Origin: Candidatus Thorarchaeota archaeon
GTDB taxonomy: Archaea > Asgardarchaeota > Thorarchaeia > Thorarchaeales > Thorarchaeaceae
NCBI GenBank assembly: GCA_029855935.1
Contig: JAGSHN010000031.1
Span: forward strand, 62,001-126,000
Reading direction: 5' to 3'
DNA: 64,000 nt
The notes below the pieces were generated by a model that saw nothing but the letters and a program-made list of their open reading frames with translations, was not told where the DNA came from and did no database searches. Shown one piece after another: positions 1-64,000 of the stretch (its first letter is position 1; every line of letters begins with the position of its first letter). The translations under genes were made by a program, and so were the position numbers.

Positions 1-325
1 CGATAAAGAAGGGATCCTGCGCCTCTCCCACCTTGGTCCACCCGAACTGATCCTTTCGGTAGTACTTGTAGTCACTCGGATCATAGCACACTTCGACGAC
101 AGACCCCTCTGGAAGTTTCTGGAGATATAGAGAGACCTCTTCTATGGATTCGTGAGAGTACGACTCGCCCAACCGGATATGGTGGATGTGGTCGCTGACC
201 TCAATCAGCAGAGCAACATACGGATTCGAGTGGGAACCGTGTCTAGACGGGACCGGTGGTCTTCGGCACGAGTACGCACCACTGACTGAACGTAGGACCG
301 TATAGATACCCTTGTCTATCTGCAT
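1..325 (-). CDS. Uncharacterised protein, N-terminal part only (DUF3592-like?)
   Basis: An open minus-strand frame begins at an ATG at 325 and runs without a stop off the left edge of the window (108 codons visible). The visible protein carries a stretch near residues 36-90 reading PYVALLIEVSDHIHH, then SYSHESIEEV and KLPEGSVVEVCYDPSDYKYY. The pattern of a hydrophobic strand, a helix and then a GSxVxVxYDP turn recalls DUF3592-type beta domains, but this is a weak resemblance. There is no signal peptide or membrane segment in the visible part. The assignment as a gene rests on the long open frame, the ATG and protein-like composition; function is unknown. Confidence 0.5.
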   Translation of the reverse strand, partial: MQIDKGIYTVLRSVSGAYSCRRPPVPSRHGSHSNPYVALLIEVSDHIHHIRLGESYSHESIEEVSLYLQKLPEGSVVEVCYDPSDYKYYRKDQFGWTKVGEAQDPFFI

Positions 326-548
326 CACTGTCTCAATCCCGGCTGTTTATCCGGCGGGGTTACCGGCAAGTGTATAATATGAACTCATATGCCCTTATAA
401 TAGGAGTGCTATGAGGGGGGCCGAAAAAATCGCATAGAGCGCCGGTTCCTCGGCCATTCTCCGCTTCACCAGCCGTATTGTCCCGGCTGCCAACGCAGAA
501 TGTGCACACTTTGCGAAAAATTGGCCGAATTTTCTTAACAAACGGACA

Positions 549-1250
549 TCACGATTGCCGAATGCTATCATGCGCCGCGCCAATCTCGGCGCGCAGTGCT
601 GGTAGTATCTCGGCAAGTCTACCGAATACCCTCTCCGCCCCAGCCTTCTTCAGCTCAAGTGCATTGGTCTCCCCGGTGGCCACGGCCCAGAAACGCACAC
701 CGGCCCTCTTGGCCGCAGCAGCATCAATCCTTGCGTCCCCCACGTAGATGGCCTCATCTCGCGACACCGAGAGTTTCTTGAGGAGTGCCAGCAGGCCGTC
801 AGGGTACGGCTTCGGGTTGGGCGACTCGTTGCGAGTCTGGATGACATCGAAATAGTCGCCGAGAGGAAGACGCTCTAGGACAATCTCCACGGCGTGGCGA
901 CCATTGTTCGTCAGGATAGCCGTCTTGAGTCCCATCTTGCGTACCTCTGCAACGACATCAAGAACCCCGCGTATGAGCCTCGCGGACTTAGCAGCCTCGG
1001 CCTCGTGCCGGGTCAGTATTTCATCAATCTCGCGGTCCAGCGACTCCCACTCCTCAATGCTCATACCGTGGGAGAGGAAATACTCACGGGCTTTCATCTT
1101 TGTGCTGGAGATACCGTCCTCAGGGTCCAGAAGATCTGGGGGAAGTCCAAGCTCGATGTAGAACTTCTTTGTGTCCGAACGCATAGCATCAAGGGGGAGG
1201 GTGAGTTCGGTAATTGTCCCATCGAGGTCGAAGACGACAGCCCTGAGCAT
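549..1250 (-). CDS. HAD-superfamily hydrolase (phosphoglycolate phosphatase-like)
   Basis: A 233-residue haloacid-dehalogenase hydrolase, expected to remove phosphate from a small metabolite in the cytoplasm. Motif I is VVFDLDGTI close to the N-terminus (nucleophile Asp plus acid Asp), motif II is ILTNNG (Thr/Asn), motif III is the Lys in NPKPYPDG, and motif IV is YVGDARIDAAAA, the two-Asp magnesium site. A helical cap lies between motifs I and II, the C1-cap arrangement of phosphoglycolate and beta-phosphoglucomutase-like phosphatases. Start chosen at ATG 1250 because it places the nucleophile loop at the usual distance; the open frame continues upstream without other support. The substrate cannot be told from sequence. 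It is followed upstream by two minus-strand genes that may be co-transcribed. Confidence 0.85.
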   Translation of the reverse strand: MLRAVVFDLDGTITELTLPLDAMRSDTKKFYIELGLPPDLLDPEDGISSTKMKAREYFLSHGMSIEEWESLDREIDEILTRHEAEAAKSARLIRGVLDVVAEVRKMGLKTAILTNNGRHAVEIVLERLPLGDYFDVIQTRNESPNPKPYPDGLLALLKKLSVSRDEAIYVGDARIDAAAAKRAGVRFWAVATGETNALELKKAGAERVFGRLAEILPALRAEIGAAHDSIRQS

Positions 1251-1290
1251 GGCGGTGAACAACCCGAGCGAGGAGGAGACACAGCACTTC

Positions 1291-1977
1291 TTAACGGTTG
1301 CTCCCCGGGCATACTGGGGGTCGAACACGGCTGACGAACTGTCGAAGTACTGTCGTCATCTCGTCCAGTCCCCAGTTGTAGAAGTGGTCAGCGCCTTCAA
1401 TTGTGCGGACAAGTGGATCAGCATTGTCCATCAGCGACGCGATGCGGGTGACATCAGAAACGGATACGACCGAATCACGGTCGCCGTGGAGCAGGAGTAC
1501 CGGGCAGGTGATAGCACTCAGTCTCTCAGCCAGCAACGGCACGTCTGCGGCAATATCGTAGGAGGCGCTTATCGTGACCAAGAACGACACAGATGTCAGG
1601 CCAGCAATGTGCAGTGCCACCGAACCACCAAACGAATACCCAACAACACCAATATCAGGGTGCTGGCTCGCGGAGCGGAGGTGCGAGCGCATCTCGTCCA
1701 TCGCGCTCAGTGCGTCATCGATGGCGCCATCAACACCCGCATAGGGGAGGCCCGACGGTGGACCTCGGAAGTCGAACCTGAGAGTAGCCACTCCAAGTGA
1801 TAGCAGTGTCTCTTCGGTCGCAAGGACTATGCGGTCCTCTTTGCAGCCGCCGTATAACGGATGAGGATGAAGAAGGAGGGCACCACCCTGAGACCATTGG
1901 GGGACCGTCACGATGGCGGGGAGACTCCCACCAGGGCCCTCAATGATCAGTTCTTCACGGCTGGCCAAGTTGCTCAT
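1291..1977 (-). CDS. Alpha/beta hydrolase (dienelactone hydrolase/peptidase-like)
   Basis: A 228-residue alpha/beta-hydrolase. The nucleophile elbow is GYSFGGSVAL (Ser), the later acid lies in LLLHGDRDSVV, and the His is in GADHFY, giving a complete Ser-Asp-His triad. The N-terminal part LLLHPHPLYGG followed by LRFDFRGPPSG is typical of the small bacterial and archaeal family annotated as alpha/beta hydrolase of the dienelactone type. ATG at 1977 is chosen, which overlaps the end of the preceding gene (1955..2443) by 23 nt and suggests translational coupling. Likely a cytoplasmic esterase; substrate unknown. Confidence 0.85.
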   Translation of the reverse strand: MSNLASREELIIEGPGGSLPAIVTVPQWSQGGALLLHPHPLYGGCKEDRIVLATEETLLSLGVATLRFDFRGPPSGLPYAGVDGAIDDALSAMDEMRSHLRSASQHPDIGVVGYSFGGSVALHIAGLTSVSFLVTISASYDIAADVPLLAERLSAITCPVLLLHGDRDSVVSVSDVTRIASLMDNADPLVRTIEGADHFYNWGLDEMTTVLRQFVSRVRPPVCPGSNR

Positions 1978-2443
1978 TCGGGTCCCCACCGTAGTAGAGT
2001 GCCTTTGTGCAGGTATGGGACATGTCCGCCGGGACAACAACGTCCATTCTGACGCGATGAGAGATTCCCTTGGCCAGTGCCTCAACATAGGGCAGACAGA
2101 CCGTGTCGCAATAGACACTGCCCCTCTTCACAAACGCCGCATGCTGCGGACAGTATGGATGCTCCGTTTCCACACGACTGTCATTGACCCACCGGACGCG
2201 AATCTTGGCACCCATAAGACCACCAACGACAAGCCAAGCGTCGAGGGCATCCTGCAGAGAGTCGCCCAGCTCAAGACGTTCTCTGAGGAGCCCAGCGTCC
2301 TCGGTCCCCAGGCGTCTGAAGACCTCTGCCACAGCATCGCGTCCGGCCTCACCAAATCGCTCGTCGAGGACAACAGCCAGCTCCGTCATCAGGCGATAGA
2401 GGTTGTCTCGAATCTCGGCGACCTTCATAGGACTGGGAATCAT
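1955..2443 (-). CDS. Uncharacterised protein, possibly L-2-amino-thiazoline-4-carboxylate hydrolase-like/4VR-like fold
   Basis: About 162 residues, with an N-terminal helical region (KVAEIRDNLYRLMTEL) and a C-terminal half containing conserved-looking His and Cys: EHPYCPQHAAF, YCDTVCLPYVEALA and a closing strand ending in DMSHTCTKALYY. A closing strand with a Cys after a hydrophobic Val-rich strand is a feature of the 4-vinyl-reductase/ATC-hydrolase fold family, so that family is suggested but not certain. ATG 2443 is preferred over ATG 2428 because GTGAGAGG lies just upstream. It overlaps the downstream alpha/beta hydrolase by 23 nt. The Cys/His set could bind a metal or be catalytic. Confidence 0.6.
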   Translation of the reverse strand: MIPSPMKVAEIRDNLYRLMTELAVVLDERFGEAGRDAVAEVFRRLGTEDAGLLRERLELGDSLQDALDAWLVVGGLMGAKIRVRWVNDSRVETEHPYCPQHAAFVKRGSVYCDTVCLPYVEALAKGISHRVRMDVVVPADMSHTCTKALYYGGDPNEQLGQP

Positions 2444-2687
2444 CCCTCTCACGGCCAGCTTTCGTGCAAGACCCAAATCTCTCACACTCCTAGCACCGAC
2501 TGAGGAGTGACTCCTCATTAGTCTTTGGCAACGCTAGGGAGGGGACGGTACAGGGACTTCTGCCATATCAGGGGGAATACGAGGAACGCGACACATTGTG
2601 TCCTCGAACAATTTATTGCAGGGCCGTTTCAACCTCGGACCCAGTGTCTTCATACAACAACGGAGTGTTGCCGCTGTGACGGACAGG

Positions 2688-3695
2688 ATGGATAGCAGGT
2701 CAATGAGATCAATGGTTGAGATATTCCCCGAGCTCTTGCTTCGAGGGAGCGTGAATCAGGACGTGCTTGAGAGAGCCGATATGATACGTGAGCGCGGAAT
2801 GCAGGGGATATGTCTCGTCGGGATGGGTGGCAGCTCGATCGCCGGCGAGGTGTCCAGAGCGCTCCTCCAAGGAGAAACGGAGATTCCGGTCATCAGCGTG
2901 AGAGACTACCGCCTGCCTCAGGCCGTCAACAGAGAGTGGACAGTTCTGGTCGTGAGCTACTCGGGCAACACAGAGGAGACACTCTCCGCCTTCGATGATG
3001 CCCGTCGTCGTGGTGCCGAGATATTTGCCGTGACAACAGGTGGCAGGCTAGCGGAGCTCGTACACCAAGACGAGATTATCAGACTGAGTTCAGGCCTGCA
3101 GCCAAGAGCTGCACTCCCACATATGTTCTCGCTGGAATACACTCTACTGAGAAGACTGACGGGCCTGCCGGAAGTCGACCTCTCAGATGTAGCCGCTCAC
3201 CTGAAACGGGCAAGAGAGGCCTGGCGTGATGGGAAGCCGATCTCACCACAGAGCATCACATCAGCGCTGATTGACAAGATACCCCTGTTTGTGGGGTGGC
3301 GACATCTGGCGCCCGTGGCATACAGAGCGAAGTGTCAGGTAAATGAGAATGCCAAGGCGCCAGCACTTTACTCTGAGATTCCGGAGTTTGACCACAATGA
3401 GATCGAGGCTTCGGGTAGATACTCGGCTTCGAGAATAGTGCCCATCTTTCTCAGGAGCCATCTGGAGGACGAGAGAGTCGCACTCCGGATACGGGCCACG
3501 ACGGAGGTGATGAGAGAAGAGGGGGCAGATATCGTTGAGATACCTTCCCTTGGTCATGACAGCCTGACGGAGACCCTGGCGGCCATTCTCTTCTGCGATG
3601 AGGTCTCTGTGGACCTCGCTGACAGGCTTGGTGTGGATGCGACTATTGTCAGAAGAATCGAGCGTCTCAAGAGGATCCTCGCAGGCGAGGGCTAG
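2688..3695 (+). CDS. Bifunctional phosphoglucose/phosphomannose isomerase
   Basis: An archaeal-type PGI/PMI (about 335 residues) that interconverts glucose 6-phosphate or mannose 6-phosphate with fructose 6-phosphate. The first SIS domain has CLVGMGGSSIAGEV and the phosphate-binding VVSYSGNTEETL; the C-terminal SIS domain has the family signature HNEIEA, with the catalytic Glu/His region in EIPEFDHNEIEA. Length and motif order match the crenarchaeal PGI/PMI enzymes. The frame is open from GTG 2598, but ATG 2688 gives the normal family N-terminus; GTG 2676 is also possible. Its stop overlaps the stop of the convergent gene at 3692 by a few bases. Confidence 0.85.
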   Translation: MDSRSMRSMVEIFPELLLRGSVNQDVLERADMIRERGMQGICLVGMGGSSIAGEVSRALLQGETEIPVISVRDYRLPQAVNREWTVLVVSYSGNTEETLSAFDDARRRGAEIFAVTTGGRLAELVHQDEIIRLSSGLQPRAALPHMFSLEYTLLRRLTGLPEVDLSDVAAHLKRAREAWRDGKPISPQSITSALIDKIPLFVGWRHLAPVAYRAKCQVNENAKAPALYSEIPEFDHNEIEASGRYSASRIVPIFLRSHLEDERVALRIRATTEVMREEGADIVEIPSLGHDSLTETLAAILFCDEVSVDLADRLGVDATIVRRIERLKRILAGEG

Positions 3696-4228
3696 ATGAT
3701 TCTCACACCCTCGTATAGGAACTGCACCCGCCGAACCGACTGAGGGGAGTCCAACACACGGTAGAATATCGTAAGTGTGACCTGGAATACCCACGTGTCC
3801 GTGTTGGTCGCGTTGAGTAGGGCTGCCTTATCAAGGTCATCTGTGATTCGTCCACTGACCGTGAAATTGGCTCGATAACCAGGGTATAGCGACCGATTGT
3901 CCGCAGGAATGGTCAGTCGAAAGTTCGTGTAGCTGAGGGAATTGCCATCCAGCTTGACTGCGGCGGTCAGGGACATAAGGTTCGCATCGCCCTGCAGAGT
4001 CAGCGGGACCCTAAACCCGAAGACAAAGTCCAGCCTAGGATTGATGCTGAGGTTTGCCGGATCATAGTCAACAAGGTTGACGGCATTGAGGCGTACGTCC
4101 AGAGTAGAAACCATTGCATAGCTGCCACCATAGTAGGCAGCGTTGCTGACAAGCGTGAAGGCACTGACTAGGGTGATGATGATTGTTGCAACCACTATTC
4201 GGTTCTGGGTCTTGGGGTCGGATATCAT
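3692..4228 (-). CDS. Membrane-anchored extracytoplasmic beta-domain protein
   Basis: 178 residues: a short basic N-terminus, one membrane segment (VVATIIITLVSAFTLVSNAA, about residues 12-31), then a Ser/Asn/Thr-rich outer domain with alternating strands, including a PADNRSLYPGYRANFTVSG section and several NxS/T sites. The strand pattern with paired hydrophobic segments (LDFVFGFRVPL, DTWVFQVTLTIFYRVL) suggests an Ig-like or LEA14-like beta sandwich. I do not recognise a family. ATG 4228 places the anchor at the N-terminus. It sits just downstream of the presenilin-like protease on the same strand, so it could be a partner or a substrate; that is only inference from position. Confidence 0.6.
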   Translation of the reverse strand: MISDPKTQNRIVVATIIITLVSAFTLVSNAAYYGGSYAMVSTLDVRLNAVNLVDYDPANLSINPRLDFVFGFRVPLTLQGDANLMSLTAAVKLDGNSLSYTNFRLTIPADNRSLYPGYRANFTVSGRITDDLDKAALLNATNTDTWVFQVTLTIFYRVLDSPQSVRRVQFLYEGVRII

Positions 4229-4284
4229 CGGCGCTCGCTCTCTTCCATCCGGAGACCCAATATCACACTTCCGCTCGGCGCATC

Positions 4285-5151
4285 TTAGAGAAGGAGCGAC
4301 AGTGCAACAATATGAACGATCCACGGAAAGAGCGCAAGGAATGTGGGTAGGGGTATTGCTGGCAGTATGCTGCCCTCGCGTAGAACGACGAAGACGTTGA
4401 CTGCGATACCAAGGGCCCCCAAGAGAAAGGACATACTCCAGACGTAGAACGGAAAATGAGTTATCGCGTGGGCGCCTACCAGCGAGAACACTATGAAGTC
4501 ACCCGCACCGACTGTTGCAGGGCCAGACCTGACATGTGCGTACTCGAATGGATCCTTACCGGGAGATGCAATCAGAGGTTGAGCCCTGGCACGAGGATGG
4601 TAACGGGTGAGGACATAGTCCTCAATGATGACGCTAATAGTGATGACAAAGATGGTACTGGTGAGCATTGTCACTCCGAGAAAAGTGCCGAAGATGCTAC
4701 CATAGAATATCACAAAGAGGTTCCTGATGACAGGAGGGATGACATCGACTATGATCAGAGCCAGTGACATCAGTGACACGCCGAGCGACACGACGAGGAG
4801 AAACCCGTACACGACGCTGGTTGTACCCTTGAACATCACCAGGAGAAGTGTCTCGCCGACAAAGATTGACACAAAGCCGAGAATCGGGGAGACCACGAGC
4901 GCGACGACGAGTCTGCGTCCGCGACGGCTCCCAGTCTGGACTACCCAGTAGAGGGCGCCGACCACGAGAGAGCCAAGTATGGTCGACACGATTGCTTGGA
5001 TGACTAGGCCGTAGAGACTGTAGCTCACCCCTGTGCCTATGGATCGTCCAACGTAGCTGGATGAGAGAACGGCCGAACCCACGGCTGAACCTATGACCAG
5101 AGGAGATAGTGCTACCACCATCAGTCTTGCGCGGTTCCAGTCCACTCTCAT
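4285..5151 (-). CDS. Presenilin/signal peptide peptidase-like GxGD intramembrane aspartyl protease
   Basis: 288 residues with about nine hydrophobic segments, the size of archaeal presenilin homologues. The three family marks are present in order: an Asp in the sixth segment (TISVIIEDYV, Asp178) just before a basic loop (LTRYHPRARA), the GAGD motif of the next segment (Asp218, ATVGAGDFIVFSLVG), and PAIPLP (264-269) in the place of the PAL motif. The two Asp residues form the active site in this family, which cuts single-pass membrane proteins within the bilayer. The usual Tyr before the first Asp is Glu here. ATG 5151 is favoured over the ATG 18 nt upstream. The next gene downstream (3692..4228) encodes a single-pass protein. 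Confidence 0.8.
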   Translation of the reverse strand: MRVDWNRARLMVVALSPLVIGSAVGSAVLSSSYVGRSIGTGVSYSLYGLVIQAIVSTILGSLVVGALYWVVQTGSRRGRRLVVALVVSPILGFVSIFVGETLLLVMFKGTTSVVYGFLLVVSLGVSLMSLALIIVDVIPPVIRNLFVIFYGSIFGTFLGVTMLTSTIFVITISVIIEDYVLTRYHPRARAQPLIASPGKDPFEYAHVRSGPATVGAGDFIVFSLVGAHAITHFPFYVWSMSFLLGALGIAVNVFVVLREGSILPAIPLPTFLALFPWIVHIVALSLLL

Positions 5152-5284
5152 AGTACCCACGCCCCGCATTCGAGGCTTGGACTTATAGTCAGTCTGTTCA
5201 CCGCACTGGCGAGCAGCATCGCGTGGACTGAACGCGGAAGAGGGCGTCGACAGCCCGTGGGGGGAATGTTGAGAAAAGAAAGGT

Positions 5285-5308
5285 AGGAGGGGACAATAGT
5301 CCCCCTTA
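5285..5308 (-). terminator. Hairpin terminator after the substrate-binding protein gene
   Basis: An inverted repeat AGGGGAC-AATA-GTCCCCCT lies just past the stop of the substrate-binding protein gene. Read on the minus strand it is followed by a T-rich tract (CCTTTCTTTTC), so it could end transcription of that gene. Confidence 0.6.
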
Positions 5309-5330
5309 GTCTTGTACTACTGACGCCACT

Positions 5331-7187
5331 CTACCGCTGACGCAGGAGGACGTAGCCACCGACGAGAATCACAACAGCAGCGCCAACCGCACCAGCAACG
5401 ATTGCCAGAGTGTAGTCTGGAGCAGTCGTCGTGGTCGTCTCGGTTGTGGTCTCGGTTGTGGTCTCGGTAGTAGTGGTTGTGGTGGAGCGGTCGAGTCCGT
5501 GGAAGTAGTTCGGGTTGTAGGTCAGCTCGGTGAACTCACCTGCAACATACTCGGAGATGTTGAATGGACCACTGGTGACCATACTGTCAGTGGGCGGGTT
5601 GGGCTGCCACTGGTCCCAGTGTTCCGTACCAATTGTCTCGAAGAAGTGCTTCGGGATGATTGGCTTGTATCCGACAGTGTGCAGGTGCCAGTAAGACTCG
5701 GTGTCGAACTCCACAACGACCGTGTACGTCGTGGGAGCGTATGCTGCGGTCATCTCGGAGAGATCCGCACCATACGGGTTGCCTGGCGCATCACGGTAGT
5801 AGTTCAATGAGAACGCTACGTCTTCTCCGGTCAGTGGTGTTCCATCTGTCCATGTGGCGTTCTGTACTAGGTTGAACGTAAACCGTGTATGCCCTTCTGG
5901 GACGTCAGGGTTGGTTGCGTGAGTGTCCGCTGTGTAGCTCTCTGCCAGCCAGAGGATGTCGTGACCCTGCGGGTCAATGGCGATCAGGCTGTCGTAGAGC
6001 TCACTCAGCACGTTCATTGTGTATGCGGAGCTGCTCGCCATGAAGTTGAACGTGTCAACGTCAAGCGGGTTGCTCCAGCGGAACGTGCCACCGAATGGAC
6101 CACCCTTGTCTGTCTTGAGGTGAACCTTGTAGTTCGTCCACCAGCCAGGCACACCACCGCTGACATCGTTCACAAAGCCCTCGAACCTGTCGGTTCTGTA
6201 GGCCGAGAGGAGGATGTTCTCGTAGCAGATGATCATCGGGCTGTCGTAGACCCAGATCCTCTGCATCTCGATGGCTGCCTCATAGACATCCTCGTAGTCA
6301 GTGGAGTGCAGGAGCTGATCTCTCCAGGTGTCGTAGGTGGAGTTCCTCCAGTTCGGGAAGTTGTAGTATGGTTCGTCAGCGTACTCCGACCAGAACTCGT
6401 AGGCCAGCCAGTCGACATCGAAGCTGCCGAAGCTGGAACCAAGGAAGACGATGTCGTAGTCACCGTGGAAGTAGAGTCTGGTGAGGTACTCGTAGAAGTC
6501 CGTTGGGGTGGACACCGCATCAACACCGAGAGCCTTCAGAGCATCGGCGACAATCTGGCCGACCTCAATGGCGATGTTGGAGGACTGTGCACACTCGACG
6601 TTGACTGAGAAGTCAGAGCCGTCGGGTGCCTCAAGCCAACCATCACCGTCGACGTCGGCGAAGCCAGCCCTGGCAAGCAGGTACTTACCATAGCCAACGT
6701 TTGCCTCGTAGTATGTGTAGGGCAGCATCCCCTCAATTGAGAACGGGTTGACCTTTGGCACACAGGAGTCCTGTGGCTCGGACAGACCGTCCCACACGTT
6801 GTCGGAGATCTTCTCCTTGTCAAGGGCAAACGCGAGGGCCCTGCGGAATTCCGTGATGTTGAACGGGTACTTCGCCGTATTGATGGTGACGTATCCGTAG
6901 CCGTTTCGGAGTACGTTGGCCACCTTGATGTTCGCTGCCGCCTCAAGGGTCGGCAGGTGCGTCGGGTCGACCATATCTCCGATCAGATCGATCTGGTCGT
7001 TCTGAAGAGCTAGAACCTGCTGGTCGTCGCCCTCTATCACGTTGAAAACAAGCTTGTTGATATATGGCCCATTCTTGAAGCCGCCAGGAATAGTCTGCGC
7101 CTTGGCATAGATTGGCGACATGGCCATCAACGTGAATGCGGCGACGAGCGAAATAGCAAGTACTCTCTTCGCACGTGCGCTCAGCAT
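5331..7187 (-). CDS. Oligopeptide ABC transporter substrate-binding protein with circularly permuted lobes and a C-terminal membrane anchor
   Basis: 618 residues. A signal peptide (residues about 1-30, AISLVAAFTLMAMSPIYAKA) is followed directly by what is normally the second half of an SBP_bac_5 protein: GPYINKLVFNVIEGDDQQ (40-57), QNDQIDLIG (62-70), then EFRRALAFALDKEKI (113-127). The normally N-terminal half follows: GGTFRWSNPLDVDTFNF (366-382), ILWLAESY (411-418), TWTDGTPLTGEDVAFSL (445-461), SGPFNISEY (539-547) and LTYNPNYFHG (555-564). A Thr/Glu stalk (567-588) and one C-terminal membrane segment (592-614) tether it to the outer face of the cell membrane. It should capture peptides for the Dpp/Opp permeases nearby. 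Start ATG 7187 has AAGGAG upstream. The lobe order is the striking feature (see findings). Confidence 0.85.
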   Translation of the reverse strand: MLSARAKRVLAISLVAAFTLMAMSPIYAKAQTIPGGFKNGPYINKLVFNVIEGDDQQVLALQNDQIDLIGDMVDPTHLPTLEAAANIKVANVLRNGYGYVTINTAKYPFNITEFRRALAFALDKEKISDNVWDGLSEPQDSCVPKVNPFSIEGMLPYTYYEANVGYGKYLLARAGFADVDGDGWLEAPDGSDFSVNVECAQSSNIAIEVGQIVADALKALGVDAVSTPTDFYEYLTRLYFHGDYDIVFLGSSFGSFDVDWLAYEFWSEYADEPYYNFPNWRNSTYDTWRDQLLHSTDYEDVYEAAIEMQRIWVYDSPMIICYENILLSAYRTDRFEGFVNDVSGGVPGWWTNYKVHLKTDKGGPFGGTFRWSNPLDVDTFNFMASSSAYTMNVLSELYDSLIAIDPQGHDILWLAESYTADTHATNPDVPEGHTRFTFNLVQNATWTDGTPLTGEDVAFSLNYYRDAPGNPYGADLSEMTAAYAPTTYTVVVEFDTESYWHLHTVGYKPIIPKHFFETIGTEHWDQWQPNPPTDSMVTSGPFNISEYVAGEFTELTYNPNYFHGLDRSTTTTTTETTTETTTETTTTTAPDYTLAIVAGAVGAAVVILVGGYVLLRQR

Positions 7188-7238
7188 ATTCTCTGTCTCC
7201 TTCCGAGTCGAAATCGGATTGAGAATCCGTGCGACTAG

Positions 7239-7250
7239 CATAGATAAAAG
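7239..7250 (-). promoter_or_regulatory. Candidate TATA box of the substrate-binding protein gene
   Basis: The minus strand reads CTTTTATCTATG about 55 nt before the start codon at 7187, in a spacer that is otherwise free of genes. Archaeal TATA boxes are loosely defined, so this is a candidate only. Confidence 0.35.
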
Positions 7251-7381
7251 CGTTATGATGGACTCGGATACACAAAGATTGCGGAGAACGAAACCCAAGG
7301 AACAACGTCAGGGTACAGTTGCGCCGACGGACGGCGTCCGGAGGACCATCAGTCTCCCAGCCAGCGGTCTGCTATGGCGGT

Positions 7382-9001
7382 TCACCGTTCCCTCAGGCGC
7401 GGGTTCAGCACCTGGTCGAGTGTGTGACCAACGAACGTGAAGGCCAGCGACAGGAGAGTGATCATCAGTCCCGGGAAGACGACCACCCACCACGCACCGT
7501 TGCTGAAGCCACCAGCAGCCTGGGCGTCGGCGAGCATGCGTCCCCAGCTGGGTTGGCTGGGATCAGTCAGTCCGAGGAAGGAGAGGCCAGCCTCTGAGAG
7601 GATTGCGCCTACGACGCCCAGCGTGATGTCGGCAAAGAGTATGGGTGTCACGTTGGGGAGGATGTGCCTGAATATGATGTAGGTGTCTGAGGCACCGATG
7701 GCACGCGCGGACTCCACGTATGCCTTGTTCTTCTCGGCCATAACTTGAGACCGAATCAGCCGTGACGTACCGGTCCATCCAAGTATCGCTATGACGACGA
7801 TGATGTTCTCAATGGTTGGTCCGAGGAACGCCGCGAGCACCATCATAAGCGGCAGTCCCGGGATGACGAGCAGAAAGTCAACGATTCGCATCAGTATCTC
7901 ATCGATTTTCCCGCCGAAATATCCCGATGTCAGACCGACAATCACACCGACACCGCTAGAGAGAAGGGTGGCCAAGATACCGATTGTCAGGCTGATTCGT
8001 GTTCCGAACACCAGCTGAGACCACGCGTCAGCACCCTTGTCGGTGGTCCCCAATAGGCCAAAGTAGGGCCCGTAGGCGTAGACGCTCACGTGGGTTATGT
8101 CGACTGATACGGAGCCGTCGTAGTCATGCCAGTTAAGAAACATGTTCTTGGTGGGCGCAAGACCCACAGCCAGTGTCAAGACATCCGTGGGATCCTCTTG
8201 ACCATTGCCGTTGTCCACCATTCCGCCCCACGCCTCAAGGATGTCAAACCAGCTCAGGTCCATCCCACGGGTGATGTCGGTATTCGAGTACGGTGGGTAC
8301 GACTTGTAGATCATCCTCCAGTTGCCTGACGAGTCGATGAGCCAGGCGTAGACCTTGAACATCAGGCCGCCATCAGACTTTGTTGCAAAGTCACCGCTGA
8401 GATGAACTCTCAGCCTGATGCTGACATTCACGTCGCTTGGCAAGCGCTCGTACGGCCAATCAAAAGACTGCGTGAAATAGACGAAGTCACGTACATCGGG
8501 CATCTGGCTTGAGGCATTGAATGGCAGATTGAAACGCGGACGGTCACTACTGTTGTGCATCCAAGTCAGACGGACATAATTCTCGTCCCCGGGACCAGTA
8601 CTCAGATGATGACTTCCCGTGAAGTATGAGTGGTTGCCGTAGGTCTGCGAGCCGTAGAACTGAATGTGATTAGTCTGTAGCGGATCGTCAGGAGTATATG
8701 TCATCGATAGGTCGGGGTCGGGCAGGTACTCGCCAGTCTGTACGGCTCCCGGGTCAAAGACGCTCATCCACGATGGCGCAAGGAACGAAGGGGCTATCTT
8801 GTTGCCGGGGGAGGGGTTGTACGACACAAAGTATGGCGCGCCTATTGCCAAGACGATAAAGAATGTGAGAATGGCAACACCAATTACACCCATCCTGTGA
8901 CGTTTGTACTCGCCCCAGAAGGTCACCCAGCCGATGTACCAATTGCTGTCGCGCCAGCTCTTCGTCGCCTTCGACAATACAGTCACCTTCTTGGCTCGCA
9001 A
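7382..9001 (-). CDS. DppC-type ABC permease with a large extracytoplasmic domain (paralogue 1)
   Basis: 539 residues, about 240 more than a usual DppC. Order: cytoplasmic N-terminus with NWYIGWVTFWGEYKRHRMG, first membrane segment (about 38-57), an outer domain of about 250 residues (about 60-310) with aromatic-rich strands such as FVYFTQSFDWPYERLP, then the conserved permease core with five membrane segments. The ATPase-contact loop is EKNKAYVESARAIGASD, the EAA motif. It would pair with the DppB at 14126 and the OppD/OppF ATPases at 22835-24892. TTG 9001 is used, with GGGAGAGGTG just upstream. The last third is nearly identical in DNA to the paralogue at 25672. Confidence 0.9.
   Translation of the reverse strand: MRAKKVTVLSKATKSWRDSNWYIGWVTFWGEYKRHRMGVIGVAILTFFIVLAIGAPYFVSYNPSPGNKIAPSFLAPSWMSVFDPGAVQTGEYLPDPDLSMTYTPDDPLQTNHIQFYGSQTYGNHSYFTGSHHLSTGPGDENYVRLTWMHNSSDRPRFNLPFNASSQMPDVRDFVYFTQSFDWPYERLPSDVNVSIRLRVHLSGDFATKSDGGLMFKVYAWLIDSSGNWRMIYKSYPPYSNTDITRGMDLSWFDILEAWGGMVDNGNGQEDPTDVLTLAVGLAPTKNMFLNWHDYDGSVSVDITHVSVYAYGPYFGLLGTTDKGADAWSQLVFGTRISLTIGILATLLSSGVGVIVGLTSGYFGGKIDEILMRIVDFLLVIPGLPLMMVLAAFLGPTIENIIVVIAILGWTGTSRLIRSQVMAEKNKAYVESARAIGASDTYIIFRHILPNVTPILFADITLGVVGAILSEAGLSFLGLTDPSQPSWGRMLADAQAAGGFSNGAWWVVVFPGLMITLLSLAFTFVGHTLDQVLNPRLRER
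7404..7904 (-). repeat. 501 bp near-identical inverted repeat, copy 1 (inside dppC paralogue 1)
   Basis: The minus-strand sequence here matches the plus strand at 26754..27254 over the same length, with perfect blocks more than 60 bp long that include silent third positions, separated by short mismatch patches. Identity stops abruptly at both ends although both genes continue. This looks like a gene-conversion tract between the two paralogues. Confidence 0.75.
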
Positions 9002-9122
9002 GCACCTCTCCCGTCAGGATATCCAGGGCTTTGCATGACAGCCAGCGTGCGCGAGCCTTCAAACACCTTATCAAGATTGTGGACTGCGTACAACGCACGT
9101 TCAGTAAACCCTAAAGCCCAGC

Positions 9123-10304
9123 TTGTCGAGACTCAGAGTCAGTGACTTGGCGGTGGAAAACTTGAGAACAGACAGCCAGCTTTCCGACGAGGATGTTGCC
9201 ATGACAGTGCCGGCGCAGGAGTCGCCCGAATACGTGAGGACAAGCCTCGCCGCTGCGATGACGATTGGAAAGGTGCAAGGGAGATTCTATAGAGATGCCA
9301 AACTGTACTGTATCAACATCCTGTTGACGTACGACGAGGGGTGTCACGCCAAGTGTGCCTACTGTGGCCTCTCGGGGTCGCGGCAGACCGAGAGGGAGTG
9401 GACAGAGAACTCTTTCATCAGAGTGGACTGGCCCGTCTTTCCCGTCGAGGACATAAAACAGGCATTGCATGATGGTACCTGTCCACACGTTGAGAGGGTC
9501 TGTGTGTCAATGATCACCCACAGACGGGCTCGCGAAGACTGCCTCACAGTGGTCAGGGATCTAAGGGATGTCATCCCACATATCTCGGTGCTCATAACTC
9601 CCACAATCATCAACCGCGACTGGCTTGAGCGGGCCAAGGAGGCGGGAGCAGACAAGGTCGGGATAGCGATAGACGCTGCCACACCAGAGATCTTTGAGAA
9701 ACTGAGGGGGAGAGGAGTGAGAGGCCCTCACAAATGGGAGAGATACTGGCAGACGGTGGCAGACGCTGTCGAGATATTCGGGCCTGAGAATGTTGGCATA
9801 CACCTGATAGTGGGCATCGGCGAGACCGAGAGGGAGATGGTGATGGCAATCCAGAGGGCCCAGAATCTAGGTGCGAGAACACACCTATTCTCGTTCTTCC
9901 CAGAGGAGGGATCGGTGATGGAGGACTGGCCACAGCCCCCCATTGGCGCCTACAGACGGGTGCAGCTGGCCCGCTACATCATAAACAAGGGCATTGGTTC
10001 GGCGCACGACATGCAGTTCAACGAGAGAGGACAGATCGTGTCCTTCGGCATCGCCGATGACGTGCTCGAACAGGTGATTGCTGATGGAGAGGCCTTTATG
10101 ACATCAGGCTGCAGCGGGGAAACAATGGACAACGCGTGCAACAGGCCTTTCGGCAACTGCACACCCTATCAGGCCTCTGTCGGCCACTGGAGAAACTTCC
10201 CAATGCGACCGTCACCAGAGGACATTGAGCTGGTTCGGCAACAGATCTGGGACTACTCAACAGAATACCACGAGCCAGAGGTCGATAGCGATATTGAGCG
10301 ATGA
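9123..10304 (+). CDS. Radical SAM protein, probable lipoyl synthase component (LipS1/LipS2 type)
   Basis: 393 residues from TTG 9123; ATG 9201, preceded by GAGGATG, is an alternative start giving 367. The radical SAM cluster motif is CHAKCAYC (CX3CX2C), followed by a TIM-barrel with IGIGETEREM-like glycine turn (LIVGIGETEREMV). The C-terminal part holds further cysteines, SGCSGETMDNACNRPFGNC, which could bind the auxiliary iron-sulfur cluster that donates sulfur, as in lipoyl and biotin synthases. It is followed by a second, different radical SAM protein, a lipoate-protein ligase and a flavoprotein. That neighbourhood is the one known for the archaeal two-protein lipoyl synthase, in which both proteins are needed to insert sulfur at C6 and C8 of an octanoyl group. 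Which of the two names applies cannot be settled here. Confidence 0.75.
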   Translation: MSRLRVSDLAVENLRTDSQLSDEDVAMTVPAQESPEYVRTSLAAAMTIGKVQGRFYRDAKLYCINILLTYDEGCHAKCAYCGLSGSRQTEREWTENSFIRVDWPVFPVEDIKQALHDGTCPHVERVCVSMITHRRAREDCLTVVRDLRDVIPHISVLITPTIINRDWLERAKEAGADKVGIAIDAATPEIFEKLRGRGVRGPHKWERYWQTVADAVEIFGPENVGIHLIVGIGETEREMVMAIQRAQNLGARTHLFSFFPEEGSVMEDWPQPPIGAYRRVQLARYIINKGIGSAHDMQFNERGQIVSFGIADDVLEQVIADGEAFMTSGCSGETMDNACNRPFGNCTPYQASVGHWRNFPMRPSPEDIELVRQQIWDYSTEYHEPEVDSDIER

Positions 10305-11289
10305 GATAGACAGCGTCTTTCGAATGCCTGGTGGAGAGCTTAAGACGCTGTATGACAGGGCATTCAGGATAGGTCGGAGGGTCGCTGGCGACAGAATTGC
10401 GTTCTATGCACCAGGTATGGTGCACTATGACACAGAGTTCTACACCGCGACGGACCCGTATAGATTTCCTAGTATCTCAATCACAGGAGCAGCCTGTTCA
10501 CTGAACTGCGAGCATTGCAGTGGGCATCTCCTAGAGACTATGATTCCGGCCCCGACACCAGAGGCGCTGTGGCAGGTCCTGAAGAAGGTCAAGGAGAAGG
10601 GAGGCGAGGGCTGTCTCATCAGTGGAGGATCGACCGCCCGCGGTGACGTTCCTCTGACAAGGTTCGTGCCGACAATTGCACGAGCCAAGCGAGAGCTCGG
10701 GCTGAGCATCGTCGTCCACACTGGTGTGGTGTACAGTGATACTGTTGAGCAGCTGGCGCGCGCGGGAATTGATGGTGCCATGCTGGACATCATAGGTTCA
10801 AGGGACACTATGAGGGAGGTCTATCATCTCGACCTTGCACCAGAGGTCTTTGACAGGTCGATGCAACTGCTGAGCGACTTTGGCATTCCTATGATGCCAC
10901 ACATTGTCGTCGGTCTGTACTACGGGAAGCTGAGGGGCGAGGCGGAGGCGATTCGGATGATATCGAAGTACAATCCCGAGTCCGTCATTGTTGTGGCCTT
11001 CAAACCTCTCGACAACACCCCGATGGAGAGTACGACGCCGCCTAGTCCGACTGACATCTCGCGGGTCATCTTGGCCGCACGACTCCAGATGCCAGATGTC
11101 CCACTCATCCTCGGCTGTGCCCGGCCCCACGGTGAACATCGTCGTGTGACGGACGTGTTGGCGCTGAGATGCGGTGTGAATGGTATTGCATATCCGACGG
11201 AAGAGGCGTATGAGGCGGCACGTGAGATGGGCCTCAAGGTAGTCATGTCGAACAAGTGTTGCTCGCTGATTGCAGATACTTTGAGATGA
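10294..11289 (+). CDS. Radical SAM protein, second probable lipoyl synthase component (LipS1/LipS2 type)
   Basis: About 331 residues. The cluster motif is CSLNCEHC (CX3CX2C) near residue 65, after SISITGAA, with barrel strands such as GGEGCLISGGS and MMPHIVVGLYYG. Cys residues at the C-terminus (LILGCARPHG, ALRCGVNG and SNKCCSL) are candidates for an auxiliary cluster. The frame is open from 10225, but TTG 10294 is favoured: it follows GAGGTCGAT and overlaps the upstream stop by 11 nt, as in a coupled operon. ATG 10324 is also possible. It belongs to the biotin-synthase-like group, and its pairing with the upstream gene and a lipoate ligase supports a role in making lipoate rather than biotin. 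Confidence 0.75.
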   Translation: MSDEIDSVFRMPGGELKTLYDRAFRIGRRVAGDRIAFYAPGMVHYDTEFYTATDPYRFPSISITGAACSLNCEHCSGHLLETMIPAPTPEALWQVLKKVKEKGGEGCLISGGSTARGDVPLTRFVPTIARAKRELGLSIVVHTGVVYSDTVEQLARAGIDGAMLDIIGSRDTMREVYHLDLAPEVFDRSMQLLSDFGIPMMPHIVVGLYYGKLRGEAEAIRMISKYNPESVIVVAFKPLDNTPMESTTPPSPTDISRVILAARLQMPDVPLILGCARPHGEHRRVTDVLALRCGVNGIAYPTEEAYEAAREMGLKVVMSNKCCSLIADTLR

Positions 11290-11319
11290 CGGCCGCACCA
11301 CCGGAGGACTGACAATAAG

Positions 11320-12924
11320 ATGAACGACGAATGGCGACTCCTTGATACTGGTGTGTTGACGGGTGCCGAGAATATGGCACTTGATGATGCCATCCTTGAG
11401 TGCCGCGCTCAGGGACGCACCCCGAACACCCTGAGATTTCTTCAGTTCAATCCGGCAACAGTGCTGGTGGGCTACCATCAGTCGGTGAAGCAAGAGGTCA
11501 GGGTGGAGTACTGTAGAAGGAATGGGGTCGACATAAACAGAAGAATCACCGGAGGCGGCACGATATTGTTCACCCCGACTTGCCTTGGATGGGAGATCTA
11601 CGCCGACAAGTCGGCGCCGGGAATCAGGGAACTACGCTGGGACCTTGACCGCCTTGCAAGAAAGGTCTGTCAGGGCGCTGTGGCTGGTATCCGAAGACTG
11701 GGCGTTGAGGCCGAGTTTCGACCTAAGAACGATATCGAAGTCGGGGGCCGAAAGATATCTGGCACTGGCGGCACCGAGCGAGGAGATGCCTTCATGTATC
11801 AGGGGACGCTCCTCATCGACTTCGACGTTGACCTGATGCTCAAGACGCTGAGAATCCCTGTGGAGAAGCTGAAGGACAAGGAGATAGACAGCGTCAAGCA
11901 GCGAGTCACCTGCCTCAAATGGGAACTAGGGGAGGTACCTCCACTCCAACGGATAAAGAGGTCCCTCGTGGAGGGGTTTGCAGAGGTCTTTCAGGCGGAG
12001 TTCAGAGAGGAGGAACTCTACGAATGCGAAACAGAACTGCTCAAGGAGAGGCTGCCATACTTCCGGTCTGAGGAATGGGTTCACCTCATCGAGCCGCCAG
12101 AGTGGACTCAGGGCCAAGTGACGGCACTTCGCAAGACACCCGGTGGGCTGGTACGCGTCTCAATCGCGCTGAACATTCAAGGAAACTTCATCGTCAGTGC
12201 CCTCATCACGGGAGACTTTCAGGTCTTTCCGCAGAGAGCAATAATGGACCTTGAGGCAAGGCTGAAGAATCTCTCAGCAGACGAGGAGTCAATCAGAGAG
12301 GCAGTCTATGATTTCTTCCAAGAAACAGAAACACGCATCTTTGGGGTGGAACCAGACGACCTCGTACAGATAATCCTCGAGGCCGTGAAGAAGAAGGCAT
12401 TCCACGTCATCGGGCTGAATCTGGAGGAGGCGGACCACATAATGACGGTCAACTTCATGCCGGATGAGCTGCTGGAGCAATATTTCGACTACGTGCTATT
12501 ACCCTATTGTGCAAAGCTGGTCGACTGTGACTACAGATGGATTGAGGGATGTGATGCGTGCGGTGGTTGTACAATCAGTCCGGTATACGCGCTCTGTGAA
12601 ACCCTCGGCATACCAGTGCGAACGATTCAGAACTTCGAACACCTGATTGAAACCATCAACGAGTTCAAAGAGAGGGGAGCACGTGGGTACATCGGGTCCT
12701 GCTGCCAGGGATTCTACACCAAACACCACGATGACTTTGTGGATACGGAGGTACCTGCCCTCCTAGTCGACGTTGACGACTCCACGTGCTACGAGCTCGG
12801 AGAGGAACAAGAGGCCTATATCGGTCAATTCGAGGGACAGACGTCACTCAAGGATGACTTGATGGTGAAGATCATTCGCGAACTTCACAGAAGAGGACGG
12901 ATTGGTGGGGTGAAATTCGATTAG
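11320..12924 (+). CDS. Lipoate-protein ligase (LplA-LplB) fused to a DUF116 cysteine-rich domain
   Basis: 534 residues in three parts. Residues about 1-250 form an LplA catalytic domain: RRITGGGTILF (lipoyl-AMP loop) and NDIEVGGRKISGTGG with the catalytic Lys. Residues about 255-345 resemble LplB, the accessory domain needed for activation (ALRKTPGGLVRVSIALNIQG). Residues about 365-534 form a DUF116 domain with many cysteines (PYCAKLVDC, EGCDACGGC, GSCCQGFY), which may bind an iron-sulfur cluster or handle thiols. The protein should attach octanoate or lipoate to a carrier such as GcvH. All three parts in one chain is unusual. It lies 30 nt after the second radical SAM gene. Confidence 0.85.
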   Translation: MNDEWRLLDTGVLTGAENMALDDAILECRAQGRTPNTLRFLQFNPATVLVGYHQSVKQEVRVEYCRRNGVDINRRITGGGTILFTPTCLGWEIYADKSAPGIRELRWDLDRLARKVCQGAVAGIRRLGVEAEFRPKNDIEVGGRKISGTGGTERGDAFMYQGTLLIDFDVDLMLKTLRIPVEKLKDKEIDSVKQRVTCLKWELGEVPPLQRIKRSLVEGFAEVFQAEFREEELYECETELLKERLPYFRSEEWVHLIEPPEWTQGQVTALRKTPGGLVRVSIALNIQGNFIVSALITGDFQVFPQRAIMDLEARLKNLSADEESIREAVYDFFQETETRIFGVEPDDLVQIILEAVKKKAFHVIGLNLEEADHIMTVNFMPDELLEQYFDYVLLPYCAKLVDCDYRWIEGCDACGGCTISPVYALCETLGIPVRTIQNFEHLIETINEFKERGARGYIGSCCQGFYTKHHDDFVDTEVPALLVDVDDSTCYELGEEQEAYIGQFEGQTSLKDDLMVKIIRELHRRGRIGGVKFD

Positions 12925-12934
12925 GAAGTTCGAT

Positions 12935-13981
12935 GTGATCGTTGTGGGTGGTGGGCCAGCAGGTGCCGCTACTGCGATTGTCAGTGCCCGACGTGGACAC
13001 AGAGTTTTACTCATTGAGAGAGGAGTCCCCCCACGACACAAGCCGTGCGGAGGGGTCCTCCCGCAGGTAGCCGAGGAGACCATTGAGGACATCATCGGTG
13101 TACCAATCCCCGAGGAGGTCTTCTCAGACCCGTCGCACCTTGGTCTCTACTACGTACCACCCTCAGGGAGAGAGAATGGCGGACGCGTCCGTGGCTACTC
13201 CATACTCAACGTTGACAGGGACGCATTCGATGACTGGATCCTCACACGAGCGATAGTGAACGGAGTCCAAGTGAAGTTCGGTGCCACCTTTGTTGGATTT
13301 GTTGACAAGTCGCACACGGAGGTCGTCTACTCAAGTCCCGAGGGGATACACAGGGCAAGGGCCAGATTCGTCGTGGGCGCAGATGGTGTCCGGTCAAGAG
13401 TTCGGGATGCTCTGGGTGGGGGACCTGTTCCGCTGCTCGTAGTGGCCCAGTACTATCTTCCTCGGCAGGCCGCGGGGGCCATTGCGAACTGCTTCTACGG
13501 GCTTTTCCGCGAGGACATCTCTCCCTCATACGCCTATGCTATTCCCAAGGACAAGTCGCTCATTGTGGGCACTGGGGTCTTGCCGAAACAGGAGCCAAAT
13601 GTAGCCGTGGCCATGCGGGCATTGCTACTGTGGATCAGAGAGGAGTTCGGCGTGGCCACGGAGACCATCCTGAGGAGAGAGGCGTGGGCCATACCATACG
13701 GATTCTTCAATCCGGGAGAGCGAAATGTCATCCTCGTCGGAGACGCGGCCGGTCTGTGCAATCCGCTCTCGGGAGAGGGTATCAGGCTCGCCATCGAGTC
13801 CGGAGAGGCCGCAGCTGACGCCATCGACCAGGCAACCAGAGACAGTGATGCTGCAGACATCTATCGCAGTGGTGTGAGGCGTATCGCGGACTTTGTCCAG
13901 TCGGTCAGAGAGACGATCGATGGCTGGTCGAACGGTGATAGAGAGCAGTTCGTGAGGGAAGAGCTGACAAGGAGAATGTGA
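12935..13981 (+). CDS. FAD-dependent oxidoreductase (geranylgeranyl reductase family), LipT-like
   Basis: 348 residues from GTG 12935. The N-terminal Rossmann motif is VVGGGPAGAATA, the FAD-binding GD motif is NVILVGDAAGLCNPLSGEGI, and the substrate region has KPCGGVLP, all typical of the geranylgeranyl-reductase-like flavoproteins. In this family members can saturate isoprenoids, but a related flavoprotein called LipT is found with lipoate-assembly genes, and its place right after the lipoate ligase favours that role. An in-frame ATT at 12920 would give the more usual start RKFDVIVVGGGPAG, overlap the ligase stop by 3 nt and lie 6 nt after GGTGA, so the annotated start may be 5 residues short. 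Confidence 0.75.
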   Translation: MIVVGGGPAGAATAIVSARRGHRVLLIERGVPPRHKPCGGVLPQVAEETIEDIIGVPIPEEVFSDPSHLGLYYVPPSGRENGGRVRGYSILNVDRDAFDDWILTRAIVNGVQVKFGATFVGFVDKSHTEVVYSSPEGIHRARARFVVGADGVRSRVRDALGGGPVPLLVVAQYYLPRQAAGAIANCFYGLFREDISPSYAYAIPKDKSLIVGTGVLPKQEPNVAVAMRALLLWIREEFGVATETILRREAWAIPYGFFNPGERNVILVGDAAGLCNPLSGEGIRLAIESGEAAADAIDQATRDSDAADIYRSGVRRIADFVQSVRETIDGWSNGDREQFVREELTRRM

Positions 13982-14069
13982 GTCATTCGCGTCCCCATCA
14001 AGGAGAGAGCGGACAGAACTCGCCAGTGGGAGTAGCATACTGTACTGTCTGATGGAGGAGTGGAGATGA

Positions 14070-14113
14070 TAAGAAAAAGGGGAGCGCATGGGGAGTACTA
14101 TGACTCCTCATGC
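14070..14113 (-). terminator. Hairpin terminator after dppB
   Basis: An 11 bp stem (GCATGGGGAGT with ACTCCTCATGC, one G-T pair) around a 6-base loop at 14086..14113, followed on the minus strand by CCCCTTTTTCTT. It sits 13 nt past the dppB stop, between it and the convergent flavoprotein gene. Confidence 0.7.
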
Positions 14114-14125
14114 CTGTTGCTCGGG

Positions 14126-15175
14126 CTATCCGTACTTGATTCGTGGATCAAGCACGCCGTACAGCAGGTCCGCCACGAAGTTGGCGAGCACCGCCGTGAT
14201 GGCGATGATCATAAAGATTGCCTGCACGACGGGATAGTCCAGCCGGACTAGACTATCGAAGATGTATCTGCCGAGCCCACGCCAGTTGAACACGGTCTCA
14301 GTAAGCGTTGCCCCGTTGATGAGGAAACCGAAGGTCATTGCAATGATTGTGACCATCGGCAGCAGCGCGTTCTTCAGACCGTGCTTGTAGAGGACTTGGT
14401 TCTCGTCAAGGCCCTTGGCCCGAGCGGTGAGAATGTAGTCCTCTGTCATGACGTCGATCAGGTTGTTGCGCATATACAGGAAGTATCCACCGTAGCCTCC
14501 GACGCCCAGAGCGACCATCGGCAATATCAGGTGGTGAAGGATGTTGCCGGCCACGTATAGTGGCCCCAGCGGGTCGTCTTTGACTGCCACCCAGAGTTCG
14601 TAGTCCATCGTACCTCGCAACGGGAAGCTAATCAGACCATTCGTCCATATTGGCATGTAGAAGGCAAAGACCATCAGGAGCAGCATTCCCAGCCAGAATA
14701 TGGGGAGGGCGTAGATGAACAGTGCCACTGTGACGGCGGTTACATCCTTTGTGGAGCCGGGCTCAGCAGCGACCTTCACACCAGTCCAGATGCCCAAGAT
14801 GATTGATACTATGGAGGAGGTCCCCATCAACAGCAGAGTGTTGGGAAGACGACTCATTATCTCATCGATGACAAGGCCCTTGCTGACAAAGGACCTGCCA
14901 AAGTTGCCGGTGAACATGTTGACGATGTAGCGCCAGAACATGTATATCCAGTCGAAGATGTCAGGGTCTGGTACCAGACCAAATCTGAGATAGATCTCCT
15001 CGAGAGCCTCACGGGTCAGGTTTCTCCGGAGGTTCTCGTCAATCATCAGGTCAACGGGACTGATGCCGAGTACAAACGTCGGAAGCCTGAACAGAAAGAA
15101 GTTGAAACAGACGACTGCAACTATCAGCAGGAACATGTAGATGCTTCGTCTGATGACGTATTCTCGGAGCCCCAA
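14126..15175 (-). CDS. DppB-type ABC transporter permease
   Basis: 349 residues. A first membrane segment (about residues 13-32), then an outer loop, then five segments of the binding-protein-dependent permease core. The EAA loop, which docks to the ATPase, is MTEDYILTARAKGLDENQ. The end LYGVLDPRIKYG is typical of DppB. Only one DppB is in the window, whereas there are two DppC paralogues, so this one may serve both. TTG 15175 is chosen because a perfect GGTGAT ribosome binding site lies 4 nt before it. Confidence 0.9.
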   Translation of the reverse strand: MGLREYVIRRSIYMFLLIVAVVCFNFFLFRLPTFVLGISPVDLMIDENLRRNLTREALEEIYLRFGLVPDPDIFDWIYMFWRYIVNMFTGNFGRSFVSKGLVIDEIMSRLPNTLLLMGTSSIVSIILGIWTGVKVAAEPGSTKDVTAVTVALFIYALPIFWLGMLLLMVFAFYMPIWTNGLISFPLRGTMDYELWVAVKDDPLGPLYVAGNILHHLILPMVALGVGGYGGYFLYMRNNLIDVMTEDYILTARAKGLDENQVLYKHGLKNALLPMVTIIAMTFGFLINGATLTETVFNWRGLGRYIFDSLVRLDYPVVQAIFMIIAITAVLANFVADLLYGVLDPRIKYG

Positions 15176-15361
15176 AGAATCACCTTCTCATACTATTCGT
15201 CACTCAGGTACCTAGTGGCGCTAAGTACCGTGTCACACTGGAGCACGAGCCTCCACCCCCATATAAGGATAATGTTCACCGCGGAGAGAGGCTGCTGCCG
15301 CTGGTGACCAGAGGAGTTTTAGGTTGCGTTCTCACCCCCGACTGCAGCAGGCGGGATCCAG

Positions 15362-16156
15362 ATGTCAGACCGGAGGAGACTGGCAGAGTTCGCGGTTCTC
15401 ATCTTCGCATACGTCTTGTTGTCCGCTACAGCAGGCCGAATCGTCCCCGAACAGATGGAGGACGCGGTTGCAACAGTCACATTCTTCGCAGTGCTATTTC
15501 TGATGTATGTCACCGTTGCGCTTTTCTTGGACAGAGAGGGGGGCGGATCGGTCTCCACTCTGGGGTTGCAACAAGATGGGAAGGCGGTGCAACAGATCTC
15601 AGCGGGCGTTCTGGCCGGCGTCGGCGCTGCAATGTCGGTCACGCTGCTGGCAATACTGCTCGGGGGTCAGCTACGCCCGGCGAGCGACGTGACTGCCGGG
15701 CTCCTCATCTCGACAGCGTCCATTGCCGTCATTGTATCATTTGTTGAGGAGCTGACCTATAGGGGATATCTCCTGACAAGGATGGAGAAGTGTCTTGGAC
15801 AACGCCTTGCCATCGTCGGAAGCTCTGTGTTCTTCTCGCTGATGCACTTCTCATGGTGGACTCCGCCCTATCAGGTCCCCCCATATCTCGTGGCGATGTT
15901 CACCGCCAATATCTTCGTCGGTGGATGCACCCTTGCACTTGCATACTACTGGTCGGGTAGAAGACTCTGGGCCCCGATGGCGTTCCACGCTTCGTGGAAT
16001 GTCGTGGCATACGCTCTCTTTCCGATATACCCTCGAGAGAACGTCACTCAGGTCATCCTGACCCAGATAGAGTGGGGAGCCACTACTCTAGTGGGCTTCG
16101 CCATCGGCATCATTCTTCTCTGGCTCCTACTCACGGAGGGAGAAAAACAGGTGTAG
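15362..16156 (+). CDS. CPBP family intramembrane metalloprotease
   Basis: 264 residues with about eight hydrophobic segments. The CPBP/Abi motifs are in order: EELTYRGYLL (motif 1, Glu-Glu and Arg), FSLMHFSWW (motif 2, His) and MAFHASWN (motif 3, His and Asn). These residues bind the catalytic zinc in Rce1-like proteases, which cut membrane-bound substrates or prenylated proteins. ATG 15362 starts shortly before the first membrane segment. It stands alone on the plus strand between dppB and the convergent NfeD gene. Its substrate is unknown; membrane immunity or prenyl-protein processing roles are both known for the family. Confidence 0.85.
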   Translation: MSDRRRLAEFAVLIFAYVLLSATAGRIVPEQMEDAVATVTFFAVLFLMYVTVALFLDREGGGSVSTLGLQQDGKAVQQISAGVLAGVGAAMSVTLLAILLGGQLRPASDVTAGLLISTASIAVIVSFVEELTYRGYLLTRMEKCLGQRLAIVGSSVFFSLMHFSWWTPPYQVPPYLVAMFTANIFVGGCTLALAYYWSGRRLWAPMAFHASWNVVAYALFPIYPRENVTQVILTQIEWGATTLVGFAIGIILLWLLLTEGEKQV

Positions 16157-16179
16157 GAGGCGGGCATAGAATCCGCCTC
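16157..16179. terminator. Hairpin between convergent CPBP and NfeD genes
   Basis: A perfect 7 bp stem GAGGCGG / CCGCCTC with a 9-base loop begins right after the CPBP stop codon. There is no T-run behind it, so it may act as a mRNA end-stabilising structure or a two-way stop rather than a classic terminator. Confidence 0.4.
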
Positions 16180-16211
16180 ACCACATAACTTCAGCGTGCT
16201 GATACTGTGCC

Positions 16212-16931
16212 CTACTCGCTTGGCTGGGGACCGGTCAACCCTTCACGAGGACCGGACTCTTCCTCCTCATATGGCACCACAAGCATCGTCATACCGCTCA
16301 CGCCGAGCACTCTGACAGTCTGGCCGGTCTTGACGTGATCACCAACGGTGCGCGCCCACCAGATCTCGGCACCTGACTTGACCTTGCCCTTGGGAGCAAG
16401 GTCCGTTATGGCAACAGCCGTGGTGGGACCAAAGGTATAGTCTGGCCACTTGTCGTAGTCTCTCAGAAGCACCATATAGACGCCCATCAGAGCGAGAGCA
16501 GTGCCTGCCATTATGTACACTGCAAGCTGATGCGACGGGTCGGCCAACGTGGCGACCACTATTGCAAGCGCGTAGATTGGGCAGAACTTCAAGGCAACCT
16601 TGGCGTTGAGAAAGCCGCCGTGGAGGAAGCTCCCGCCACCAGCAAACATGGCGACCATCAGAAACAAGACGACCGCTATCACAAGCAGCTTGCCAGTGTC
16701 GAACTGCGCGTTGCCAAGGAAGACCTCAAAGACAAAGAGAAGTACTACCAGTGGGATGACCACCTGTGCCATGGCCTTCCCTGTCGCGGGCTCCAGTGTC
16801 AACACCATCAGAGTGAGTATGACAGCCATCAGAATCAGTCCTATGAAGGGGTCATACATGACGTATCCTATGACCCAGCTGAGCAGGGTCAGCATCAGCA
16901 GGACAATGCACATCTTCACCCAAGCGTCCAA
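16212..16931 (-). CDS. NfeD-like membrane protein
   Basis: 239 residues: six or so hydrophobic segments (about 8-150), then a soluble domain of about 70 residues with the OB-fold pattern of NfeD (TAVAITDLAPKGKVKSG, TGQTVRVLGVSGMTMLVV). NfeD partners are encoded next to slipin genes; here it follows the slipin gene by 33 nt on the same strand. The pair is thought to organise membrane microdomains. This is the long-membrane, short-tail form, without the ClpP-like protease domain. TTG start at 16931. Confidence 0.85.
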   Translation of the reverse strand: MDAWVKMCIVLLMLTLLSWVIGYVMYDPFIGLILMAVILTLMVLTLEPATGKAMAQVVIPLVVLLFVFEVFLGNAQFDTGKLLVIAVVLFLMVAMFAGGGSFLHGGFLNAKVALKFCPIYALAIVVATLADPSHQLAVYIMAGTALALMGVYMVLLRDYDKWPDYTFGPTTAVAITDLAPKGKVKSGAEIWWARTVGDHVKTGQTVRVLGVSGMTMLVVPYEEEESGPREGLTGPQPSE

Positions 16932-16964
16932 TCCGCCTCACCCACCCCTAGCTGAAGTCTTTAC

Positions 16965-17786
16965 CTAGCCCCCCTTGTCCGAGGGGACCCTGATGCCGCC
17001 TGTCGCCGCACTGAGGGCGGCGGACGTGCCCGCGGCCATTCCGACCTCAGGGATGTTGGTTGGCACCATAATGATGAGATTGGCATTCTTGGATATCTCT
17101 TGCATGATGTTCCATGTTCTCAGCACAAAGCCGATAGTCGACTGCTCGTATTTCCTCGCCGCCTGCAACATCGTTTCTGAGGCCTCAAGCTCTGCCTGTG
17201 CCAAGGTGATTCTAGCACGTCGCTCTCGCTCAGCCTGCGCCTCGCGGCTCATCGCATCCTGCAGCTGGGTCGGTATGACAACATCGCGAATCTCAACCGA
17301 TGAAACCTTGACGCCCCAGTGCTCGGTCTTCTCGTCGATGAGCTCCTGCAGGTGCATTGCGATCTTGTCGCGCTCGGAGAGCAGTTCATCAAGAGTGACC
17401 TTTCCTATGGTCTCTCTGAGCGTCGTCTGGGCTGCAAGCTCGACGGCAAGGGTGTACCTCTCGACCTCCAGAATTGCCTTCTCCACATCGACGACCTTGA
17501 AGTACATCACAGCGTCGACGATGACAGGGACATTGTCCTTGGTGAGTGACCTCTCGGTCTTGAAGGCGTACGTCTGAAGTCGGAGCGACACCCTCATTGC
17601 GATTGTGTCAATCACGGGTGTCACCCAGATGAGGCCAGGGCCCTTGATTCCCTTGTACTTGCCGAGCCTCATAATGGCGACACGCTCCCATTCGTTCAAC
17701 CGCTTGATGCCGCTCGCTATGATCATCAGGATGACAAGCAAGAGCAGCCCAAATAGAACCCATAGCATCGTTGGATCAATCTGCAA
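16965..17786 (-). CDS. Slipin (stomatin/SPFH family protein)
   Basis: 273 residues: an N-terminal membrane segment (about 6-25), then an SPFH domain beginning GIKRLNEWERVAIMRLGKY and containing GPGLIWVTPVIDT and TTLRETIGKVTLDELLSERD. The C-terminal helix is rich in Ala/Glu/Arg (REAQAERERRARITLAQAELEA), the coiled-coil part of stomatins that drives oligomerisation. It acts on the cytoplasmic face of the membrane with the NfeD protein encoded downstream. The start is TTG 17786 with GGGAGAT upstream. Strong family match in length and motif order. Confidence 0.92.
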   Translation of the reverse strand: MQIDPTMLWVLFGLLLLVILMIIASGIKRLNEWERVAIMRLGKYKGIKGPGLIWVTPVIDTIAMRVSLRLQTYAFKTERSLTKDNVPVIVDAVMYFKVVDVEKAILEVERYTLAVELAAQTTLRETIGKVTLDELLSERDKIAMHLQELIDEKTEHWGVKVSSVEIRDVVIPTQLQDAMSREAQAERERRARITLAQAELEASETMLQAARKYEQSTIGFVLRTWNIMQEISKNANLIIMVPTNIPEVGMAAGTSAALSAATGGIRVPSDKGG

Positions 17787-17937
17787 CTCTTCAATCTCCC
17801 TCTGACAAGTCTATGCGACCTCGGAGCAGATGTCTACTCCGGGCCGCAGTCGAATCATGTGCATATTAATCTTGACACCCACGTGGTGATGCTGGAGATC
17901 TGTGTCGCACCGTGTGGCTCCCTAGCGAGCCCGAGTC

Positions 17938-18678
17938 CTAGCTCTGGCCGCCAGACCTCAAGAACGGGGTACCTGAAAGAGCCTTGAACAAGGCCAGACC
18001 AACGACCACAATGAGGATTGTGGCGACTATTCTCTCCACTGGATACACGAGCAGGACAATATTGTAGGAGGTTGCCACAGACTCGGGAGAGACTCCCAGA
18101 GAGACAAAGTAGTAGGCCGCGATCGCCGAGCCGACAATGTGGTCCGTCATGACTGACAGGAATGACGTAATTCCGAGGAAAAGGGTGAGCTGGGTCGGCG
18201 AACTTGTGTCAAGGCCCCTCTCCACCACAGATGCCACGCCGGGAATCAGCATCACAAGCGCAATAGGAAGTGCAATAAGATGAAGCCACAGATAGAGCGG
18301 CGCATAGGGAGCAATGGGGCTCGCCACGTAGGCCACAACAGCGATGGGATATACGATTCCCACCACCTGGCCCTTGCCGGTGCGCAGGCAGCCAGCAGCC
18401 AAGGCGCCTGCCGCCGTGGCGATGGGAGTGTACGGACCCAAGACGCCCGCCGGGGGATTGAGAACAATTCCAACGTAGGAGCCGATGAGGACGGCGATAG
18501 GGCCGTAGATCGGCCCTAGGAGCAGCCCAATCAGCGATGCTGAGAGAAGGCCCACTGAGATGAAGCCATTCCCACCGACAGCAATCGAGAAAGGAATGAT
18601 TGTTGCCACCGTGTGGAATGCTGCGAAGATTCCTACAAAGGACCAAGCGTGGGTAAGGGAAGGTATCTCTAGAGACAT
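17938..18678 (-). CDS. Multi-pass membrane protein, possible ECF-type transporter substrate-binding (S) component
   Basis: About 246 residues with six to seven hydrophobic segments. The segment LLGPIYGPIAVLIGSYVGIVLNP and the following glycine/alanine-rich helices (AAGALAAGCL) look like the small-molecule-binding S subunits of energy-coupling-factor transporters, which are typically 180-220 residues with this layout. No ATPase or T component is adjacent. ATG 18678 is used, giving a short cytoplasmic start before the first segment. The ligand cannot be told. The S-component assignment is tentative; a generic permease is the alternative. Confidence 0.5.
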   Translation of the reverse strand: MSLEIPSLTHAWSFVGIFAAFHTVATIIPFSIAVGGNGFISVGLLSASLIGLLLGPIYGPIAVLIGSYVGIVLNPPAGVLGPYTPIATAAGALAAGCLRTGKGQVVGIVYPIAVVAYVASPIAPYAPLYLWLHLIALPIALVMLIPGVASVVERGLDTSSPTQLTLFLGITSFLSVMTDHIVGSAIAAYYFVSLGVSPESVATSYNIVLLVYPVERIVATILIVVVGLALFKALSGTPFLRSGGQS

Positions 18679-18721
18679 TTCAGTCGCCTTGCGGGTTTCT
18701 CTGACTTCCCGCCTGAGAACC

Positions 18722-18732
18722 TCTATATTAAA
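18722..18732 (-). promoter_or_regulatory. Candidate TATA box of the S-component-like gene
   Basis: The minus strand reads GTTTAATATAG about 45 nt before the start codon at 18678, in a gene-free spacer. Confidence 0.4.
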
Positions 18733-18881
18733 CGTACGGACCGAGAATAGCGATAGCCCCCAGCTGTCGCAATCACACCGCACCGTAGTCGTGGGCAGCA
18801 CATCCCGGCAACAAAACCCTGGTGAAGGGCGCCATGAACGAACGTGCACGGGCACAATGGGGAAACCGTCGCCGCGGAGAA

Positions 18882-19811
18882 CTAGCTGCTCGACGACGCC
18901 ACGACCCAGAAGAAGAGAAAGCCAAGAATCCAGACAAAAAGTCCTGCTCCAAGGACGACACCGAGTGCAGCACCCATCCCCGATGACCCCAGATTCACGT
19001 GGGCATTAGTGAACTGCTTGAATCCGCCGACGTACTTCGTCTCGTAGCCGCAGTGAAACTCCTTGTCTGTGATGGCACCACATATCTCGCAGACATAGCG
19101 ATTCTGAAACACAGCGCCAATCAGGCTGTCGAGATTGCAGCCGATGAAGGCGGTGAGAACAGACAACGGAAATATCAGGAGAATCTCTGCTGACGATGTG
19201 ACGGGGACAAGACCGGGTGTAAAGAGAGCATAGAGCGAAACAATCGTGCCGATTGCCGCTCCGGCAAAGAGTGCAACGCCTTCTCCGAGGAGAGAAACAG
19301 CCCCAATGGTCCCAGCGGGAACCTTGCGGCGGAGATTGGTGATCAGTCGGGGCTTTCGCTTGCTGAAGACGCCAATCTCGCTTGCCAGTGTGTCCGCGCT
19401 TGTCGTGGCCACCGAGCCTATGAACCCGCCGAACATCCAGAATGCAAGAGAGGGACTGACTGCACCAACTTCAGCAAGACGCTGTGACACAAAGATGCCA
19501 ATGGAGAACATCATAGGAATTATGCCACTGCCAAAGACATTCTTCCATGAACGTTTGCCCTTGGCCTCTTGGGCCACATTCTTTCTCATCTTGGCCCTGT
19601 ACTTGTACTTCGTTGCAATGCCAGAGCTGATGAAGAAGAAGAGAAGGACTGTGAACGCCGCGACACCACCGGTGTACCACACTGTGAATCCAACGAAGAA
19701 GGCACTGATGAGTCCCGATATGTCTACGAATCCTAGTCTGTAGCTCAGGGCCCCTAGAAAGGCCATCACTATCAGACCGGATATGACCGAGCTTGACAGG
19801 AACTCTATCAC
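18882..19811 (-). CDS. DUF92 (TMEM19-like) membrane protein
   Basis: About 309 residues with six to seven hydrophobic segments. Family marks are the GSVATTSADTLASEIGVF stretch, a following RKVPAGTIGAVSLLGEG and the end with FTNAHVNLGSSGMGAALG. Members of DUF92 are membrane proteins found in archaea, plants (phytyl-phosphate kinase VTE6) and animals (TMEM19); a prenyl-phosphate kinase role is possible. A loop near the C-terminus carries CEICGAITDKEFHCG, a probable zinc site. GTG 19811 is preferred because GAGGTGA lies just before it; GTG 19820 is the alternative. A TATA-like TATATA is at 19873. Confidence 0.75.
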   Translation of the reverse strand: MIEFLSSSVISGLIVMAFLGALSYRLGFVDISGLISAFFVGFTVWYTGGVAAFTVLLFFFISSGIATKYKYRAKMRKNVAQEAKGKRSWKNVFGSGIIPMMFSIGIFVSQRLAEVGAVSPSLAFWMFGGFIGSVATTSADTLASEIGVFSKRKPRLITNLRRKVPAGTIGAVSLLGEGVALFAGAAIGTIVSLYALFTPGLVPVTSSAEILLIFPLSVLTAFIGCNLDSLIGAVFQNRYVCEICGAITDKEFHCGYETKYVGGFKQFTNAHVNLGSSGMGAALGVVLGAGLFVWILGFLFFWVVASSSS

Positions 19812-19870
19812 ACCTCTCACCTCGTTGTCTTCGCATCACCGAGAGTCAGCGTCAACGGCAGTGTTCTATG

Positions 19871-19880
19871 AGTATATATC
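19871..19880 (-). promoter_or_regulatory. Candidate TATA box of the DUF92 gene
   Basis: The minus strand reads GATATATACT about 60 nt before the start codon at 19811. Confidence 0.4.
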
Positions 19881-20012
19881 AGTTGATAGCAGTATTCTCA
19901 CATTACCAAGAGGCGGCGTATTGGTGGCATTTAAGCCTTTGCCACCGACTTCTGCAGTTGCCGAAGCCGAGTTCGATATAGTACAGAGTCGACGCCCATT
20001 CCCGGTGTCAAG

Positions 20013-22139
20013 TCACGTGGCCTCGGATGGGACGACGAGAAACGACCGGGAGTCCGTTGAAGCAACAATCCGCCCCCGACTATCGAGTATGACAAGGCGA
20101 AGAACACATCTCTCAGATGTCCGGATGCTCTCTCTACTGACCACGAGGGGAGGAAAGTCATCAGAGGTGAAGGTCAGGCTCTCTGAGTCGGAGGGGTATA
20201 GGATGCCCTCGGTCCCCGCGAGAGGCTGATCCCGAGATGAGGACAGAAGTTCCACCCTACAGGGGGCGGACTGTATCGATGCGCCACCAGTGTCGATCTT
20301 CCCGCGAAACAAGACCGGCGTCTTGCCACGCACATAGGAAACGGTGGCGAGGGGCTCAATGAAGAGGCGAGGAATGGACGTGGAGAAACCAGCCCTGAGT
20401 TGAGTCACTCCCTCACCCATTCGTGCAGTCACGCTGACCGAGTACTCTTGCGGCTCAACGGCAGTATCAAAGGCCGTCGGCTCTACGATGGTCTGACGAG
20501 GGGCGAGGCTAAGAGGACCGACAGAATGCTTCTTGACAATCAAACCCCTTGCATCGGTCACTAAGCAGACAAGTGATGAGACCGTGATCTCGTGGGCCGT
20601 CGTGTTGCGAAGCAATATCGACAGGCGGGCTGTTGTCCCGGCAATCACGTGGTCTGCACTGAGGAGAAGTCTCAGTTCGAGACCTTGATGCCAGCGCAAC
20701 CAAGTGGGTAGCATGGGCGCGCCGCCAACAGGATCGCTGGCCCATTCTCCTATCCAGTCTTGTGCCGTCTTGGCCAAAGAGCGAATCAGAGAGTCCACAT
20801 CCAGTCCGGACCGCGCGTAGAACGTTAGGACAAGGTCTGCGGGCGTCGTCCGTGAATGCCAGAGCTCGCTCCCAAACACGGATACGAGGACTGGTCTCAG
20901 AAGGGGGCTCTGCAGCACTCCCATCTGGTCCAGCTCTTCACCAATGAGATAAAGTAGAGATGTGAGGGCGTCGCCGAGCGTTCGATGGGCGAGTACGTGA
21001 CCTGTCCCGTTATCGTTGACGTTGGGATCTCTTGTCGGTCCCTGATTGTAGAGAGCAGCCATCAGGGGGTCTTCGTCGATCGTGGCAGGTGCGAACGGTC
21101 CGTTCAGACCCGCCAATATCGCGCTCGTGCAGTTCGTGATAAGAGAAGCAGTGTCGACACACGGGACCTCAGACCCTGCCACGAGCGATCCAAATGCCCT
21201 CACAGCAAGTCCCTGAAGCAGTGCCGCGATGGCCACAGTCCGTGTGACTGATAGTTGAAGGTCAAAGACCTGAACTCTGACACCCCCGCCCTGGCGCTCA
21301 AGCACTATGCAGGCGCCCTTATCGCTTGGAGAGACCGATGATGCTGAACCCATGTCATCTCTAGTCAGCGGCGGTACAACGGGAAATCGTCCGCCGCTAT
21401 CAAGGCTATACTGATGATATAGTCGCAGCGAACGCACGCAACCCTCTGCCTGCAGCTCGGTATCAGGACCCAGGCTGACATCACAAGTGGGACGAGAGGC
21501 CACTATAGGCGAGTTGACGGAGAGGGCAATGAGGTGAGGAAGAAAATCGCGGAAGATGTTGTATACTGCCCTCCGTGTCAGCTGGTCGGCGTGAGGACCA
21601 AGCACTATGTGACGCTCTCCGAAGGACAACCGTTGGTCGTGTGACATCACGGGATTGAGGCCCAGCGGGAGAAGCACCACATCCACGGTATGTTTGAATG
21701 CCTCCCATACGCTGCGGAGGAGGGCACGTAACCACCAGTCAAGCTCGTTGAATGAGGAACAGGTGGGAGTTGAGATGATTGGATGTGCAGGACCGTCGGG
21801 GGACGACCCAATCTCACATTCAAAGATGCCATAGGATGCCACGCTCCCGTCAGGAAGAGCATAGCGGACACGTCCTGTGATTCGAGGTCTGACTGAGCTC
21901 GGCGAGAGCACCGTTGCTGTACGGAATCGACTCCTGACAGACTTCAAGGATGATGTCCTGGCCGCCTCACCAATGAGGGACGCGAGGGTGTTGGCCAGTG
22001 ATGGGACAGCGGGCAGTATCTCCCCGATTGTGAGCGGCGTGCCATCGGCGTGGGTGATCTGAGGCTCAATCTCAATCCTGTGGGGAAATGGCAGCCCAAT
22101 CTCCCCACGGCCTTCGGTCGGCGGAGTTCCAGCGCTCAA
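20013..22139 (-). CDS. Glutamate-cysteine ligase (GCS2)-like protein fused to Ig-like domains
   Basis: 708 residues from TTG 22139. The first about 450 residues follow the GCS2/YbdK carboxylate-amine ligase plan: RIEIEPQITHADGTP (21-35), FECEIGSSPDGP (106-117), LLPLGLNPV (156-164), ERHIVLGPHADQ (175-186) and FLPHLIALSVNSPIV (199-213), this last being the ALSANSP-type mark of the family. The C-terminal about 200 residues are predicted beta strands of the CARDB/Ig type (LLLSADHVIAGTTARLSILL, EYSVSVTARMGEG). The ligase domain would join an amino acid to another amine using ATP. Several conserved acidic positions are changed or hard to place, so activity is unsure. No signal peptide. Combination not known to me. 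Confidence 0.5.
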   Translation of the reverse strand: MSAGTPPTEGRGEIGLPFPHRIEIEPQITHADGTPLTIGEILPAVPSLANTLASLIGEAARTSSLKSVRSRFRTATVLSPSSVRPRITGRVRYALPDGSVASYGIFECEIGSSPDGPAHPIISTPTCSSFNELDWWLRALLRSVWEAFKHTVDVVLLPLGLNPVMSHDQRLSFGERHIVLGPHADQLTRRAVYNIFRDFLPHLIALSVNSPIVASRPTCDVSLGPDTELQAEGCVRSLRLYHQYSLDSGGRFPVVPPLTRDDMGSASSVSPSDKGACIVLERQGGGVRVQVFDLQLSVTRTVAIAALLQGLAVRAFGSLVAGSEVPCVDTASLITNCTSAILAGLNGPFAPATIDEDPLMAALYNQGPTRDPNVNDNGTGHVLAHRTLGDALTSLLYLIGEELDQMGVLQSPLLRPVLVSVFGSELWHSRTTPADLVLTFYARSGLDVDSLIRSLAKTAQDWIGEWASDPVGGAPMLPTWLRWHQGLELRLLLSADHVIAGTTARLSILLRNTTAHEITVSSLVCLVTDARGLIVKKHSVGPLSLAPRQTIVEPTAFDTAVEPQEYSVSVTARMGEGVTQLRAGFSTSIPRLFIEPLATVSYVRGKTPVLFRGKIDTGGASIQSAPCRVELLSSSRDQPLAGTEGILYPSDSESLTFTSDDFPPLVVSRESIRTSERCVLRLVILDSRGRIVASTDSRSFLVVPSEAT

Positions 22140-22297
22140 TCACAGTGCCCCCGTCATCTACGTGGCACGTGGCCCGTACAAGAGGTCCGTCACGAGGCGG
22201 ACAGACAGCAGATGATGGCCACTCGTTGTCACATCACTCTATGGGAGTCCACTGAGTACGGGACCGACCTTTATTATCTTTGCTCGCACGGGGGATG

Positions 22298-22726
22298 CTA
22301 CTCGCTGGCAACGAGCCCGAAGACCTCCTTCACCTTCTCACTGATCTCCCGAAGACGATACCACACGGAGTCGCGGCCCCTTCTCTCAGCAAGCATGACG
22401 AAGAGTATCTGATAGTCAAACTCTGTGATGTCCTTGAGTAGGACTAGAGCTCGGTCATCTATGAAGTGGCTTCGATTGACACGACCGTCACGGAACCTGA
22501 TGGCTAGGGGACGCAGAGCCTTCTCCGCCCGGTCGAGCTTCCTGATTGCCTCACGGAAATTCTTGTCAGGATCGCCCATAGCGTAGCCGCCGACAAGGGG
22601 GGTCATTCCTGCGCCGAGCGAGCCTCGCCCAATCTCGTCTAGAACATCCATCGTTTCCTGAAAGTATGCGTACGCGTCAGAGAGACACTTCTTTATTCCG
22701 TACAGGACACGCGCACGGTCTGTCAT
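22298..22726 (-). CDS. Small helical protein of unknown function
   Basis: 142 residues, mostly helical and amphipathic, with no membrane segment and no motif I recognise. The middle has a loop GSLGAGMTPLVGGYAMGDPD, then a basic helix (IRKLDRAEKALRPLAIRFRDGRVNR) and a final helix ending VKEVFGLVASE. ATG 22726 start. It lies just upstream (in coordinates downstream on the strand) of the OppF gene, separated by about 108 nt, and could share a transcript with the ABC transporter ATPases. Confidence 0.55.
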   Translation of the reverse strand: MTDRARVLYGIKKCLSDAYAYFQETMDVLDEIGRGSLGAGMTPLVGGYAMGDPDKNFREAIRKLDRAEKALRPLAIRFRDGRVNRSHFIDDRALVLLKDITEFDYQILFVMLAERRGRDSVWYRLREISEKVKEVFGLVASE

Positions 22727-22834
22727 TGAAGACCCCCGGGCAAGACTGTGAGAGGGAGAAAGACAGCAGAACTGAAGAGGGGCGGGTCAGATGACCGCGC
22801 CCTGCTCATCAGTACTTTACTCTCGTCGACGCAC

Positions 22835-23899
22835 CTAGAGCTCCATCTCACCCAGCTCACCAGCAAAGTGGCAAGCGACGTGATGACCGTTGCCCATATC
22901 GCGTTCAACGGGTATCTCTCTGGTGCAGATCTCCTGCGCGTATGGACAACGCGGGTGAAACCTGCAACCACGTGGGACATTGATTGGGCTCGGGGGCTCG
23001 CCCTTCAGCGACTCGACACGACGCTTGACTGTCGGATCTCCAGACGGGACTGCAGAGATCAGAGCGCGCGTGTAAGGATGCTGGGGGTTGAAGGCGACCT
23101 CGTGAGATGGGCCAATCTCCATTATCTTGCCAAGATACATGATACCGATTCTGTCTGCGATATAGGTTGCGACAGCAAGGTCATGTGTGATGAACAGATA
23201 CGTCAGACCAAGCTCCTCGCGCAGCTTGAGCAGCAGGTTCAATATCTCGGCACGGATTGAAACGTCTAGCATCGACACCGGCTCGTCGGCGACCATGAAC
23301 TCCGGGTGGAGAATGAGCGCGCGTGCGATGGATATGCGCTGGCGCTGCCCGCCTGACAGCTCATGCGGATATCTGTCAATGTAGTCCTCTGCGGGAGTGA
23401 GAGCGACACTCTCAAGCGCCTCAAGGACACGCTCCCTGCGCTGACTGGGAGTGAGCTGAATCTTGTGGACAGTGAGTGGCTCGGACACGATGCTGTAGAT
23501 GCTCTGCTTGGGGTTGAGAGACTCGTATGGATCTTGGAAGGTGATCTGCATTCGCTTCCGCAGTTCCTTCATCTCATTGCGGTCAAGAGTACCGAGATCG
23601 ATTCCTGCATATATCACCTCACCATCGGTCGGGGGCTCAAGGTACAGAATGCACCGTCCAGTCGTTGTCTTGCCGCAGCCGGACTCTCCTGCGAGAACGA
23701 GAATCTCTCCCTTCTTGATGTCAAAGCTCACCCCGTCGACTGCCTTCACGTACAGCTCCTGTTTGTAGAGCAATGACGAGAGAAACCCTGTGTTGACAGG
23801 GAACCATTTCCTTAGATTCCGCACTTGGATGAGAGTCTCGCCTGGGGCTACCTCCTGGGCCTCCGTGAGATACCTGCTAGTCTGTGGAATTGCCATCAT
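22835..23899 (-). CDS. Oligopeptide ABC transporter ATPase (OppF/DppF type)
   Basis: 354 residues. Walker A is GESGCGKTT, the signature is LSGGQRQRIS and Walker B is EFMVADEPVSMLD, with the switch His in LFITHDL. The C-terminal oligopeptide-transporter extension with Cys-rich RGCRFHPRCPYAQEIC is present. It should energise the Dpp/Opp permeases from the cytoplasm, as a dimer with the upstream OppD. ATG 23899 has GGAGTGA before it and lies 3 nt from the oppD stop (coupled). Genes are minus-strand, with permeases at 7382, 14126 and 25672. Confidence 0.93.
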   Translation of the reverse strand: MMAIPQTSRYLTEAQEVAPGETLIQVRNLRKWFPVNTGFLSSLLYKQELYVKAVDGVSFDIKKGEILVLAGESGCGKTTTGRCILYLEPPTDGEVIYAGIDLGTLDRNEMKELRKRMQITFQDPYESLNPKQSIYSIVSEPLTVHKIQLTPSQRRERVLEALESVALTPAEDYIDRYPHELSGGQRQRISIARALILHPEFMVADEPVSMLDVSIRAEILNLLLKLREELGLTYLFITHDLAVATYIADRIGIMYLGKIMEIGPSHEVAFNPQHPYTRALISAVPSGDPTVKRRVESLKGEPPSPINVPRGCRFHPRCPYAQEICTREIPVERDMGNGHHVACHFAGELGEMEL

Positions 23900-23902
23900 C
23901 CA

Positions 23903-24892
23903 TCACTCCAACTCTACCTTCAGCTTGCCCTTCAGCTCCTCAGCGAAGTGACAGGCCACCCATCTGCCGGGTTCAATCTCCTCGAAAGCCGGCTCTTCTC
24001 TCTTGCATATGTCCTGAGCGTACGGACAACGCGGATGGAACCTGCAGCCGGGCGGTGGGTCAATCAGATCTGGCGGAGAACCCGGGATGGACGTGAGAGT
24101 CTTCTTCTCAGCCTTTACCATACTTGGAATTGCTCCCACCAGTCCGGTCGCGTACGGATGCACCGGCTCCTTGAACACCGACACCACGTCGGCCAGCTCT
24201 GCAATTCGACCGGCGTACATGACCGCGACCTTGTCACACGTTTCAGCAATGACGCTCAGGTCGTGCGTGATGAGAATCAGTGAGAGGCCGAGGTCCTTCT
24301 GAAGCTTCTGCATCAGCTTCAGGATCTGGGCCTGAATAGTCACGTCGAGCGCTGTCGTCGGCTCGTCGGCAATCACGAGGTCCGGATTGCACGCGAGGGC
24401 CATAGCAATCATTGCGCGCTGACGCATCCCACCGCTGAACTCGTGTGGGTAGTTGTGGATCCGGCCAGGGTCGAGTCCGACCATCTCGAAGAGCCGTGCC
24501 ACTCTGTCCAGGGCCTCTTCCTCAGTCACGTTCTCGTGCATCAGAATGGCCTCAGCAATCTGTTCCCCAATCTCGAAGACAGGGTTCAGTGCGTTCATCG
24601 CGCCCTGGAAGACTATGGCCACGTTCTTCCATCGGATGTCACGCATCTCGCGCGGAGTCTTTCGCAGCAGGTCTTCGCCCTTGAAGTAGATGTTACCACC
24701 GACAATGTTTGCAGCCGGCGGAAGAAGCTGCATTATGGAATAGGCAAGAGATGACTTTCCGCAGCCTGATTCACCTGCCAGTCCTATGGACTCTCCCGCC
24801 TCCAGCTGAAGCGAAACGTTGTCCACAGCCTTGACAAGTCCGCGCTTGGTTGAATAGTACATTCTTAGGTTCCTTATATCAAGCAGAGGCAT
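23903..24892 (-). CDS. Oligopeptide ABC transporter ATPase (OppD/DppD type)
   Basis: About 329 residues. Walker A is GESGCGKSS, signature FSGGMRQRAM, Walker B LVIADEPTTALDV and switch His ILITHDL, followed by the oligopeptide C-terminal domain with PPGCRFHPRCPYAQDIC. It forms the ATPase pair with the downstream OppF. ATG 24892 (GGAGATTG upstream) gives the normal family start MPLLDIRNLRMYY; the frame is open further upstream to 24949 but that extension has no family match. A TATA-like TTAAATATA lies about 90 nt upstream. Confidence 0.93.
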   Translation of the reverse strand: MPLLDIRNLRMYYSTKRGLVKAVDNVSLQLEAGESIGLAGESGCGKSSLAYSIMQLLPPAANIVGGNIYFKGEDLLRKTPREMRDIRWKNVAIVFQGAMNALNPVFEIGEQIAEAILMHENVTEEEALDRVARLFEMVGLDPGRIHNYPHEFSGGMRQRAMIAMALACNPDLVIADEPTTALDVTIQAQILKLMQKLQKDLGLSLILITHDLSVIAETCDKVAVMYAGRIAELADVVSVFKEPVHPYATGLVGAIPSMVKAEKKTLTSIPGSPPDLIDPPPGCRFHPRCPYAQDICKREEPAFEEIEPGRWVACHFAEELKGKLKVELE

Positions 24893-24977
24893 CTTCTCAA
24901 TCTCCGCCGGAGCTCTATAGCAATGGTAGGGTGTCTTGTCTGTCTGCACCCATTGCGTGGGGTGCTTCTCGGTCGGC

Positions 24978-24987
24978 TTAAATATAT
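24978..24987. promoter_or_regulatory. AT-rich TATA-like element between divergent oppD and a small membrane protein gene
   Basis: TTAAATATAT lies between the minus-strand oppD start (24892) and the plus-strand start at 25086, about 90-106 nt from each. It is nearly symmetric, so it could serve either gene. Confidence 0.35.
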
Positions 24988-25085
24988 TCCCTTTGACGAC
25001 CTCGGCTTTGCACTCGGTTCACAGTTGCAACGTACAGCTGTCGAAATGCGTAAAAGTAGGAATGGCGAGGATGGCGTGAAGCCTG

Positions 25086-25400
25086 ATGACGATAAGGTCA
25101 TTTCCAAAGACGCGCAACGAGCCCCGCAAGAGAATACTTCTCATACCTGTGGTCCTCATTCTTGGAGGCTATGTACTCACTCTTCTTCATCCGGTGTTGG
25201 GAACAGGCTTCATCGGCATTCTGCTCGCATTGACGGGGGTGCTCTCGGTCTTTCTCGTGGGGATGGTCTTTGCTGACATCTGGGTGTCCGCACGGCGGAC
25301 CAGACAGATGATTGAGAGAAGACAGAGAGAGCTCGCCGACGATAGTGATGTGTCGGATGAGGACATTCCCGATCCTTTCCAAGACGAGATGGGCGACTGA
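25086..25400 (+). CDS. Small two-pass membrane protein
   Basis: 104 residues: a basic start, two hydrophobic segments (IPVVLILGGYVLTLLHPV and a second, GFIGILLALTGVLSVFLVGM), then a basic helix (SARRTRQMIERRQRELA) and a strongly acidic tail (DDSDVSDEDIPDPFQDE). ATG 25086 follows GGCGTGA. The basic-then-acidic tail would face the cytoplasm. No family recognised. Divergent from oppD and upstream of the second DppC gene. Confidence 0.6.
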   Translation: MTIRSFPKTRNEPRKRILLIPVVLILGGYVLTLLHPVLGTGFIGILLALTGVLSVFLVGMVFADIWVSARRTRQMIERRQRELADDSDVSDEDIPDPFQDEMGD

Positions 25401-25671
25401 GCTCTCGGTATGGTGTCACCCGACAATGGCTGTGTGAACAGAGCCTTGCTCCCCAAACAACAACAGAGAGTAGGCAGTCATTGTGCTGTTACCGTCAGTG
25501 CATACAATGTCTGTGTGTCGTCCGGTGGCGAGATGTCGCAAGATGTTACTCAAAGGGGATGAGCGCAGACCGAACTGCTTTTTAGGGGAATTTGTCGGAG
25601 CTAGCGCGTTCAGAACTAGTACAAAAGGAACGACGTCTATCTGAACTGTCGGTCCCTACGGAGGTCAGTCC
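25401..25671. other. Spacer before dppC paralogue 2
   Basis: A 271 bp gene-free stretch. It contains an AT-rich CTTTTTAGG about 25577-25586 that could serve as the promoter of the permease gene, and ends with a perfect GGAGGT ribosome binding site 7 nt before its TTG start. Nothing else recognisable. Confidence 0.4.
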
Positions 25672-27276
25672 TTGTCCATCAAGAAAGGCAGCTGGAAAGA
25701 CAGTAACTGGTACGTGAGCCTGACCGGATTCTGGAGAGAGTACAAGAAACACAGGATAGGTGTCCTTGGACTGCTTGTGATCGTGATGTTCTTTGGAATG
25801 GCAATTGGTGCACCACTCTTGGCCACGCACAACCCCTCGCCCGGAGTGAAGGTGGCACCACCGTTCCTCGCTCCCGCATGGGTGCAGGTCTTTGACTCGG
25901 GCGCCATAAGGAACGGAGAGTATCTGCCTGACCCGAATCTTGACAGAGGAACAACAACCAGTCATTTGCAGATATATGGAAGCGACACGTACGGGAATGA
26001 GTCATCGTTCTCGGGATACTATCACCAGGCCACAAGCGCTGACGACCTCAACTATATGGCGTTGCAATGGAACCATCATGCTGGTGACAGGCCGAGCTTC
26101 AGGTTTCCGTGGCCCTCCGAGAGCGAAACAGAGATGCCTATGACAGAAGACTTTGTCTACTTCACGCAGACTCTCGACTGGCCATACGAGCGGATGCCGA
26201 AGGATGTCAATGTGTCCTTTGCCTTCTCCACCCATTTCACTGGCGACTTCGCCACGCACGAGGAGGCTGGCCTGATGTTCAAGGTCTACGTCTGGCTCAT
26301 CGACTCCTCGGGCAACTGGAAAATGATCTACAAGACCTCGCCACCCTACTATGACTATCCCATCACACGAGTCGCAGACCTTAACTGGTTCGACATCGTG
26401 GCAGGCTGGAGAGGAATGGTGAAGAACAGCACCAGTGGGACCCAGGAGGATCCAGAAGACAAACTGACGCTCGCTGTGGGCCTCGCCCCGTACAAGAACT
26501 TCTTCTACTACAATGGGCATTGGGTCTACCGCGAGTGGTCGGGTAGCGTGGAGGTGAGAGTTTCCCGCCTCTCAGTCTACGTCTACGGCGGATACTTTGG
26601 ATACCTTGGCACAACGGACAAGGGCGGTGACGCATACTCCCAACTCATCTACGGTTCCAGAGTGTCACTGACGATTGGACTACTTGCAACAGCACTCTCC
26701 ACTGCTGTCGGTGTCATAGTCGGCATGGTCGCAGGATACTTCGGCGGAAAGACCGATGAGATACTGATGCGAATCGTTGACTTTCTGCTCGTCATCCCGG
26801 GACTGCCGCTTATGATGGTGCTCGCGGCGTTCCTCGGACCAACCATTGAGAACATCATCGTCGTCATAGCGATACTTGGATGGACCAGTACGTCACGGCT
26901 GATACGATCTCAGGTGCTCGCTGAGAAAAACAAGGCATACGTGGAGTCCGCGCGTGCCATCGGTGCCTCAGACACCTACATCATATTCAGGCACATCCTC
27001 CCCAACGTGACGCCCATTCTGTTTGCAAACATCACGCTGGGCGTCGTAGGCGCAATCCTCTCAGAGGCTGGCCTCTCCTTCCTCGGACTGACTGATCCGA
27101 ATGTTCCGAGTTGGGGACGCATGCTCGCCGATGCGAGAGCATCTGGTGGCTTCAGCAACGGTGCGTGGTGGGTGGTCGTCTTCCCGGGACTGATGATCAC
27201 TCTCCTGTCGCTGGCCTTCACGTTCGTTGGTCACACACTCGACCAGGTGCTGAATCCACGACTCAGAGAGCGATAG
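25672..27276 (+). CDS. DppC-type ABC permease with a large extracytoplasmic domain (paralogue 2)
   Basis: 534 residues, the same plan as the gene at 7382: cytoplasmic KGSWKDSNWYVSLTGFW, a membrane segment, an outer domain of about 250 residues with FVYFTQTLDWPYERMP, then the permease core with EAA loop EKNKAYVESARAIGASD. The outer domains of the two paralogues are clearly related but diverged, while the cores are nearly identical. TTG 25672 start with GGAGGT 7 nt upstream. There is no binding protein or DppB beside it, so it may share the DppB at 14126 and the ATPases at 22835. Confidence 0.9.
   Translation: MSIKKGSWKDSNWYVSLTGFWREYKKHRIGVLGLLVIVMFFGMAIGAPLLATHNPSPGVKVAPPFLAPAWVQVFDSGAIRNGEYLPDPNLDRGTTTSHLQIYGSDTYGNESSFSGYYHQATSADDLNYMALQWNHHAGDRPSFRFPWPSESETEMPMTEDFVYFTQTLDWPYERMPKDVNVSFAFSTHFTGDFATHEEAGLMFKVYVWLIDSSGNWKMIYKTSPPYYDYPITRVADLNWFDIVAGWRGMVKNSTSGTQEDPEDKLTLAVGLAPYKNFFYYNGHWVYREWSGSVEVRVSRLSVYVYGGYFGYLGTTDKGGDAYSQLIYGSRVSLTIGLLATALSTAVGVIVGMVAGYFGGKTDEILMRIVDFLLVIPGLPLMMVLAAFLGPTIENIIVVIAILGWTSTSRLIRSQVLAEKNKAYVESARAIGASDTYIIFRHILPNVTPILFANITLGVVGAILSEAGLSFLGLTDPNVPSWGRMLADARASGGFSNGAWWVVVFPGLMITLLSLAFTFVGHTLDQVLNPRLRER
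26754..27254 (+). repeat. 501 bp near-identical inverted repeat, copy 2 (inside dppC paralogue 2)
   Basis: Partner of 7404..7904 in inverted orientation. Long runs of identical DNA including silent sites end sharply before the last 7 codons, where CCCGCGCCTGAGG in one copy is TCCACGACTCAGA in the other although both encode the same protein end. This argues against simple selection on protein sequence. Confidence 0.75.
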
Positions 27277-27450
27277 GCGCGGACAGTGTGACGGAGCGGG
27301 ACTCGCGAGGTCCTGCCTCCATCCCTCCTTTTTCTTCTCGTTCCTCTCACGCCAATCAGGTATCCACGACGCCTGACCACGGTGTAGAGATGGCCACTCC
27401 CGACCGAGCCGGCTCCTAGATGCGGAGTGAGCACTACGTATGGCCAACTG

Positions 27451-27460
27451 ATTTAAGTAT
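27451..27460 (+). promoter_or_regulatory. Candidate TATA box of the HEAT-repeat gene
   Basis: ATTTAAGTAT about 82-91 nt before the TTG start at 27542, in a 265 bp gene-free spacer after dppC paralogue 2. Confidence 0.35.
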
Positions 27461-27541
27461 CAAGAAGCTACGCCTACAATAGACAGGATAGGTGCACGAC
27501 CCCTGGTCGACCATTCTATCAGCACGTCGGAGAGAGTATCT

Positions 27542-28780
27542 TTGTCAGAAACAAGGCGCCTACTGTTGGAGTTCAAGACGGAACTTGTGAGTAGCCGGGC
27601 AAAGAGAGATAGCAGGATAAGGGAGGAACTGATCAAAGCAATCTCCGATGTTTCTGAGGTGATACGAGAACGAGCACTGATAGCAGCAATAGATCTTGAT
27701 GACCCAACAATTGTGGAACACATCATCAAGAGCATGGACGACCCTGATGACGATGTACGAATTGCAGCCGCCCAGGCACTCGCGTGGTACCGGCAACCTC
27801 GTACCGTTCCGGTCCTCCTAAAGGGCCTGAAGGACCCGAATCCGTGGGTCAGATCGCACTGCGCGGCAGGACTCTCAAAGCTGATGAGCGGACCCATCTG
27901 GGCAAGACTGTCGGAGGACGCTGTTGCCAATCTTGTGGCTGGATTCCCCGACTGGACAGACGAAGAGATCACCCAGTTTATGGAGCGGATTGGCGTCAAT
28001 CCGAAGGCGATCGCTAACTATCTGGAGTGGAGGAGCAAGGGCTTCGATGTCGAGATTGACATGTCAGTGATAGAGGAAATGGAGAGCGGGCCGATTATTC
28101 TGGCAGGTGCAGAGGAGGAGGCCCGACCCTCGCTGTCGAGCCAGCTGGGCGTGCCAATGTCATCTGAAGTTGAGGCAATACTGAGCGAGCTCCCGCGAGA
28201 AGTGCTTGAGAAACTCCCACCCGAGGACTTGGCACGGCTGACGCCCAAGACTGCAAGGGAGCTTGTGGACTCGCTGACCGCGCCAAGCGCGCCCACGCCG
28301 CCAGAGCGGCCAGGGAAGAAGAAAGTGAAGGTGCGCCGCGTCAGGAGGGTCAGGAAAGTCAAGAAGGGGCCGACAAGAGAAGAGCTGATCGCCCAGCTTC
28401 CGCCAGAGGTGAGAGAGGCGATTCCCGAGGAGAAGCTCGATGAACTTGGGGTCGAGGAGTTACAGGCGCTGATTGCTGCACCGCCTCCGGTGGGCGGCAC
28501 GGGGGTAGAAGCGGCCGGAGTGCCAGAGGACGAGATGGTCCCAGAGGCTGAGGCCAAGCCAGTGAAGCGGAAAAGAAAGAAGAAGACCAAGGCGAAGAGC
28601 GCTGCAAAGACCCCTGAGGAGGAGAAAAAGAGGCTTCTCACGGAGAAATTCGGTGCTGATAAGGCCGAGATACTGGTCAAGGTCCCCGATGAGTTGCTTG
28701 GCGACATCCCTGAGGAACAGATCAAGCAGATGGATGTCGACACTCTGAGCGACTTGGTTCGAGCACTTGGTGTGGAATAG
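27542..28780 (+). CDS. HEAT-repeat protein with three copies of an acidic LPxE motif module
   Basis: 412 residues. Residues about 25-165 form HEAT repeats (IRERALIAAIDLDDPTIVEH, DVRIAAAQALAWYRQPRTVP, PWVRSHCAAGLSKL), an alpha-solenoid scaffold. The rest holds three related segments of about 28 residues: 217-244 (LPREVLEKLPPEDLARL), 286-312 (LPPEVREAIPEEKLDEL) and 381-408 (VPDELLGDIPEEQIKQM), separated by very basic linkers KKKVKVRRVRRVRKVKK (about 259-275) and RKRKKKTKAK (343-352). TTG start 27542 has GGAGAG upstream. Probably a binding or assembly protein in the cytoplasm; the basic linkers could contact nucleic acid. No known family for the repeat. Confidence 0.7.
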   Translation: MSETRRLLLEFKTELVSSRAKRDSRIREELIKAISDVSEVIRERALIAAIDLDDPTIVEHIIKSMDDPDDDVRIAAAQALAWYRQPRTVPVLLKGLKDPNPWVRSHCAAGLSKLMSGPIWARLSEDAVANLVAGFPDWTDEEITQFMERIGVNPKAIANYLEWRSKGFDVEIDMSVIEEMESGPIILAGAEEEARPSLSSQLGVPMSSEVEAILSELPREVLEKLPPEDLARLTPKTARELVDSLTAPSAPTPPERPGKKKVKVRRVRRVRKVKKGPTREELIAQLPPEVREAIPEEKLDELGVEELQALIAAPPPVGGTGVEAAGVPEDEMVPEAEAKPVKRKRKKKTKAKSAAKTPEEEKKRLLTEKFGADKAEILVKVPDELLGDIPEEQIKQMDVDTLSDLVRALGVE

Positions 28781-28906
28781 GCTCTATGGCGGGTTGGACA
28801 GGAACAGACTGATATGCTCCTATGCAGAACAACCGATTGTCAGCTGGCAGGGAAAGCTGCAATTGGCCAGCCTGATACACCATAGCCATAGTGGTGGGCG
28901 CGGGAC

Positions 28907-31531
28907 TTGCTCATAGTTCAGGACACCAAAACCAATGATGTCATTCGTATCATCACAGTTGACGCACTCGTGCAGCTCGGCGAGGTCCGGGCAGGCAAAC
29001 ACGTCAGGAGATTCGACCCTCAGAGGCTCTTGGGATATTTCCGTGCGGTCAATGATCACCTGCTCAGCTTCGCGAGCAGGTACGGCGATGCCTATCGGTA
29101 TCTCCCCCTTCGCAACCGCCCGAATCCATCTGCGGCCCCATTGATTGGCGATTTGTATGAGGGTACAACCGATATTGCTCGTAGCTGGCTGGTGGACCTC
29201 TTTCTCGTGGCGCCTCTTGTGAAAGTGGGGGACATTGTACTACCTTCGAACCAGCAGACATCCAACGTACGCCTGGCCAGAAACTGGTGCCTGATGTCAC
29301 AGCACTCGTCACGACTCTACGTCGCTCAAGACCTCCGACAGGGACGGGTAGATGACCCCGGCTGGGTCACCTTTGTGACAGCCTCTGATCTGTCTGGCGG
29401 GCACAGCAGCATCAGTACCCGAGCATTGACCACAGCGATAGAGAGGAACAGTCCGCTCATAGTCTCGCTGAGTGGAACAGAAGACGTCGACACACTACTG
29501 GAATGGCTCGTTAGGCTGAGAGAGGGTCACGCCGACACGCCACGGCTGATGTTTCACATTCGCTCATACGAGGAGTGGGAAGGATCCATCGGGAGACTGC
29601 TCGACATTCCAAAGTCAATGCTGCTGACAAGCGGAGCGACCATCACACGCCTGTCAGAGGTCATCAGATATCTACGTAGGCACGACGGCGGAGACTGGTC
29701 CCGCAGACTCGTCTTCGCAAGCGCCTATCCTGAAACTCAATCGGGTGACAGCATTCCCGAGATCCTGAGTTTTCTGCTGAGCAAGAGCCTTTCAGCGACT
29801 CCACTGGACCTTCACAGAATTCTGGGTGGAAATCTGCTGGGAATGCTACCACCACGGCCCACATTCCTCAGACTTGCGGACTCAAAGGCGTCGGTGGTAA
29901 TGGAAGCCACACTCGGCCGGCTGGGACTACGCGAGATAACGAGATTTCTCAAGGTACTTCTCCGTGGCGACCGTGTGGGCCTAGTCTCAGTGGACTTCAT
30001 GGTGACGAAGGAGGGCCGGGTGTCAACCTCAGATGCTGTGCTGACACTTGCGGACATCTACGAGAGCACAGCAAGGGCCTTCGCCCTGTGCACAGAGAGG
30101 GATGGCACCTTGATAGCCACAGGATGGCGTGGTTCGTTTGAGGAGGTTCTAGAGGAACGGGACGATGACACCTTCAGGACAATAGTACGTTCCACTGCGT
30201 CATCAGAGGCAACAGTGTTCGACTCTCCAGCCCATCTCAACCAGCTCGGAGCGATGCTCGTGCGTTTCCTTGGGCTGTCGGAGGCCAATGCCGTTCTCTC
30301 AGCACTTCACTACAGAGTCAGCGTGCGGCACAGCTCACCAGGCATGGTATTGATGGCACCCGAGGACCTCAGCGCACTCGGAATAGCCAGCGGCGAGAGA
30401 GCAATCATACTTCACAGTGGAACCCGGCAGTGGTGGGGAGGCACTGTCAGAGAACTCAACACGATTCCCAGGCATGAGGTCGGCATAAGTGACAGAGAAG
30501 CGGGCCTCTTCGGCGCGAATGAGGGCACCTCTGTCGATGTCGTTAGATGTCAGATGACACCACAGACATTGGAGGAGCTCGTCATCGGTTTTGAGAGAAG
30601 CGACGGGCACGTATCGATCGAGGATGATGCCTACCTGTACATGCATCATCAGGCAATTCGGCAGCGACTGGAGGGGGCAATGGTTGGCATCGGCACGCGC
30701 CTCAATGTCTTTCCGACCGACACCACGATTAGGGCCTCAGTCATCGCCACTGAGCCGCCGTTGATGCCCGGTCAGCTTGGGAGAGTCACTGAAGAGACCC
30801 GTATCCAGACGGTCCCGGTCCCGCTGCTTCGCGAGATGAACGTGGTCCTATGTATCATCAGCCATGGACATACCAGTGAGGCCACCCTCCCTGTGGAGGA
30901 TCCAATGTCAATAAGACGACGCCTCGAGCCGCTTCAGCAGGTGGTCCCCAGGTTCTCTGAGATAGGCGAGAGGATAGAGCGTACGGTCGACCGCCGCAGC
31001 GCGACCGTCATAGCCGGGTTGCTAATCCTCTCAGCCCTGAGTCAGAACCGTTCGCAGGGACGCTTGGCTCTCATTCGCGGGGGTGAGCGTGTCGAGAGAT
31101 TCGGAATACAGAAAGGGCAGTTGGTGAAGCATTTTGCAGAATTCGAAGATGACCTCTCCACACAGGAGATACTGCACTCAATCGTGGCCTCTATCGTGGA
31201 GTTGGCCGGGGGGCAGGACACCTACTCTCCGGACGAGGACTTGTACCAGGCCATCGCCGAGACCCTCTATGAGATGGGCGATGATATGCCGACAATGGTG
31301 ATCGTACTGTCCGACACGAGGCCCAATCCTAGCGATGATGCCGAGGTGTTCCTCCGTGCCATTGCAACGCACAAGAGATACACGATAGACTGGTTGACGC
31401 TCGGGGCTGAGGAGCAGCCAACGCCGGGAGAACGGCTGATGAAACTGATCAACAGCAGGATATTCGTGCTGGCGCAGCTCTCTGCTCGGGAGATCTTGGC
31501 CTATCTCCTGACCGCGGTACAATACCGATGA
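28907..31531 (+). CDS. 874-residue fusion: inactive amidohydrolase-like barrel, Cdc48-N-like domain and VWA-like domain
   Basis: TTG start at 28907 after GGTGGG. Residues about 1-316 resemble an amidohydrolase-2 barrel: where the family has DAHVH this protein has VDALVQLG (18-25), the later Asp-bearing strand reads FASAYP (270-275), and the closing HRILGGNLLGMLPP (303-316) is typical. The metal ligands are missing. Residues about 478-632 match the Cdc48/p97 N-terminal domain in full: MAPEDLSALGIASGERAIIL starts the double-psi barrel, NTIPRHEVGISDR continues it, and TIRASVIATEPP then GQLGRVTEETRI form the second sub-barrel. Residues about 640-835 look like a VWA domain (NVVLCIISHGHTS, PTMVIVLSDTRPNP) without the first DxSxS metal motif. 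No ATPase domain. Function unknown. Confidence 0.55.
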   Translation: MLIVQDTKTNDVIRIITVDALVQLGEVRAGKHVRRFDPQRLLGYFRAVNDHLLSFASRYGDAYRYLPLRNRPNPSAAPLIGDLYEGTTDIARSWLVDLFLVAPLVKVGDIVLPSNQQTSNVRLARNWCLMSQHSSRLYVAQDLRQGRVDDPGWVTFVTASDLSGGHSSISTRALTTAIERNSPLIVSLSGTEDVDTLLEWLVRLREGHADTPRLMFHIRSYEEWEGSIGRLLDIPKSMLLTSGATITRLSEVIRYLRRHDGGDWSRRLVFASAYPETQSGDSIPEILSFLLSKSLSATPLDLHRILGGNLLGMLPPRPTFLRLADSKASVVMEATLGRLGLREITRFLKVLLRGDRVGLVSVDFMVTKEGRVSTSDAVLTLADIYESTARAFALCTERDGTLIATGWRGSFEEVLEERDDDTFRTIVRSTASSEATVFDSPAHLNQLGAMLVRFLGLSEANAVLSALHYRVSVRHSSPGMVLMAPEDLSALGIASGERAIILHSGTRQWWGGTVRELNTIPRHEVGISDREAGLFGANEGTSVDVVRCQMTPQTLEELVIGFERSDGHVSIEDDAYLYMHHQAIRQRLEGAMVGIGTRLNVFPTDTTIRASVIATEPPLMPGQLGRVTEETRIQTVPVPLLREMNVVLCIISHGHTSEATLPVEDPMSIRRRLEPLQQVVPRFSEIGERIERTVDRRSATVIAGLLILSALSQNRSQGRLALIRGGERVERFGIQKGQLVKHFAEFEDDLSTQEILHSIVASIVELAGGQDTYSPDEDLYQAIAETLYEMGDDMPTMVIVLSDTRPNPSDDAEVFLRAIATHKRYTIDWLTLGAEEQPTPGERLMKLINSRIFVLAQLSAREILAYLLTAVQYR

Positions 31532-31600
31532 GGACTTGCCAGCAGAATGTGTACCGCATCACATTTTAGTCGGCCTCCGTACTAGGACTAACGAGCACTG

Positions 31601-31978
31601 ATGAACGAGAGCGAGGTTCCTATCGAGTTCCAGTTTGAGGATGGACAGGTATTGAGAGCCGTTCTCGATGTGGTCAGGGCCCCGCAGATTGTTGATGCAA
31701 TCAGGCACAGGCTGCCCCTTGAATCGAGAACAGTCCTTGTGAGAAACGAGATGAAGATACCGCTGGATATTTCGAGGGGGAATCAGAAGCCAACCCACGA
31801 GGTCAAGGCTGGCGACATAGCATATATGCCTCTTGGCGACTCGCTCTGTATCTACCTCGCGGACATGCGCACCTTCAGCCCAGTGAACGTGATTGGAAGA
31901 GTCAGAAGCATCGACAACCTGGATATGCTAAGGCACCTTCGCCGGGGCGCAAGGGTCACGGTGAGGCTGAGCGAATGA
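31601..31978 (+). CDS. Cyclophilin-like (DUF369/TM1367-type) protein
   Basis: 125 residues. The pattern PIEFQFEDGQVLRAVLD, then a helix (APQIVDAIRHRLPL), a strand pair and the GDIAYMPLGDSLCIYL mark, ending in strands with VTVRLSE, fits the small cyclophilin-like family seen in archaea and Thermotoga. These have the cyclophilin barrel but lack the known peptidyl-prolyl isomerase active site. ATG 31601 start. It follows the large fusion gene at 28907 by 69 nt on the same strand, so the two may share a transcript. Specific role unknown. Confidence 0.75.
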   Translation: MNESEVPIEFQFEDGQVLRAVLDVVRAPQIVDAIRHRLPLESRTVLVRNEMKIPLDISRGNQKPTHEVKAGDIAYMPLGDSLCIYLADMRTFSPVNVIGRVRSIDNLDMLRHLRRGARVTVRLSE

Positions 31979-32080
31979 CGGATCAGACAAGAGAAAAGGT
32001 GGACAGGCACACTTGATCTGTCTGATGAGGTGAAAGATCTCGTAGAGGAATACCATAGTCGCCACACAGAGATGATCGCA

Positions 32081-32632
32081 CTATATCCTTTGCAGCGATC
32101 GCAGGAGCTCTCTTGTCTCCGAAGACTCACGCGGTACTGGGTCAACGACTATACCTGGCTCGTATGTTTCGATGATGACCTCTACGCCTGAGTCGCGTAC
32201 TCGCTTGAAGCCTCTCTTTGACAGGGCACGTACAGTCAGCGTGGTAGTGTCGAATTGTGTCTTCCCCGTCGCCTGCCCCACGGCTGCATCATGCCTGAGC
32301 CGACTTCTCAACATTCTGACCTGTTCTTTCAGCTCGGCAACGCGGACCTGAAGCTCGTTTCTCTCCTCTGTCACGCGCCGCTCGGCCTCAAGCAGCGCCT
32401 CATAGTCCTTCATCGGGACAAACTCCTCGCTTCGATCGATCCAATACACTGTTGTGCCGTCTTGTCGGCGCCTGGTACGTACGAGCCCGAGAGCCCTCAA
32501 TACTGCAATGACATCATAGACTCGCCGCTTGGGGACGCCTATCGTCAGGGCAATAATGTCACTCCGGATGCCCTCGTCCCCGCACTCCTTTATGAGACTG
32601 ATGCACTTCTGGGCCAACTCAACGAGCTTCAC
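32081..32632 (-). CDS. E2F/DP-like winged-helix protein with coiled coil
   Basis: 183 residues from GTG 32632, which has a perfect GAGGTG site 5 nt upstream. Residues 1-66 form a winged helix whose recognition helix is VPKRRVYDVIAVLRALGLV (33-51), closely matching the KRRIYDITNVLEGIxLI helix of eukaryotic E2F proteins, with the same preceding helix and a wing ending VYWIDR. Residues about 74-112 form a leucine/valine heptad coiled coil (AERRVTEERNELQVRVAELK), and about 120-183 a further domain with EVIIETYEPGIVVDPVP. This is the E2F order: DNA-binding domain, dimerisation coil, further domain. Likely a dimeric DNA-binding regulator. Two CGATTTTTCG repeats lie in its upstream region. An archaeal TrmB-like origin is the alternative. 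Confidence 0.65.
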   Translation of the reverse strand: MKLVELAQKCISLIKECGDEGIRSDIIALTIGVPKRRVYDVIAVLRALGLVRTRRRQDGTTVYWIDRSEEFVPMKDYEALLEAERRVTEERNELQVRVAELKEQVRMLRSRLRHDAAVGQATGKTQFDTTTLTVRALSKRGFKRVRDSGVEVIIETYEPGIVVDPVPRESSETRELLRSLQRI

Positions 32633-32728
32633 AGTTGCACCTCGGTGGAGAATCCTGCATGATCTCATATGGAGAGAAGGTGGTCCCCCTACTGCCGAAC
32701 TCTGTCTTAAGTGTTTGTATTATCCTGT

Positions 32729-32754
32729 CGATTTTTCGCGGTTCCGATTTTTCG
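32729..32754. promoter_or_regulatory. Two direct repeats CGATTTTTCG, candidate operator
   Basis: CGATTTTTCG occurs at 32729-32738 and again at 32745-32754, start to start 16 nt, in the spacer between the divergent E2F-like gene (start 32632) and the cPGS gene (start 32864). The first copy is followed by CG, giving TTTCGCGG, near the TTTSSCGC sites of eukaryotic E2F. The placement suits an operator for autoregulation. Confidence 0.4.
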
Positions 32755-32863
32755 AGAGGCGTATTCGGCCCACTGTGGCGCGAGATAGCAGCACCGACAA
32801 TTTGATAACATACAGTCAGGGGCCGTCAGTTGCTTGAAACGCAACAGAGCGGCGGCGATAGTG

Positions 32864-34198
32864 ATGAAAAGAAAGAGAGTAATCATAATGGGTGCTGCTG
32901 GCCGAGACTTCCACAACTTCAACGTGTACTTTCGTGACAACGAGGAGTACGAAGTTGTGGCCTTCACGGCAGAACAGATCCCCGGAATAGAGGACAGAAT
33001 CTATCCCCCTGAACTCTCCGGAAGACTGTATCCTGAGGGCATCAAGATATACCCTGAGGAGAAACTGCCCGAACTGGTCCAGAAGTATCAGCCAGAGCAG
33101 TGCATTCTTGCGTATTCCGACCTGTCGCACATAACGGTCGGACATAAGATAGCGTGGGTGAACTCCCTAGGCCCCGACATGCGTCTGATGGGGCCGACGA
33201 CAACTATGCTGAAGAGCAAGAAACCGGTCATTGCTGTATGTGCCATCCGGACAGGCTGCGGAAAGAGCCAGACCTCACGCAGAGTCAACAAGATACTCGT
33301 AGATATGGGGCTCAAGCCAGTCAATGTCAGGCATCCCATGCCCTACGACCCGGATCTGACCACACAGATAGCGCAGAGGTTCGAAACACTGGAGGATATG
33401 GACAGGTACCGCTGCACGATTGAAGAGCGGGAGGAGTATGAGCCCATGATAAACATGGGTGTCGTGGTCTATGCTGGGGTGGACTATGCAAAGATCCTTG
33501 AGCAGGCGGAGCAAGAGGCAGACATCATCACATGGGACGGCGGAAACAACGACTTCCCCTTCTACAAGCCCGACCTGCTCATCACGGTCGTCGATCCGCA
33601 CAGGGCCGGTCACGAGGTGACGTATTATCCGGGTGAGACCAATCTCAGGATGGCGGACGTGATCATAATCAATAAGGTCGAAACCGCCGACTATGAGAAC
33701 ATAGAGAAGGTCAGACGGAATATCGAGGCGCTCAACCCCGATGCTGTGGTCATCGACGCAGCCTCACCAGTCCGTGTCGAGGACATAAGCGTCATCAGAG
33801 GCAAGCGTGTGCTCGTCATCGAAGATGGCCCGACAGTGACCCACGGTGAGATGCGGTACGGCGCGGGCTACATTGCCGCTCGCAAGGCTGGTGCCACGAT
33901 TGTTGACCCACGGCCGTATGCGGTGGGCAGCATACGCGACACCTTCGAGAAGTACCGCCATCTTGAGAATGTCCTGCCAGCAATGGGTTACGGTGCCGAG
34001 CAGATGAAGGAACTTGAGGAAACAATCAACAAGGCGGATGTCGACGCCGTTGTAGTAGGTACTCCAATCGACTTGACCCGCATAATCAAGATCAACAAGC
34101 CCTCCACGAGAGTGCGCTACGATCTTCAGGAGATTGGAAGACCAGATCTTGAAGATGTCGTCAAGGAGTTCGTGGAGAAGCACGGGCTCGTCAAGTGA
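32864..34198 (+). CDS. Cyclic 2,3-diphosphoglycerate synthetase-like GTPase/ATPase
   Basis: 444 residues. Family marks: N-terminal Rossmann part VIIMGAAGRDFHNFNVYF, P-loop AIRTGCGKSQTSRRV, the GGNNDFPFYKPDLLITVVD stretch, and GADKTEAA-like LIDGPTVTHGEM-type (VIEDGPTVTHGEMRYG). The family makes cyclic 2,3-diphosphoglycerate, an osmolyte of some methanogens, but homologues in archaea that do not make it are common, so the substrate is uncertain. ATG 32864 is taken, since it gives the family N-terminus MKRKRVIIMGAAG; the frame is open from TTG 32834. A hairpin terminator follows. Confidence 0.85.
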   Translation: MKRKRVIIMGAAGRDFHNFNVYFRDNEEYEVVAFTAEQIPGIEDRIYPPELSGRLYPEGIKIYPEEKLPELVQKYQPEQCILAYSDLSHITVGHKIAWVNSLGPDMRLMGPTTTMLKSKKPVIAVCAIRTGCGKSQTSRRVNKILVDMGLKPVNVRHPMPYDPDLTTQIAQRFETLEDMDRYRCTIEEREEYEPMINMGVVVYAGVDYAKILEQAEQEADIITWDGGNNDFPFYKPDLLITVVDPHRAGHEVTYYPGETNLRMADVIIINKVETADYENIEKVRRNIEALNPDAVVIDAASPVRVEDISVIRGKRVLVIEDGPTVTHGEMRYGAGYIAARKAGATIVDPRPYAVGSIRDTFEKYRHLENVLPAMGYGAEQMKELEETINKADVDAVVVGTPIDLTRIIKINKPSTRVRYDLQEIGRPDLEDVVKEFVEKHGLVK

Positions 34199-34211
34199 GA
34201 GAGAACAGAGC

Positions 34212-34278
34212 GAGATGGGCAGTACCGCTGTGGGTGCGAGGAGCAGCGGTCCACTGCCTCATCTCCCATCGTCTTTTT
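34212..34278 (+). terminator. Long hairpin with T-run after the cPGS gene
   Basis: GAGATGGGCAGTACCGCTG at 34212..34230 pairs with CAGCGGTCCACTGCCTCATC on to 34265 with small bulges (19-base stem, 13-base loop), and TTTTT follows at 34274-34278. It lies 13 nt after the cPGS stop and before the promoter of the aldehyde dehydrogenase gene. Confidence 0.7.
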
Positions 34279-34350
34279 GCGCACATCACTCATTGATTGA
34301 GGTATCTCCCGCATCGGGATATCAGGCGACAGCCCGTGGTCGAGAAAGGC

Positions 34351-34358
34351 TATAAACG
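34351..34358 (+). promoter_or_regulatory. Candidate TATA box of the aldehyde dehydrogenase gene
   Basis: TATAAACG, preceded by the purine-rich GAGAAAGGC (a BRE-like stretch), 52-59 nt before the ATG at 34410. Confidence 0.5.
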
Positions 34359-34409
34359 GGCGATACATCGTTCGCAGCAACCTGGCCTTGTGACCGGGAG
34401 AAAGGCAGC

Positions 34410-36080
34410 ATGAGCGTGCACTATCCGATACTTGTCAGCGGACAGGAGAGAGACACCGGCCACTATACGATATTCCCAGACATGGATAGGGTGATTGAGG
34501 ACCCGGGTCTGGCGATAGCGTTGCAGCTACGCGATGCCTCAGCAGGTCAGCGACTGTCATTCAGGTGGCTGCCATTCCTCATCCCGCGCTCCGCCCCGGA
34601 GTTGCGATATCTGCGCGACTACCGAAGAGCACATGGAGTACCCAAGTACGGAAAGAGCGAGCTAGACGAGGTGACCTTCGCCAAGGTCTCACTGGCCCGT
34701 GACAGCGACATCGATGACGCACTCGCCACGGGAGTGAGGGATCATCTGAGTCTCTTCAACCCGTTCCGTGTTGACGGCATGGGTGTGACCCTCGACGAGC
34801 GGGTCGATGCACTGTACCGTGCAGGTCTGGCAGTCAAGAGGGAGTTCAGACAGATACGGGAGATCTCCGTCAGAGAGGGGGTGCCCATCAAGACCTTCGA
34901 GTGGACGTGGAAGATGTTCACCGAGTATCTTGAGAGAGAGACCTTCAGTCTCTGGGCTGAGGCTCTGGACGTCTTGGAGAGGCCCGGTAGGGACGGGGGG
35001 AGAAACTACAGGTTCAGAGAGCCGTACGGTGTGACATGCCTGTTCACGCCATACAACTCGCCGCTCGCATTGGGTATCCTCAGTATCACCTCCTCCATTC
35101 TCGCTGGAAATGCGACGATACTGAAGCCACCGAGCAAGGTGCCACTGAGCACGATTGTCCTCGGCCGGATAATGCTAAGCTCCTTTCTAGAGCAGGGTCT
35201 TCCGCCAGGCATACTTCAGGTCCTGACAGGGGGCGGAAAGCGGATGATGAGACGTTTCCTCTCCGACCCGCGTACGGGAGCTCTAGTGTGGTATGGTGAC
35301 AGCTCAACCGGCATCGAGTTATGGGCCGAGGCCATAAGAAGACGAATTCAGATGGCACCGGAGCTGGCAGGTAGCGATGCGTGCCTCGTCTGGGGAAGGG
35401 ATGTCGACCTCGAGAGAGTGGTACAGATCATTGTCAGGGGCCGCTTCCTCGGCGGCGGTCAGGCCTGCATGGCGATAAAGCGCGTTCTTGTCCAGCGAGA
35501 GCTGCACGATGACCTGATTGATCTCCTAGTGGAGGAGATCTCACATCTGAAGATGGGACGACCCTCCGACCCAGAGGTAGATCTACCGCCGCTGGGACTC
35601 ACAGCGCTGTACCTTCTGCTCGACCAGATGGAGGATGCCAGGGCCAGGGGCGCAGATGTAGTCACAGGAGGATACCGTTGCAACTTCCTTGGGGAGCCAG
35701 ATTCTGCCGGACTCTTCTATGCACCCACAATCATCAGAAATGTGACACTGGAGATGCGCGTGATGCGGGAGGAGGTCTTCGCGCCAGCCCTGCCAGTGAT
35801 GAGTGTGGACAGCGTGGAGCAGGCTATCGGGATTGCGAATCAGTCCAGATACGGCCTGCGCGCATCTGTGTTCACGGACGATGAGAGAGTCAGGGCCAGA
35901 TGGATCAAGGAAGTACAAGCGGGAGGGATAATAGTCGAACAGGACCATCTCTACTTCGATCCTCACATGCCGCATCTGGGCGGCTACAAAGACTCCGGAA
36001 TAATCGGTGCAAAGTACTTTCCAGTGATGCTCACTCGAATGAAATACGTACATACGGGACCGGGCGTGTCACCACTATGA
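34410..36080 (+). CDS. Aldehyde dehydrogenase family protein
   Basis: 556 residues, longer at the N-terminus than usual. The fold marks are PYGVTCLFTPYNSPLALGI (cofactor-binding entry), NATILKPPSKVPLS, the general-base Glu in MAPELAGSDACLV, the nucleophile Cys in GGGQACMAIKRVL, and MREEVFAPALPVM near the end. It would oxidise an aldehyde with NAD(P), perhaps a 1-pyrroline-5-carboxylate or succinate semialdehyde type; substrate not clear. ATG 34410 has GGGAGAAAGG upstream. The stop overlaps the start of the next gene (ATGA at 36077), so they are translated together. Confidence 0.85.
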   Translation: MSVHYPILVSGQERDTGHYTIFPDMDRVIEDPGLAIALQLRDASAGQRLSFRWLPFLIPRSAPELRYLRDYRRAHGVPKYGKSELDEVTFAKVSLARDSDIDDALATGVRDHLSLFNPFRVDGMGVTLDERVDALYRAGLAVKREFRQIREISVREGVPIKTFEWTWKMFTEYLERETFSLWAEALDVLERPGRDGGRNYRFREPYGVTCLFTPYNSPLALGILSITSSILAGNATILKPPSKVPLSTIVLGRIMLSSFLEQGLPPGILQVLTGGGKRMMRRFLSDPRTGALVWYGDSSTGIELWAEAIRRRIQMAPELAGSDACLVWGRDVDLERVVQIIVRGRFLGGGQACMAIKRVLVQRELHDDLIDLLVEEISHLKMGRPSDPEVDLPPLGLTALYLLLDQMEDARARGADVVTGGYRCNFLGEPDSAGLFYAPTIIRNVTLEMRVMREEVFAPALPVMSVDSVEQAIGIANQSRYGLRASVFTDDERVRARWIKEVQAGGIIVEQDHLYFDPHMPHLGGYKDSGIIGAKYFPVMLTRMKYVHTGPGVSPL

Positions 36081-37435
36081 CAGAGCCGAGAGGCCGTGAT
36101 CGGGAGCCGGGTGGACGTCAGACCACACGAGAGGCGAGAGAGGTTGCAGTTAGACTGCTGACCGTCTTCACCCAGGGGGTCAAGTCCATGCATGCGGTAC
36201 TCCGGGACTACCTCTTCACAACCAGACCGCCCGCCAATCTGTTCAATCTCGTCCAGGCGCTGACTATGAGCACCGTCCGGTATCTCAATACCATCGACTT
36301 CATCATAATCCGAAGCGGACTCCCTGTGCGGGTGAAGGATCTGCCAGCCGAACAGAGAAATGCGCTGAGGCTTGCTGTCTTCGAGGGGCGGTGGCTCGGA
36401 GAGCCTATTGAAGAACTGAAGGCCGACTATCTCCGGGGCATTGACGAGCTTGCGGACGCCGTTGAACGTGCGACCGAGGCCGACTTGGGTCGTCTTGTGT
36501 CACGTCTCCCCGAGGACGAACGACTTGGAGTGATGTACTCTCACCCAACATTCATTGTGAGGACGCTGCTTGATAATCTCCCCGAGAAGCAGGTGCTGGC
36601 CCTACTCAAGGCCAATCTCTCACCGCGACCGTACTACGTCAGACCGAACAGGCTCAAGAACGAGGACGCCAACATTGTAGAGAGTCTCTCAGCGGAGGGC
36701 GTGAGAGTCACTCCTGACGGAGATGTAGAGGAACTCTTCCGTGTGATTAGTGCGCCTGACAAAGTCGTACGATCGCATCTCTTTGCGGAGGGCAGAGTCC
36801 TCATTCAGGATAAGGCGAGCCTGCTCACGGTCCGGGCACTGGATGTCAGGCCGGGGGAAACTGTCTGGGACGCCTGTGCAGCACCAGGCATGAAGACGCA
36901 GGCGCTATGGGAGATGATGGATGCAAGGGGGAGGCTGGTCGCTTCTGACGTTCACATGGCCCGGCTGAGGACAGCCGTTGATAGAGCGTCCATGCTTGGT
37001 CTCGACAGGGTGGCTTGGCTCCACACCGATGCGTCGACGGCACCAGTCAGGAACGCGGACAAGATACTCATAGACGCGCCCTGCACGTCCACCGGTATCC
37101 TTCGAAGTAGACCCTCGTTCAAGTGGAAGCTTAACAAGAAGACACTACTGAACATAATGTCAGTTCAGAACAAGATACTCTACGGAATTGTCAGGGCATA
37201 CTTGGATTGCCCCGGGACAGAGATTGTCTACGCCACGTGCTCGATACTGCCCCACGAGGGAGAGTCACAGATTGACTCGGTCATCTCAAGATTTGATGTC
37301 GAGCTCGTGGACGTACCGATAGAGTGTGCCGACCACGGCTATGAGGGCTACGCCTGCTCTGAGAAGGTCAGACGTCTCTTCCCACACAGACACGACACGT
37401 CAGGTTTCTTCATCGCAAAGATTCGTATCCCCTGA
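36077..37435 (+). CDS. NOL1/NOP2/Sun family RNA m5C methyltransferase (RsmB-like)
   Basis: About 452 residues; starts at ATG 36077 overlapping the aldehyde dehydrogenase stop by 4 nt. An N-terminal NusB-like helical domain (about 20-130) is followed by a methyltransferase core: VWDACAAPGMKTQAL (SAM motif I), DAPCTSTGILRSRPSFKW with the PC Cys, and YATCSILPHEGESQI with the TC Cys. Two cysteines form the known mechanism: one attacks C6 of cytosine and the other releases product. It should add a 5-methyl group to cytosine in rRNA or tRNA. Strong match in length and motif order. Confidence 0.9.
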   Translation: MTEPRGRDREPGGRQTTREAREVAVRLLTVFTQGVKSMHAVLRDYLFTTRPPANLFNLVQALTMSTVRYLNTIDFIIIRSGLPVRVKDLPAEQRNALRLAVFEGRWLGEPIEELKADYLRGIDELADAVERATEADLGRLVSRLPEDERLGVMYSHPTFIVRTLLDNLPEKQVLALLKANLSPRPYYVRPNRLKNEDANIVESLSAEGVRVTPDGDVEELFRVISAPDKVVRSHLFAEGRVLIQDKASLLTVRALDVRPGETVWDACAAPGMKTQALWEMMDARGRLVASDVHMARLRTAVDRASMLGLDRVAWLHTDASTAPVRNADKILIDAPCTSTGILRSRPSFKWKLNKKTLLNIMSVQNKILYGIVRAYLDCPGTEIVYATCSILPHEGESQIDSVISRFDVELVDVPIECADHGYEGYACSEKVRRLFPHRHDTSGFFIAKIRIP

Positions 37436-37441
37436 GAGGGC

Positions 37442-38260
37442 CTATTGCCCAGCAGTGATACGTCTATACACGGAGTCCATCACGCGTCGCGCAAACTCTT
37501 GGTCGTCCTTGAATGCCCAGGGAATGGAAAAGAACTCCTTGCGAGCCTGCTCAATGGCCTCCCTGTCTCTGTTGATGAGTGCCTTGAACACAAGCTTGGT
37601 CCAGTTGAAGCACGGATGCCTATGGAACTCCTCTATGAAACCCGATGTCCCGGCCACGCGCTTCAGATACTCAACACCGTCTTTCGGGCGGCCAAGCATA
37701 AGGTCCGATAGAGCGCCGAGGCACGCAAAGACCACGGCATTCTTCACGATGCCAGACGATATGTATTTCTCAGCCCCCTCCTTGTACTCTTGGGCCTTCT
37801 TCGCATAGAGCTGGCGCCCGTCTAGAATGTGTATGTCAGTGGGGATCTCCTCCCGCTCAACACGCTTGAGTCCGCCGCCACTCAGGATTGCGGCCTTCAA
37901 CTCCGCCTGCATCATTCGCATGTCCGCATCCTTCTGGAGCGCCCTAGCCGTATCGACTATTCTTCGACCCGCATCAACGAGTCGGGCCTTGATTGTGGGG
38001 TCGACCAGAGCGGGATCATTGCGGGCCACGCCGTTCTCGTAGACAGTACGAGCATATCTGAACAGCTCGTAGGCACGTGTTGTCAGGTTCTTCTCAAGTG
38101 CAAACTCCACGCCTTCAAGTATTGCAAGGATGGCGTTGTCGGTCTCACCCAAGTTCTCAAACTGTGTTGCCGCCTCAATGAGCCAGAGGAGCGAGTCTGT
38201 GCTCTCAGCCTTGATGAGCCCCTGACCCTTCGCTAGGGAACTGTAGGCGTCAATACACAT
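37442..38260 (-). CDS. Alpha-solenoid (TPR-like) protein resembling SNAP
   Basis: 272 residues, almost all helical. The repeat pattern (AATQFENLGETDNAILAILEG, AYELFRYARTVYENGVARN, EKYISSGIVKNAVVFACLGA) suits a TPR-type solenoid. The last part, FNWTKLVFKALINRDREAIE followed by ARKEFFSIPWAFKDDQEFAR, resembles the closing helices of eukaryotic alpha/gamma-SNAP, where the matching segment ends in a DSISRLDQW-type turn. SNAPs bind SNARE bundles and NSF ATPase. This is a resemblance by eye only; a generic TPR protein is the alternative. ATG 38260 is chosen. The upstream open frame to 38602 has a low-complexity Ser-rich composition and is probably not translated. Confidence 0.55.
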   Translation of the reverse strand: MCIDAYSSLAKGQGLIKAESTDSLLWLIEAATQFENLGETDNAILAILEGVEFALEKNLTTRAYELFRYARTVYENGVARNDPALVDPTIKARLVDAGRRIVDTARALQKDADMRMMQAELKAAILSGGGLKRVEREEIPTDIHILDGRQLYAKKAQEYKEGAEKYISSGIVKNAVVFACLGALSDLMLGRPKDGVEYLKRVAGTSGFIEEFHRHPCFNWTKLVFKALINRDREAIEQARKEFFSIPWAFKDDQEFARRVMDSVYRRITAGQ

Positions 38261-38492
38261 CACTGAACGATCTGTCTTTGTGCACTTGGCAGCAACCTCT
38301 CCCTTGGGCAGTGCCACATTTCTCAGGCCGCAAGAGTACTGTGAACCGCTGACTCTAAGCCAAGAACAATACTCTTGTGACTCCAACGGGCCAACACCAA
38401 CTGAAGCGTGTGAACATCGCCTAATAAACAAATTCAGCTGTACCGACAATCTTAACTTAGCAGAATAGAGCGTCGACCGCGGGGTCGACACA

Positions 38493-38888
38493 ATGGACGA
38501 TGACGACGCGGAGCTCGCATCAATCCGGCGAAAGAAGATGCTACAGCTTATGGAGAGAGAGAAGCGGCTCCGAGAACAGCAAGAACGCGAACAGAAGACC
38601 AAGGAAGAGAGAACGAAGCTGCTCCAGAGGTTTCTCGCACCAGACGCACAGGCGTATCTGAGCTCCCTGAGAGAGAGAGAGCCGACTGTTGCAAAGAGAA
38701 TAGAGGATGTGTTCCTTTATCTGATAGTCTACCGTGGACTCAGACAGATATTCAGCCAGATTGACGTGATGTACGTAGAGCGCCGAATAAAGGGCGAGGG
38801 GCCACGCATTCGTGTCCAGCGCGATGGTGAGATCTCAGACTTTAGTTCCTACGTGAGAGAGGCCCTACAGAAAGACTCTGACAAGTAG
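38493..38888 (+). CDS. PDCD5/TFAR19-family DNA-binding protein
   Basis: 131 residues. The N-terminal acidic and Lys/Arg/Gln-rich helix (LASIRRKKMLQLMEREKRL, QQEREQKTKEERTKLLQRFL) and the core YLSSLREREPTVAKRIEDVFL, with a helix QIFSQIDVMYVERRI, match the conserved archaeal and eukaryotic PDCD5 family, which is usually about 110-125 residues. The archaeal forms bind DNA or act with chaperones. ATG 38493. It sits alone between convergent neighbours. Confidence 0.88.
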   Translation: MDDDDAELASIRRKKMLQLMEREKRLREQQEREQKTKEERTKLLQRFLAPDAQAYLSSLREREPTVAKRIEDVFLYLIVYRGLRQIFSQIDVMYVERRIKGEGPRIRVQRDGEISDFSSYVREALQKDSDK

Positions 38889-38907
38889 TGCAGTCTTCCG
38901 CCTACGC

Positions 38908-39813
38908 TCACTGAAGAGCAGCCGCCCTAGATTTCCACTCCTTGATCTTGTATCTGAGGTCCTCCGTACTGCCCGGTGAGGACTTCCAAGAACTCGCCGT
39001 CCGCCGCATCTGAAATATCAGGGCGCCGCCCCGTGCCATCTTCTGCTCAAGGAGGTCAACTGCGGTCTCTAGTGCGCGTGCGACGCTCTCCGAATCATCG
39101 GTCCGAGAGACTATCTTCTCCAGGTCGTCGAATATCTCCTCAGGAGAGGCAGCCTGCCATCGCTCTGTTGGCACCTGCGCCTCTCGGTACTTCTTGGCCA
39201 ACTGCACCACATCGCCAGGGGCCATCTCCAGCTCACCCTCTGCAACAAGACGCTCGACGGTTTCCCTGACGGCAGACTTGTCAGATACAAGGAGAGCAGC
39301 AAGGTCGTCCAGTTTCATCTTGTGATGACGCATCACGTGGACGAGGACTCTGTGCTTGCTGTCACCGGCCTCTGCCAAGACGCTCTTCAGAACATCAACT
39401 GCCCCCTCGGTGCCAAGTATCACGGCCATGGCAGCCGCCGACAGGCGGGACAGGTTTCCTTCGAGAAGACGCAGTTTTGCATTCGCTAGGTCGAGCTGCT
39501 CCCGGAGCTGTTTCGAGTCCTCGCGTGCTACCGGGACCGCAGCCTCAGCGGTGACCCCACCCTGCTGGGACTCCCTCATCGCAGCACCCATTGCACGCAT
39601 AGCATTCTGGCTCCGCTTGAGCTCGTCCTTCAGACGGAGAATCTCTTCCTCTCGCTCTCTCAGCTGGGCTTCCAGCTCCTCTACTCGTTGGGACAACTGA
39701 GTGGCCCGTCGTACGCTACCGCTGAGCTGAGCCTGAAGGACTTCAAGTCGTTGGTTCAGCGCGGCAATCTGCATTGTCTTCTCACGAAGCCTTGTGTTGA
39801 TCTCGTCAGACAC
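38908..39813 (-). CDS. Coiled-coil protein with an internal winged-helix-like domain
   Basis: About 301 residues from GTG 39813 (GGTGGTG 5 nt upstream). The N-terminal about 110 residues form a long coiled coil (RVEELEAQLREREEEILRLK). Residues about 150-220 look like a winged helix: KHRVLVHVMRHHKMKLDDLAALLVSD, then SAVRETVERLVAEGELEMAP. The C-terminal about 80 residues hold another helix region (DDLEKIVSRTDDSESVARALETAVDLLEQKM). No family recognised. It could be a DNA-binding or scaffold protein. Convergent with PDCD5 and divergent from TatD. Confidence 0.65.
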   Translation of the reverse strand: MSDEINTRLREKTMQIAALNQRLEVLQAQLSGSVRRATQLSQRVEELEAQLREREEEILRLKDELKRSQNAMRAMGAAMRESQQGGVTAEAAVPVAREDSKQLREQLDLANAKLRLLEGNLSRLSAAAMAVILGTEGAVDVLKSVLAEAGDSKHRVLVHVMRHHKMKLDDLAALLVSDKSAVRETVERLVAEGELEMAPGDVVQLAKKYREAQVPTERWQAASPEEIFDDLEKIVSRTDDSESVARALETAVDLLEQKMARGGALIFQMRRTASSWKSSPGSTEDLRYKIKEWKSRAAALQ

Positions 39814-39892
39814 TGTGCACCACCGGTGAATTGTCATATAGCGAGTAGTAAAAAGGGAATTGTGTACCTCCCACCGGGTCGGAGAGAGATAG

Positions 39893-40648
39893 ATGTTGCG
39901 ACTATTCGACGCTCACACCCATCTCGATATGCAGCACTACAAGAACGACTTGGACCACGTGGTACAACGCGCCAGAGATGCCGGTGTCGAGGGGATGGTC
40001 AGTTCTTCGATAGGCCCCGGGTCATTCCGCCGGACACTTGGAATCGTGAAGAAGTATCAGGGCATTGTGTTTCACACAGCTGGCTGTTCTGTCTCGCAGC
40101 TCACAAGAGATGAGGCAGACCGAATCATCGCCCTTGCAAGGAGGTACGCCTCGCAACTTGTGGCCATCGGTGAGGTCGGGCTCGACTACTATTGGGTGAA
40201 AGATCCCGCAGGAAGGCGCGCTCAGGAGCCGCTGTTCCTCGACTTCATCAGGCTGGCGGAAGAACTAGGTCTCCCGCTTGTCATCCACTCACGTAGGGCG
40301 GAGGCTGAGGCTGTCACAATCCTTGAGAGAGAGTTCAACGGCGATGTGTTGATGCACTGTTTCGACGGTAAGCCAGATGTCGTAAGACGAGTGGCCGAGA
40401 ACGGGTGGTATATCACCCTACCTGCCAACTTCGGTCGGTACAGGAACAGGATAAGAGCGGCACAGACACTCCCCCTCGAACAGATCATGCTTGAAACAGA
40501 TGGGCCGTATCTGTCGCCAACCGGAGAGAGAAACGAACCAGCGAACGTGAGGTATGGGTGCGAGTCTCTCGCCGAGCTTCTTGGGATGGACGCTGAGGTC
40601 GTCGCAGAGACCACAACAAGAAACGCACGGCGCTTCTACCGGGTCTAG
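39893..40648 (+). CDS. tatD: TatD-family hydrolase (deoxyribonuclease)
   Basis: 251 residues. Metal-binding residues are in order: FDAHTHLD (HxH), GEVGLDYYW (Glu), VIHSRRAEAEA (His), LMHCFDGKPD (His) and LETDGPYLSP (Asp). The family removes 3' nucleotides from DNA or cleaves small phosphodiesters with two metal ions. The length matches the usual 250-260. ATG 39893 is preceded by GGAGAGAG. Next plus-strand gene is PAC2, 82 nt away. Very clear assignment. Confidence 0.93.
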   Translation: MLRLFDAHTHLDMQHYKNDLDHVVQRARDAGVEGMVSSSIGPGSFRRTLGIVKKYQGIVFHTAGCSVSQLTRDEADRIIALARRYASQLVAIGEVGLDYYWVKDPAGRRAQEPLFLDFIRLAEELGLPLVIHSRRAEAEAVTILEREFNGDVLMHCFDGKPDVVRRVAENGWYITLPANFGRYRNRIRAAQTLPLEQIMLETDGPYLSPTGERNEPANVRYGCESLAELLGMDAEVVAETTTRNARRFYRV

Positions 40649-40729
40649 GTGTTCCGAGTACCGAAACGGCTCTGACCGATAGCGAGAAAAGATATCGTGA
40701 GTCGTATTGAACAGAGCTGTGTGTTGAGT

Positions 40730-41521
40730 ATGTACGTGAGAAAGTTCATCGATCCCGACCCCAGCACACTCAATGACCCGGTGGCGGTCGTCGGGCTCCC
40801 GGGGATAGCAAATGTCGGGCGAATCGCGGTCGAGACACTGATTGCTGAGTTGAATGCAGAGTTGTTGCTCTATCTCTTCAGTGACGAGTTTCCACCACGC
40901 GTACTGGTCAGAGGGGGCATCTCTGAGATTCCGAAATCGGCGCTCTACCTGTACAGAGCCGCTCCAGACGAGCCGCACGACCTGCTTCTCCTGACAGGCG
41001 ACTATCAGCCTGAAACAAGCAGGGGAGTCTTCGAGTATTCCGACTTCATCATTCAGAAGCTGGCAGGTCTAAATGTCAAGACCGTCATTGCTCTCGCGGC
41101 CTATGAGCAGGACTACCACACATTTCTCAACTCCTATCCTGCAGCGCCCCGTGTCTACGCCTCCGCAAGCTGTGAGGAGCTGCTCGGACGAATGTCGGCT
41201 GCAGACGGTGTCGTATCTATGACGCAGGGAGTTATCAACGGCGCGAATGGATTCATTCCTGGCTGGGCCGCAACTATGTATGATATGGAGGGCGGTTGCC
41301 TACTTGGCGAGACAATGGGTGTCATCAAGGCAGACTACCGTGCCGCAATGCGGGTCCTTGAGGTGTTCTCATCGGTTGTCGGCGTGCAAGTTGACCTCAG
41401 TGGGATGGACGACCACGTTCACAGGGTGGAAGAGTTCATAGAATGGGCAAAGAAGGAGATTCTTGAACGGCAGGAGAGCCAAGAGGAGGACGAGTCCGCG
41501 CGCGACCGCTACATCGGCTGA
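40730..41521 (+). CDS. PAC2-family protein (proteasome assembly chaperone-like)
   Basis: About 263 residues. The family opening VAVVGLPGIANVGRIAVETLI, the middle LTGDYQPETSRGVFEYSDFI, and GANGFIPGWAATMYDMEGGCLLGET match the archaeal PAC2 family (about 240-270 residues). In eukaryotes PAC2 helps build the 20S proteasome; the role in archaea is not proven. ATG 40730 is preferred over GTG 40697, as it sits close to the conserved first strand. The C-terminus is a Glu-rich charged helix (EEFIEWAKKEILERQ). Confidence 0.85.
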   Translation: MYVRKFIDPDPSTLNDPVAVVGLPGIANVGRIAVETLIAELNAELLLYLFSDEFPPRVLVRGGISEIPKSALYLYRAAPDEPHDLLLLTGDYQPETSRGVFEYSDFIIQKLAGLNVKTVIALAAYEQDYHTFLNSYPAAPRVYASASCEELLGRMSAADGVVSMTQGVINGANGFIPGWAATMYDMEGGCLLGETMGVIKADYRAAMRVLEVFSSVVGVQVDLSGMDDHVHRVEEFIEWAKKEILERQESQEEDESARDRYIG

Positions 41522-41526
41522 GATCG

Positions 41527-41718
41527 TCACTCCACAAGTTCCGGCGCAAGGATATCGGTGATATGCGCCTCACTGTCGAGGTTGATGTAGAAGTAGTGGT
41601 CTTTGTGCTTGACCTTGACGGTGACTGGAAATCTTGATGCGCCCTCAACGACATGTGGGGGCACACGCAATATGGTCTTGTTACCACACACTGGGCATTT
41701 GGCATATCGCTCGAACAA
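41527..41718 (-). CDS. Small zinc-ribbon protein
   Basis: 63 residues. It opens with FERYAKCPVCGNKTIL (a CxxC knuckle) and continues with strand-like RFPVTVKVKHKDHYFYINLD and a closing EAHITDILAPEL. Only one CxxC pair is visible, so a full zinc site would need another ligand such as the His in the middle, or a dimer. ATG 41718; a longer open frame upstream (to 41750) lacks support. It lies 28 nt after the gene at 41747 on the same strand, so both are probably one operon. Confidence 0.6.
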   Translation of the reverse strand: MFERYAKCPVCGNKTILRVPPHVVEGASRFPVTVKVKHKDHYFYINLDSEAHITDILAPELVE

Positions 41719-41746
41719 CGGTACATTCCTCTATACAATCTTTCAA

Positions 41747-42130
41747 TCACGGGGATACGAGTCTGGAGTCTGTCGACAGAACAATGACGGTCTGGAAACG
41801 TTCAGGGTCCTGAAGGGCCTCAGTAAAGAGCCTGATTATCTCTTCAGCGGAACGGCCCGCGATATCCTCCGATCCAGTGGCCACAATTCTGATGTTCTCA
41901 TAGACTCCCGTCTGCGCAAGCAGCGAGAAGGAAACACCATCCGCACTCGTCGCCCTCACCACAACGTATCTTGCAAAGTCCTGAAACTCATTCTTCGGGC
42001 CCCGGAGACTACCGTTCACCCTCTTGACGCGTCCCGAGGAGAGAGCGGTGTCGAGCAGGTAGGCACGGAGCACCTGATTCCCGACCTTTCTGCGTATGTC
42101 GATGAACTCCTCTACGGAACCGTCACTCAT
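41747..42130 (-). CDS. Uncharacterised protein
   Basis: 127 residues from ATG 42130, which has GGTGGAGG 6 nt upstream (GTG 42160 is an alternative). Strands SVEEFIDIRRKVGNQVLRA and YVVVRATSADGVSFSLLAQ and a helix AEEIIRLFTEALQDPERFQT are visible, as in a mixed alpha/beta domain. No motif or family recognised. Followed by the small zinc-ribbon gene on the same strand. Confidence 0.55.
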   Translation of the reverse strand: MSDGSVEEFIDIRRKVGNQVLRAYLLDTALSSGRVKRVNGSLRGPKNEFQDFARYVVVRATSADGVSFSLLAQTGVYENIRIVATGSEDIAGRSAEEIIRLFTEALQDPERFQTVIVLSTDSRLVSP

Positions 42131-42351
42131 TCGAAGCCTCCACCTGGGGCCACTGGTCACAGGACATCACCCTTACGTGGAACTCTCGCAGGGCGTACAT
42201 ATAGGGATTTTCGGGACGTAGGGTCGTGAGAAACGCGATGACACGACCGTGTCTCATAGGTGGTCGCCACAAGGAGCTGTGCGATCTGCACCCGGCCAGA
42301 TCAACGTGTCCCGAGGTTAGTACTCCTTATGGAGCGGACCTGTTACCCAGA

Positions 42352-42364
42352 ATATCTTTATTTG
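42352..42364 (+). promoter_or_regulatory. Candidate TATA box of the seven-pass membrane protein gene
   Basis: ATATCTTTATTTG about 49-61 nt before the ATG at 42413, in a 282 bp gene-free spacer between divergent genes. The rest of the spacer shows nothing recognisable. Confidence 0.35.
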
Positions 42365-42412
42365 GCCGTTGTATACTGTGATGAGATAGCCAGCTGTATC
42401 GGAGTGAAGGCA

Positions 42413-43126
42413 ATGCTGCAGACCGTTGACATGGCAATCCGTGAGATTCACATCGGCCTATGGTTCTTGGTCGTTGGGTACTACTTCTTCCTGTTCCTGT
42501 TCCTTCTCTTTTTCAGATGGAGAAAGTCCAAGAACCCGTTCCAGCTGGCAATGGCCCTGTTCTTCCTCCTCCTTGCCGTAGGGAGAGCATTCTACTTTGT
42601 CGGTGACTTCTACGCCGATTCACGGTCGCTGTACGGTGACCTGTCCAATATGGTTGGTGTGTTTCTGCCGGACCTTCAGCCGTGGCTTCAGGCAGGTGCG
42701 TTCTTCCAGTGGATGGCGCTGGCCATCCTATCAGCAACAGCCGGCTTCATGATCTTTGGACAGAGATGGGCAGAGATCATCTTTGCGGCACCGGCCATCA
42801 TCATCGGCATAGCGCTTGGGGTCGTGCCGATGGACAATTCCACACGATTTCTGATCTCCGGCACTGCTGGCCCAATCTATGCCCTGTTTATTCCCTTGCT
42901 GTTCTGGTACCTTGCATACCAGTCAGGAGGGATACTGAGAAGGTCCAATTTTGTCCTCGGGACGGGCTTCTTCGTCCTCTTTGCAGGCCGAGTTGTCCAC
43001 GCTGGCAGGTTCTGGCTATCCGACAACATGTTTGGGACCCTGACCATCCCCGGCATCCTCGCACCCGGTCTCATTGTCATAGGGCTCATCCTGATTGCCA
43101 TTGGCAATGAGTGGGGTCAACAGTAG
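42413..43126 (+). CDS. Seven-pass membrane protein of unknown family
   Basis: 237 residues from ATG 42413 (GGAGTGAAGG upstream). About seven membrane segments with short loops: IGLWFLVVGYYFFLFLFLLFF, AMALFFLLLAVGRAFYF, ALAILSATAGFMIFGQ and others, ending in GLILIAIGNEWGQQ. One Cys-free, aromatic-rich protein with a DVGDFYAD-like loop (FVGDFYADSRS). No motif for transport or catalysis is visible. A generic sensor or scaffold role is possible. Confidence 0.6.
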   Translation: MLQTVDMAIREIHIGLWFLVVGYYFFLFLFLLFFRWRKSKNPFQLAMALFFLLLAVGRAFYFVGDFYADSRSLYGDLSNMVGVFLPDLQPWLQAGAFFQWMALAILSATAGFMIFGQRWAEIIFAAPAIIIGIALGVVPMDNSTRFLISGTAGPIYALFIPLLFWYLAYQSGGILRRSNFVLGTGFFVLFAGRVVHAGRFWLSDNMFGTLTIPGILAPGLIVIGLILIAIGNEWGQQ

Positions 43127-43154
43127 GGAGCAGACGTCAGGCAGGCCTGCAAGA

Positions 43155-43174
43155 GGGAGCAGCTCATCGCTCCC
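43155..43174. terminator. Hairpin between the membrane protein and longin genes
   Basis: GGGAGC-AGCTCATC-GCTCCC (6 bp stem, 8-base loop) lies in the 139 bp spacer between these convergent genes, next to a perfect 10-base palindrome GCAGGCCTGC. No T-run follows, so the role as a terminator is tentative. Confidence 0.35.
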
Positions 43175-43265
43175 TACATCTGTCAGAAGGAGTGATGACC
43201 ACGTCAGATCAGACCATCTACTAGCGACTACGGGCCTACGCAGAGAGTAATGTCTCTCCAGCCAC

Positions 43266-43880
43266 TCACTCACCAAGCTCTTTCCACTGGAGTATCTTCA
43301 TGTCCTCGAGAGTGTGTAGAGCCTTCTGGACATCCTTGAGGTGCATCCCGAGCTGGTCGGCAATCGCTCGGGCAGTCAGGTTGCCCTTGCACATCTTCGC
43401 AACATCGTAGGTTTCCTGGTCCATCTGCCCGAGACGGACGAGCATGGGAGAGACCTTTCCCTTCAGGACAGGTACCAGGACTTTCTTCTCGGAGGCCTTG
43501 CCATCCTTCGTAATCTCGTCAATGGTCCTGCGGAACTCCTCGAATGGCTCAAGATTGCCATCCCAGTCCTGGAGGATCTCGGCATACTTCTTGACGAAGG
43601 CATTATTCACATCCGCAAGGATGGCCATTGCTGTGTTGGTGTCATCAATCTTATCGATTATGCCGGCCACAATGACGTTGTCCTTCAAGGAGAGACAGAT
43701 GTCGAACGCCCCGAAATCGATGACGTGAACGCGGTTGCCGGAACTGAGTTCGCGACCGAATTGGATGAGCGCTGTCAAGAAGCCGCTGATGAGGTTCGGA
43801 TCGATGTCAGCCTCGCCATATTTCCTGTCAAGCACGCACAGCCCGCTGTCCGCGATGAGAACGTAGATTGCCTGTATCAA
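43266..43880 (-). CDS. Longin-like domain protein with a C-terminal winged helix
   Basis: 204 residues from TTG 43880 (GGAGAG upstream). The N-terminal about 115 residues look like a longin domain: MIQAIYVLIADSGLCVLD (first strand), DIDPNLISGFLTALIQFG (helix), strands HVIDFGAFDICLSL and NVIVAGIIDKIDD, then a long helix (AILADVNNAFVKKYAEILQ). The C-terminal about 55 residues are a winged helix (LTARAIADQLGMHLKDVQKA). Longin folds occur in eukaryotic trafficking GTPase partners (SNAREs, adaptor subunits, GEFs) and are typical of Asgard archaea. This may be a small-GTPase regulator; partner unknown. Confidence 0.7.
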   Translation of the reverse strand: MIQAIYVLIADSGLCVLDRKYGEADIDPNLISGFLTALIQFGRELSSGNRVHVIDFGAFDICLSLKDNVIVAGIIDKIDDTNTAMAILADVNNAFVKKYAEILQDWDGNLEPFEEFRRTIDEITKDGKASEKKVLVPVLKGKVSPMLVRLGQMDQETYDVAKMCKGNLTARAIADQLGMHLKDVQKALHTLEDMKILQWKELGE

Positions 43881-44008
43881 CTCATAGTCTCTCCCGACTG
43901 TGGTCTCTAGGCTGTAGTCATCATTGCTTTATATCAATTCTCGTGGTCTCTCCCGGAGGCGATAGACCTTTCTGTGGATAGATACTGCCACGGCGTGGTG
44001 AGAATCTC

Positions 44009-44704
44009 GTGGACACGGCCAAAGACGCTCGCATTCTCCTTGTCGAAGATGCGCTCAATCGAATGCTCGCAGTTGTCAAGCAGCGGCGTCTGAAGACCTA
44101 CCTAGACTATGCTGCTCTGGCAGCCGCACTCAATGACGCACATGGCGCCCTCTACGAGGTCAAGTATTCCTATGCCGATGCGGAGCAGGTCTTGAATCTA
44201 CCAGCCACAACACGTGTCGTGGCCGCGGCAGAGGCCGTCGCCAAAGCAGTAGGCGATGCTATGAACTCGGGCTACAAGCCGGGCAGTACTGGTGAGAAAC
44301 TGGCCTTGGCAGAGCTGAACTATGGAACAAGAATCATCACGGGCTTTCCAAGACGTCTGAGAAACGGTAGTGACGATCCTGGGATGGCCACCGACATAAT
44401 TGCTGTCGAGACCACACAGGTGTCCGAGGTGAAGGGGTCCGAGAATCTGCTCGAGTGCAGATGCACAGACGGCTCCCGGATATGGACCGTTGTGACAAAC
44501 ATCAGAGAGGTGAGACCCAATATGACCCTTGCTGCAGCTGTATTGCCGCCTGCAGAGTTTATGGGAGTCATTAGTGAGGCGATGTTCCTGAGCAAGAATG
44601 TCCTCCCGGAGGGGACAGCCCTGGGAGTCATCGAGCAACCCACGCCGGACATTCTGAAACAGGCTCGCGCACAGGTCCTTGCCATAGTAAAGAGGCTGAT
44701 GTAG
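44009..44704 (+). CDS. tRNA-binding (EMAP-II/OB-fold) domain protein
   Basis: 231 residues from GTG 44009. The first about 115 residues are helical (AALAAALNDAHGALYEVKYS). The C-terminal part has the tRNA-binding OB-fold pattern of Arc1p, EMAP-II and the MetRS beta chain: VVTNIREVRPNMTLAAAVLPPAEFMGVISEAMFLS, here in pieces (TNIREVRPNMTL, PPAEFMGVISEAMFLS). The family binds tRNA or helps an aminoacyl-tRNA synthetase. No synthetase catalytic domain is present. The next gene starts right after its stop (44705). Confidence 0.7.
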   Translation: MDTAKDARILLVEDALNRMLAVVKQRRLKTYLDYAALAAALNDAHGALYEVKYSYADAEQVLNLPATTRVVAAAEAVAKAVGDAMNSGYKPGSTGEKLALAELNYGTRIITGFPRRLRNGSDDPGMATDIIAVETTQVSEVKGSENLLECRCTDGSRIWTVVTNIREVRPNMTLAAAVLPPAEFMGVISEAMFLSKNVLPEGTALGVIEQPTPDILKQARAQVLAIVKRLM

Positions 44705-45052
44705 ATGGTGGGACTGCGAGAGATACAGCAGAGACTCAGACAGTTCGAGGAGGCACGTGGATGGAACAGATTCCCCGCATCTCAGGTCTTCACTCATCTC
44801 ATTGAGGAGCTGGGGGAGATATCACGGTATATAACGGTGGAGGAGGGCTACAAGGCCATCGGGCTGGGCCATGAGGCGCCAGACAGATCGGGACTCGCAA
44901 GAGAATTCGCCCAGGTCTTTTCCCTCTTCGTTCAGCTCGCCAACCACTTTGGGATTGATCTTGAGGCCAGTGTCCTGCGTGAGATTGAGCTGATGGAGAA
45001 GAGGTTCCCGGCGCGAGAATGGCGTGAATACATGAGCGGAGAGGAAGGGTGA
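44705..45052 (+). CDS. MazG-like nucleotide pyrophosphohydrolase-fold protein
   Basis: 115 residues from ATG 44705 directly after the previous stop. The MazG core pattern is present: WNRFPASQVFTHLIEELGEI, with Glu residues in EELGE and a further acidic helix (LAREFAQVFSLFVQLANHFGID), the layout of the magnesium-binding EExxE and ExxD motifs. The EExxD pair is only partly conserved. Enzymes of this fold hydrolyse nucleoside triphosphates to monophosphates. Probably one operon with the tRNA-binding gene. Confidence 0.75.
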   Translation: MVGLREIQQRLRQFEEARGWNRFPASQVFTHLIEELGEISRYITVEEGYKAIGLGHEAPDRSGLAREFAQVFSLFVQLANHFGIDLEASVLREIELMEKRFPAREWREYMSGEEG

Positions 45053-45089
45053 CTCGATAGCGCAGGCCACCTGAGGCCGTCTCAGCTAC

Positions 45090-45527
45090 TCATTTCATCT
45101 TCCGATGGGCGTCGAGTTCCTTCTTGGCCAGGTCCTCAAGGTCCTTTGTCGCGGCCAACAGGCCAAGTGCCCTGTTGCTCACTGCCTTGATGTTCTTTTC
45201 CTTTGCCCACTGCGCCAGACCAGTCACGAGCGGGCCGAGCGCAGTGCGAGCAGCCTCAACAGTGCCGACTGCCTTTCCAAGAAGCTCAAGGGCATTCTTG
45301 GGCTTGAGACGTGCCTCCGCCACACGCAACCAGACAAGAGCATGAATCATGTAGAGTGCATCAAGCATCAGTGTTGGTGACTTCGGGTTCTCCTGAACTT
45401 TGGCGATCAGACGATTCTTACGGGTCTCGAAGACATCCTTGAACAGGTTGTAGGCCTTCTTGTAACTACCCTTGTCGAGCTCTATGATACCCTTCTGAAG
45501 CTTCTCATCGGTCTCGGACAATCGCAC
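45090..45527 (-). CDS. Helical TPR-like small protein
   Basis: 145 residues, all helical. The opening ETDEKLQKGIIELDKGSYKK is a TPR-like helix pair, followed by KAYNLFKDVFETRKNRL and AEARLKPKNALELLGKAVG, the two-helix pattern of tetratricopeptide repeats. The end is Lys-rich. TTG 45521, spaced 7 nt from GGAGG, is an alternative to GTG 45527. No known family. A helper or adaptor role is likely. It is convergent with the MazG-like gene. Confidence 0.55.
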   Translation of the reverse strand: MRLSETDEKLQKGIIELDKGSYKKAYNLFKDVFETRKNRLIAKVQENPKSPTLMLDALYMIHALVWLRVAEARLKPKNALELLGKAVGTVEAARTALGPLVTGLAQWAKEKNIKAVSNRALGLLAATKDLEDLAKKELDAHRKMK

Positions 45528-45680
45528 GCCTCCGCCAGCCGTTTAGGTATATGCGCAGTTCAAGATACCCACGACACTATTATGACTTTCTGCGCCGAAA
45601 GCCACCGAGAACCCGGGGCGACACAGGGACCATCAGCCAGTCTCGCGAGAGACCCAGCATATCGCTCTTGAACTCGGGAG

Positions 45681-45689
45681 TATTTAAAT
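45681..45689 (+). promoter_or_regulatory. Candidate TATA box of the PaaK-like ligase gene
   Basis: TATTTAAAT, a strong archaeal-type TATA sequence, 83-91 nt before the ATG at 45772 in a 244 bp gene-free spacer. Confidence 0.5.
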
Positions 45690-45771
45690 CACGGTACTTG
45701 AAAGTGAACAGCCACTTGGAGTGAACACGCCCAAGGCGTGTGCCACCACACTACCACACGGAGGATAGCGG

Positions 45772-47364
45772 ATGACCAAGACCACTCTCACGTTTCAGGA
45801 ACTCAAGCGGATATCGGACCGCGAGATAAGGGAGATGCAAGATCGGAAGTTCAGGGCGTTCATCAGGTATCAAGTGTGGCCCAACCACCCCTACTACAGA
45901 CATCTGTTCAAGGAGAACAACATAGACCCGTTCAATATCACCTGCATGCGAGACTGGGAGAAGTATCAGATCCCCCTTGTCCGTAAGGTCGACTACAAGG
46001 ACCACATCCGGGAGTTCGTGCTCAATCCGATGGAGGAGGACGGAAAGGAACGCGACCCTGCCAACATCGTGAAGAGTGTGATGGCCTATGCGAAGGCCTC
46101 CGGCAAGAGTGACCTGTACGCATTCCTTCGGAACAACGGTATCCGTGTGAAGCTACATATCGGCGCAGATGCGGCAATGGAACGAATCAAGGAGAGACTT
46201 GCCTATCTGTACAGCCCACTCCAGTTCTGGCTCAGTTCAGGCCGTGCCTCCGGTATGCCGGCCCCCGTATTTCTCACTCGGTACGACAATGACCTTCTGT
46301 ATCGCAACTGCGTGAAGGTGGGACAGATGGCCGTCGATCCGTGGGTGGGGACCGGATGGAAGCTTGTCAGTATGAACTTGTTTCCGTACGCACCGCATCT
46401 TGGTTGGCACGCTGTCAACATGGGCCTGAAACAGATGTCCGAGTTCTACGTGGCGACAAGCGCTGGCGGTGCAATTCCGACGCCCAAGCTCGTCGAGATT
46501 GCCAAGCTATTCAAGGTGAACGGCTTTGCAGGGATGCCCAGCTATCTCAGGAACCGCTTCTTCAGAGCGATGAAAGAGATGGACTATGAGGCCCCAGAGA
46601 AGGTGGTCGTCCTGCTGGCGGGCGAGAAGATCTATCCGCCGGTCGTGGACGACATCGTGGACACGCTGACCAGCAAGGGTGCCAAGGAGGTCCGTGTCGT
46701 CGGCGGCTATGCGTCGTCGGAGAGTAAGATCTCGTTCGCTGTGCAGTGCTCCTACGAAGGTCCATACCACAATGTCAGTCCTCTGATTCTCTCATTCGAG
46801 TTCGTCCGGGTCAATGACGATGGTTCGTGGGAGTTTGTGGACGACGACGAGCCGGGTCACGTGACGCTCTTCCATCTCGACGGCACTGGCACGGTCTTTG
46901 AGGGATTCCTGCTTGGTGACATCTCAAGTCGCCACGAGCGGGGTTGCTGCCCGATCTGCGGAATGGAGGGACCCTTCTTCTGGGACATCGGCCGACAGAA
47001 CGACGTTGAGGCCCAGATCGACATAATGGGCATCAGCGAGAAGAAGATCAAGGGGGCAACAGTCAATCTCACAGCGCTGAGGACCGACCTGTTGAGCATA
47101 GACGGCATAGAGGAGCTCCAGATAGAGATTGCAAAGGAGGACCCCAACGACCCCTACAGCATGGATGTCCTCAACATCTATGTCGCGTTGTACGGTGGGG
47201 CCGAAGGACGGAGAGACGAGATAGTCAGAGAGGTGCAGCAGGTGACTAAGAATGCTGCCGAGATCACTCCGCGCGTATTTGTCATATCCTTCGAGGAGCT
47301 GATCGAGCGAAGCGGTGGAATGAAGTTCATGGAGATCAGCGACGTCAGACCCCGCCCCGCATAG
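45772..47364 (+). CDS. Phenylacetate-CoA ligase-like (PaaK family) adenylate-forming enzyme
   Basis: 530 residues. It resembles the PaaK group: FIRYQVWPNHPYYRHLF (N-terminal), LWLSSGR-type substrate-binding loop (QFWLSSGRASGMPAPVFL), MPSYLRNRFFRAM and the AMP region VVLLAGEKIYPP, then LLGDISSRHE with the conserved Asp and RHE. A short Cys pair CCPICG is inserted before the C-terminal part. PaaK enzymes activate aryl or alkyl acids to CoA thioesters with ATP. The substrate is not clear. ATG 45772 is preceded by GGAGG. A strong TATA sequence lies upstream. Confidence 0.78.
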   Translation: MTKTTLTFQELKRISDREIREMQDRKFRAFIRYQVWPNHPYYRHLFKENNIDPFNITCMRDWEKYQIPLVRKVDYKDHIREFVLNPMEEDGKERDPANIVKSVMAYAKASGKSDLYAFLRNNGIRVKLHIGADAAMERIKERLAYLYSPLQFWLSSGRASGMPAPVFLTRYDNDLLYRNCVKVGQMAVDPWVGTGWKLVSMNLFPYAPHLGWHAVNMGLKQMSEFYVATSAGGAIPTPKLVEIAKLFKVNGFAGMPSYLRNRFFRAMKEMDYEAPEKVVVLLAGEKIYPPVVDDIVDTLTSKGAKEVRVVGGYASSESKISFAVQCSYEGPYHNVSPLILSFEFVRVNDDGSWEFVDDDEPGHVTLFHLDGTGTVFEGFLLGDISSRHERGCCPICGMEGPFFWDIGRQNDVEAQIDIMGISEKKIKGATVNLTALRTDLLSIDGIEELQIEIAKEDPNDPYSMDVLNIYVALYGGAEGRRDEIVREVQQVTKNAAEITPRVFVISFEELIERSGGMKFMEISDVRPRPA

Positions 47365-47428
47365 TGATAGGGAATAGGGGAAAGGATATTACGCGGTCCG
47401 ACGCAGTCCAGAACTAGAGGAGTTCACA

Positions 47429-48391
47429 ATGGCAATCGACTTCGGTCCGGATGATGCCCGTGGATGGGTGGCACCTGAGGAAGAGGCTCTGATACAGCAG
47501 ATGAAGGTCGGTGCCTTGGAGATGGTGCAGCGAACCTTCACGGTCTGGTTCAGACGGGTGCTCGACTATATCCTGGCCTGCGGCATAATCATAGCCGCCT
47601 TGCACCTGACAGCTGGTGTCGTCGTTGTCAGCATTTTTGGTATGACTATGGAGGCACAGCAGGCCATATCAGTCGTCTCTCTCGATCCCTCATCGGTGGT
47701 GGTGAGTCTCTACGCACTGATCATTGAACAGAGCCCGTTGGTGCCCTATGCGATTGTCCTCGGAGTGACAGCAATCATCATCGGCGCGCTGGCCTCCGGA
47801 GCCGCCGTGCGACTGGTCCTGTGGGACTATGGCAATCCAGGTCAGGGAACCGTCCAGGAGAGCGTGTCCTGGTCGGCATCGAACCTGCCACGAGTGGCTG
47901 GCACCATGGTCGCTGTCGGAGTGATCACTGGTGGACTCAATGCGCCTCTTCGTACTCTGATCTCACAGATTCAGGGCCTGAGCGAAGTTCAGATGATGCA
48001 GTTCCTCATCGACAACAGTCGACTGTTCCTGCTCGCCTTTGTACTTGTGATTGTGGGGATATACATCTCGATCCGTATGTTGCCGGTGGTCGCTGCATTG
48101 ATATACGAGGACACGGGAATTGCAGATGCACTCAAGCGAAGTTACGAGCTGACATCCGGCGCCTTCTGGCACACTGTGGGATCATACCTCGCACTGGCTA
48201 TAGCAGTGGGGATTGTGAACTACTTTCTGAGTCTGATTGTGGGGTCACTGTTGTACGCTGTGTATATGGGATCCGTCATCACATATGCCATCGTCACTAT
48301 GCTGACGGGACCAGTCTACTACGTGTACGTCGGTATTCTCTACCGAGACCTCAGGGCACGAGAGGAGATCCGACAACAGCAGTTCTGGTAG
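47429..48391 (+). CDS. Multi-pass membrane protein (GPDPase membrane-domain-like)
   Basis: 320 residues from ATG 47429. About six membrane segments (e.g. YILACGIIIAALHLTAGVV, LLAFVLVIVGIYISIRMLPV). The stretch LKRSYELTSGAFWHTVGSYL is the mark of the membrane domain found in some glycerophosphoryl diester phosphodiesterases and in related DUF families. No catalytic domain is attached. Function unknown. It follows the PaaK-like gene by 64 nt on the same strand and may share its transcript. Confidence 0.6.
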   Translation: MAIDFGPDDARGWVAPEEEALIQQMKVGALEMVQRTFTVWFRRVLDYILACGIIIAALHLTAGVVVVSIFGMTMEAQQAISVVSLDPSSVVVSLYALIIEQSPLVPYAIVLGVTAIIIGALASGAAVRLVLWDYGNPGQGTVQESVSWSASNLPRVAGTMVAVGVITGGLNAPLRTLISQIQGLSEVQMMQFLIDNSRLFLLAFVLVIVGIYISIRMLPVVAALIYEDTGIADALKRSYELTSGAFWHTVGSYLALAIAVGIVNYFLSLIVGSLLYAVYMGSVITYAIVTMLTGPVYYVYVGILYRDLRAREEIRQQQFW

Positions 48392-48463
48392 AGCACCACC
48401 GGTATCGTACTACGCAACAGGTCCTCACGTCTGGCCCCGTATCGTGAGGGCCTGTCCTATTTG

Positions 48464-48982
48464 TCACTGTTGGGATTCTCTCTCCTCTGGTTCATCGGTG
48501 AGAATGCGCTCATACATCTGCACAAGCATCCCCTCATCCTGCTCATAGGGCTCTCCCCACGGGCGAAAGCCGAACTTCTTCATAAGCCGCTCTCCAATCT
48601 TGTGGCCAACGAGGATGTTGCAGTAGTTTCTCTTTAGACCGTGAGCACGCGCATACTCAGCAAACTGGATGTACATCGCTGATGCCAAGCCCGAGGCACG
48701 ACACTCTGGGCTCACTGTCTGGTGCTCGCCATATAGGCCCTTGTCGGTGATCTTGGCCTTGTAGACACCAACTATCCTCCCATTCAGTCTGGCGCCAAAG
48801 TAGTGGTATCCGGCACGCATCTCGTCGATGATCTGTTGGGGGGAGTACATCCGCTTGCGTCTCCACGACTCAGGATAGTCGGTCTCGAGAGGCCAGACTT
48901 GGTGGAACAGCTGCGATATCTCTTCCGCGTCCTCCTCGGTGAACTCGACTATGCGTATGTCCTCAGCAGGAATGTGCGCCAT
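48464..48982 (-). CDS. GNAT family N-acetyltransferase
   Basis: About 172 residues from ATG 48982. The GNAT core is visible: IRIVEFTEEDAEEISQLF at the start, the strand GARLNGRIVGVYKAKI, the acetyl-CoA-binding loop TVSPECRASGLASAMYIQF (a variant of the RxxGxGxA loop) and KKFGFRPWGEPYEQ at the end. It transfers an acetyl group to an amine; the acceptor is unknown. The loop has SGLAS where most have GxGIA. Confidence 0.8.
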   Translation of the reverse strand: MAHIPAEDIRIVEFTEEDAEEISQLFHQVWPLETDYPESWRRKRMYSPQQIIDEMRAGYHYFGARLNGRIVGVYKAKITDKGLYGEHQTVSPECRASGLASAMYIQFAEYARAHGLKRNYCNILVGHKIGERLMKKFGFRPWGEPYEQDEGMLVQMYERILTDEPEERESQQ

Positions 48983-49077
48983 ACGACAGGTCCTCTTCGG
49001 TCTGCTCGTCCAACCGCTATGTTTCCGACCATAGATAAACACTCAGTTGGTGCCCTAGGCACAGGAACGAGCCGTGC

Positions 49078-50190
49078 CTACTGCGAGGCAGCCCAGTCGA
49101 ATGCCTCCTGTATTGGGGTGCAGCCCCCGCACTTGTGACAGCCTGCTCTTGTGCGGTCGGGATTCAGTCCCTCGTCACGGAGGATCTCACCGACACGCTT
49201 GTAGAAGTGGATCGTCTCGCTCATGTCACTCAGATACGACGGTGTGCTGTCAGCCAGCTGACTGCCTGAGGCTGGTCTGAATGGCGTCACGACGGGGAGA
49301 ACACCAGCCTCAGCAATCTGACGAATTCCTTCGAGCGTCAAACTGGAGTCCTCTCCCAGGCCGTGCAGAATGAAGGTGCTGGCATTACCCCTGCCAAAGA
49401 CAGACACCGCACGCTCCCACGCGCGCCTGTAGAGATCAATGGGGCCGTAGCCGTACTTACCAGGACAGATCAGCCTCCGTATGCGCTCATCAGTCGTCTC
49501 CAGATGAATACCTGCCGCGTCTGCACCCGCTGCAGCCAGCTCGTCAATGAGATTCAGGTCCTGAGGAGGCTCGAACTGGACACCGATAGGGAGATCCGAG
49601 ACCCTCCGGATAGCGGTCACGAGCCGGATGAGACGTCCAATCCCAACATCCTCCGAGTCAGGCGTTCCAGTTGTTATGAGGATGTTGCGGATGACGCCCT
49701 CTGCCTCAGCGGCCTGAACCACCTCCGCAAGCTGCTCGGGAGTCTTCTCAAGAATGGTATCGCCCGCATTCAATGAAGTGGGTATCGTACAGAACTTGCA
49801 CTGTGCGCCACGAGTCCAGTAGCGACACTGCTGATACGCTGTTGTGGCCAGCGTCTCGGAACCGTGCAGCAGGGCGATCTTGAAGTAGGGAACACCATCT
49901 GCTGTCTTCAGGTCGTAGAACTTTGGGCGCGGCACTGCTCGGAGGCGATATCTCCCATCATAGACCCAGACCATCGGATCATCTGTGGGAGTCAGTGGCG
50001 CCGAGTTGAATCTTGTCGCCGCGTCACCGCGGCGCAGTGGCACACCAACGGGCCGCCCGTTGGGCAATACAAAGTATCGTGCCCCTACTGGGCCAGCACC
50101 GCCTCTTCTTGCGCCTGACACATCCTCAGGAACAGCAGCACCCTGGGTCAGAAGCCTGACCTTCAGAGTGAGCAACTCTTCAGCGTTCAT
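49078..50190 (-). CDS. Radical SAM protein (MSMEG_0568-like)
   Basis: 370 residues from ATG 50190. The cluster motif is CRYWTRGAQCKFC, with spacing CX8CX2C rather than the usual CX3CX2C, and a C-terminal HKCGGCTPIQEAFDW may hold further ligands. The barrel includes TTGTPDSEDVG and GVQFEPP. The family has been found with nitrilase and N-acetyltransferase genes; here a GNAT gene lies next to it. Substrate unknown. The GNAT is 95 nt from its end on the same strand, consistent with one operon. Other radical SAM subfamilies cannot be excluded. Confidence 0.7.
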   Translation of the reverse strand: MNAEELLTLKVRLLTQGAAVPEDVSGARRGGAGPVGARYFVLPNGRPVGVPLRRGDAATRFNSAPLTPTDDPMVWVYDGRYRLRAVPRPKFYDLKTADGVPYFKIALLHGSETLATTAYQQCRYWTRGAQCKFCTIPTSLNAGDTILEKTPEQLAEVVQAAEAEGVIRNILITTGTPDSEDVGIGRLIRLVTAIRRVSDLPIGVQFEPPQDLNLIDELAAAGADAAGIHLETTDERIRRLICPGKYGYGPIDLYRRAWERAVSVFGRGNASTFILHGLGEDSSLTLEGIRQIAEAGVLPVVTPFRPASGSQLADSTPSYLSDMSETIHFYKRVGEILRDEGLNPDRTRAGCHKCGGCTPIQEAFDWAASQ

Positions 50191-50247
50191 TGTCGATACT
50201 GGCGTATTCTCGCCTATTATGGACTACCGTTGTGGCCATTGCGTCAT

Positions 50248-51354
50248 TCATTTCCCGCCGATTGCGTCCGCGACCAGTTCGGGTAGGTCGATCACACGCA
50301 CCCTGCCACCACTCGCGTCCTCAAGCATGTCCTTGCAGAACGGACACGCCGTGACGAGAGTCTCGGCCCCGACATCGAGCGCCTGCTGTACTCTCGCCTC
50401 GCCAATAGTGCGTGCGCGATCCGGTCGCAGAGTGCGTAGGCCCGCCCCATTGCCGCAGCACATAGCATTGTCTCCGTGACGCTCCATCTCTCTGAGAGAC
50501 TCAGTGCTCACTCTCTCAATGACTGTGCGAGGCGCATCAAGAACGCCCATATGACGGGCCAGATGGCACGGGTCGTGATACGTGACGGCACCGAGATTCG
50601 AGGCCTGCGGTAGGTGCTCCGCATGCTCGGCGAGGACCTCACTGATGTGAAGGACTGGAACCTTGAGTTCAAGCCCTCGCTCGGAGTAGTCTGACTTGAG
50701 GACACGATAGCATCCCGGGCAGGACACGACTATGGCCTCAGCGTCCATCCCGTTGAGCACGGTAACATTATGTCTCGCCTGTTCAAGGGCAGTATCCTCT
50801 TGGCCCGTCCTGAAGAGGGGTGAGCCGCAACACCATTCGTCGGGGGTCACAACAACTGCATAGCCCAGCGCGCTGAGGACCGCCACTGTGGCCCGAGCAA
50901 TCTCCTGATGCCGATACGCCGAGGTGCAGCCCGTGAAATAGATGACCCTGCGCCCCTCCTGTGGGGACACGTGAAGCCAGTCAGTCCTTCTCTCGTGCGG
51001 CTCGCCGTAGGGATTGTGATGCGTCCTGACGAGGTCTGCAAGCCGGACAATCTCCGATGGCGCCCGTCCCTCCGCGACAATCCGTCTGCGTGTGACCTCA
51101 ACGATTGTTGCGATGTCTATGCCGGTCTTGCAGAGGGTGAGGCAGTTACTGCACTCAAGGCACTCATAGAGCACCTCGATACTTCGGGCATCAAGGGGAC
51201 GGTCCCCACAGGCCTCATAGTGGAGCAGGAGTGCTCTGCCGTGGGGAGTGGGAACGTCGGACCTCCAAGCGAGAAAAGTTGGGCACACATGCCTGCACAT
51301 CTTCGGACAGGCTGCGCACATCCGGACCTGCTCTGCCAACTCCTCTTGGTTCAA
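50248..51354 (-). CDS. Iron-sulfur CCG-domain protein (GlcF/GlpC-like)
   Basis: About 368 residues from TTG 51354, 2 nt after the stop of the flavoprotein gene. Two N-terminal 4Fe-4S sites: CAACPKMCRHVCP and CLECSNCLTLCKTG. Two CCG domains follow, with CCGSPLF, DPCHLARH and CCGNGAGL. Proteins of this type carry electrons from a flavin subunit to a quinone or other carrier. It closes a minus-strand cluster that holds G3P dehydrogenase genes, so it may serve the adjacent alkyl-DHAP-synthase-like flavoprotein, as GlcF does GlcD. Confidence 0.85.
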   Translation of the reverse strand: MNQEELAEQVRMCAACPKMCRHVCPTFLAWRSDVPTPHGRALLLHYEACGDRPLDARSIEVLYECLECSNCLTLCKTGIDIATIVEVTRRRIVAEGRAPSEIVRLADLVRTHHNPYGEPHERRTDWLHVSPQEGRRVIYFTGCTSAYRHQEIARATVAVLSALGYAVVVTPDEWCCGSPLFRTGQEDTALEQARHNVTVLNGMDAEAIVVSCPGCYRVLKSDYSERGLELKVPVLHISEVLAEHAEHLPQASNLGAVTYHDPCHLARHMGVLDAPRTVIERVSTESLREMERHGDNAMCCGNGAGLRTLRPDRARTIGEARVQQALDVGAETLVTACPFCKDMLEDASGGRVRVIDLPELVADAIGGK

Positions 51355-51356
51355 TG

Positions 51357-52781
51357 TCAGTCCCCCTTGAGACCAAGCTTGTCTGGATTGAGAATGCCGT
51401 TCGGATCCAGCACGGCCTTTATCCTTCTCAGGACATCGAAGGATGTTCCCAGCTCTGGCTCCGTGTACGTGCTTCTCCATAGACCCACTCCGTGCTGGTG
51501 ACTCATCGTCCCGCCCTCACGAAGACAGGCCTCGACGCCATCGTCCCATATCTGTTTGTATCTCTCCCAGGCAGACTCGGCGTCCGGCATCGAGACAAAG
51601 AAGATCATGTAGATACTACCTCCGTTCTGATACATGTGTGAGAAGTGGGCGAGCACAATGGCGTCGTGTGACTCCATGACCTCCTTCATCGCCCAGTACA
51701 CTCTCTCCAGCCTGTCGTATGTGGCAACAACGTCTATGGTGTCACCGATGGAGTATCCCCCGGTGGTCAATGGTGTCGGATAGTACATGTCGTATCGATG
51801 TTCCCACCAGTGACGGGAGGGACCCTCTCCAACATCTCGCCCTCCGGCCTCCTTGCATACACGACTCGCGACCTTGTCATCGAGGTCCACCTGCTCTCTG
51901 GAGCCATCAAAGGCGAGCAGAAGAAGACATTCCCCATCACCGACGTCGAACTTGCCGGTGAATGTGAATGCAGTGTCCTCCGGGTCATAGAGCCGGACGA
52001 TTGATGGTGTCACTCCCTTGCGGAAGATGAGCCGTATCGCCTCAAGCCCCGAATGGATATCATCGAAGGCGAACGTCCTGAACCTCCGTTCCTCAGGGAG
52101 GGGAAATAGTCTGAGTGTGGCCTCTGTGATGACACAGAGCGTGCCCTCCGAACCGATAAAGAGCTGTCTCAGGTCCGGCCCGACAGAGTGACGTGGAACG
52201 GCCTTGCAGTCCACGATCGTACCATCGGCAAGCACAACTCTTAGTCCCAAGGTGAGATCCTCAATCTTCCCGTACAACGAGGACATCGAACCGCCTGAAC
52301 GTGTGGCAAGGAAACCGCCCACAGTGGAGGCCCTCATAGAGGATGGAGTGTGGCCTGTCGTGTATCCCAGACGATTGACAGCACCCTCCAAGTCAATTCC
52401 GACCACACCAGCCTCCACGGTTACGGTCATAGAGCTGTGATCAATGGAGAGAATCCTGTCCATGCGCTTGAGGTCGAGCTGAATACCCCCGCGAGTGGGT
52501 AGTGTGCCACCGCAGACACCAGCTCCGCCGCCGACTGGGACCACAGGAATCCGAAGCCTGTTGGCGACCTTGAGGACCTCCGCGACCTCCTCTGTCGAAC
52601 CCGGGTACACGACCATATCCGCCAGTGGCAACCTCTCGCAGGCGCGAATCTTTGCCTCGCTTAGCGGCCAGGCATCGTGGGCATTGAGGAGGCGGTCCGT
52701 CTCGGTGAGCCATATGTTCTTCGCGCCCACTATCTCAGAGATGAGTTGTGCAACGTGCTGTCTCATCTTCTCATCAAGCAT
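51357..52781 (-). CDS. FAD-binding oxidase related to alkyldihydroxyacetonephosphate synthase (AGPS)
   Basis: 474 residues from ATG 52781. The FAD-binding PCMH fold is clear: VPVGGGAGVCGGTLP, VEAGVVGIDLEGAV, TVGGFLATRSGGSMSSLYGK, FIGSEGTLCVITEATLRLFP. Several marks fit AGPS better than the D-lactate or glycolate group: GKIEDLTLGLRVV, PDLRQLFIGSEG, SIVRLYDPEDTAF (the Arg held in AGPS) and the C-terminal SHQHGVGLWRS, matching the SHHHGVG of AGPS. AGPS swaps the acyl chain of acyl-DHAP for an alkyl chain. It lies inside a glycerol 3-phosphate cluster and may make ether lipid precursors or be a related oxidase. Confidence 0.75.
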   Translation of the reverse strand: MLDEKMRQHVAQLISEIVGAKNIWLTETDRLLNAHDAWPLSEAKIRACERLPLADMVVYPGSTEEVAEVLKVANRLRIPVVPVGGGAGVCGGTLPTRGGIQLDLKRMDRILSIDHSSMTVTVEAGVVGIDLEGAVNRLGYTTGHTPSSMRASTVGGFLATRSGGSMSSLYGKIEDLTLGLRVVLADGTIVDCKAVPRHSVGPDLRQLFIGSEGTLCVITEATLRLFPLPEERRFRTFAFDDIHSGLEAIRLIFRKGVTPSIVRLYDPEDTAFTFTGKFDVGDGECLLLLAFDGSREQVDLDDKVASRVCKEAGGRDVGEGPSRHWWEHRYDMYYPTPLTTGGYSIGDTIDVVATYDRLERVYWAMKEVMESHDAIVLAHFSHMYQNGGSIYMIFFVSMPDAESAWERYKQIWDDGVEACLREGGTMSHQHGVGLWRSTYTEPELGTSFDVLRRIKAVLDPNGILNPDKLGLKGD

Positions 52782-52790
52782 GCCCAGACA

Positions 52791-54026
52791 TCACTCCCCA
52801 GAGAGGTATTGAGCAACCAAGACTGTGAGGTCCTCCACATCCATATCCACGCCTGCCCTGAAGGCCGCGTTCTCAAGCTGCGCGACACAGAGGGGACACG
52901 GAGCGACTGCCCGATCGACCCCGAGTGCCCCTATGGCCTCAACATTGACCCGAGTGACAGCATCAGAGGTCTTCGTATCGTGGTGATTGACGAGGCCGCC
53001 ACCGCCACAGCACGAGTCCTCCACTCCAGAGTGTTTGACTGTCACAGGAGCAATCAAGTCCAAGAGCCACTCCATATCGTCACCAATGTTGCGGGAAACA
53101 TGTCGTATCAGATGACACGGTTGATGCACCGCCACCGCCTCCGGTGGGCCAGTGGCCGCTCTCAGAGTATCTCTCACACGTTCCTCGCCAATCACCTCTC
53201 GGAGATACTCCACTATGTGCAGTACCTTAGCGCTCCAATGGTGTGATACCGCAATCTCACTCAATCGGGATGTGCAGCCTGCACAGGTCGTGACCACATA
53301 TTCGACACCGAGTGACCGTACCTGCTCCGTCAGACGTCCCGCCAGCTCCTCTGCCTGTTCGTCATCGCCGAGAAGCTCCAGTGGAAGACCACAGCAACGC
53401 ATCTCCTCAAGGAGCGTGTAGTCGACGCGGAAGTGCTCCAGTATCACCTTGGCTGCCTCACGTATCTCCTGAGCGCGCTCCTCCGCCTGACAGCCCGGAT
53501 AGTACAGGACCTCAGCATGGTCGGTGATGCGGTCTTCAAACAGCGGTAGGCCAAGACGCTCGAGCCGCATATCACGGCTGTCAGCCTTGTCCTCAGGGTC
53601 CTCCCAAGGCTCGAAGGCCAGTCCGTACTCTCGAACCCTCTCCTGCAGCTGATGCAGAGGGAGTGGTACGAGGTCTGGCATGGTGCGGAGAATCCTCTTT
53701 CGAATCATATTCACGACCGATGGGATGTCGACGTCATTGGGACAGACCTCCCTGCACGTCCCACAGCCCGTACAGAGGTATATCACATCGGCGTCGGTCC
53801 AGAACTCGGGGGGCGAACGGCTAAGACGGACCGCGATGCCCCGAGGACCGGGGAATCGCATTACGCCCACTGCGGGGATCAGGGGACAGTGGTTCAGACA
53901 GACCCCGCAGTTTATGCACTGCTCAACAGACTTTACGATAGGAAGCTCAGCCTCACTATAAGGCACTATTCGCTCCCGTGACAGAGTCCCGAGAACGAAC
54001 TGATAGGCCTCCTCCTCGTCGCTCAT
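52791..54026 (-). CDS. glpC: Iron-sulfur protein with two CCG domains (GlpC-like)
   Basis: 411 residues from ATG 54026, overlapping the GlpB stop. Two 4Fe-4S sites: CINCGVCLNHCPLIP and CTGCGTCREVCPND, then two CCG domains with CCGLPLELLG and CCGGGGLVNHH. GlpC is the membrane-linked subunit of anaerobic G3P dehydrogenase and passes electrons from GlpAB to the quinone pool; no membrane segment is seen here, so attachment may be through a partner. It begins inside the glpB stop (TAATG), which points to coupled translation. Confidence 0.85.
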   Translation of the reverse strand: MSDEEEAYQFVLGTLSRERIVPYSEAELPIVKSVEQCINCGVCLNHCPLIPAVGVMRFPGPRGIAVRLSRSPPEFWTDADVIYLCTGCGTCREVCPNDVDIPSVVNMIRKRILRTMPDLVPLPLHQLQERVREYGLAFEPWEDPEDKADSRDMRLERLGLPLFEDRITDHAEVLYYPGCQAEERAQEIREAAKVILEHFRVDYTLLEEMRCCGLPLELLGDDEQAEELAGRLTEQVRSLGVEYVVTTCAGCTSRLSEIAVSHHWSAKVLHIVEYLREVIGEERVRDTLRAATGPPEAVAVHQPCHLIRHVSRNIGDDMEWLLDLIAPVTVKHSGVEDSCCGGGGLVNHHDTKTSDAVTRVNVEAIGALGVDRAVAPCPLCVAQLENAAFRAGVDMDVEDLTVLVAQYLSGE

Positions 54027-55396
54027 TACATCACCTCCTTGGTCTCTCGTGCGGCGTATGTCCCTGCGGTGTGTCCAGTCACCAGAGCCACTCCGAGGCC
54101 GCTTTTCTCAGTTTGATAGTTGTACCCTGCAAGTATGGCACCTGCACAGAAGAGATTCTCGTAGACGACATCACCATCAACACCAACGGGGCGTAGCATC
54201 GTATCCGTTCCGACACCACAGGCAAAGACACGATGGCCAGTAGGTGTCACACTACGCACTGAGGTGAGGTGGGAGGGACGCTCGTCGCCGACAAGATAGC
54301 GTTGCGCGTCAAAGACTGGAAGTCCGAACAGAAACTCTCGTAGACCTGTCTCATCACCGACTATGCCACCACCAACAAACTTGCCCGTGGCCAGCACAAA
54401 GGCGGACGCCGACACTGTGACACTACGACGACGGGAACGAGCAGTCACCTCTGTGATTCGTCCGTCAGTCACTCGGTGGTCCTGAACCGTGTGGCCCTTG
54501 AGTAGTCGTCCGCCCATAGAGACAACCATCCGCTCAAGGGCAGCCTGGAGCCTGCTTCCCGGTACAGAGGGAGGTACGCCCAGCGTCTCAATCACCCTGC
54601 AACCCAGGGCCGTCTCAAGCGACTCTCTGGCCTCGTGGGAATCGACGACCCCCATCACGGGTGGTAGCACCACGTGAGTGGCACCCGTGTTGTTGACTAT
54701 CGGAACCAGTGCATCCGTAAGCTCGGTCCGACCCGCGTCCGTGTCGAGGTGATGTGCGATCTCGATGGACGACAGGGCTTGACGCTGGGAGAGAGAGCGA
54801 AGTTCGACCACCGTGCCGACCACACGGTGAGGGCCCTCACCTGTCGATTGACACCACTCAGAGTAGGCAGACGAGGCGGCTCGCGGATTGAGGTCGGGAA
54901 GACCCCGCAGTCCCACAAAGAGAACAGTGGCATCGGCGTCCGTGGACATCGATCCCGTCACCATCGAGCTCTGTAGGAGTGTGGTAGGTTTGACCGTCCC
55001 GAGAACGGACACCGGCCACTGAGTCTCGGACACCGACCCTGAGATTTCAAGCCCTGCAGAGGAGATGCGATCACGGAACCAGTCGATAGCGTCTGATACT
55101 TGCGCGACGCTGGCATCTGCGCTTCTGCCCGCATCCGTTGTACCGAGTCCAATCAGAGTGTAGGGATGCCACGGGTGAAACATGGCCAACGTGTGAACCC
55201 CGTCAGCGGGTATCTCGACAGGGAGCACAGCGCCAGGGAGATAGCCCAGAATATCAATGGCACCTGATGATGACGCTGTCGCGCCGTGTCCACGTGTCAC
55301 AACAGTCACTGACAGGCCCGCGTCTAGTGCCACGGCCGCAGCGACCAGCCCAGCCATTCCGCCTCCTATGACAACGACGTCGCTCTCCACCTGCAA
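54026..55396 (-). CDS. glpB: Anaerobic glycerol-3-phosphate dehydrogenase subunit B
   Basis: 456 residues from TTG 55396. The FAD fold opens with DVVVIGGGMAGLVAAAVAL, followed by TVVTRGHGATASSSGAIDILG, and closes with NLFCAGAILAGYNYQTEKSG, which is the typical GlpB end (xGxILxGxxPxxExxG). GlpB forms the soluble dimer with GlpA. It sits between glpA and glpC with 4 nt and overlap spacing, the canonical glpABC order. Cytoplasmic. Confidence 0.85.
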   Translation of the reverse strand: MQVESDVVVIGGGMAGLVAAAVALDAGLSVTVVTRGHGATASSSGAIDILGYLPGAVLPVEIPADGVHTLAMFHPWHPYTLIGLGTTDAGRSADASVAQVSDAIDWFRDRISSAGLEISGSVSETQWPVSVLGTVKPTTLLQSSMVTGSMSTDADATVLFVGLRGLPDLNPRAASSAYSEWCQSTGEGPHRVVGTVVELRSLSQRQALSSIEIAHHLDTDAGRTELTDALVPIVNNTGATHVVLPPVMGVVDSHEARESLETALGCRVIETLGVPPSVPGSRLQAALERMVVSMGGRLLKGHTVQDHRVTDGRITEVTARSRRRSVTVSASAFVLATGKFVGGGIVGDETGLREFLFGLPVFDAQRYLVGDERPSHLTSVRSVTPTGHRVFACGVGTDTMLRPVGVDGDVVYENLFCAGAILAGYNYQTEKSGLGVALVTGHTAGTYAARETKEVM

Positions 55397-55399
55397 CTA

Positions 55400-57052
55400 C
55401 TACTCCACCTCCTCCCATGGCTGACTCTCCAAGGATGGGCCCATCCTGTCCAGATTCAGGACGCAAGAATAGGTCCCCTGTACGATCTCCTCCTGGGAGA
55501 GCTGGTCACCCCTGAACGACGGCCGCTTGCCCTTCCAACGTTCGCTCAGGTATCGGAGCAGCTCCGTCTGTGCCTCTCTCCCGCTGAGGTCCAGCTCCTC
55601 TGCAAGAATCGGTGCGGCCCTGAGAGCACAGTACGTGCTCTGGCAGGGGCCAGTGCCGAGGCGAGTCCGACGACGGAGGTCGTTCAGGGTCTGTGGAAAC
55701 TCCTCGCGGAGAGAGTAGCGCAGCTCGGCCTCGATGACTGGTTCGCAGGCGCAGATCGTCGACCTCCAAGAGGGGTTCTCACTGAGAAGCTCGAGCACAC
55801 GTACAGTGAGAGTACCGCGTCGGGCGACCATTCTCTGAACGGTCTGTGCAGGCACGCCGTATTGCCGTGAGAGGACGAGAACATCAACATCGTCCTCCAT
55901 GCCAGGCAACGGTCGCTCATGCGTCAAACACTCACTGTCAACACCAAGACGCTGGCAAATAAGGTCGGTGACCGTCTGTGCCATACGACGGCACATTACA
56001 AGCTTGCCGCCCACAAAGCTGTAGAGGCCCACAACACCATCTTTCTCGTGATCGATGACCTCATAGCCCCGGGTCACATCGTCCTCGGGGACCTTCCACT
56101 GTGCCACAAGCGGCCTGACACCCTCCATCGTCCTGATGATTCTGGCCTCTCTCACTGACGGAACGACCCAGCTCATACTGGTGAGGAGGTACTCTATCTC
56201 GTCGTGCGACGCCGTCAGGTTGTCCGGATCCTCCCAAGTGTCGAGAGCCGTCGTCCCCAACAGGACCGTGTTCTCGTGTGGAAAGAGATAGATCATGCGT
56301 CCGTCAACCGCCTTTGCAATCACTCCTACGTTGACAACTCTTCTGTCCAGTATCACGTGTGCGCCCTTGTTCAGCCTGAGCTGCAGGGGGACTCCAGCAA
56401 TCTCCGCTATGCGCGTCGCCCACGGCCCTGTGGCATTTACGACAATTCGTGCACTGGCACGTTCGATAGAGCCGGACAGACGATCGAAGAACTCGACACC
56501 TGTGACCTCACCCTGCCCGACAATGATGTTGGTCACTTCGCAGTAGGTCCTGATGTCAGCCCCGTGGTTCCGTGCATCAAGAGCCTGAAGGAGGCACAGC
56601 CTGAATGGGTCGATGAAGTATTCCTCGAAGTAGAGAGATGCAATGATATCGGGGCTCAGCCGAGGCTCAATCTTCAGTGCGTCCTCAGGGGTGAGAAACA
56701 TCACAGGCGGGACCTCGCGCTCAGCCGCCCTCTTTGAGTACTCCTCGGCAAAGTTCCCCCCGCTTGACAGGTCGCTCATCTCGATGAGAGGCGTGAGAAT
56801 CGGGTTCTTCATCACTATGTGCCTTGCAATGTGCCTCAGATGCACGACCTCGGAGGAACACATATCGACGATGTGCGGCTCGCGCATGTACTTGAGCCCG
56901 GAGGAGATCATCCCGGCGCACGTGCCGACGGTCCCAGAGGCAATGTCGTCACGTTCAAGGAGCAACGTCTTCAGCCCGCGCAGGGCGCAGTCTCGGGCAA
57001 CAGCTGTCCCCGTACTGCCTCCTCCAATCACTATCACATCATACTCATTCAT
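55400..57052 (-). CDS. glpA: Anaerobic glycerol-3-phosphate dehydrogenase subunit A
   Basis: About 550 residues from ATG 57052. The FAD motif is YDVIVIGGGSTGTAVARDCA, then LLLERDDIASGTVGT and the G3P-oxidase-type LIPTEDALKIEP-like LTPEDALKIEPRLSPD. The C-terminus holds a BFD-like [2Fe-2S] domain: CACEPVIEAEL and GPCQSTYC. It oxidises sn-glycerol 3-phosphate to dihydroxyacetone phosphate. First gene of a minus-strand cluster glpA-glpB-glpC-AGPS-like-CCG; the spacing between the first four genes is 10 nt or less. The frame is open up to 57139 but ATG 57052 gives the FAD motif at the N-terminus. Confidence 0.9.
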   Translation of the reverse strand: MNEYDVIVIGGGSTGTAVARDCALRGLKTLLLERDDIASGTVGTCAGMISSGLKYMREPHIVDMCSSEVVHLRHIARHIVMKNPILTPLIEMSDLSSGGNFAEEYSKRAAEREVPPVMFLTPEDALKIEPRLSPDIIASLYFEEYFIDPFRLCLLQALDARNHGADIRTYCEVTNIIVGQGEVTGVEFFDRLSGSIERASARIVVNATGPWATRIAEIAGVPLQLRLNKGAHVILDRRVVNVGVIAKAVDGRMIYLFPHENTVLLGTTALDTWEDPDNLTASHDEIEYLLTSMSWVVPSVREARIIRTMEGVRPLVAQWKVPEDDVTRGYEVIDHEKDGVVGLYSFVGGKLVMCRRMAQTVTDLICQRLGVDSECLTHERPLPGMEDDVDVLVLSRQYGVPAQTVQRMVARRGTLTVRVLELLSENPSWRSTICACEPVIEAELRYSLREEFPQTLNDLRRRTRLGTGPCQSTYCALRAAPILAEELDLSGREAQTELLRYLSERWKGKRPSFRGDQLSQEEIVQGTYSCVLNLDRMGPSLESQPWEEVE

Positions 57053-57219
57053 AGCAGGTCCTTCTTGGCCAACATTGTGCAGATGGTCTGCAGATTGAGA
57101 GATGGGGGAGAGTAGTAAGGATTTCGGCCAGAGTGGCACCGGAGAAGCGGTCTGGACGCACCTGTCACAGATAGATTAAAGTAACGAGTTTTCGGAGTCC
57201 GTATCAGACGCTCAGTTTC

Positions 57220-57474
57220 ATGGTGAGAATTGTGCCAACATACAACCTAGGATTGCTGACGATCACAAGACACGATGTGGAAAAGATAACCGATGCTCTG
57301 GGCATCCCGGAATACCGGTTCGAGGACATTGTGGATATCGCTCGACGCGGATGGCAACACGGTGACACCATCAGCGAGAGCATAGAGTTCATAGCTCAGC
57401 GGCTTGTTGGGTCTGAGCTCGTGCTCGCCATGATAATCCTCGGCCGTGTCTGGGAACAGAACAAGCGTGACTAG
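57220..57474 (+). CDS. Small uncharacterised protein
   Basis: 84 residues from ATG 57220. Two or three helices: ITRHDVEKITDALGIPEYRFEDIVD, then RRGWQHGDTISESIEFIAQRL and a C-terminal VGSELVLAMIILGRVWEQ. It could be a winged-helix or a UBA-like three-helix unit, but I do not recognise it. It is divergent from glpA and convergent with the FGGY kinase. A TATA-like GATTAAAG lies about 40-50 nt upstream. Confidence 0.5.
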   Translation: MVRIVPTYNLGLLTITRHDVEKITDALGIPEYRFEDIVDIARRGWQHGDTISESIEFIAQRLVGSELVLAMIILGRVWEQNKRD

Positions 57475-57520
57475 TCTTAGTGTCGAGGGGATTGCCGGGA
57501 GAGCGGCTGCCACCGCGTCC

Positions 57521-58978
57521 TCACGACGTGAGTTGCAGCAGCTCTGACATCTCGGCAAGTAGTAGTTTGTTAAAGACCTGGTACTGTGCCTCATATGTTT
57601 CAACGTTCTCCGGAATCGGCTGGCGTCGTTCCTCAACGTGAAACATGTTCTCAACTGCCTCTTTGAAGGACCCGTATACGCCCATCCCGATTGATGCAAG
57701 CACGGCTGCACCGATTACTGTCGAGTCACGGGACCTCGGAAGTAGGACTGGCTTGTTGGTGCAGTCTGCGATAATCTGCCTCCACAACGGAGAGTTCGAT
57801 CCCCCGCCATCGATTCTGAGCTCATCGAACTCTGTGTCGAGCATCCCCTCCATCATCTCAACATACATGCGGATACCGTAGCCATTTGCCTCCATGATAG
57901 CACGAGCCACGTGTGCCTTGGTGTGCCGAAAGCCAAGATTGTAGAATATGCCCTTGTTGTACGCCATGAAGGGAAAGACGACAAGACCATCGCTACCAGC
58001 CGGGACAGAACTCGCTGACGCCTCTATTATCTCGTAGACATCACGATTTGTCTCCGCAGCCAGTGTCATCTCCTGTTGACAGTACTGATCACGGAACCAT
58101 TTGTAGGCAAGGCCTGTCCCGGGTATCACGCCCTCAAGAATCCACTTGCCGGGGATGGCCGCGGGATTGCAGAACATCACATAGGGGTCCTCAATGAACT
58201 CGTCCGTGGGAGTTATGACGAATGTTCCAGTACCGGTCGTCGCCTTGACAACTCCTACCTCGATGGTTCCGGTACCCAGTGCAGAACACTGCTGGTCACC
58301 ACTGCCCATCACGACCGGCGTGCCCGCCCTCAGACCCGTCGCTCTCGCAGCCCCGGAACTCACCTCACCAATCACCTCTCCGGGACGCACTATCTCAGCT
58401 AGCTTGTCCATCGGGATGCCTGTCATCTCACAGAGCTCATCCGACCAGTCCATGGTCTCATGGTTGAAGGGACCGTAGCGAGCATTGGCTGGCTCGGTCA
58501 CCATCCTTCCGCAGAGTCGGTAGTTAATCAGGGCGTCTAGAGTGAGAAACTTATGTGCCCGTTCGAATACAGATGGGCGGTTCTCAGCAAACCACATCAT
58601 CTTGTTGACGCTCTTCCGGGGGCCGATATCCTCCGCCATCTCCTTCGCCCGGTCCGTGGACCTGTTGTCCACCCACGTCACAGTGGGCGCGAGAGGCGCA
58701 CCATCACGGTCCACTGGTGTTATGCAATCGCGAGTTGTCGCCACCACACACGCGACTACCGACTCCGGACCAGCCCTAGAGGCGGAGAGGGCCCTCTGCA
58801 TCGTATTGCAGGCTGTACGCCAGAACGTGTCGGCAAGCTGCTCGTGAGGTCCGAGATCGGATGGCGGAACAGGATACTCCTCATAGTGCCTACTGATCTC
58901 ATTGCCCTCCTCATCGACAAGGCACGAACGCGCACCGGTGGTGCCAATGTCGAAGATCGCAAACACTCTCTGACTCAT
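57521..58978 (-). CDS. FGGY-family carbohydrate kinase (glycerol kinase candidate)
   Basis: 485 residues from ATG 58978. The FGGY marks are DIGTTGARSCLVDEEG (ATP site), VVATTRDCITPV, VTWVDNRS, and the second signature GGGSNSPLWRQIIAD with VIGAAVLASIG. Glycerol kinase is usually near 500 residues with DQGTTSSRA; the DIGTTG opening is nearer to xylulokinase and other sugar kinases. The place just upstream of a G3P dehydrogenase cluster on the same strand argues for glycerol or glyceraldehyde-type substrate. Assignment of substrate is inference. Confidence 0.8.
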   Translation of the reverse strand: MSQRVFAIFDIGTTGARSCLVDEEGNEISRHYEEYPVPPSDLGPHEQLADTFWRTACNTMQRALSASRAGPESVVACVVATTRDCITPVDRDGAPLAPTVTWVDNRSTDRAKEMAEDIGPRKSVNKMMWFAENRPSVFERAHKFLTLDALINYRLCGRMVTEPANARYGPFNHETMDWSDELCEMTGIPMDKLAEIVRPGEVIGEVSSGAARATGLRAGTPVVMGSGDQQCSALGTGTIEVGVVKATTGTGTFVITPTDEFIEDPYVMFCNPAAIPGKWILEGVIPGTGLAYKWFRDQYCQQEMTLAAETNRDVYEIIEASASSVPAGSDGLVVFPFMAYNKGIFYNLGFRHTKAHVARAIMEANGYGIRMYVEMMEGMLDTEFDELRIDGGGSNSPLWRQIIADCTNKPVLLPRSRDSTVIGAAVLASIGMGVYGSFKEAVENMFHVEERRQPIPENVETYEAQYQVFNKLLLAEMSELLQLTS

Positions 58979-59099
58979 TCTTAGCACCACGCGAGGAGCT
59001 GACAATGTTCAATCCCTCATGTGAATTATGTCACGCGGTGTTCTTGTACGGGTCGAACCCTTTTTCTCTCGGCCACACCGTCACAGACTACGAGACACC

Positions 59100-60035
59100 G
59101 TGTCTGAAGAGTATCCAGTACTGGTAGAAGTTGAATCCGATGTCTATCTGGTGAGAGGTGCGAACAGAAGCAGATTCCCTCAGGCCAACTGCGTCCTGAT
59201 TGACGATGACGTACTCACTCTCATTGACGCCGGTGCCGACCTCCAGAACATCAAACAGGCTCTGAGCAAGCTCGGCCACAGCGTTACAGACATAGACCGA
59301 ATTGTGCTCAGCCATTTCCACATCGACCACAAGGGCTACGCAGAGATCATCCGAAGAGAGGCCGACTGCGAAGTACTCTGTCATCGCCTCGGCGTGGAGG
59401 CGACCGAGAAGTTCGCGGGACTTGTGAAGTGCTACGGCCACATCAGAGGACCGTACTACGAGGCCTGGCTGCGATTTCTCAAGACGTGGGCACCGTACTC
59501 CCTGGAGGACTATGTTGTGACGGGGTCCTATGCTGACGGGCAACGCATCGACTGCGGAAAGAACTACATAGTGGCGATTCACGCTCCCGGTCATACACAC
59601 GACCACACGTGTTTCGGGATCAACGGTACCGACATTGTCTACTTGGTCGACATAGATCTGACGAAATTCGGACCATGGTACGGCAATGTGGTCAGCGACA
59701 TCACGCGGTTCAGGCAGGCCGTTGAGAAAATTATCGAGCTGAGACCGAGGATTGGCCTCAGCTCGCACTTGGTGGAGCCTGTGACTGATGGCCTGACGGA
59801 GCGACTGAGAGCATTCGGAAACGCCTTTGACGAACGTGAAAGAAGAATAATCGAGAATATTCAGGATGGGCGAGACACCATTGACCAGCTGGCCCACGTT
59901 CCAATTGTGTATCCACGCCTTCCACACAAAGTCTACCTGATGTTCGAGCGAATAATGGTTGAGAAGCATGTGGACCAGTTAGTTCAACAGGGGCGGTTGG
60001 CCAGAGAGAACGGCCGACTTGTTGTGGTCGAGTGA
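59100..60035 (+). CDS. Metallo-beta-lactamase-fold hydrolase
   Basis: About 311 residues from GTG 59100 (the frame is open from 59028). The metal motif is LSHFHIDHKG (HxHxDH), with HAPGHTHDHTCF and VYLVDIDLTKFG giving the later His and Asp ligands, a full two-zinc set. The last about 100 residues are helical (LTERLRAFGNAFDERERRI), with a winged-helix look as in the glyoxalase II-like and related RNase-Z-like forms. Substrate unknown. Divergent from the FGGY kinase. Confidence 0.8.
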   Translation: MSEEYPVLVEVESDVYLVRGANRSRFPQANCVLIDDDVLTLIDAGADLQNIKQALSKLGHSVTDIDRIVLSHFHIDHKGYAEIIRREADCEVLCHRLGVEATEKFAGLVKCYGHIRGPYYEAWLRFLKTWAPYSLEDYVVTGSYADGQRIDCGKNYIVAIHAPGHTHDHTCFGINGTDIVYLVDIDLTKFGPWYGNVVSDITRFRQAVEKIIELRPRIGLSSHLVEPVTDGLTERLRAFGNAFDERERRIIENIQDGRDTIDQLAHVPIVYPRLPHKVYLMFERIMVEKHVDQLVQQGRLARENGRLVVVE

Positions 60036-60041
60036 CAAGTA

Positions 60042-60072
60042 CGGCCACCGACGAGGATCGTGCTGGTGGCCG
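60042..60072. terminator. Hairpin between the convergent MBL-fold and enoyl-CoA hydratase genes
   Basis: A perfect 8 bp stem CGGCCACC / GGTGGCCG with a 15-base loop, in the 83 bp spacer between two convergent genes. No T-run is seen on either side. It could stop or protect both transcripts. Confidence 0.45.
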
Positions 60073-60118
60073 CATCAGTTTGGGAAACCTGTCCCGACCT
60101 AGATGGCCGGAACAGTTC

Positions 60119-60904
60119 TCATTTGTGCTTGAACTGCGGTTCTCTCCGATTGAGAAAGGCGTCGACACCCTCCCTCATATCCTCTGTGTCAAAGACCTCG
60201 CAGAAGACGTCCACCTCGAACTCAAGCGAGTCCTTCAGCGGCAGCACCCAGGAATTGTTCAACGAACGCTTCGCCAGCTTGATGGCAACGCCGGGCTTTT
60301 TGGCAAGACGCCTGGCCAGCTCCATAGCACCCTCGCGAAGCGCATCAACAGAGTCAAACACCTTGTTCACCAAGCCGATCCTCAGCGCCTCATCCGCCTT
60401 GATCTGGTCGCCTGTATAGACAAGCTCCTTTGCCACACCGAGGCCCACAAGACGAGGCAGCCTCACAGTTCCCCCGAAGCCGGGAATTATTCCCAGATTG
60501 ATCTCAGGCTGACCGAACCGCGCGTTTGCTGATGCATACCGGATGTCGCAGGCCATCGCTATCTCGCAACCGCCACCAAGTGCATAGCCATTGACGGCAG
60601 CAATGACAGGCTTGCTCATCGACTCTATGTATGTGCACAGTGCCTGACCATTCTCTGCAAGCGGTCGCACTGTGCTCGAGTCCTTGTCTTGAAACTCTGT
60701 GATGTCTGCGCCAGCGGCAAAGGCCTTCTCACCCGCACCAGTGAGTATGACGACACGAACCGAGTCGTCCTGTTCGGCCTTCTGAAATAGATCACGCAGC
60801 CGCTGAACGGTAGCCACATTCAGTGCGTTTAGCCGCTTCGGGCGATTGATCGTGATTGTTGCAACACCATCCGACACTTCGTAAAGCACAGATTCCTCTG
60901 ACAT
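60119..60904 (-). CDS. Enoyl-CoA hydratase/isomerase (crotonase) family protein
   Basis: 261 residues from ATG 60904. The crotonase marks are TINRPKRLNALN, KAFAAGADITEF (oxyanion hole), YALGGGCEIAMACDIRYAS with the first Glu, and FGQPEINLGIIPGFGGT with the second. Both catalytic Glu are present, so it should add water to 2-enoyl-CoA in the cytoplasm. Other acyl-CoA genes near it are the PaaK-like ligase at 45772 and the DUF35 gene at 63584. Frame is open to 60955, but ATG 60904 gives the normal family length. Confidence 0.92.
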   Translation of the reverse strand: MSEESVLYEVSDGVATITINRPKRLNALNVATVQRLRDLFQKAEQDDSVRVVILTGAGEKAFAAGADITEFQDKDSSTVRPLAENGQALCTYIESMSKPVIAAVNGYALGGGCEIAMACDIRYASANARFGQPEINLGIIPGFGGTVRLPRLVGLGVAKELVYTGDQIKADEALRIGLVNKVFDSVDALREGAMELARRLAKKPGVAIKLAKRSLNNSWVLPLKDSLEFEVDVFCEVFDTEDMREGVDAFLNRREPQFKHK

Positions 60905-61135
60905 TGTGTCTACTCTCCAAGGCACGGCAGGAGAACTCTTCCCATAAATAAGCATTCACGGAGGGCGACAGAGGGCAGGTCTGGCCCCTCCACTGAACAA
61001 GAGCCCCGGCACCCAAGGTGCCGAGAGGTAGGTAGACTGCCTTCAGACTGACGGGTGCCAAGCAGACGTTGTCACGCACCGCCATTGAACAAAGAGTTGA
61101 TATCGAGATACTTGACAGTCGCGGAAAGAAGCCGT

Positions 61136-61966
61136 GTGATCTTCGTGCGGAGAGTTGAGATTCTTCTGGATGGAGATTCATTCGTCCAAGGCACCGCCAT
61201 CAAGGGTTCACTGCTGGTGCGGACTGATACCGAGTTCAGATGTGAGAGAGTGTCAGTCGCGCTTCACGGTGAGACTGGCACGAGTTCGCCGAGAGGCACG
61301 GTCGTTGGAAGGCAGAACGTGGTAGCACAGGAGACTGTCCTGAGCGGACCAACGACGATATCAGCTGGCGAGTCGATGTTCTACTTCCGGTTCAATCTCC
61401 CCGAAACGGCACCCCCGTCATATTTGGGATGGGTGGGGTACGTCAGGTACAACGTGAGCGCGCACATAGAGATTTCTCGGGGACGAGACCTCAGTGCCTC
61501 CAAGGAGGTCGTTGTTGTTCCCAGAGTGGAGCCTCTTCAGCCCCAGAGGAGCGAGGACCGCATAGTGCTCGGAGAGATGTCCGACATCTGTGTGGAGATT
61601 CCATCAGACATTCTGACACCGGGGCAGCCATTTCTCGTGAGGCATATGGTTCGCGGAGACCCTAGTGTCAGGGGAATTCGTCTTGAGATCATAAAGACAC
61701 AACGTAGGAGCATTGGGGATTTTCATATGGAGATGGACGTTCCTATCTGCAAGGAGTATGTCGATAGGGACCAGCTCGCATACAACTCGTGGTCGGAGAC
61801 TGTGCTCACCCCCGATGCCAATATGATAGTGAGTGTCGAAACGGAGACCATGCACGTGGGCTATGTCCTGAAAGTGACTGCCGACATTCCGTGGCGACGC
61901 GACAGAAGCGTGACACTGCCCCTGAGAGTGGGCAGATCCGTTTCGGAACAGTCTCAGGGGTCATAA
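61136..61966 (+). CDS. Arrestin-like protein 1
   Basis: About 276 residues from GTG 61136 (GGAAAG upstream). It opens RRVEILLDGDSFVQGTAIKG, where arrestins have a strand then YxPGExVxG, followed by CERVSVALHGETGT, FRFNLPETAPPSYLG and VRYNVSAHIEI, the N-domain strand order of arrestins (LPxxxPxSF is close). The second half repeats the beta-sandwich. The protein after it is a paralogue. Eukaryotic arrestins bind receptors and cargo adaptors (Vps26 shares the fold); the bacterial Spo0M proteins do too. Role here unknown. Confidence 0.7.
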   Translation: MIFVRRVEILLDGDSFVQGTAIKGSLLVRTDTEFRCERVSVALHGETGTSSPRGTVVGRQNVVAQETVLSGPTTISAGESMFYFRFNLPETAPPSYLGWVGYVRYNVSAHIEISRGRDLSASKEVVVVPRVEPLQPQRSEDRIVLGEMSDICVEIPSDILTPGQPFLVRHMVRGDPSVRGIRLEIIKTQRRSIGDFHMEMDVPICKEYVDRDQLAYNSWSETVLTPDANMIVSVETETMHVGYVLKVTADIPWRRDRSVTLPLRVGRSVSEQSQGS

Positions 61967-62094
61967 TGAGGTGATATGCGGACGGTCTGTGCAGTGTCCA
62001 ACGTACCGGAGATGCGCCATACTGAACTGTCCGGGATCATCTCGTGGCAAAGGTTGATATTGAGTCAGTCTAGGCAGATGGCAGAACTGGCAGA

Positions 62095-62943
62095 GTGAGT
62101 GCGTTGAGAGAGGTGGAGATTCTTCTGGACAAGGAATATTATGTCCCTGGCGATGAGATCAACGGGAAGCTACGGGTCATCACAGACAAGGAGTTCGAGT
62201 GCAATAGGATTGTGGTGTCGCTTGTTGGCCTAGTTCGCGCCTCCATCACGACGTCGGGTGGGAAGCACTCCCACACATACAGGGAGAGGAGAGGGATCGT
62301 GGCTGACGAGATTGTTCTCAGTGGGCCCACAAGACTCAGTCCGGGCGAAACAGACTATGAGTTCCAGTTCACGCTACCACCAGAGGCCCTGGGTACCTTT
62401 CACGGGTACCGCGCAGATGTCGAGTACCATATCCACGGCGTTGTGGAGATACCGTGGGCACTCGACCCCAAGGAAACGAAGGAGGTCCTCGTCGCCCCCA
62501 CAGTGAAACGACTCATGCCTCAGAGAGTAGTGCGGACAATCACGCTGAATGACCGTACGGAGATTGCAATCGAGCTGCCGTTCGACATTCTCACGCCAGA
62601 GCGCCCTCTGATAGCGAGATACACCGTGTGGGGTGATCCCAAGATACGGGGACTCCGCTTCGAGATAATGAGGGTCATACGTAGACTCGTCAGAGGCCGT
62701 GAGCGAGAGATGCCATTCGTGCTATTCAAGGGGGAGGTCCCGCGAGAGAACCTCTCCTACGGTGCTTCAGGCGAGATTCAGCTGGAGTACGATGCGAGTG
62801 AGGCGTTCGAGTTCCACACCGACATTCTCGAGGTGGGATATATGCTGAAGGTGACAGCGGACATACCGTGGCGACCTGACAAGCTCGTGATGATTCCTCT
62901 GAGGGTCGGACGATTTGCCACGGAAGACCCCTTCTTCTACTGA
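62095..62943 (+). CDS. Arrestin-like protein 2
   Basis: 282 residues from GTG 62095. The opening REVEILLDKEYYVPGDEING and the strand IVVSLVGLVRASI, then FQFTLPPEALGTFHGYRAD and VEYHIHGVVEIPW, match an arrestin N-domain more clearly than its neighbour does; the second sandwich ends TADIPWRPDKLVMIPLRVG. It shares strands with the first paralogue (VEILLD, VTADIPWR, LRVGR), so the pair arose by tandem duplication, 128 nt apart. The partners could form a heterodimer. Cytoplasmic. Spo0M-like origin is the alternative. Confidence 0.75.
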   Translation: MSALREVEILLDKEYYVPGDEINGKLRVITDKEFECNRIVVSLVGLVRASITTSGGKHSHTYRERRGIVADEIVLSGPTRLSPGETDYEFQFTLPPEALGTFHGYRADVEYHIHGVVEIPWALDPKETKEVLVAPTVKRLMPQRVVRTITLNDRTEIAIELPFDILTPERPLIARYTVWGDPKIRGLRFEIMRVIRRLVRGREREMPFVLFKGEVPRENLSYGASGEIQLEYDASEAFEFHTDILEVGYMLKVTADIPWRPDKLVMIPLRVGRFATEDPFFY

Positions 62944-63127
62944 GGGAGTAGTGGGTCACGTGAGTCAACGTCAAGGAGCCACGGTGTTCTGTTGAACAGC
63001 TGTGGCGTACCAATCGCCGTGAACACGACGCTCTTGCAACCTGGACGAAATCAATTCTATCCATTGTCCATTATTCTTATAGGTCGGTTGTGCAATCACG
63101 GGAACAGTTCCTGCACAGGTGAGGCCC

Positions 63128-63496
63128 GTGAACACCGATGACCCCCGGGAGATATGGCGGAGCAGCCTGAGGGCAATGAGAAACTCCTTGCTTGGCACTT
63201 ATGAGATCACGACAACGGCCGAGGAACAGAGAAGATTCCTCCAGTGCTGGACAGGGGAGGACAAGAACTACGATGTCTTCGCAGGGTACAGGCGGAACGA
63301 GGGACGACGCAGGATTCTCGATATTCTCGAGGTGATCGATGAGGGAATAAGGCGACTGGAGGAATGTGATATGAGGACGGGCGCCAAGGTGTTCCATGAG
63401 ACTGTCGAGCAGGTCGCGCTCTTCTCCAGAGTAGCGCAGCTGCTGGAGTTATCCAACGAGCCTGCGCAGAAGCGGGCGGGCGGCCCACACCAGTAG
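63128..63496 (+). CDS. Small helical protein of unknown function
   Basis: 122 residues from GTG 63128, which follows GGTGAG; GTG 63119 is an alternative. Mostly helical and charged (RRILDILEVIDEGIRRLEECD, VFHETVEQVALFSRVAQLLEL), with a Cys-Trp-Thr loop FLQCWTGEDKNYDVFAGY. No family recognised. It follows the arrestin pair on the same strand by 184 nt. Confidence 0.5.
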   Translation: MNTDDPREIWRSSLRAMRNSLLGTYEITTTAEEQRRFLQCWTGEDKNYDVFAGYRRNEGRRRILDILEVIDEGIRRLEECDMRTGAKVFHETVEQVALFSRVAQLLELSNEPAQKRAGGPHQ

Positions 63497-63583
63497 CAAT
63501 TCGTGGCGGTGCGGTGCGCCCTAGGGACCAGACCCCCTGTGAGTGCAGAATGAGAAATATGGGTGAGGGGAGGAATGAGTCCC

Positions 63584-64000
63584 CTACACCAGCCATTTGT
63601 AGGTTATCTTCTTGTCATCGATGCGATCGAAGGCGAGTTTCAGAGTCATACCAATCTCGGGCATCGACATCAGATTGGTGATATGTGCCGTGAGACGCTT
63701 GCCCGACGGAAACTCTCCTATCGCCACAACGTATGGAGCACGTGATGCCAGGCTCTCGGGCGCAAAGTCAACTATGACGTATGAATAGAGCTTTGCCTCC
63801 CGCTCGGGAAACTCGACGAGTTCGCACTCTTCAAGGTCCTTCTGGCAATGCTGCCGCGGGGGGAGATATTCTGCCCCGCACTTGGGGCATCGGCTCATCA
63901 TCAGCTTCTCCTGCTCCAGCGCCTCAAGGAACCTCTGGAAGAATGGTGTCACAGCCTTGTCGGTCGCGTATCCCAAGTATAGCTCCTTCTTCTCTTTGGA
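63584..64000 (-). CDS. DUF35 zinc-ribbon/OB-fold protein, cut by the right edge
   Basis: 139 codons visible; the frame stays open to the end of the window, so the true start is beyond it. The visible part has a helix FFQRFLEALEQEKLMMSRC, the zinc knuckle CPKCGAEYLPPRQHC with further Cys (EECELVEF), and OB-fold strands (YSYVIVDFAPES, PYVVAIGEFPSGKRL). DUF35 proteins pair with thiolase-like acyl-CoA acyltransferases (in archaea, the mevalonate thiolase and HMG-CoA synthase) and pass the acyl-CoA. The partner gene is expected to the right, outside the window. Confidence 0.88.
   Translation of the reverse strand, partial: SKEKKELYLGYATDKAVTPFFQRFLEALEQEKLMMSRCPKCGAEYLPPRQHCQKDLEECELVEFPEREAKLYSYVIVDFAPESLASRAPYVVAIGEFPSGKRLTAHITNLMSMPEIGMTLKLAFDRIDDKKITYKWLV

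Follow-up and report, generated by a model that had tools for sequence, protein, structure and literature searches.

A circularly permuted SBP_bac_5 protein, probably a peptide-binding component of an Opp-type importer, in Thorarchaeota

The window analyzed here, a stretch of 64,000 nucleotides from a Candidatus Thorarchaeota archaeon (contig JAGSHN010000031.1), most likely encodes a naturally permuted, functional SBP_bac_5 (cluster C) protein that is anchored to the outside of the membrane and captures oligopeptides for an Opp-type ABC importer whose genes surround its own (Table 1). The reading frame is open over 618 codons from an ATG that is preceded by a GGAG box. The initial annotation had proposed that a signal peptide is followed by the C-terminal part of an SBP_bac_5 protein, then by the N-terminal part, and finally by a Thr/Glu stalk and a membrane anchor, and this order is borne out by comparison with both PF00496 and AppA. 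The three motifs on which the proposal was built (LTYNPNYFHG at residues 555-564, GPYINKLVFNV at residues 40-50 and GGTFRWSNPLD at residues 366-376) all lie where they had been placed, and the two partial PF00496 matches with reversed profile coordinates that it had anticipated were found. In a Pfam search, residues 39-269 match profile positions 144-364 (188.3 bits, against a cut-off of 32.4), and a later part of the chain, encoded at contig bases 67496-67951, matches profile positions 5-143. Likewise, the best match in the PDB for a profile built from 44 close relatives is AppA of B. subtilis (1xoc), a nonapeptide binder, with profile positions 6-268 aligning to AppA residues 212-475 and positions 326-528 to AppA residues 16-209. 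These AppA segments occur in reversed order, abut one another and do not overlap, a pattern characteristic of circular permutation. The normal N-to-C order of SBP_bac_5 segments is not seen in the window protein with either PF00496 or AppA, and since profile positions 144-364 precede positions 5-143, we file it as a permuted variant rather than as a standard member of the family. The initial annotation had named two observations that would speak against its reading, and neither was made: no full-length alignment in the normal order was found for the protein, and the DNA upstream of the gene encodes an OppC permease instead of an N-terminal part.

Table 1. Features of the permuted protein and of the Opp locus around its gene (window coordinates).
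Feature	Position	Strand	Details
Permuted SBP_bac_5 protein	5331..7187	-	618 aa; signal peptide, C part, N part, stalk, transmembrane helix
Signal peptide, residues 1-31 (approximate)	7095..7187	-	Hydrophobic N-terminus ending ...PIYAKAQ
Natural C-terminal part, residues 38-362	6102..7076	-	PF00496 144-364; AppA 212-475; remainder of the second domain-I segment, then domain III and the final domain-I segment
Loop AGFADVDGDGWLEAPDG, residues 174-190	6618..6668	-	Cut site of type-2 relatives, whose chains start and end here
New linker TDKGGPF, residues 359-365	6093..6113	-	Connects natural C-terminus with natural N-terminus
Natural N-terminal part, residues 366-566	5490..6092	-	PF00496 5-143; AppA 16-209; domain I segment 1, domain II and start of domain I segment 2
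Thr/Glu-rich stalk, residues 567-592	5412..5489	-	Sequence
C-terminal transmembrane anchor, residues 593-615	5343..5411	-	Sequence
OppC-type permease, ~230-aa extracellular insert	7382..9001	-	PF00528, PF12911; directly upstream of the SBP gene, conserved there
OppB-type permease	14126..15175	-	PF00528 at C27:76135-76803; between OppC genes in relatives
OppF-type ATPase	22835..23899	-	Sequence: Walker A GESGCGKTT, LSGGQ
OppD-type ATPase	23903..24949	-	Sequence; syntenic in relatives
Second OppC-type permease, same insert	25672..27276	+	Sequence, synteny
Conserved membrane protein, no Pfam family	4285..5169	-	Directly downstream of the SBP gene
Conserved small secreted or membrane protein, no Pfam family	3692..4324	-	Downstream of the SBP gene

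An AlphaFold2 model computed from the window sequence and 43 permuted relatives is a single compact fold (pLDDT 93.5, pTM 0.89) in which the linker that now bridges the natural termini has a pLDDT of ~94. The best PDB matches of this model in Foldseek are AppA and other cluster-C proteins, with TM-scores of ~0.45-0.5 over ~310-340 columns; these values come from an aligner bound to sequence order, and they are roughly those to be expected when such an aligner can fit only one part of a permuted chain at once. Every segment is homologous to AppA. The window protein is predicted to form one complete bilobed fold. In oligopeptide-binding proteins, domains I and II make up lobe 1 and domain III makes up lobe 2, and in AliD domain I comprises residues 29-63, 191-296 and 583-617, while domain III comprises residues 297-582 (PMC11192437). 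By homology, the cut at AppA 209/212 would fall within the second segment of domain I, so the C and N parts would not be the two lobes. The description of the pieces as lobes in the initial annotation must therefore be given up, and the anchor, which it had placed at a lobe boundary, exits from a domain-I loop instead. The circular permutation itself is upheld by the order of the segments, by the way in which they abut, by the single complete fold that is predicted, and by the phylogeny described below.

The context of the gene points to a role in peptide import. The protein has a signal peptide for export, and the window holds genes for OppC, OppB, OppD and OppF of a cognate Opp/Dpp importer, with synteny conserved in relatives. 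In other Thorarchaeota (L054, L058 and L059), OppF-OppD face OppC-OppB-OppC-SBP, after which the same pair of small membrane or secreted proteins is encoded, and the OppF-type ATPase is syntenic in L054, L055, L058, L059 and L063. The position of the window copy in the Opp locus is conserved across Thorarchaeota genera, and the normal-order sister proteins of families f14 and f16 adjoin OppB and OppC. Given this conserved locus and the placement of the sister proteins, the window protein most likely serves the importer around it as its binding protein. Held at the membrane exterior by its C-terminal stalk and helix, it would pass oligopeptides to the Opp-type ABC importer.

Like AppA, DppA, OppA and AliD, to which it is homologous across the entire fold, the window protein has a signal peptide and adjoining Opp permease and ATPase genes. 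It differs from them in that its chain is opened within domain I, with the natural ends joined, and in that a stalk and transmembrane anchor are present at the new C-terminal end. It also differs from oligopeptide-binding proteins at the binding site: the Asp of the W-x-x-D motif, which binds the amino terminus of the peptide in pneumococcal Ami proteins (PMC11192437), is not found at the aligned place, where the window protein reads FLGSSFGSFDVDW. AppA reads GWSLS there and is thus also without the Asp in this alignment. Since the canonical Asp is missing at the aligned place, the ligand class rests on context, and from that context we infer a peptide ligand and its hand-over to the importer. 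The same PDB family also includes binders of sugars, nickel and opines. In two chains (2310 and 2587 aa), a subtilisin-type Peptidase_S8 domain follows the permuted SBP, which suggests a peptide ligand. These chains (L094:1184-8113 and L068:7965-15725) run from the permuted SBP through the subtilase to Ig-like or PKD repeats at the end; G020:C20 (2520 aa) and G061:C50 (2597 aa), both open frames, are two putative further cases.

The permuted order is widespread. The source genome encodes seven proteins of this order, the window copy and six paralogues, as well as two of normal order, and permuted orthologues from independent assemblies are up to 83% identical to the window protein. When 196 genomes were searched, the profile of the permuted form was matched in 44 of the 47 that belong to the family of the source genome, mostly as one stretch from about position 3 to position 528, and it was matched in further families as well, again from independent assemblies. 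We read the C-N order (type 1) in 103 chains from five Asgard families of the same phylum: f1, f9, f21, f28 and, with a single chain (L164), f8. The named records are nearly all Candidatus Thorarchaeota, with a few labelled Lokiarchaeota or only "archaeon". A signal-peptide-like stretch is present in 95 of the 103 chains and a C-terminal transmembrane helix in 94, the rest being cut by the end of the locus except for one borderline value; the linker is ~5 residues long in most. One locus (L089:175-13950) holds seven permuted SBP genes in tandem within 14 kb.

These observations bear on whether the C-N order could be an artefact of assembly or frameshift, or a decayed tandem duplicate, a reading to which we give practically no credence. 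We found nothing in its favour, and it is refuted by the distribution across independent assemblies, by frames that are open and conserved in sequence, and by the ordered model; six paralogues and independently assembled orthologues with the same order exclude both chance and artefact. The paralogues raise a different alternative, namely that the permuted proteins have ceased to work with an ABC importer and act as peptide catchers or adhesin-like proteins, their binding fold serving to retain peptides or polymers at the cell surface. The large paralogue sets, such as those of the source genome and L089, would fit this idea, as would the many paralogues that have no transporter gene nearby and several chains of 900-2600 aa in which Ig-like domains, PKD domains or a subtilase are present. 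However, the window orthologue itself holds its position in a complete Opp locus across genera, and we regard this alternative as unlikely. A chain fused from the C part of one SBP gene and the N part of another is quite improbable, even though tandem SBP genes are common in Thorarchaeota and part-fusions would thus be easy to make. In separate trees, the C part (98 SH-aLRT) and, weakly, the N part (52) group with the same normal-order Asgard proteins, indicating that one gene was permuted and not that two unrelated SBP genes were fused. If near-identical tandem copies had recombined, the trees would look no different, and such recombination is itself one way in which a gene can be permuted.

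The origin of the permuted protein by rearrangement of a single gene is also reflected in a tree of 59 chains, each put into natural order. The 24 C-N chains group with normal-order Asgard proteins of families f14 and f16 (L039-L041) at 100/100. These nearest normal-order relatives share the signal peptide and the C-terminal transmembrane helix; unlike the window protein, they have the N part ahead of the C part. In the best tree, a single branch separates the 24 C-N chains from all others, and its support is weak (43/26). The chain from family f8 (L164:328-2526) has the C-N order yet groups with a normal-order protein; constraining it to the rest of the C-N group carries a penalty of 26.8 log units (p-AU 0.028), and it may be a second origin of the first permutation. 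For the main group, one ancestral Asgard gene would have been permuted, most likely once, before several Asgard families split. The chain now opens within a loop that connects two strands of domain I (NPNYF / GPYIN) and ends in that same loop, with the natural ends, both in domain I, joined through ~5 residues. The signal peptide and the C-terminal anchor would have remained at the outer ends throughout, so that the anchor would now exit through a different loop of domain I. As suggested in the initial annotation, the route may have been a tandem duplication whose outer halves were lost, but intermediates of the form N-C-N or N-C-N-C were not found among ~140 classified chains. Accordingly, of its two suggestions for Asgard genomes, the same order was recovered and the longer N-C-N form was not. 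The family-wide spread of the order and the second permutation described next had not been anticipated there.

A second permutation (type 2) was observed in eight Asgard chains (L156, L162, L165, L166, L169, L173, L174 and L178), in which the order is C2-N-C1 and the cut lies in the AGF.D.DGDG loop of domain III. In L178, the labelling of one chain, the first frame, as normal-order is doubtful: the end of the locus truncates this chain, which may be type 2. Plasmids encode further type-2 chains (L181-L184, L187-L191 and L195). The type-2 order occurs in cultured haloarchaea and alphaproteobacteria (Halalkalicoccus, Halobaculum, Natrononativus, Haladaptatus and Natrialba; Nitratireductor, Maritalea, Neorhizobium, Roseomonas and Ketogulonicigenium), and in annotated records the ABC permease and ATPase genes come next. 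Matches covering at least 80% of the Nitratireductor type-2 protein were found in 51 plasmid records. An Arthrobacter plasmid match that crosses the junction was rejected: only a C part is present, at 336-570 of a 624-aa frame, and the permuted order is not seen. A single origin of all type-2 chains is rejected (p-AU 0.0039), indicating that this permutation, which is separate in origin from that of the window protein, arose more than once.

Within the literature searched, natural permutation was previously known only in another class of binding protein. TpMglB-2 (Tp0684, "Type Ic / Cluster Bc") is likewise a natural, functional permutation of a membrane-tethered ABC binding protein (PMC4990184). 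It is a bacterial lipoprotein with a Type I/cluster B sugar-binding fold, whereas the best sequence and fold matches of the window protein are SBP_bac_5/cluster C; the two permutations are unrelated, and the cluster-C case has two cut sites. No paper on permuted SBP_bac_5 proteins of either type was found in the open-access literature searched, and the second permutation is apparently unreported. The authors of the TpMglB-2 study put forward membrane anchoring as a possible driver of its permutation (PMC4990184). The archaeal proteins fit this idea, since an anchor at the C-terminus is mostly retained in Asgard proteins of the normal, type-1 and type-2 orders, and it exits from three different places in the fold. 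The bacterial type-2 proteins, however, are without an anchor, so anchoring is neither the sole nor a general cause, and drift after tandem duplication is an equally good explanation.

We raise, as possible rather than probable, a broader reading in which SBP_bac_5 tolerates permutation at two different loops, in domain I and domain III, and has fixed it repeatedly, the archaeal anchor has been moved round the fold, changing how the protein is held towards the permease, and Thorarchaeota have expanded the form as surface peptide catchers, some joined to a protease. Large two-lobed receptors are rarely permuted in nature, and the permutation described here appears ancient, family-wide and present at more than one site. 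Both orders coexist in one genome, which offers a natural experiment on the influence of chain ends and of anchor position on the docking and closing of binding proteins, and the presence of the type-2 form in cultured haloarchaea and rhizobia opens the question to bench testing. The permutation also explains why such proteins give two partial hits in profile annotation, and the protease fusion suggests a possible link in Asgard archaea between extracellular proteolysis and peptide capture.

Two further features of the locus were observed. Radical SAM, lipoate-ligase-like and geranylgeranyl-reductase-like genes lie at 9123-13981, between OppB and OppC. This block is also found between OppB and OppC in one genome of the same genus, and radical SAM and ligase genes adjoin OppC in L053; the full block is absent from the other Thorarchaeota loci read. 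Both OppC permeases carry their insert after the first helix and ahead of the permease domain, and the insert is modelled as a beta sandwich whose best PDB matches, which are weak, are carbohydrate-binding modules such as CBM4.
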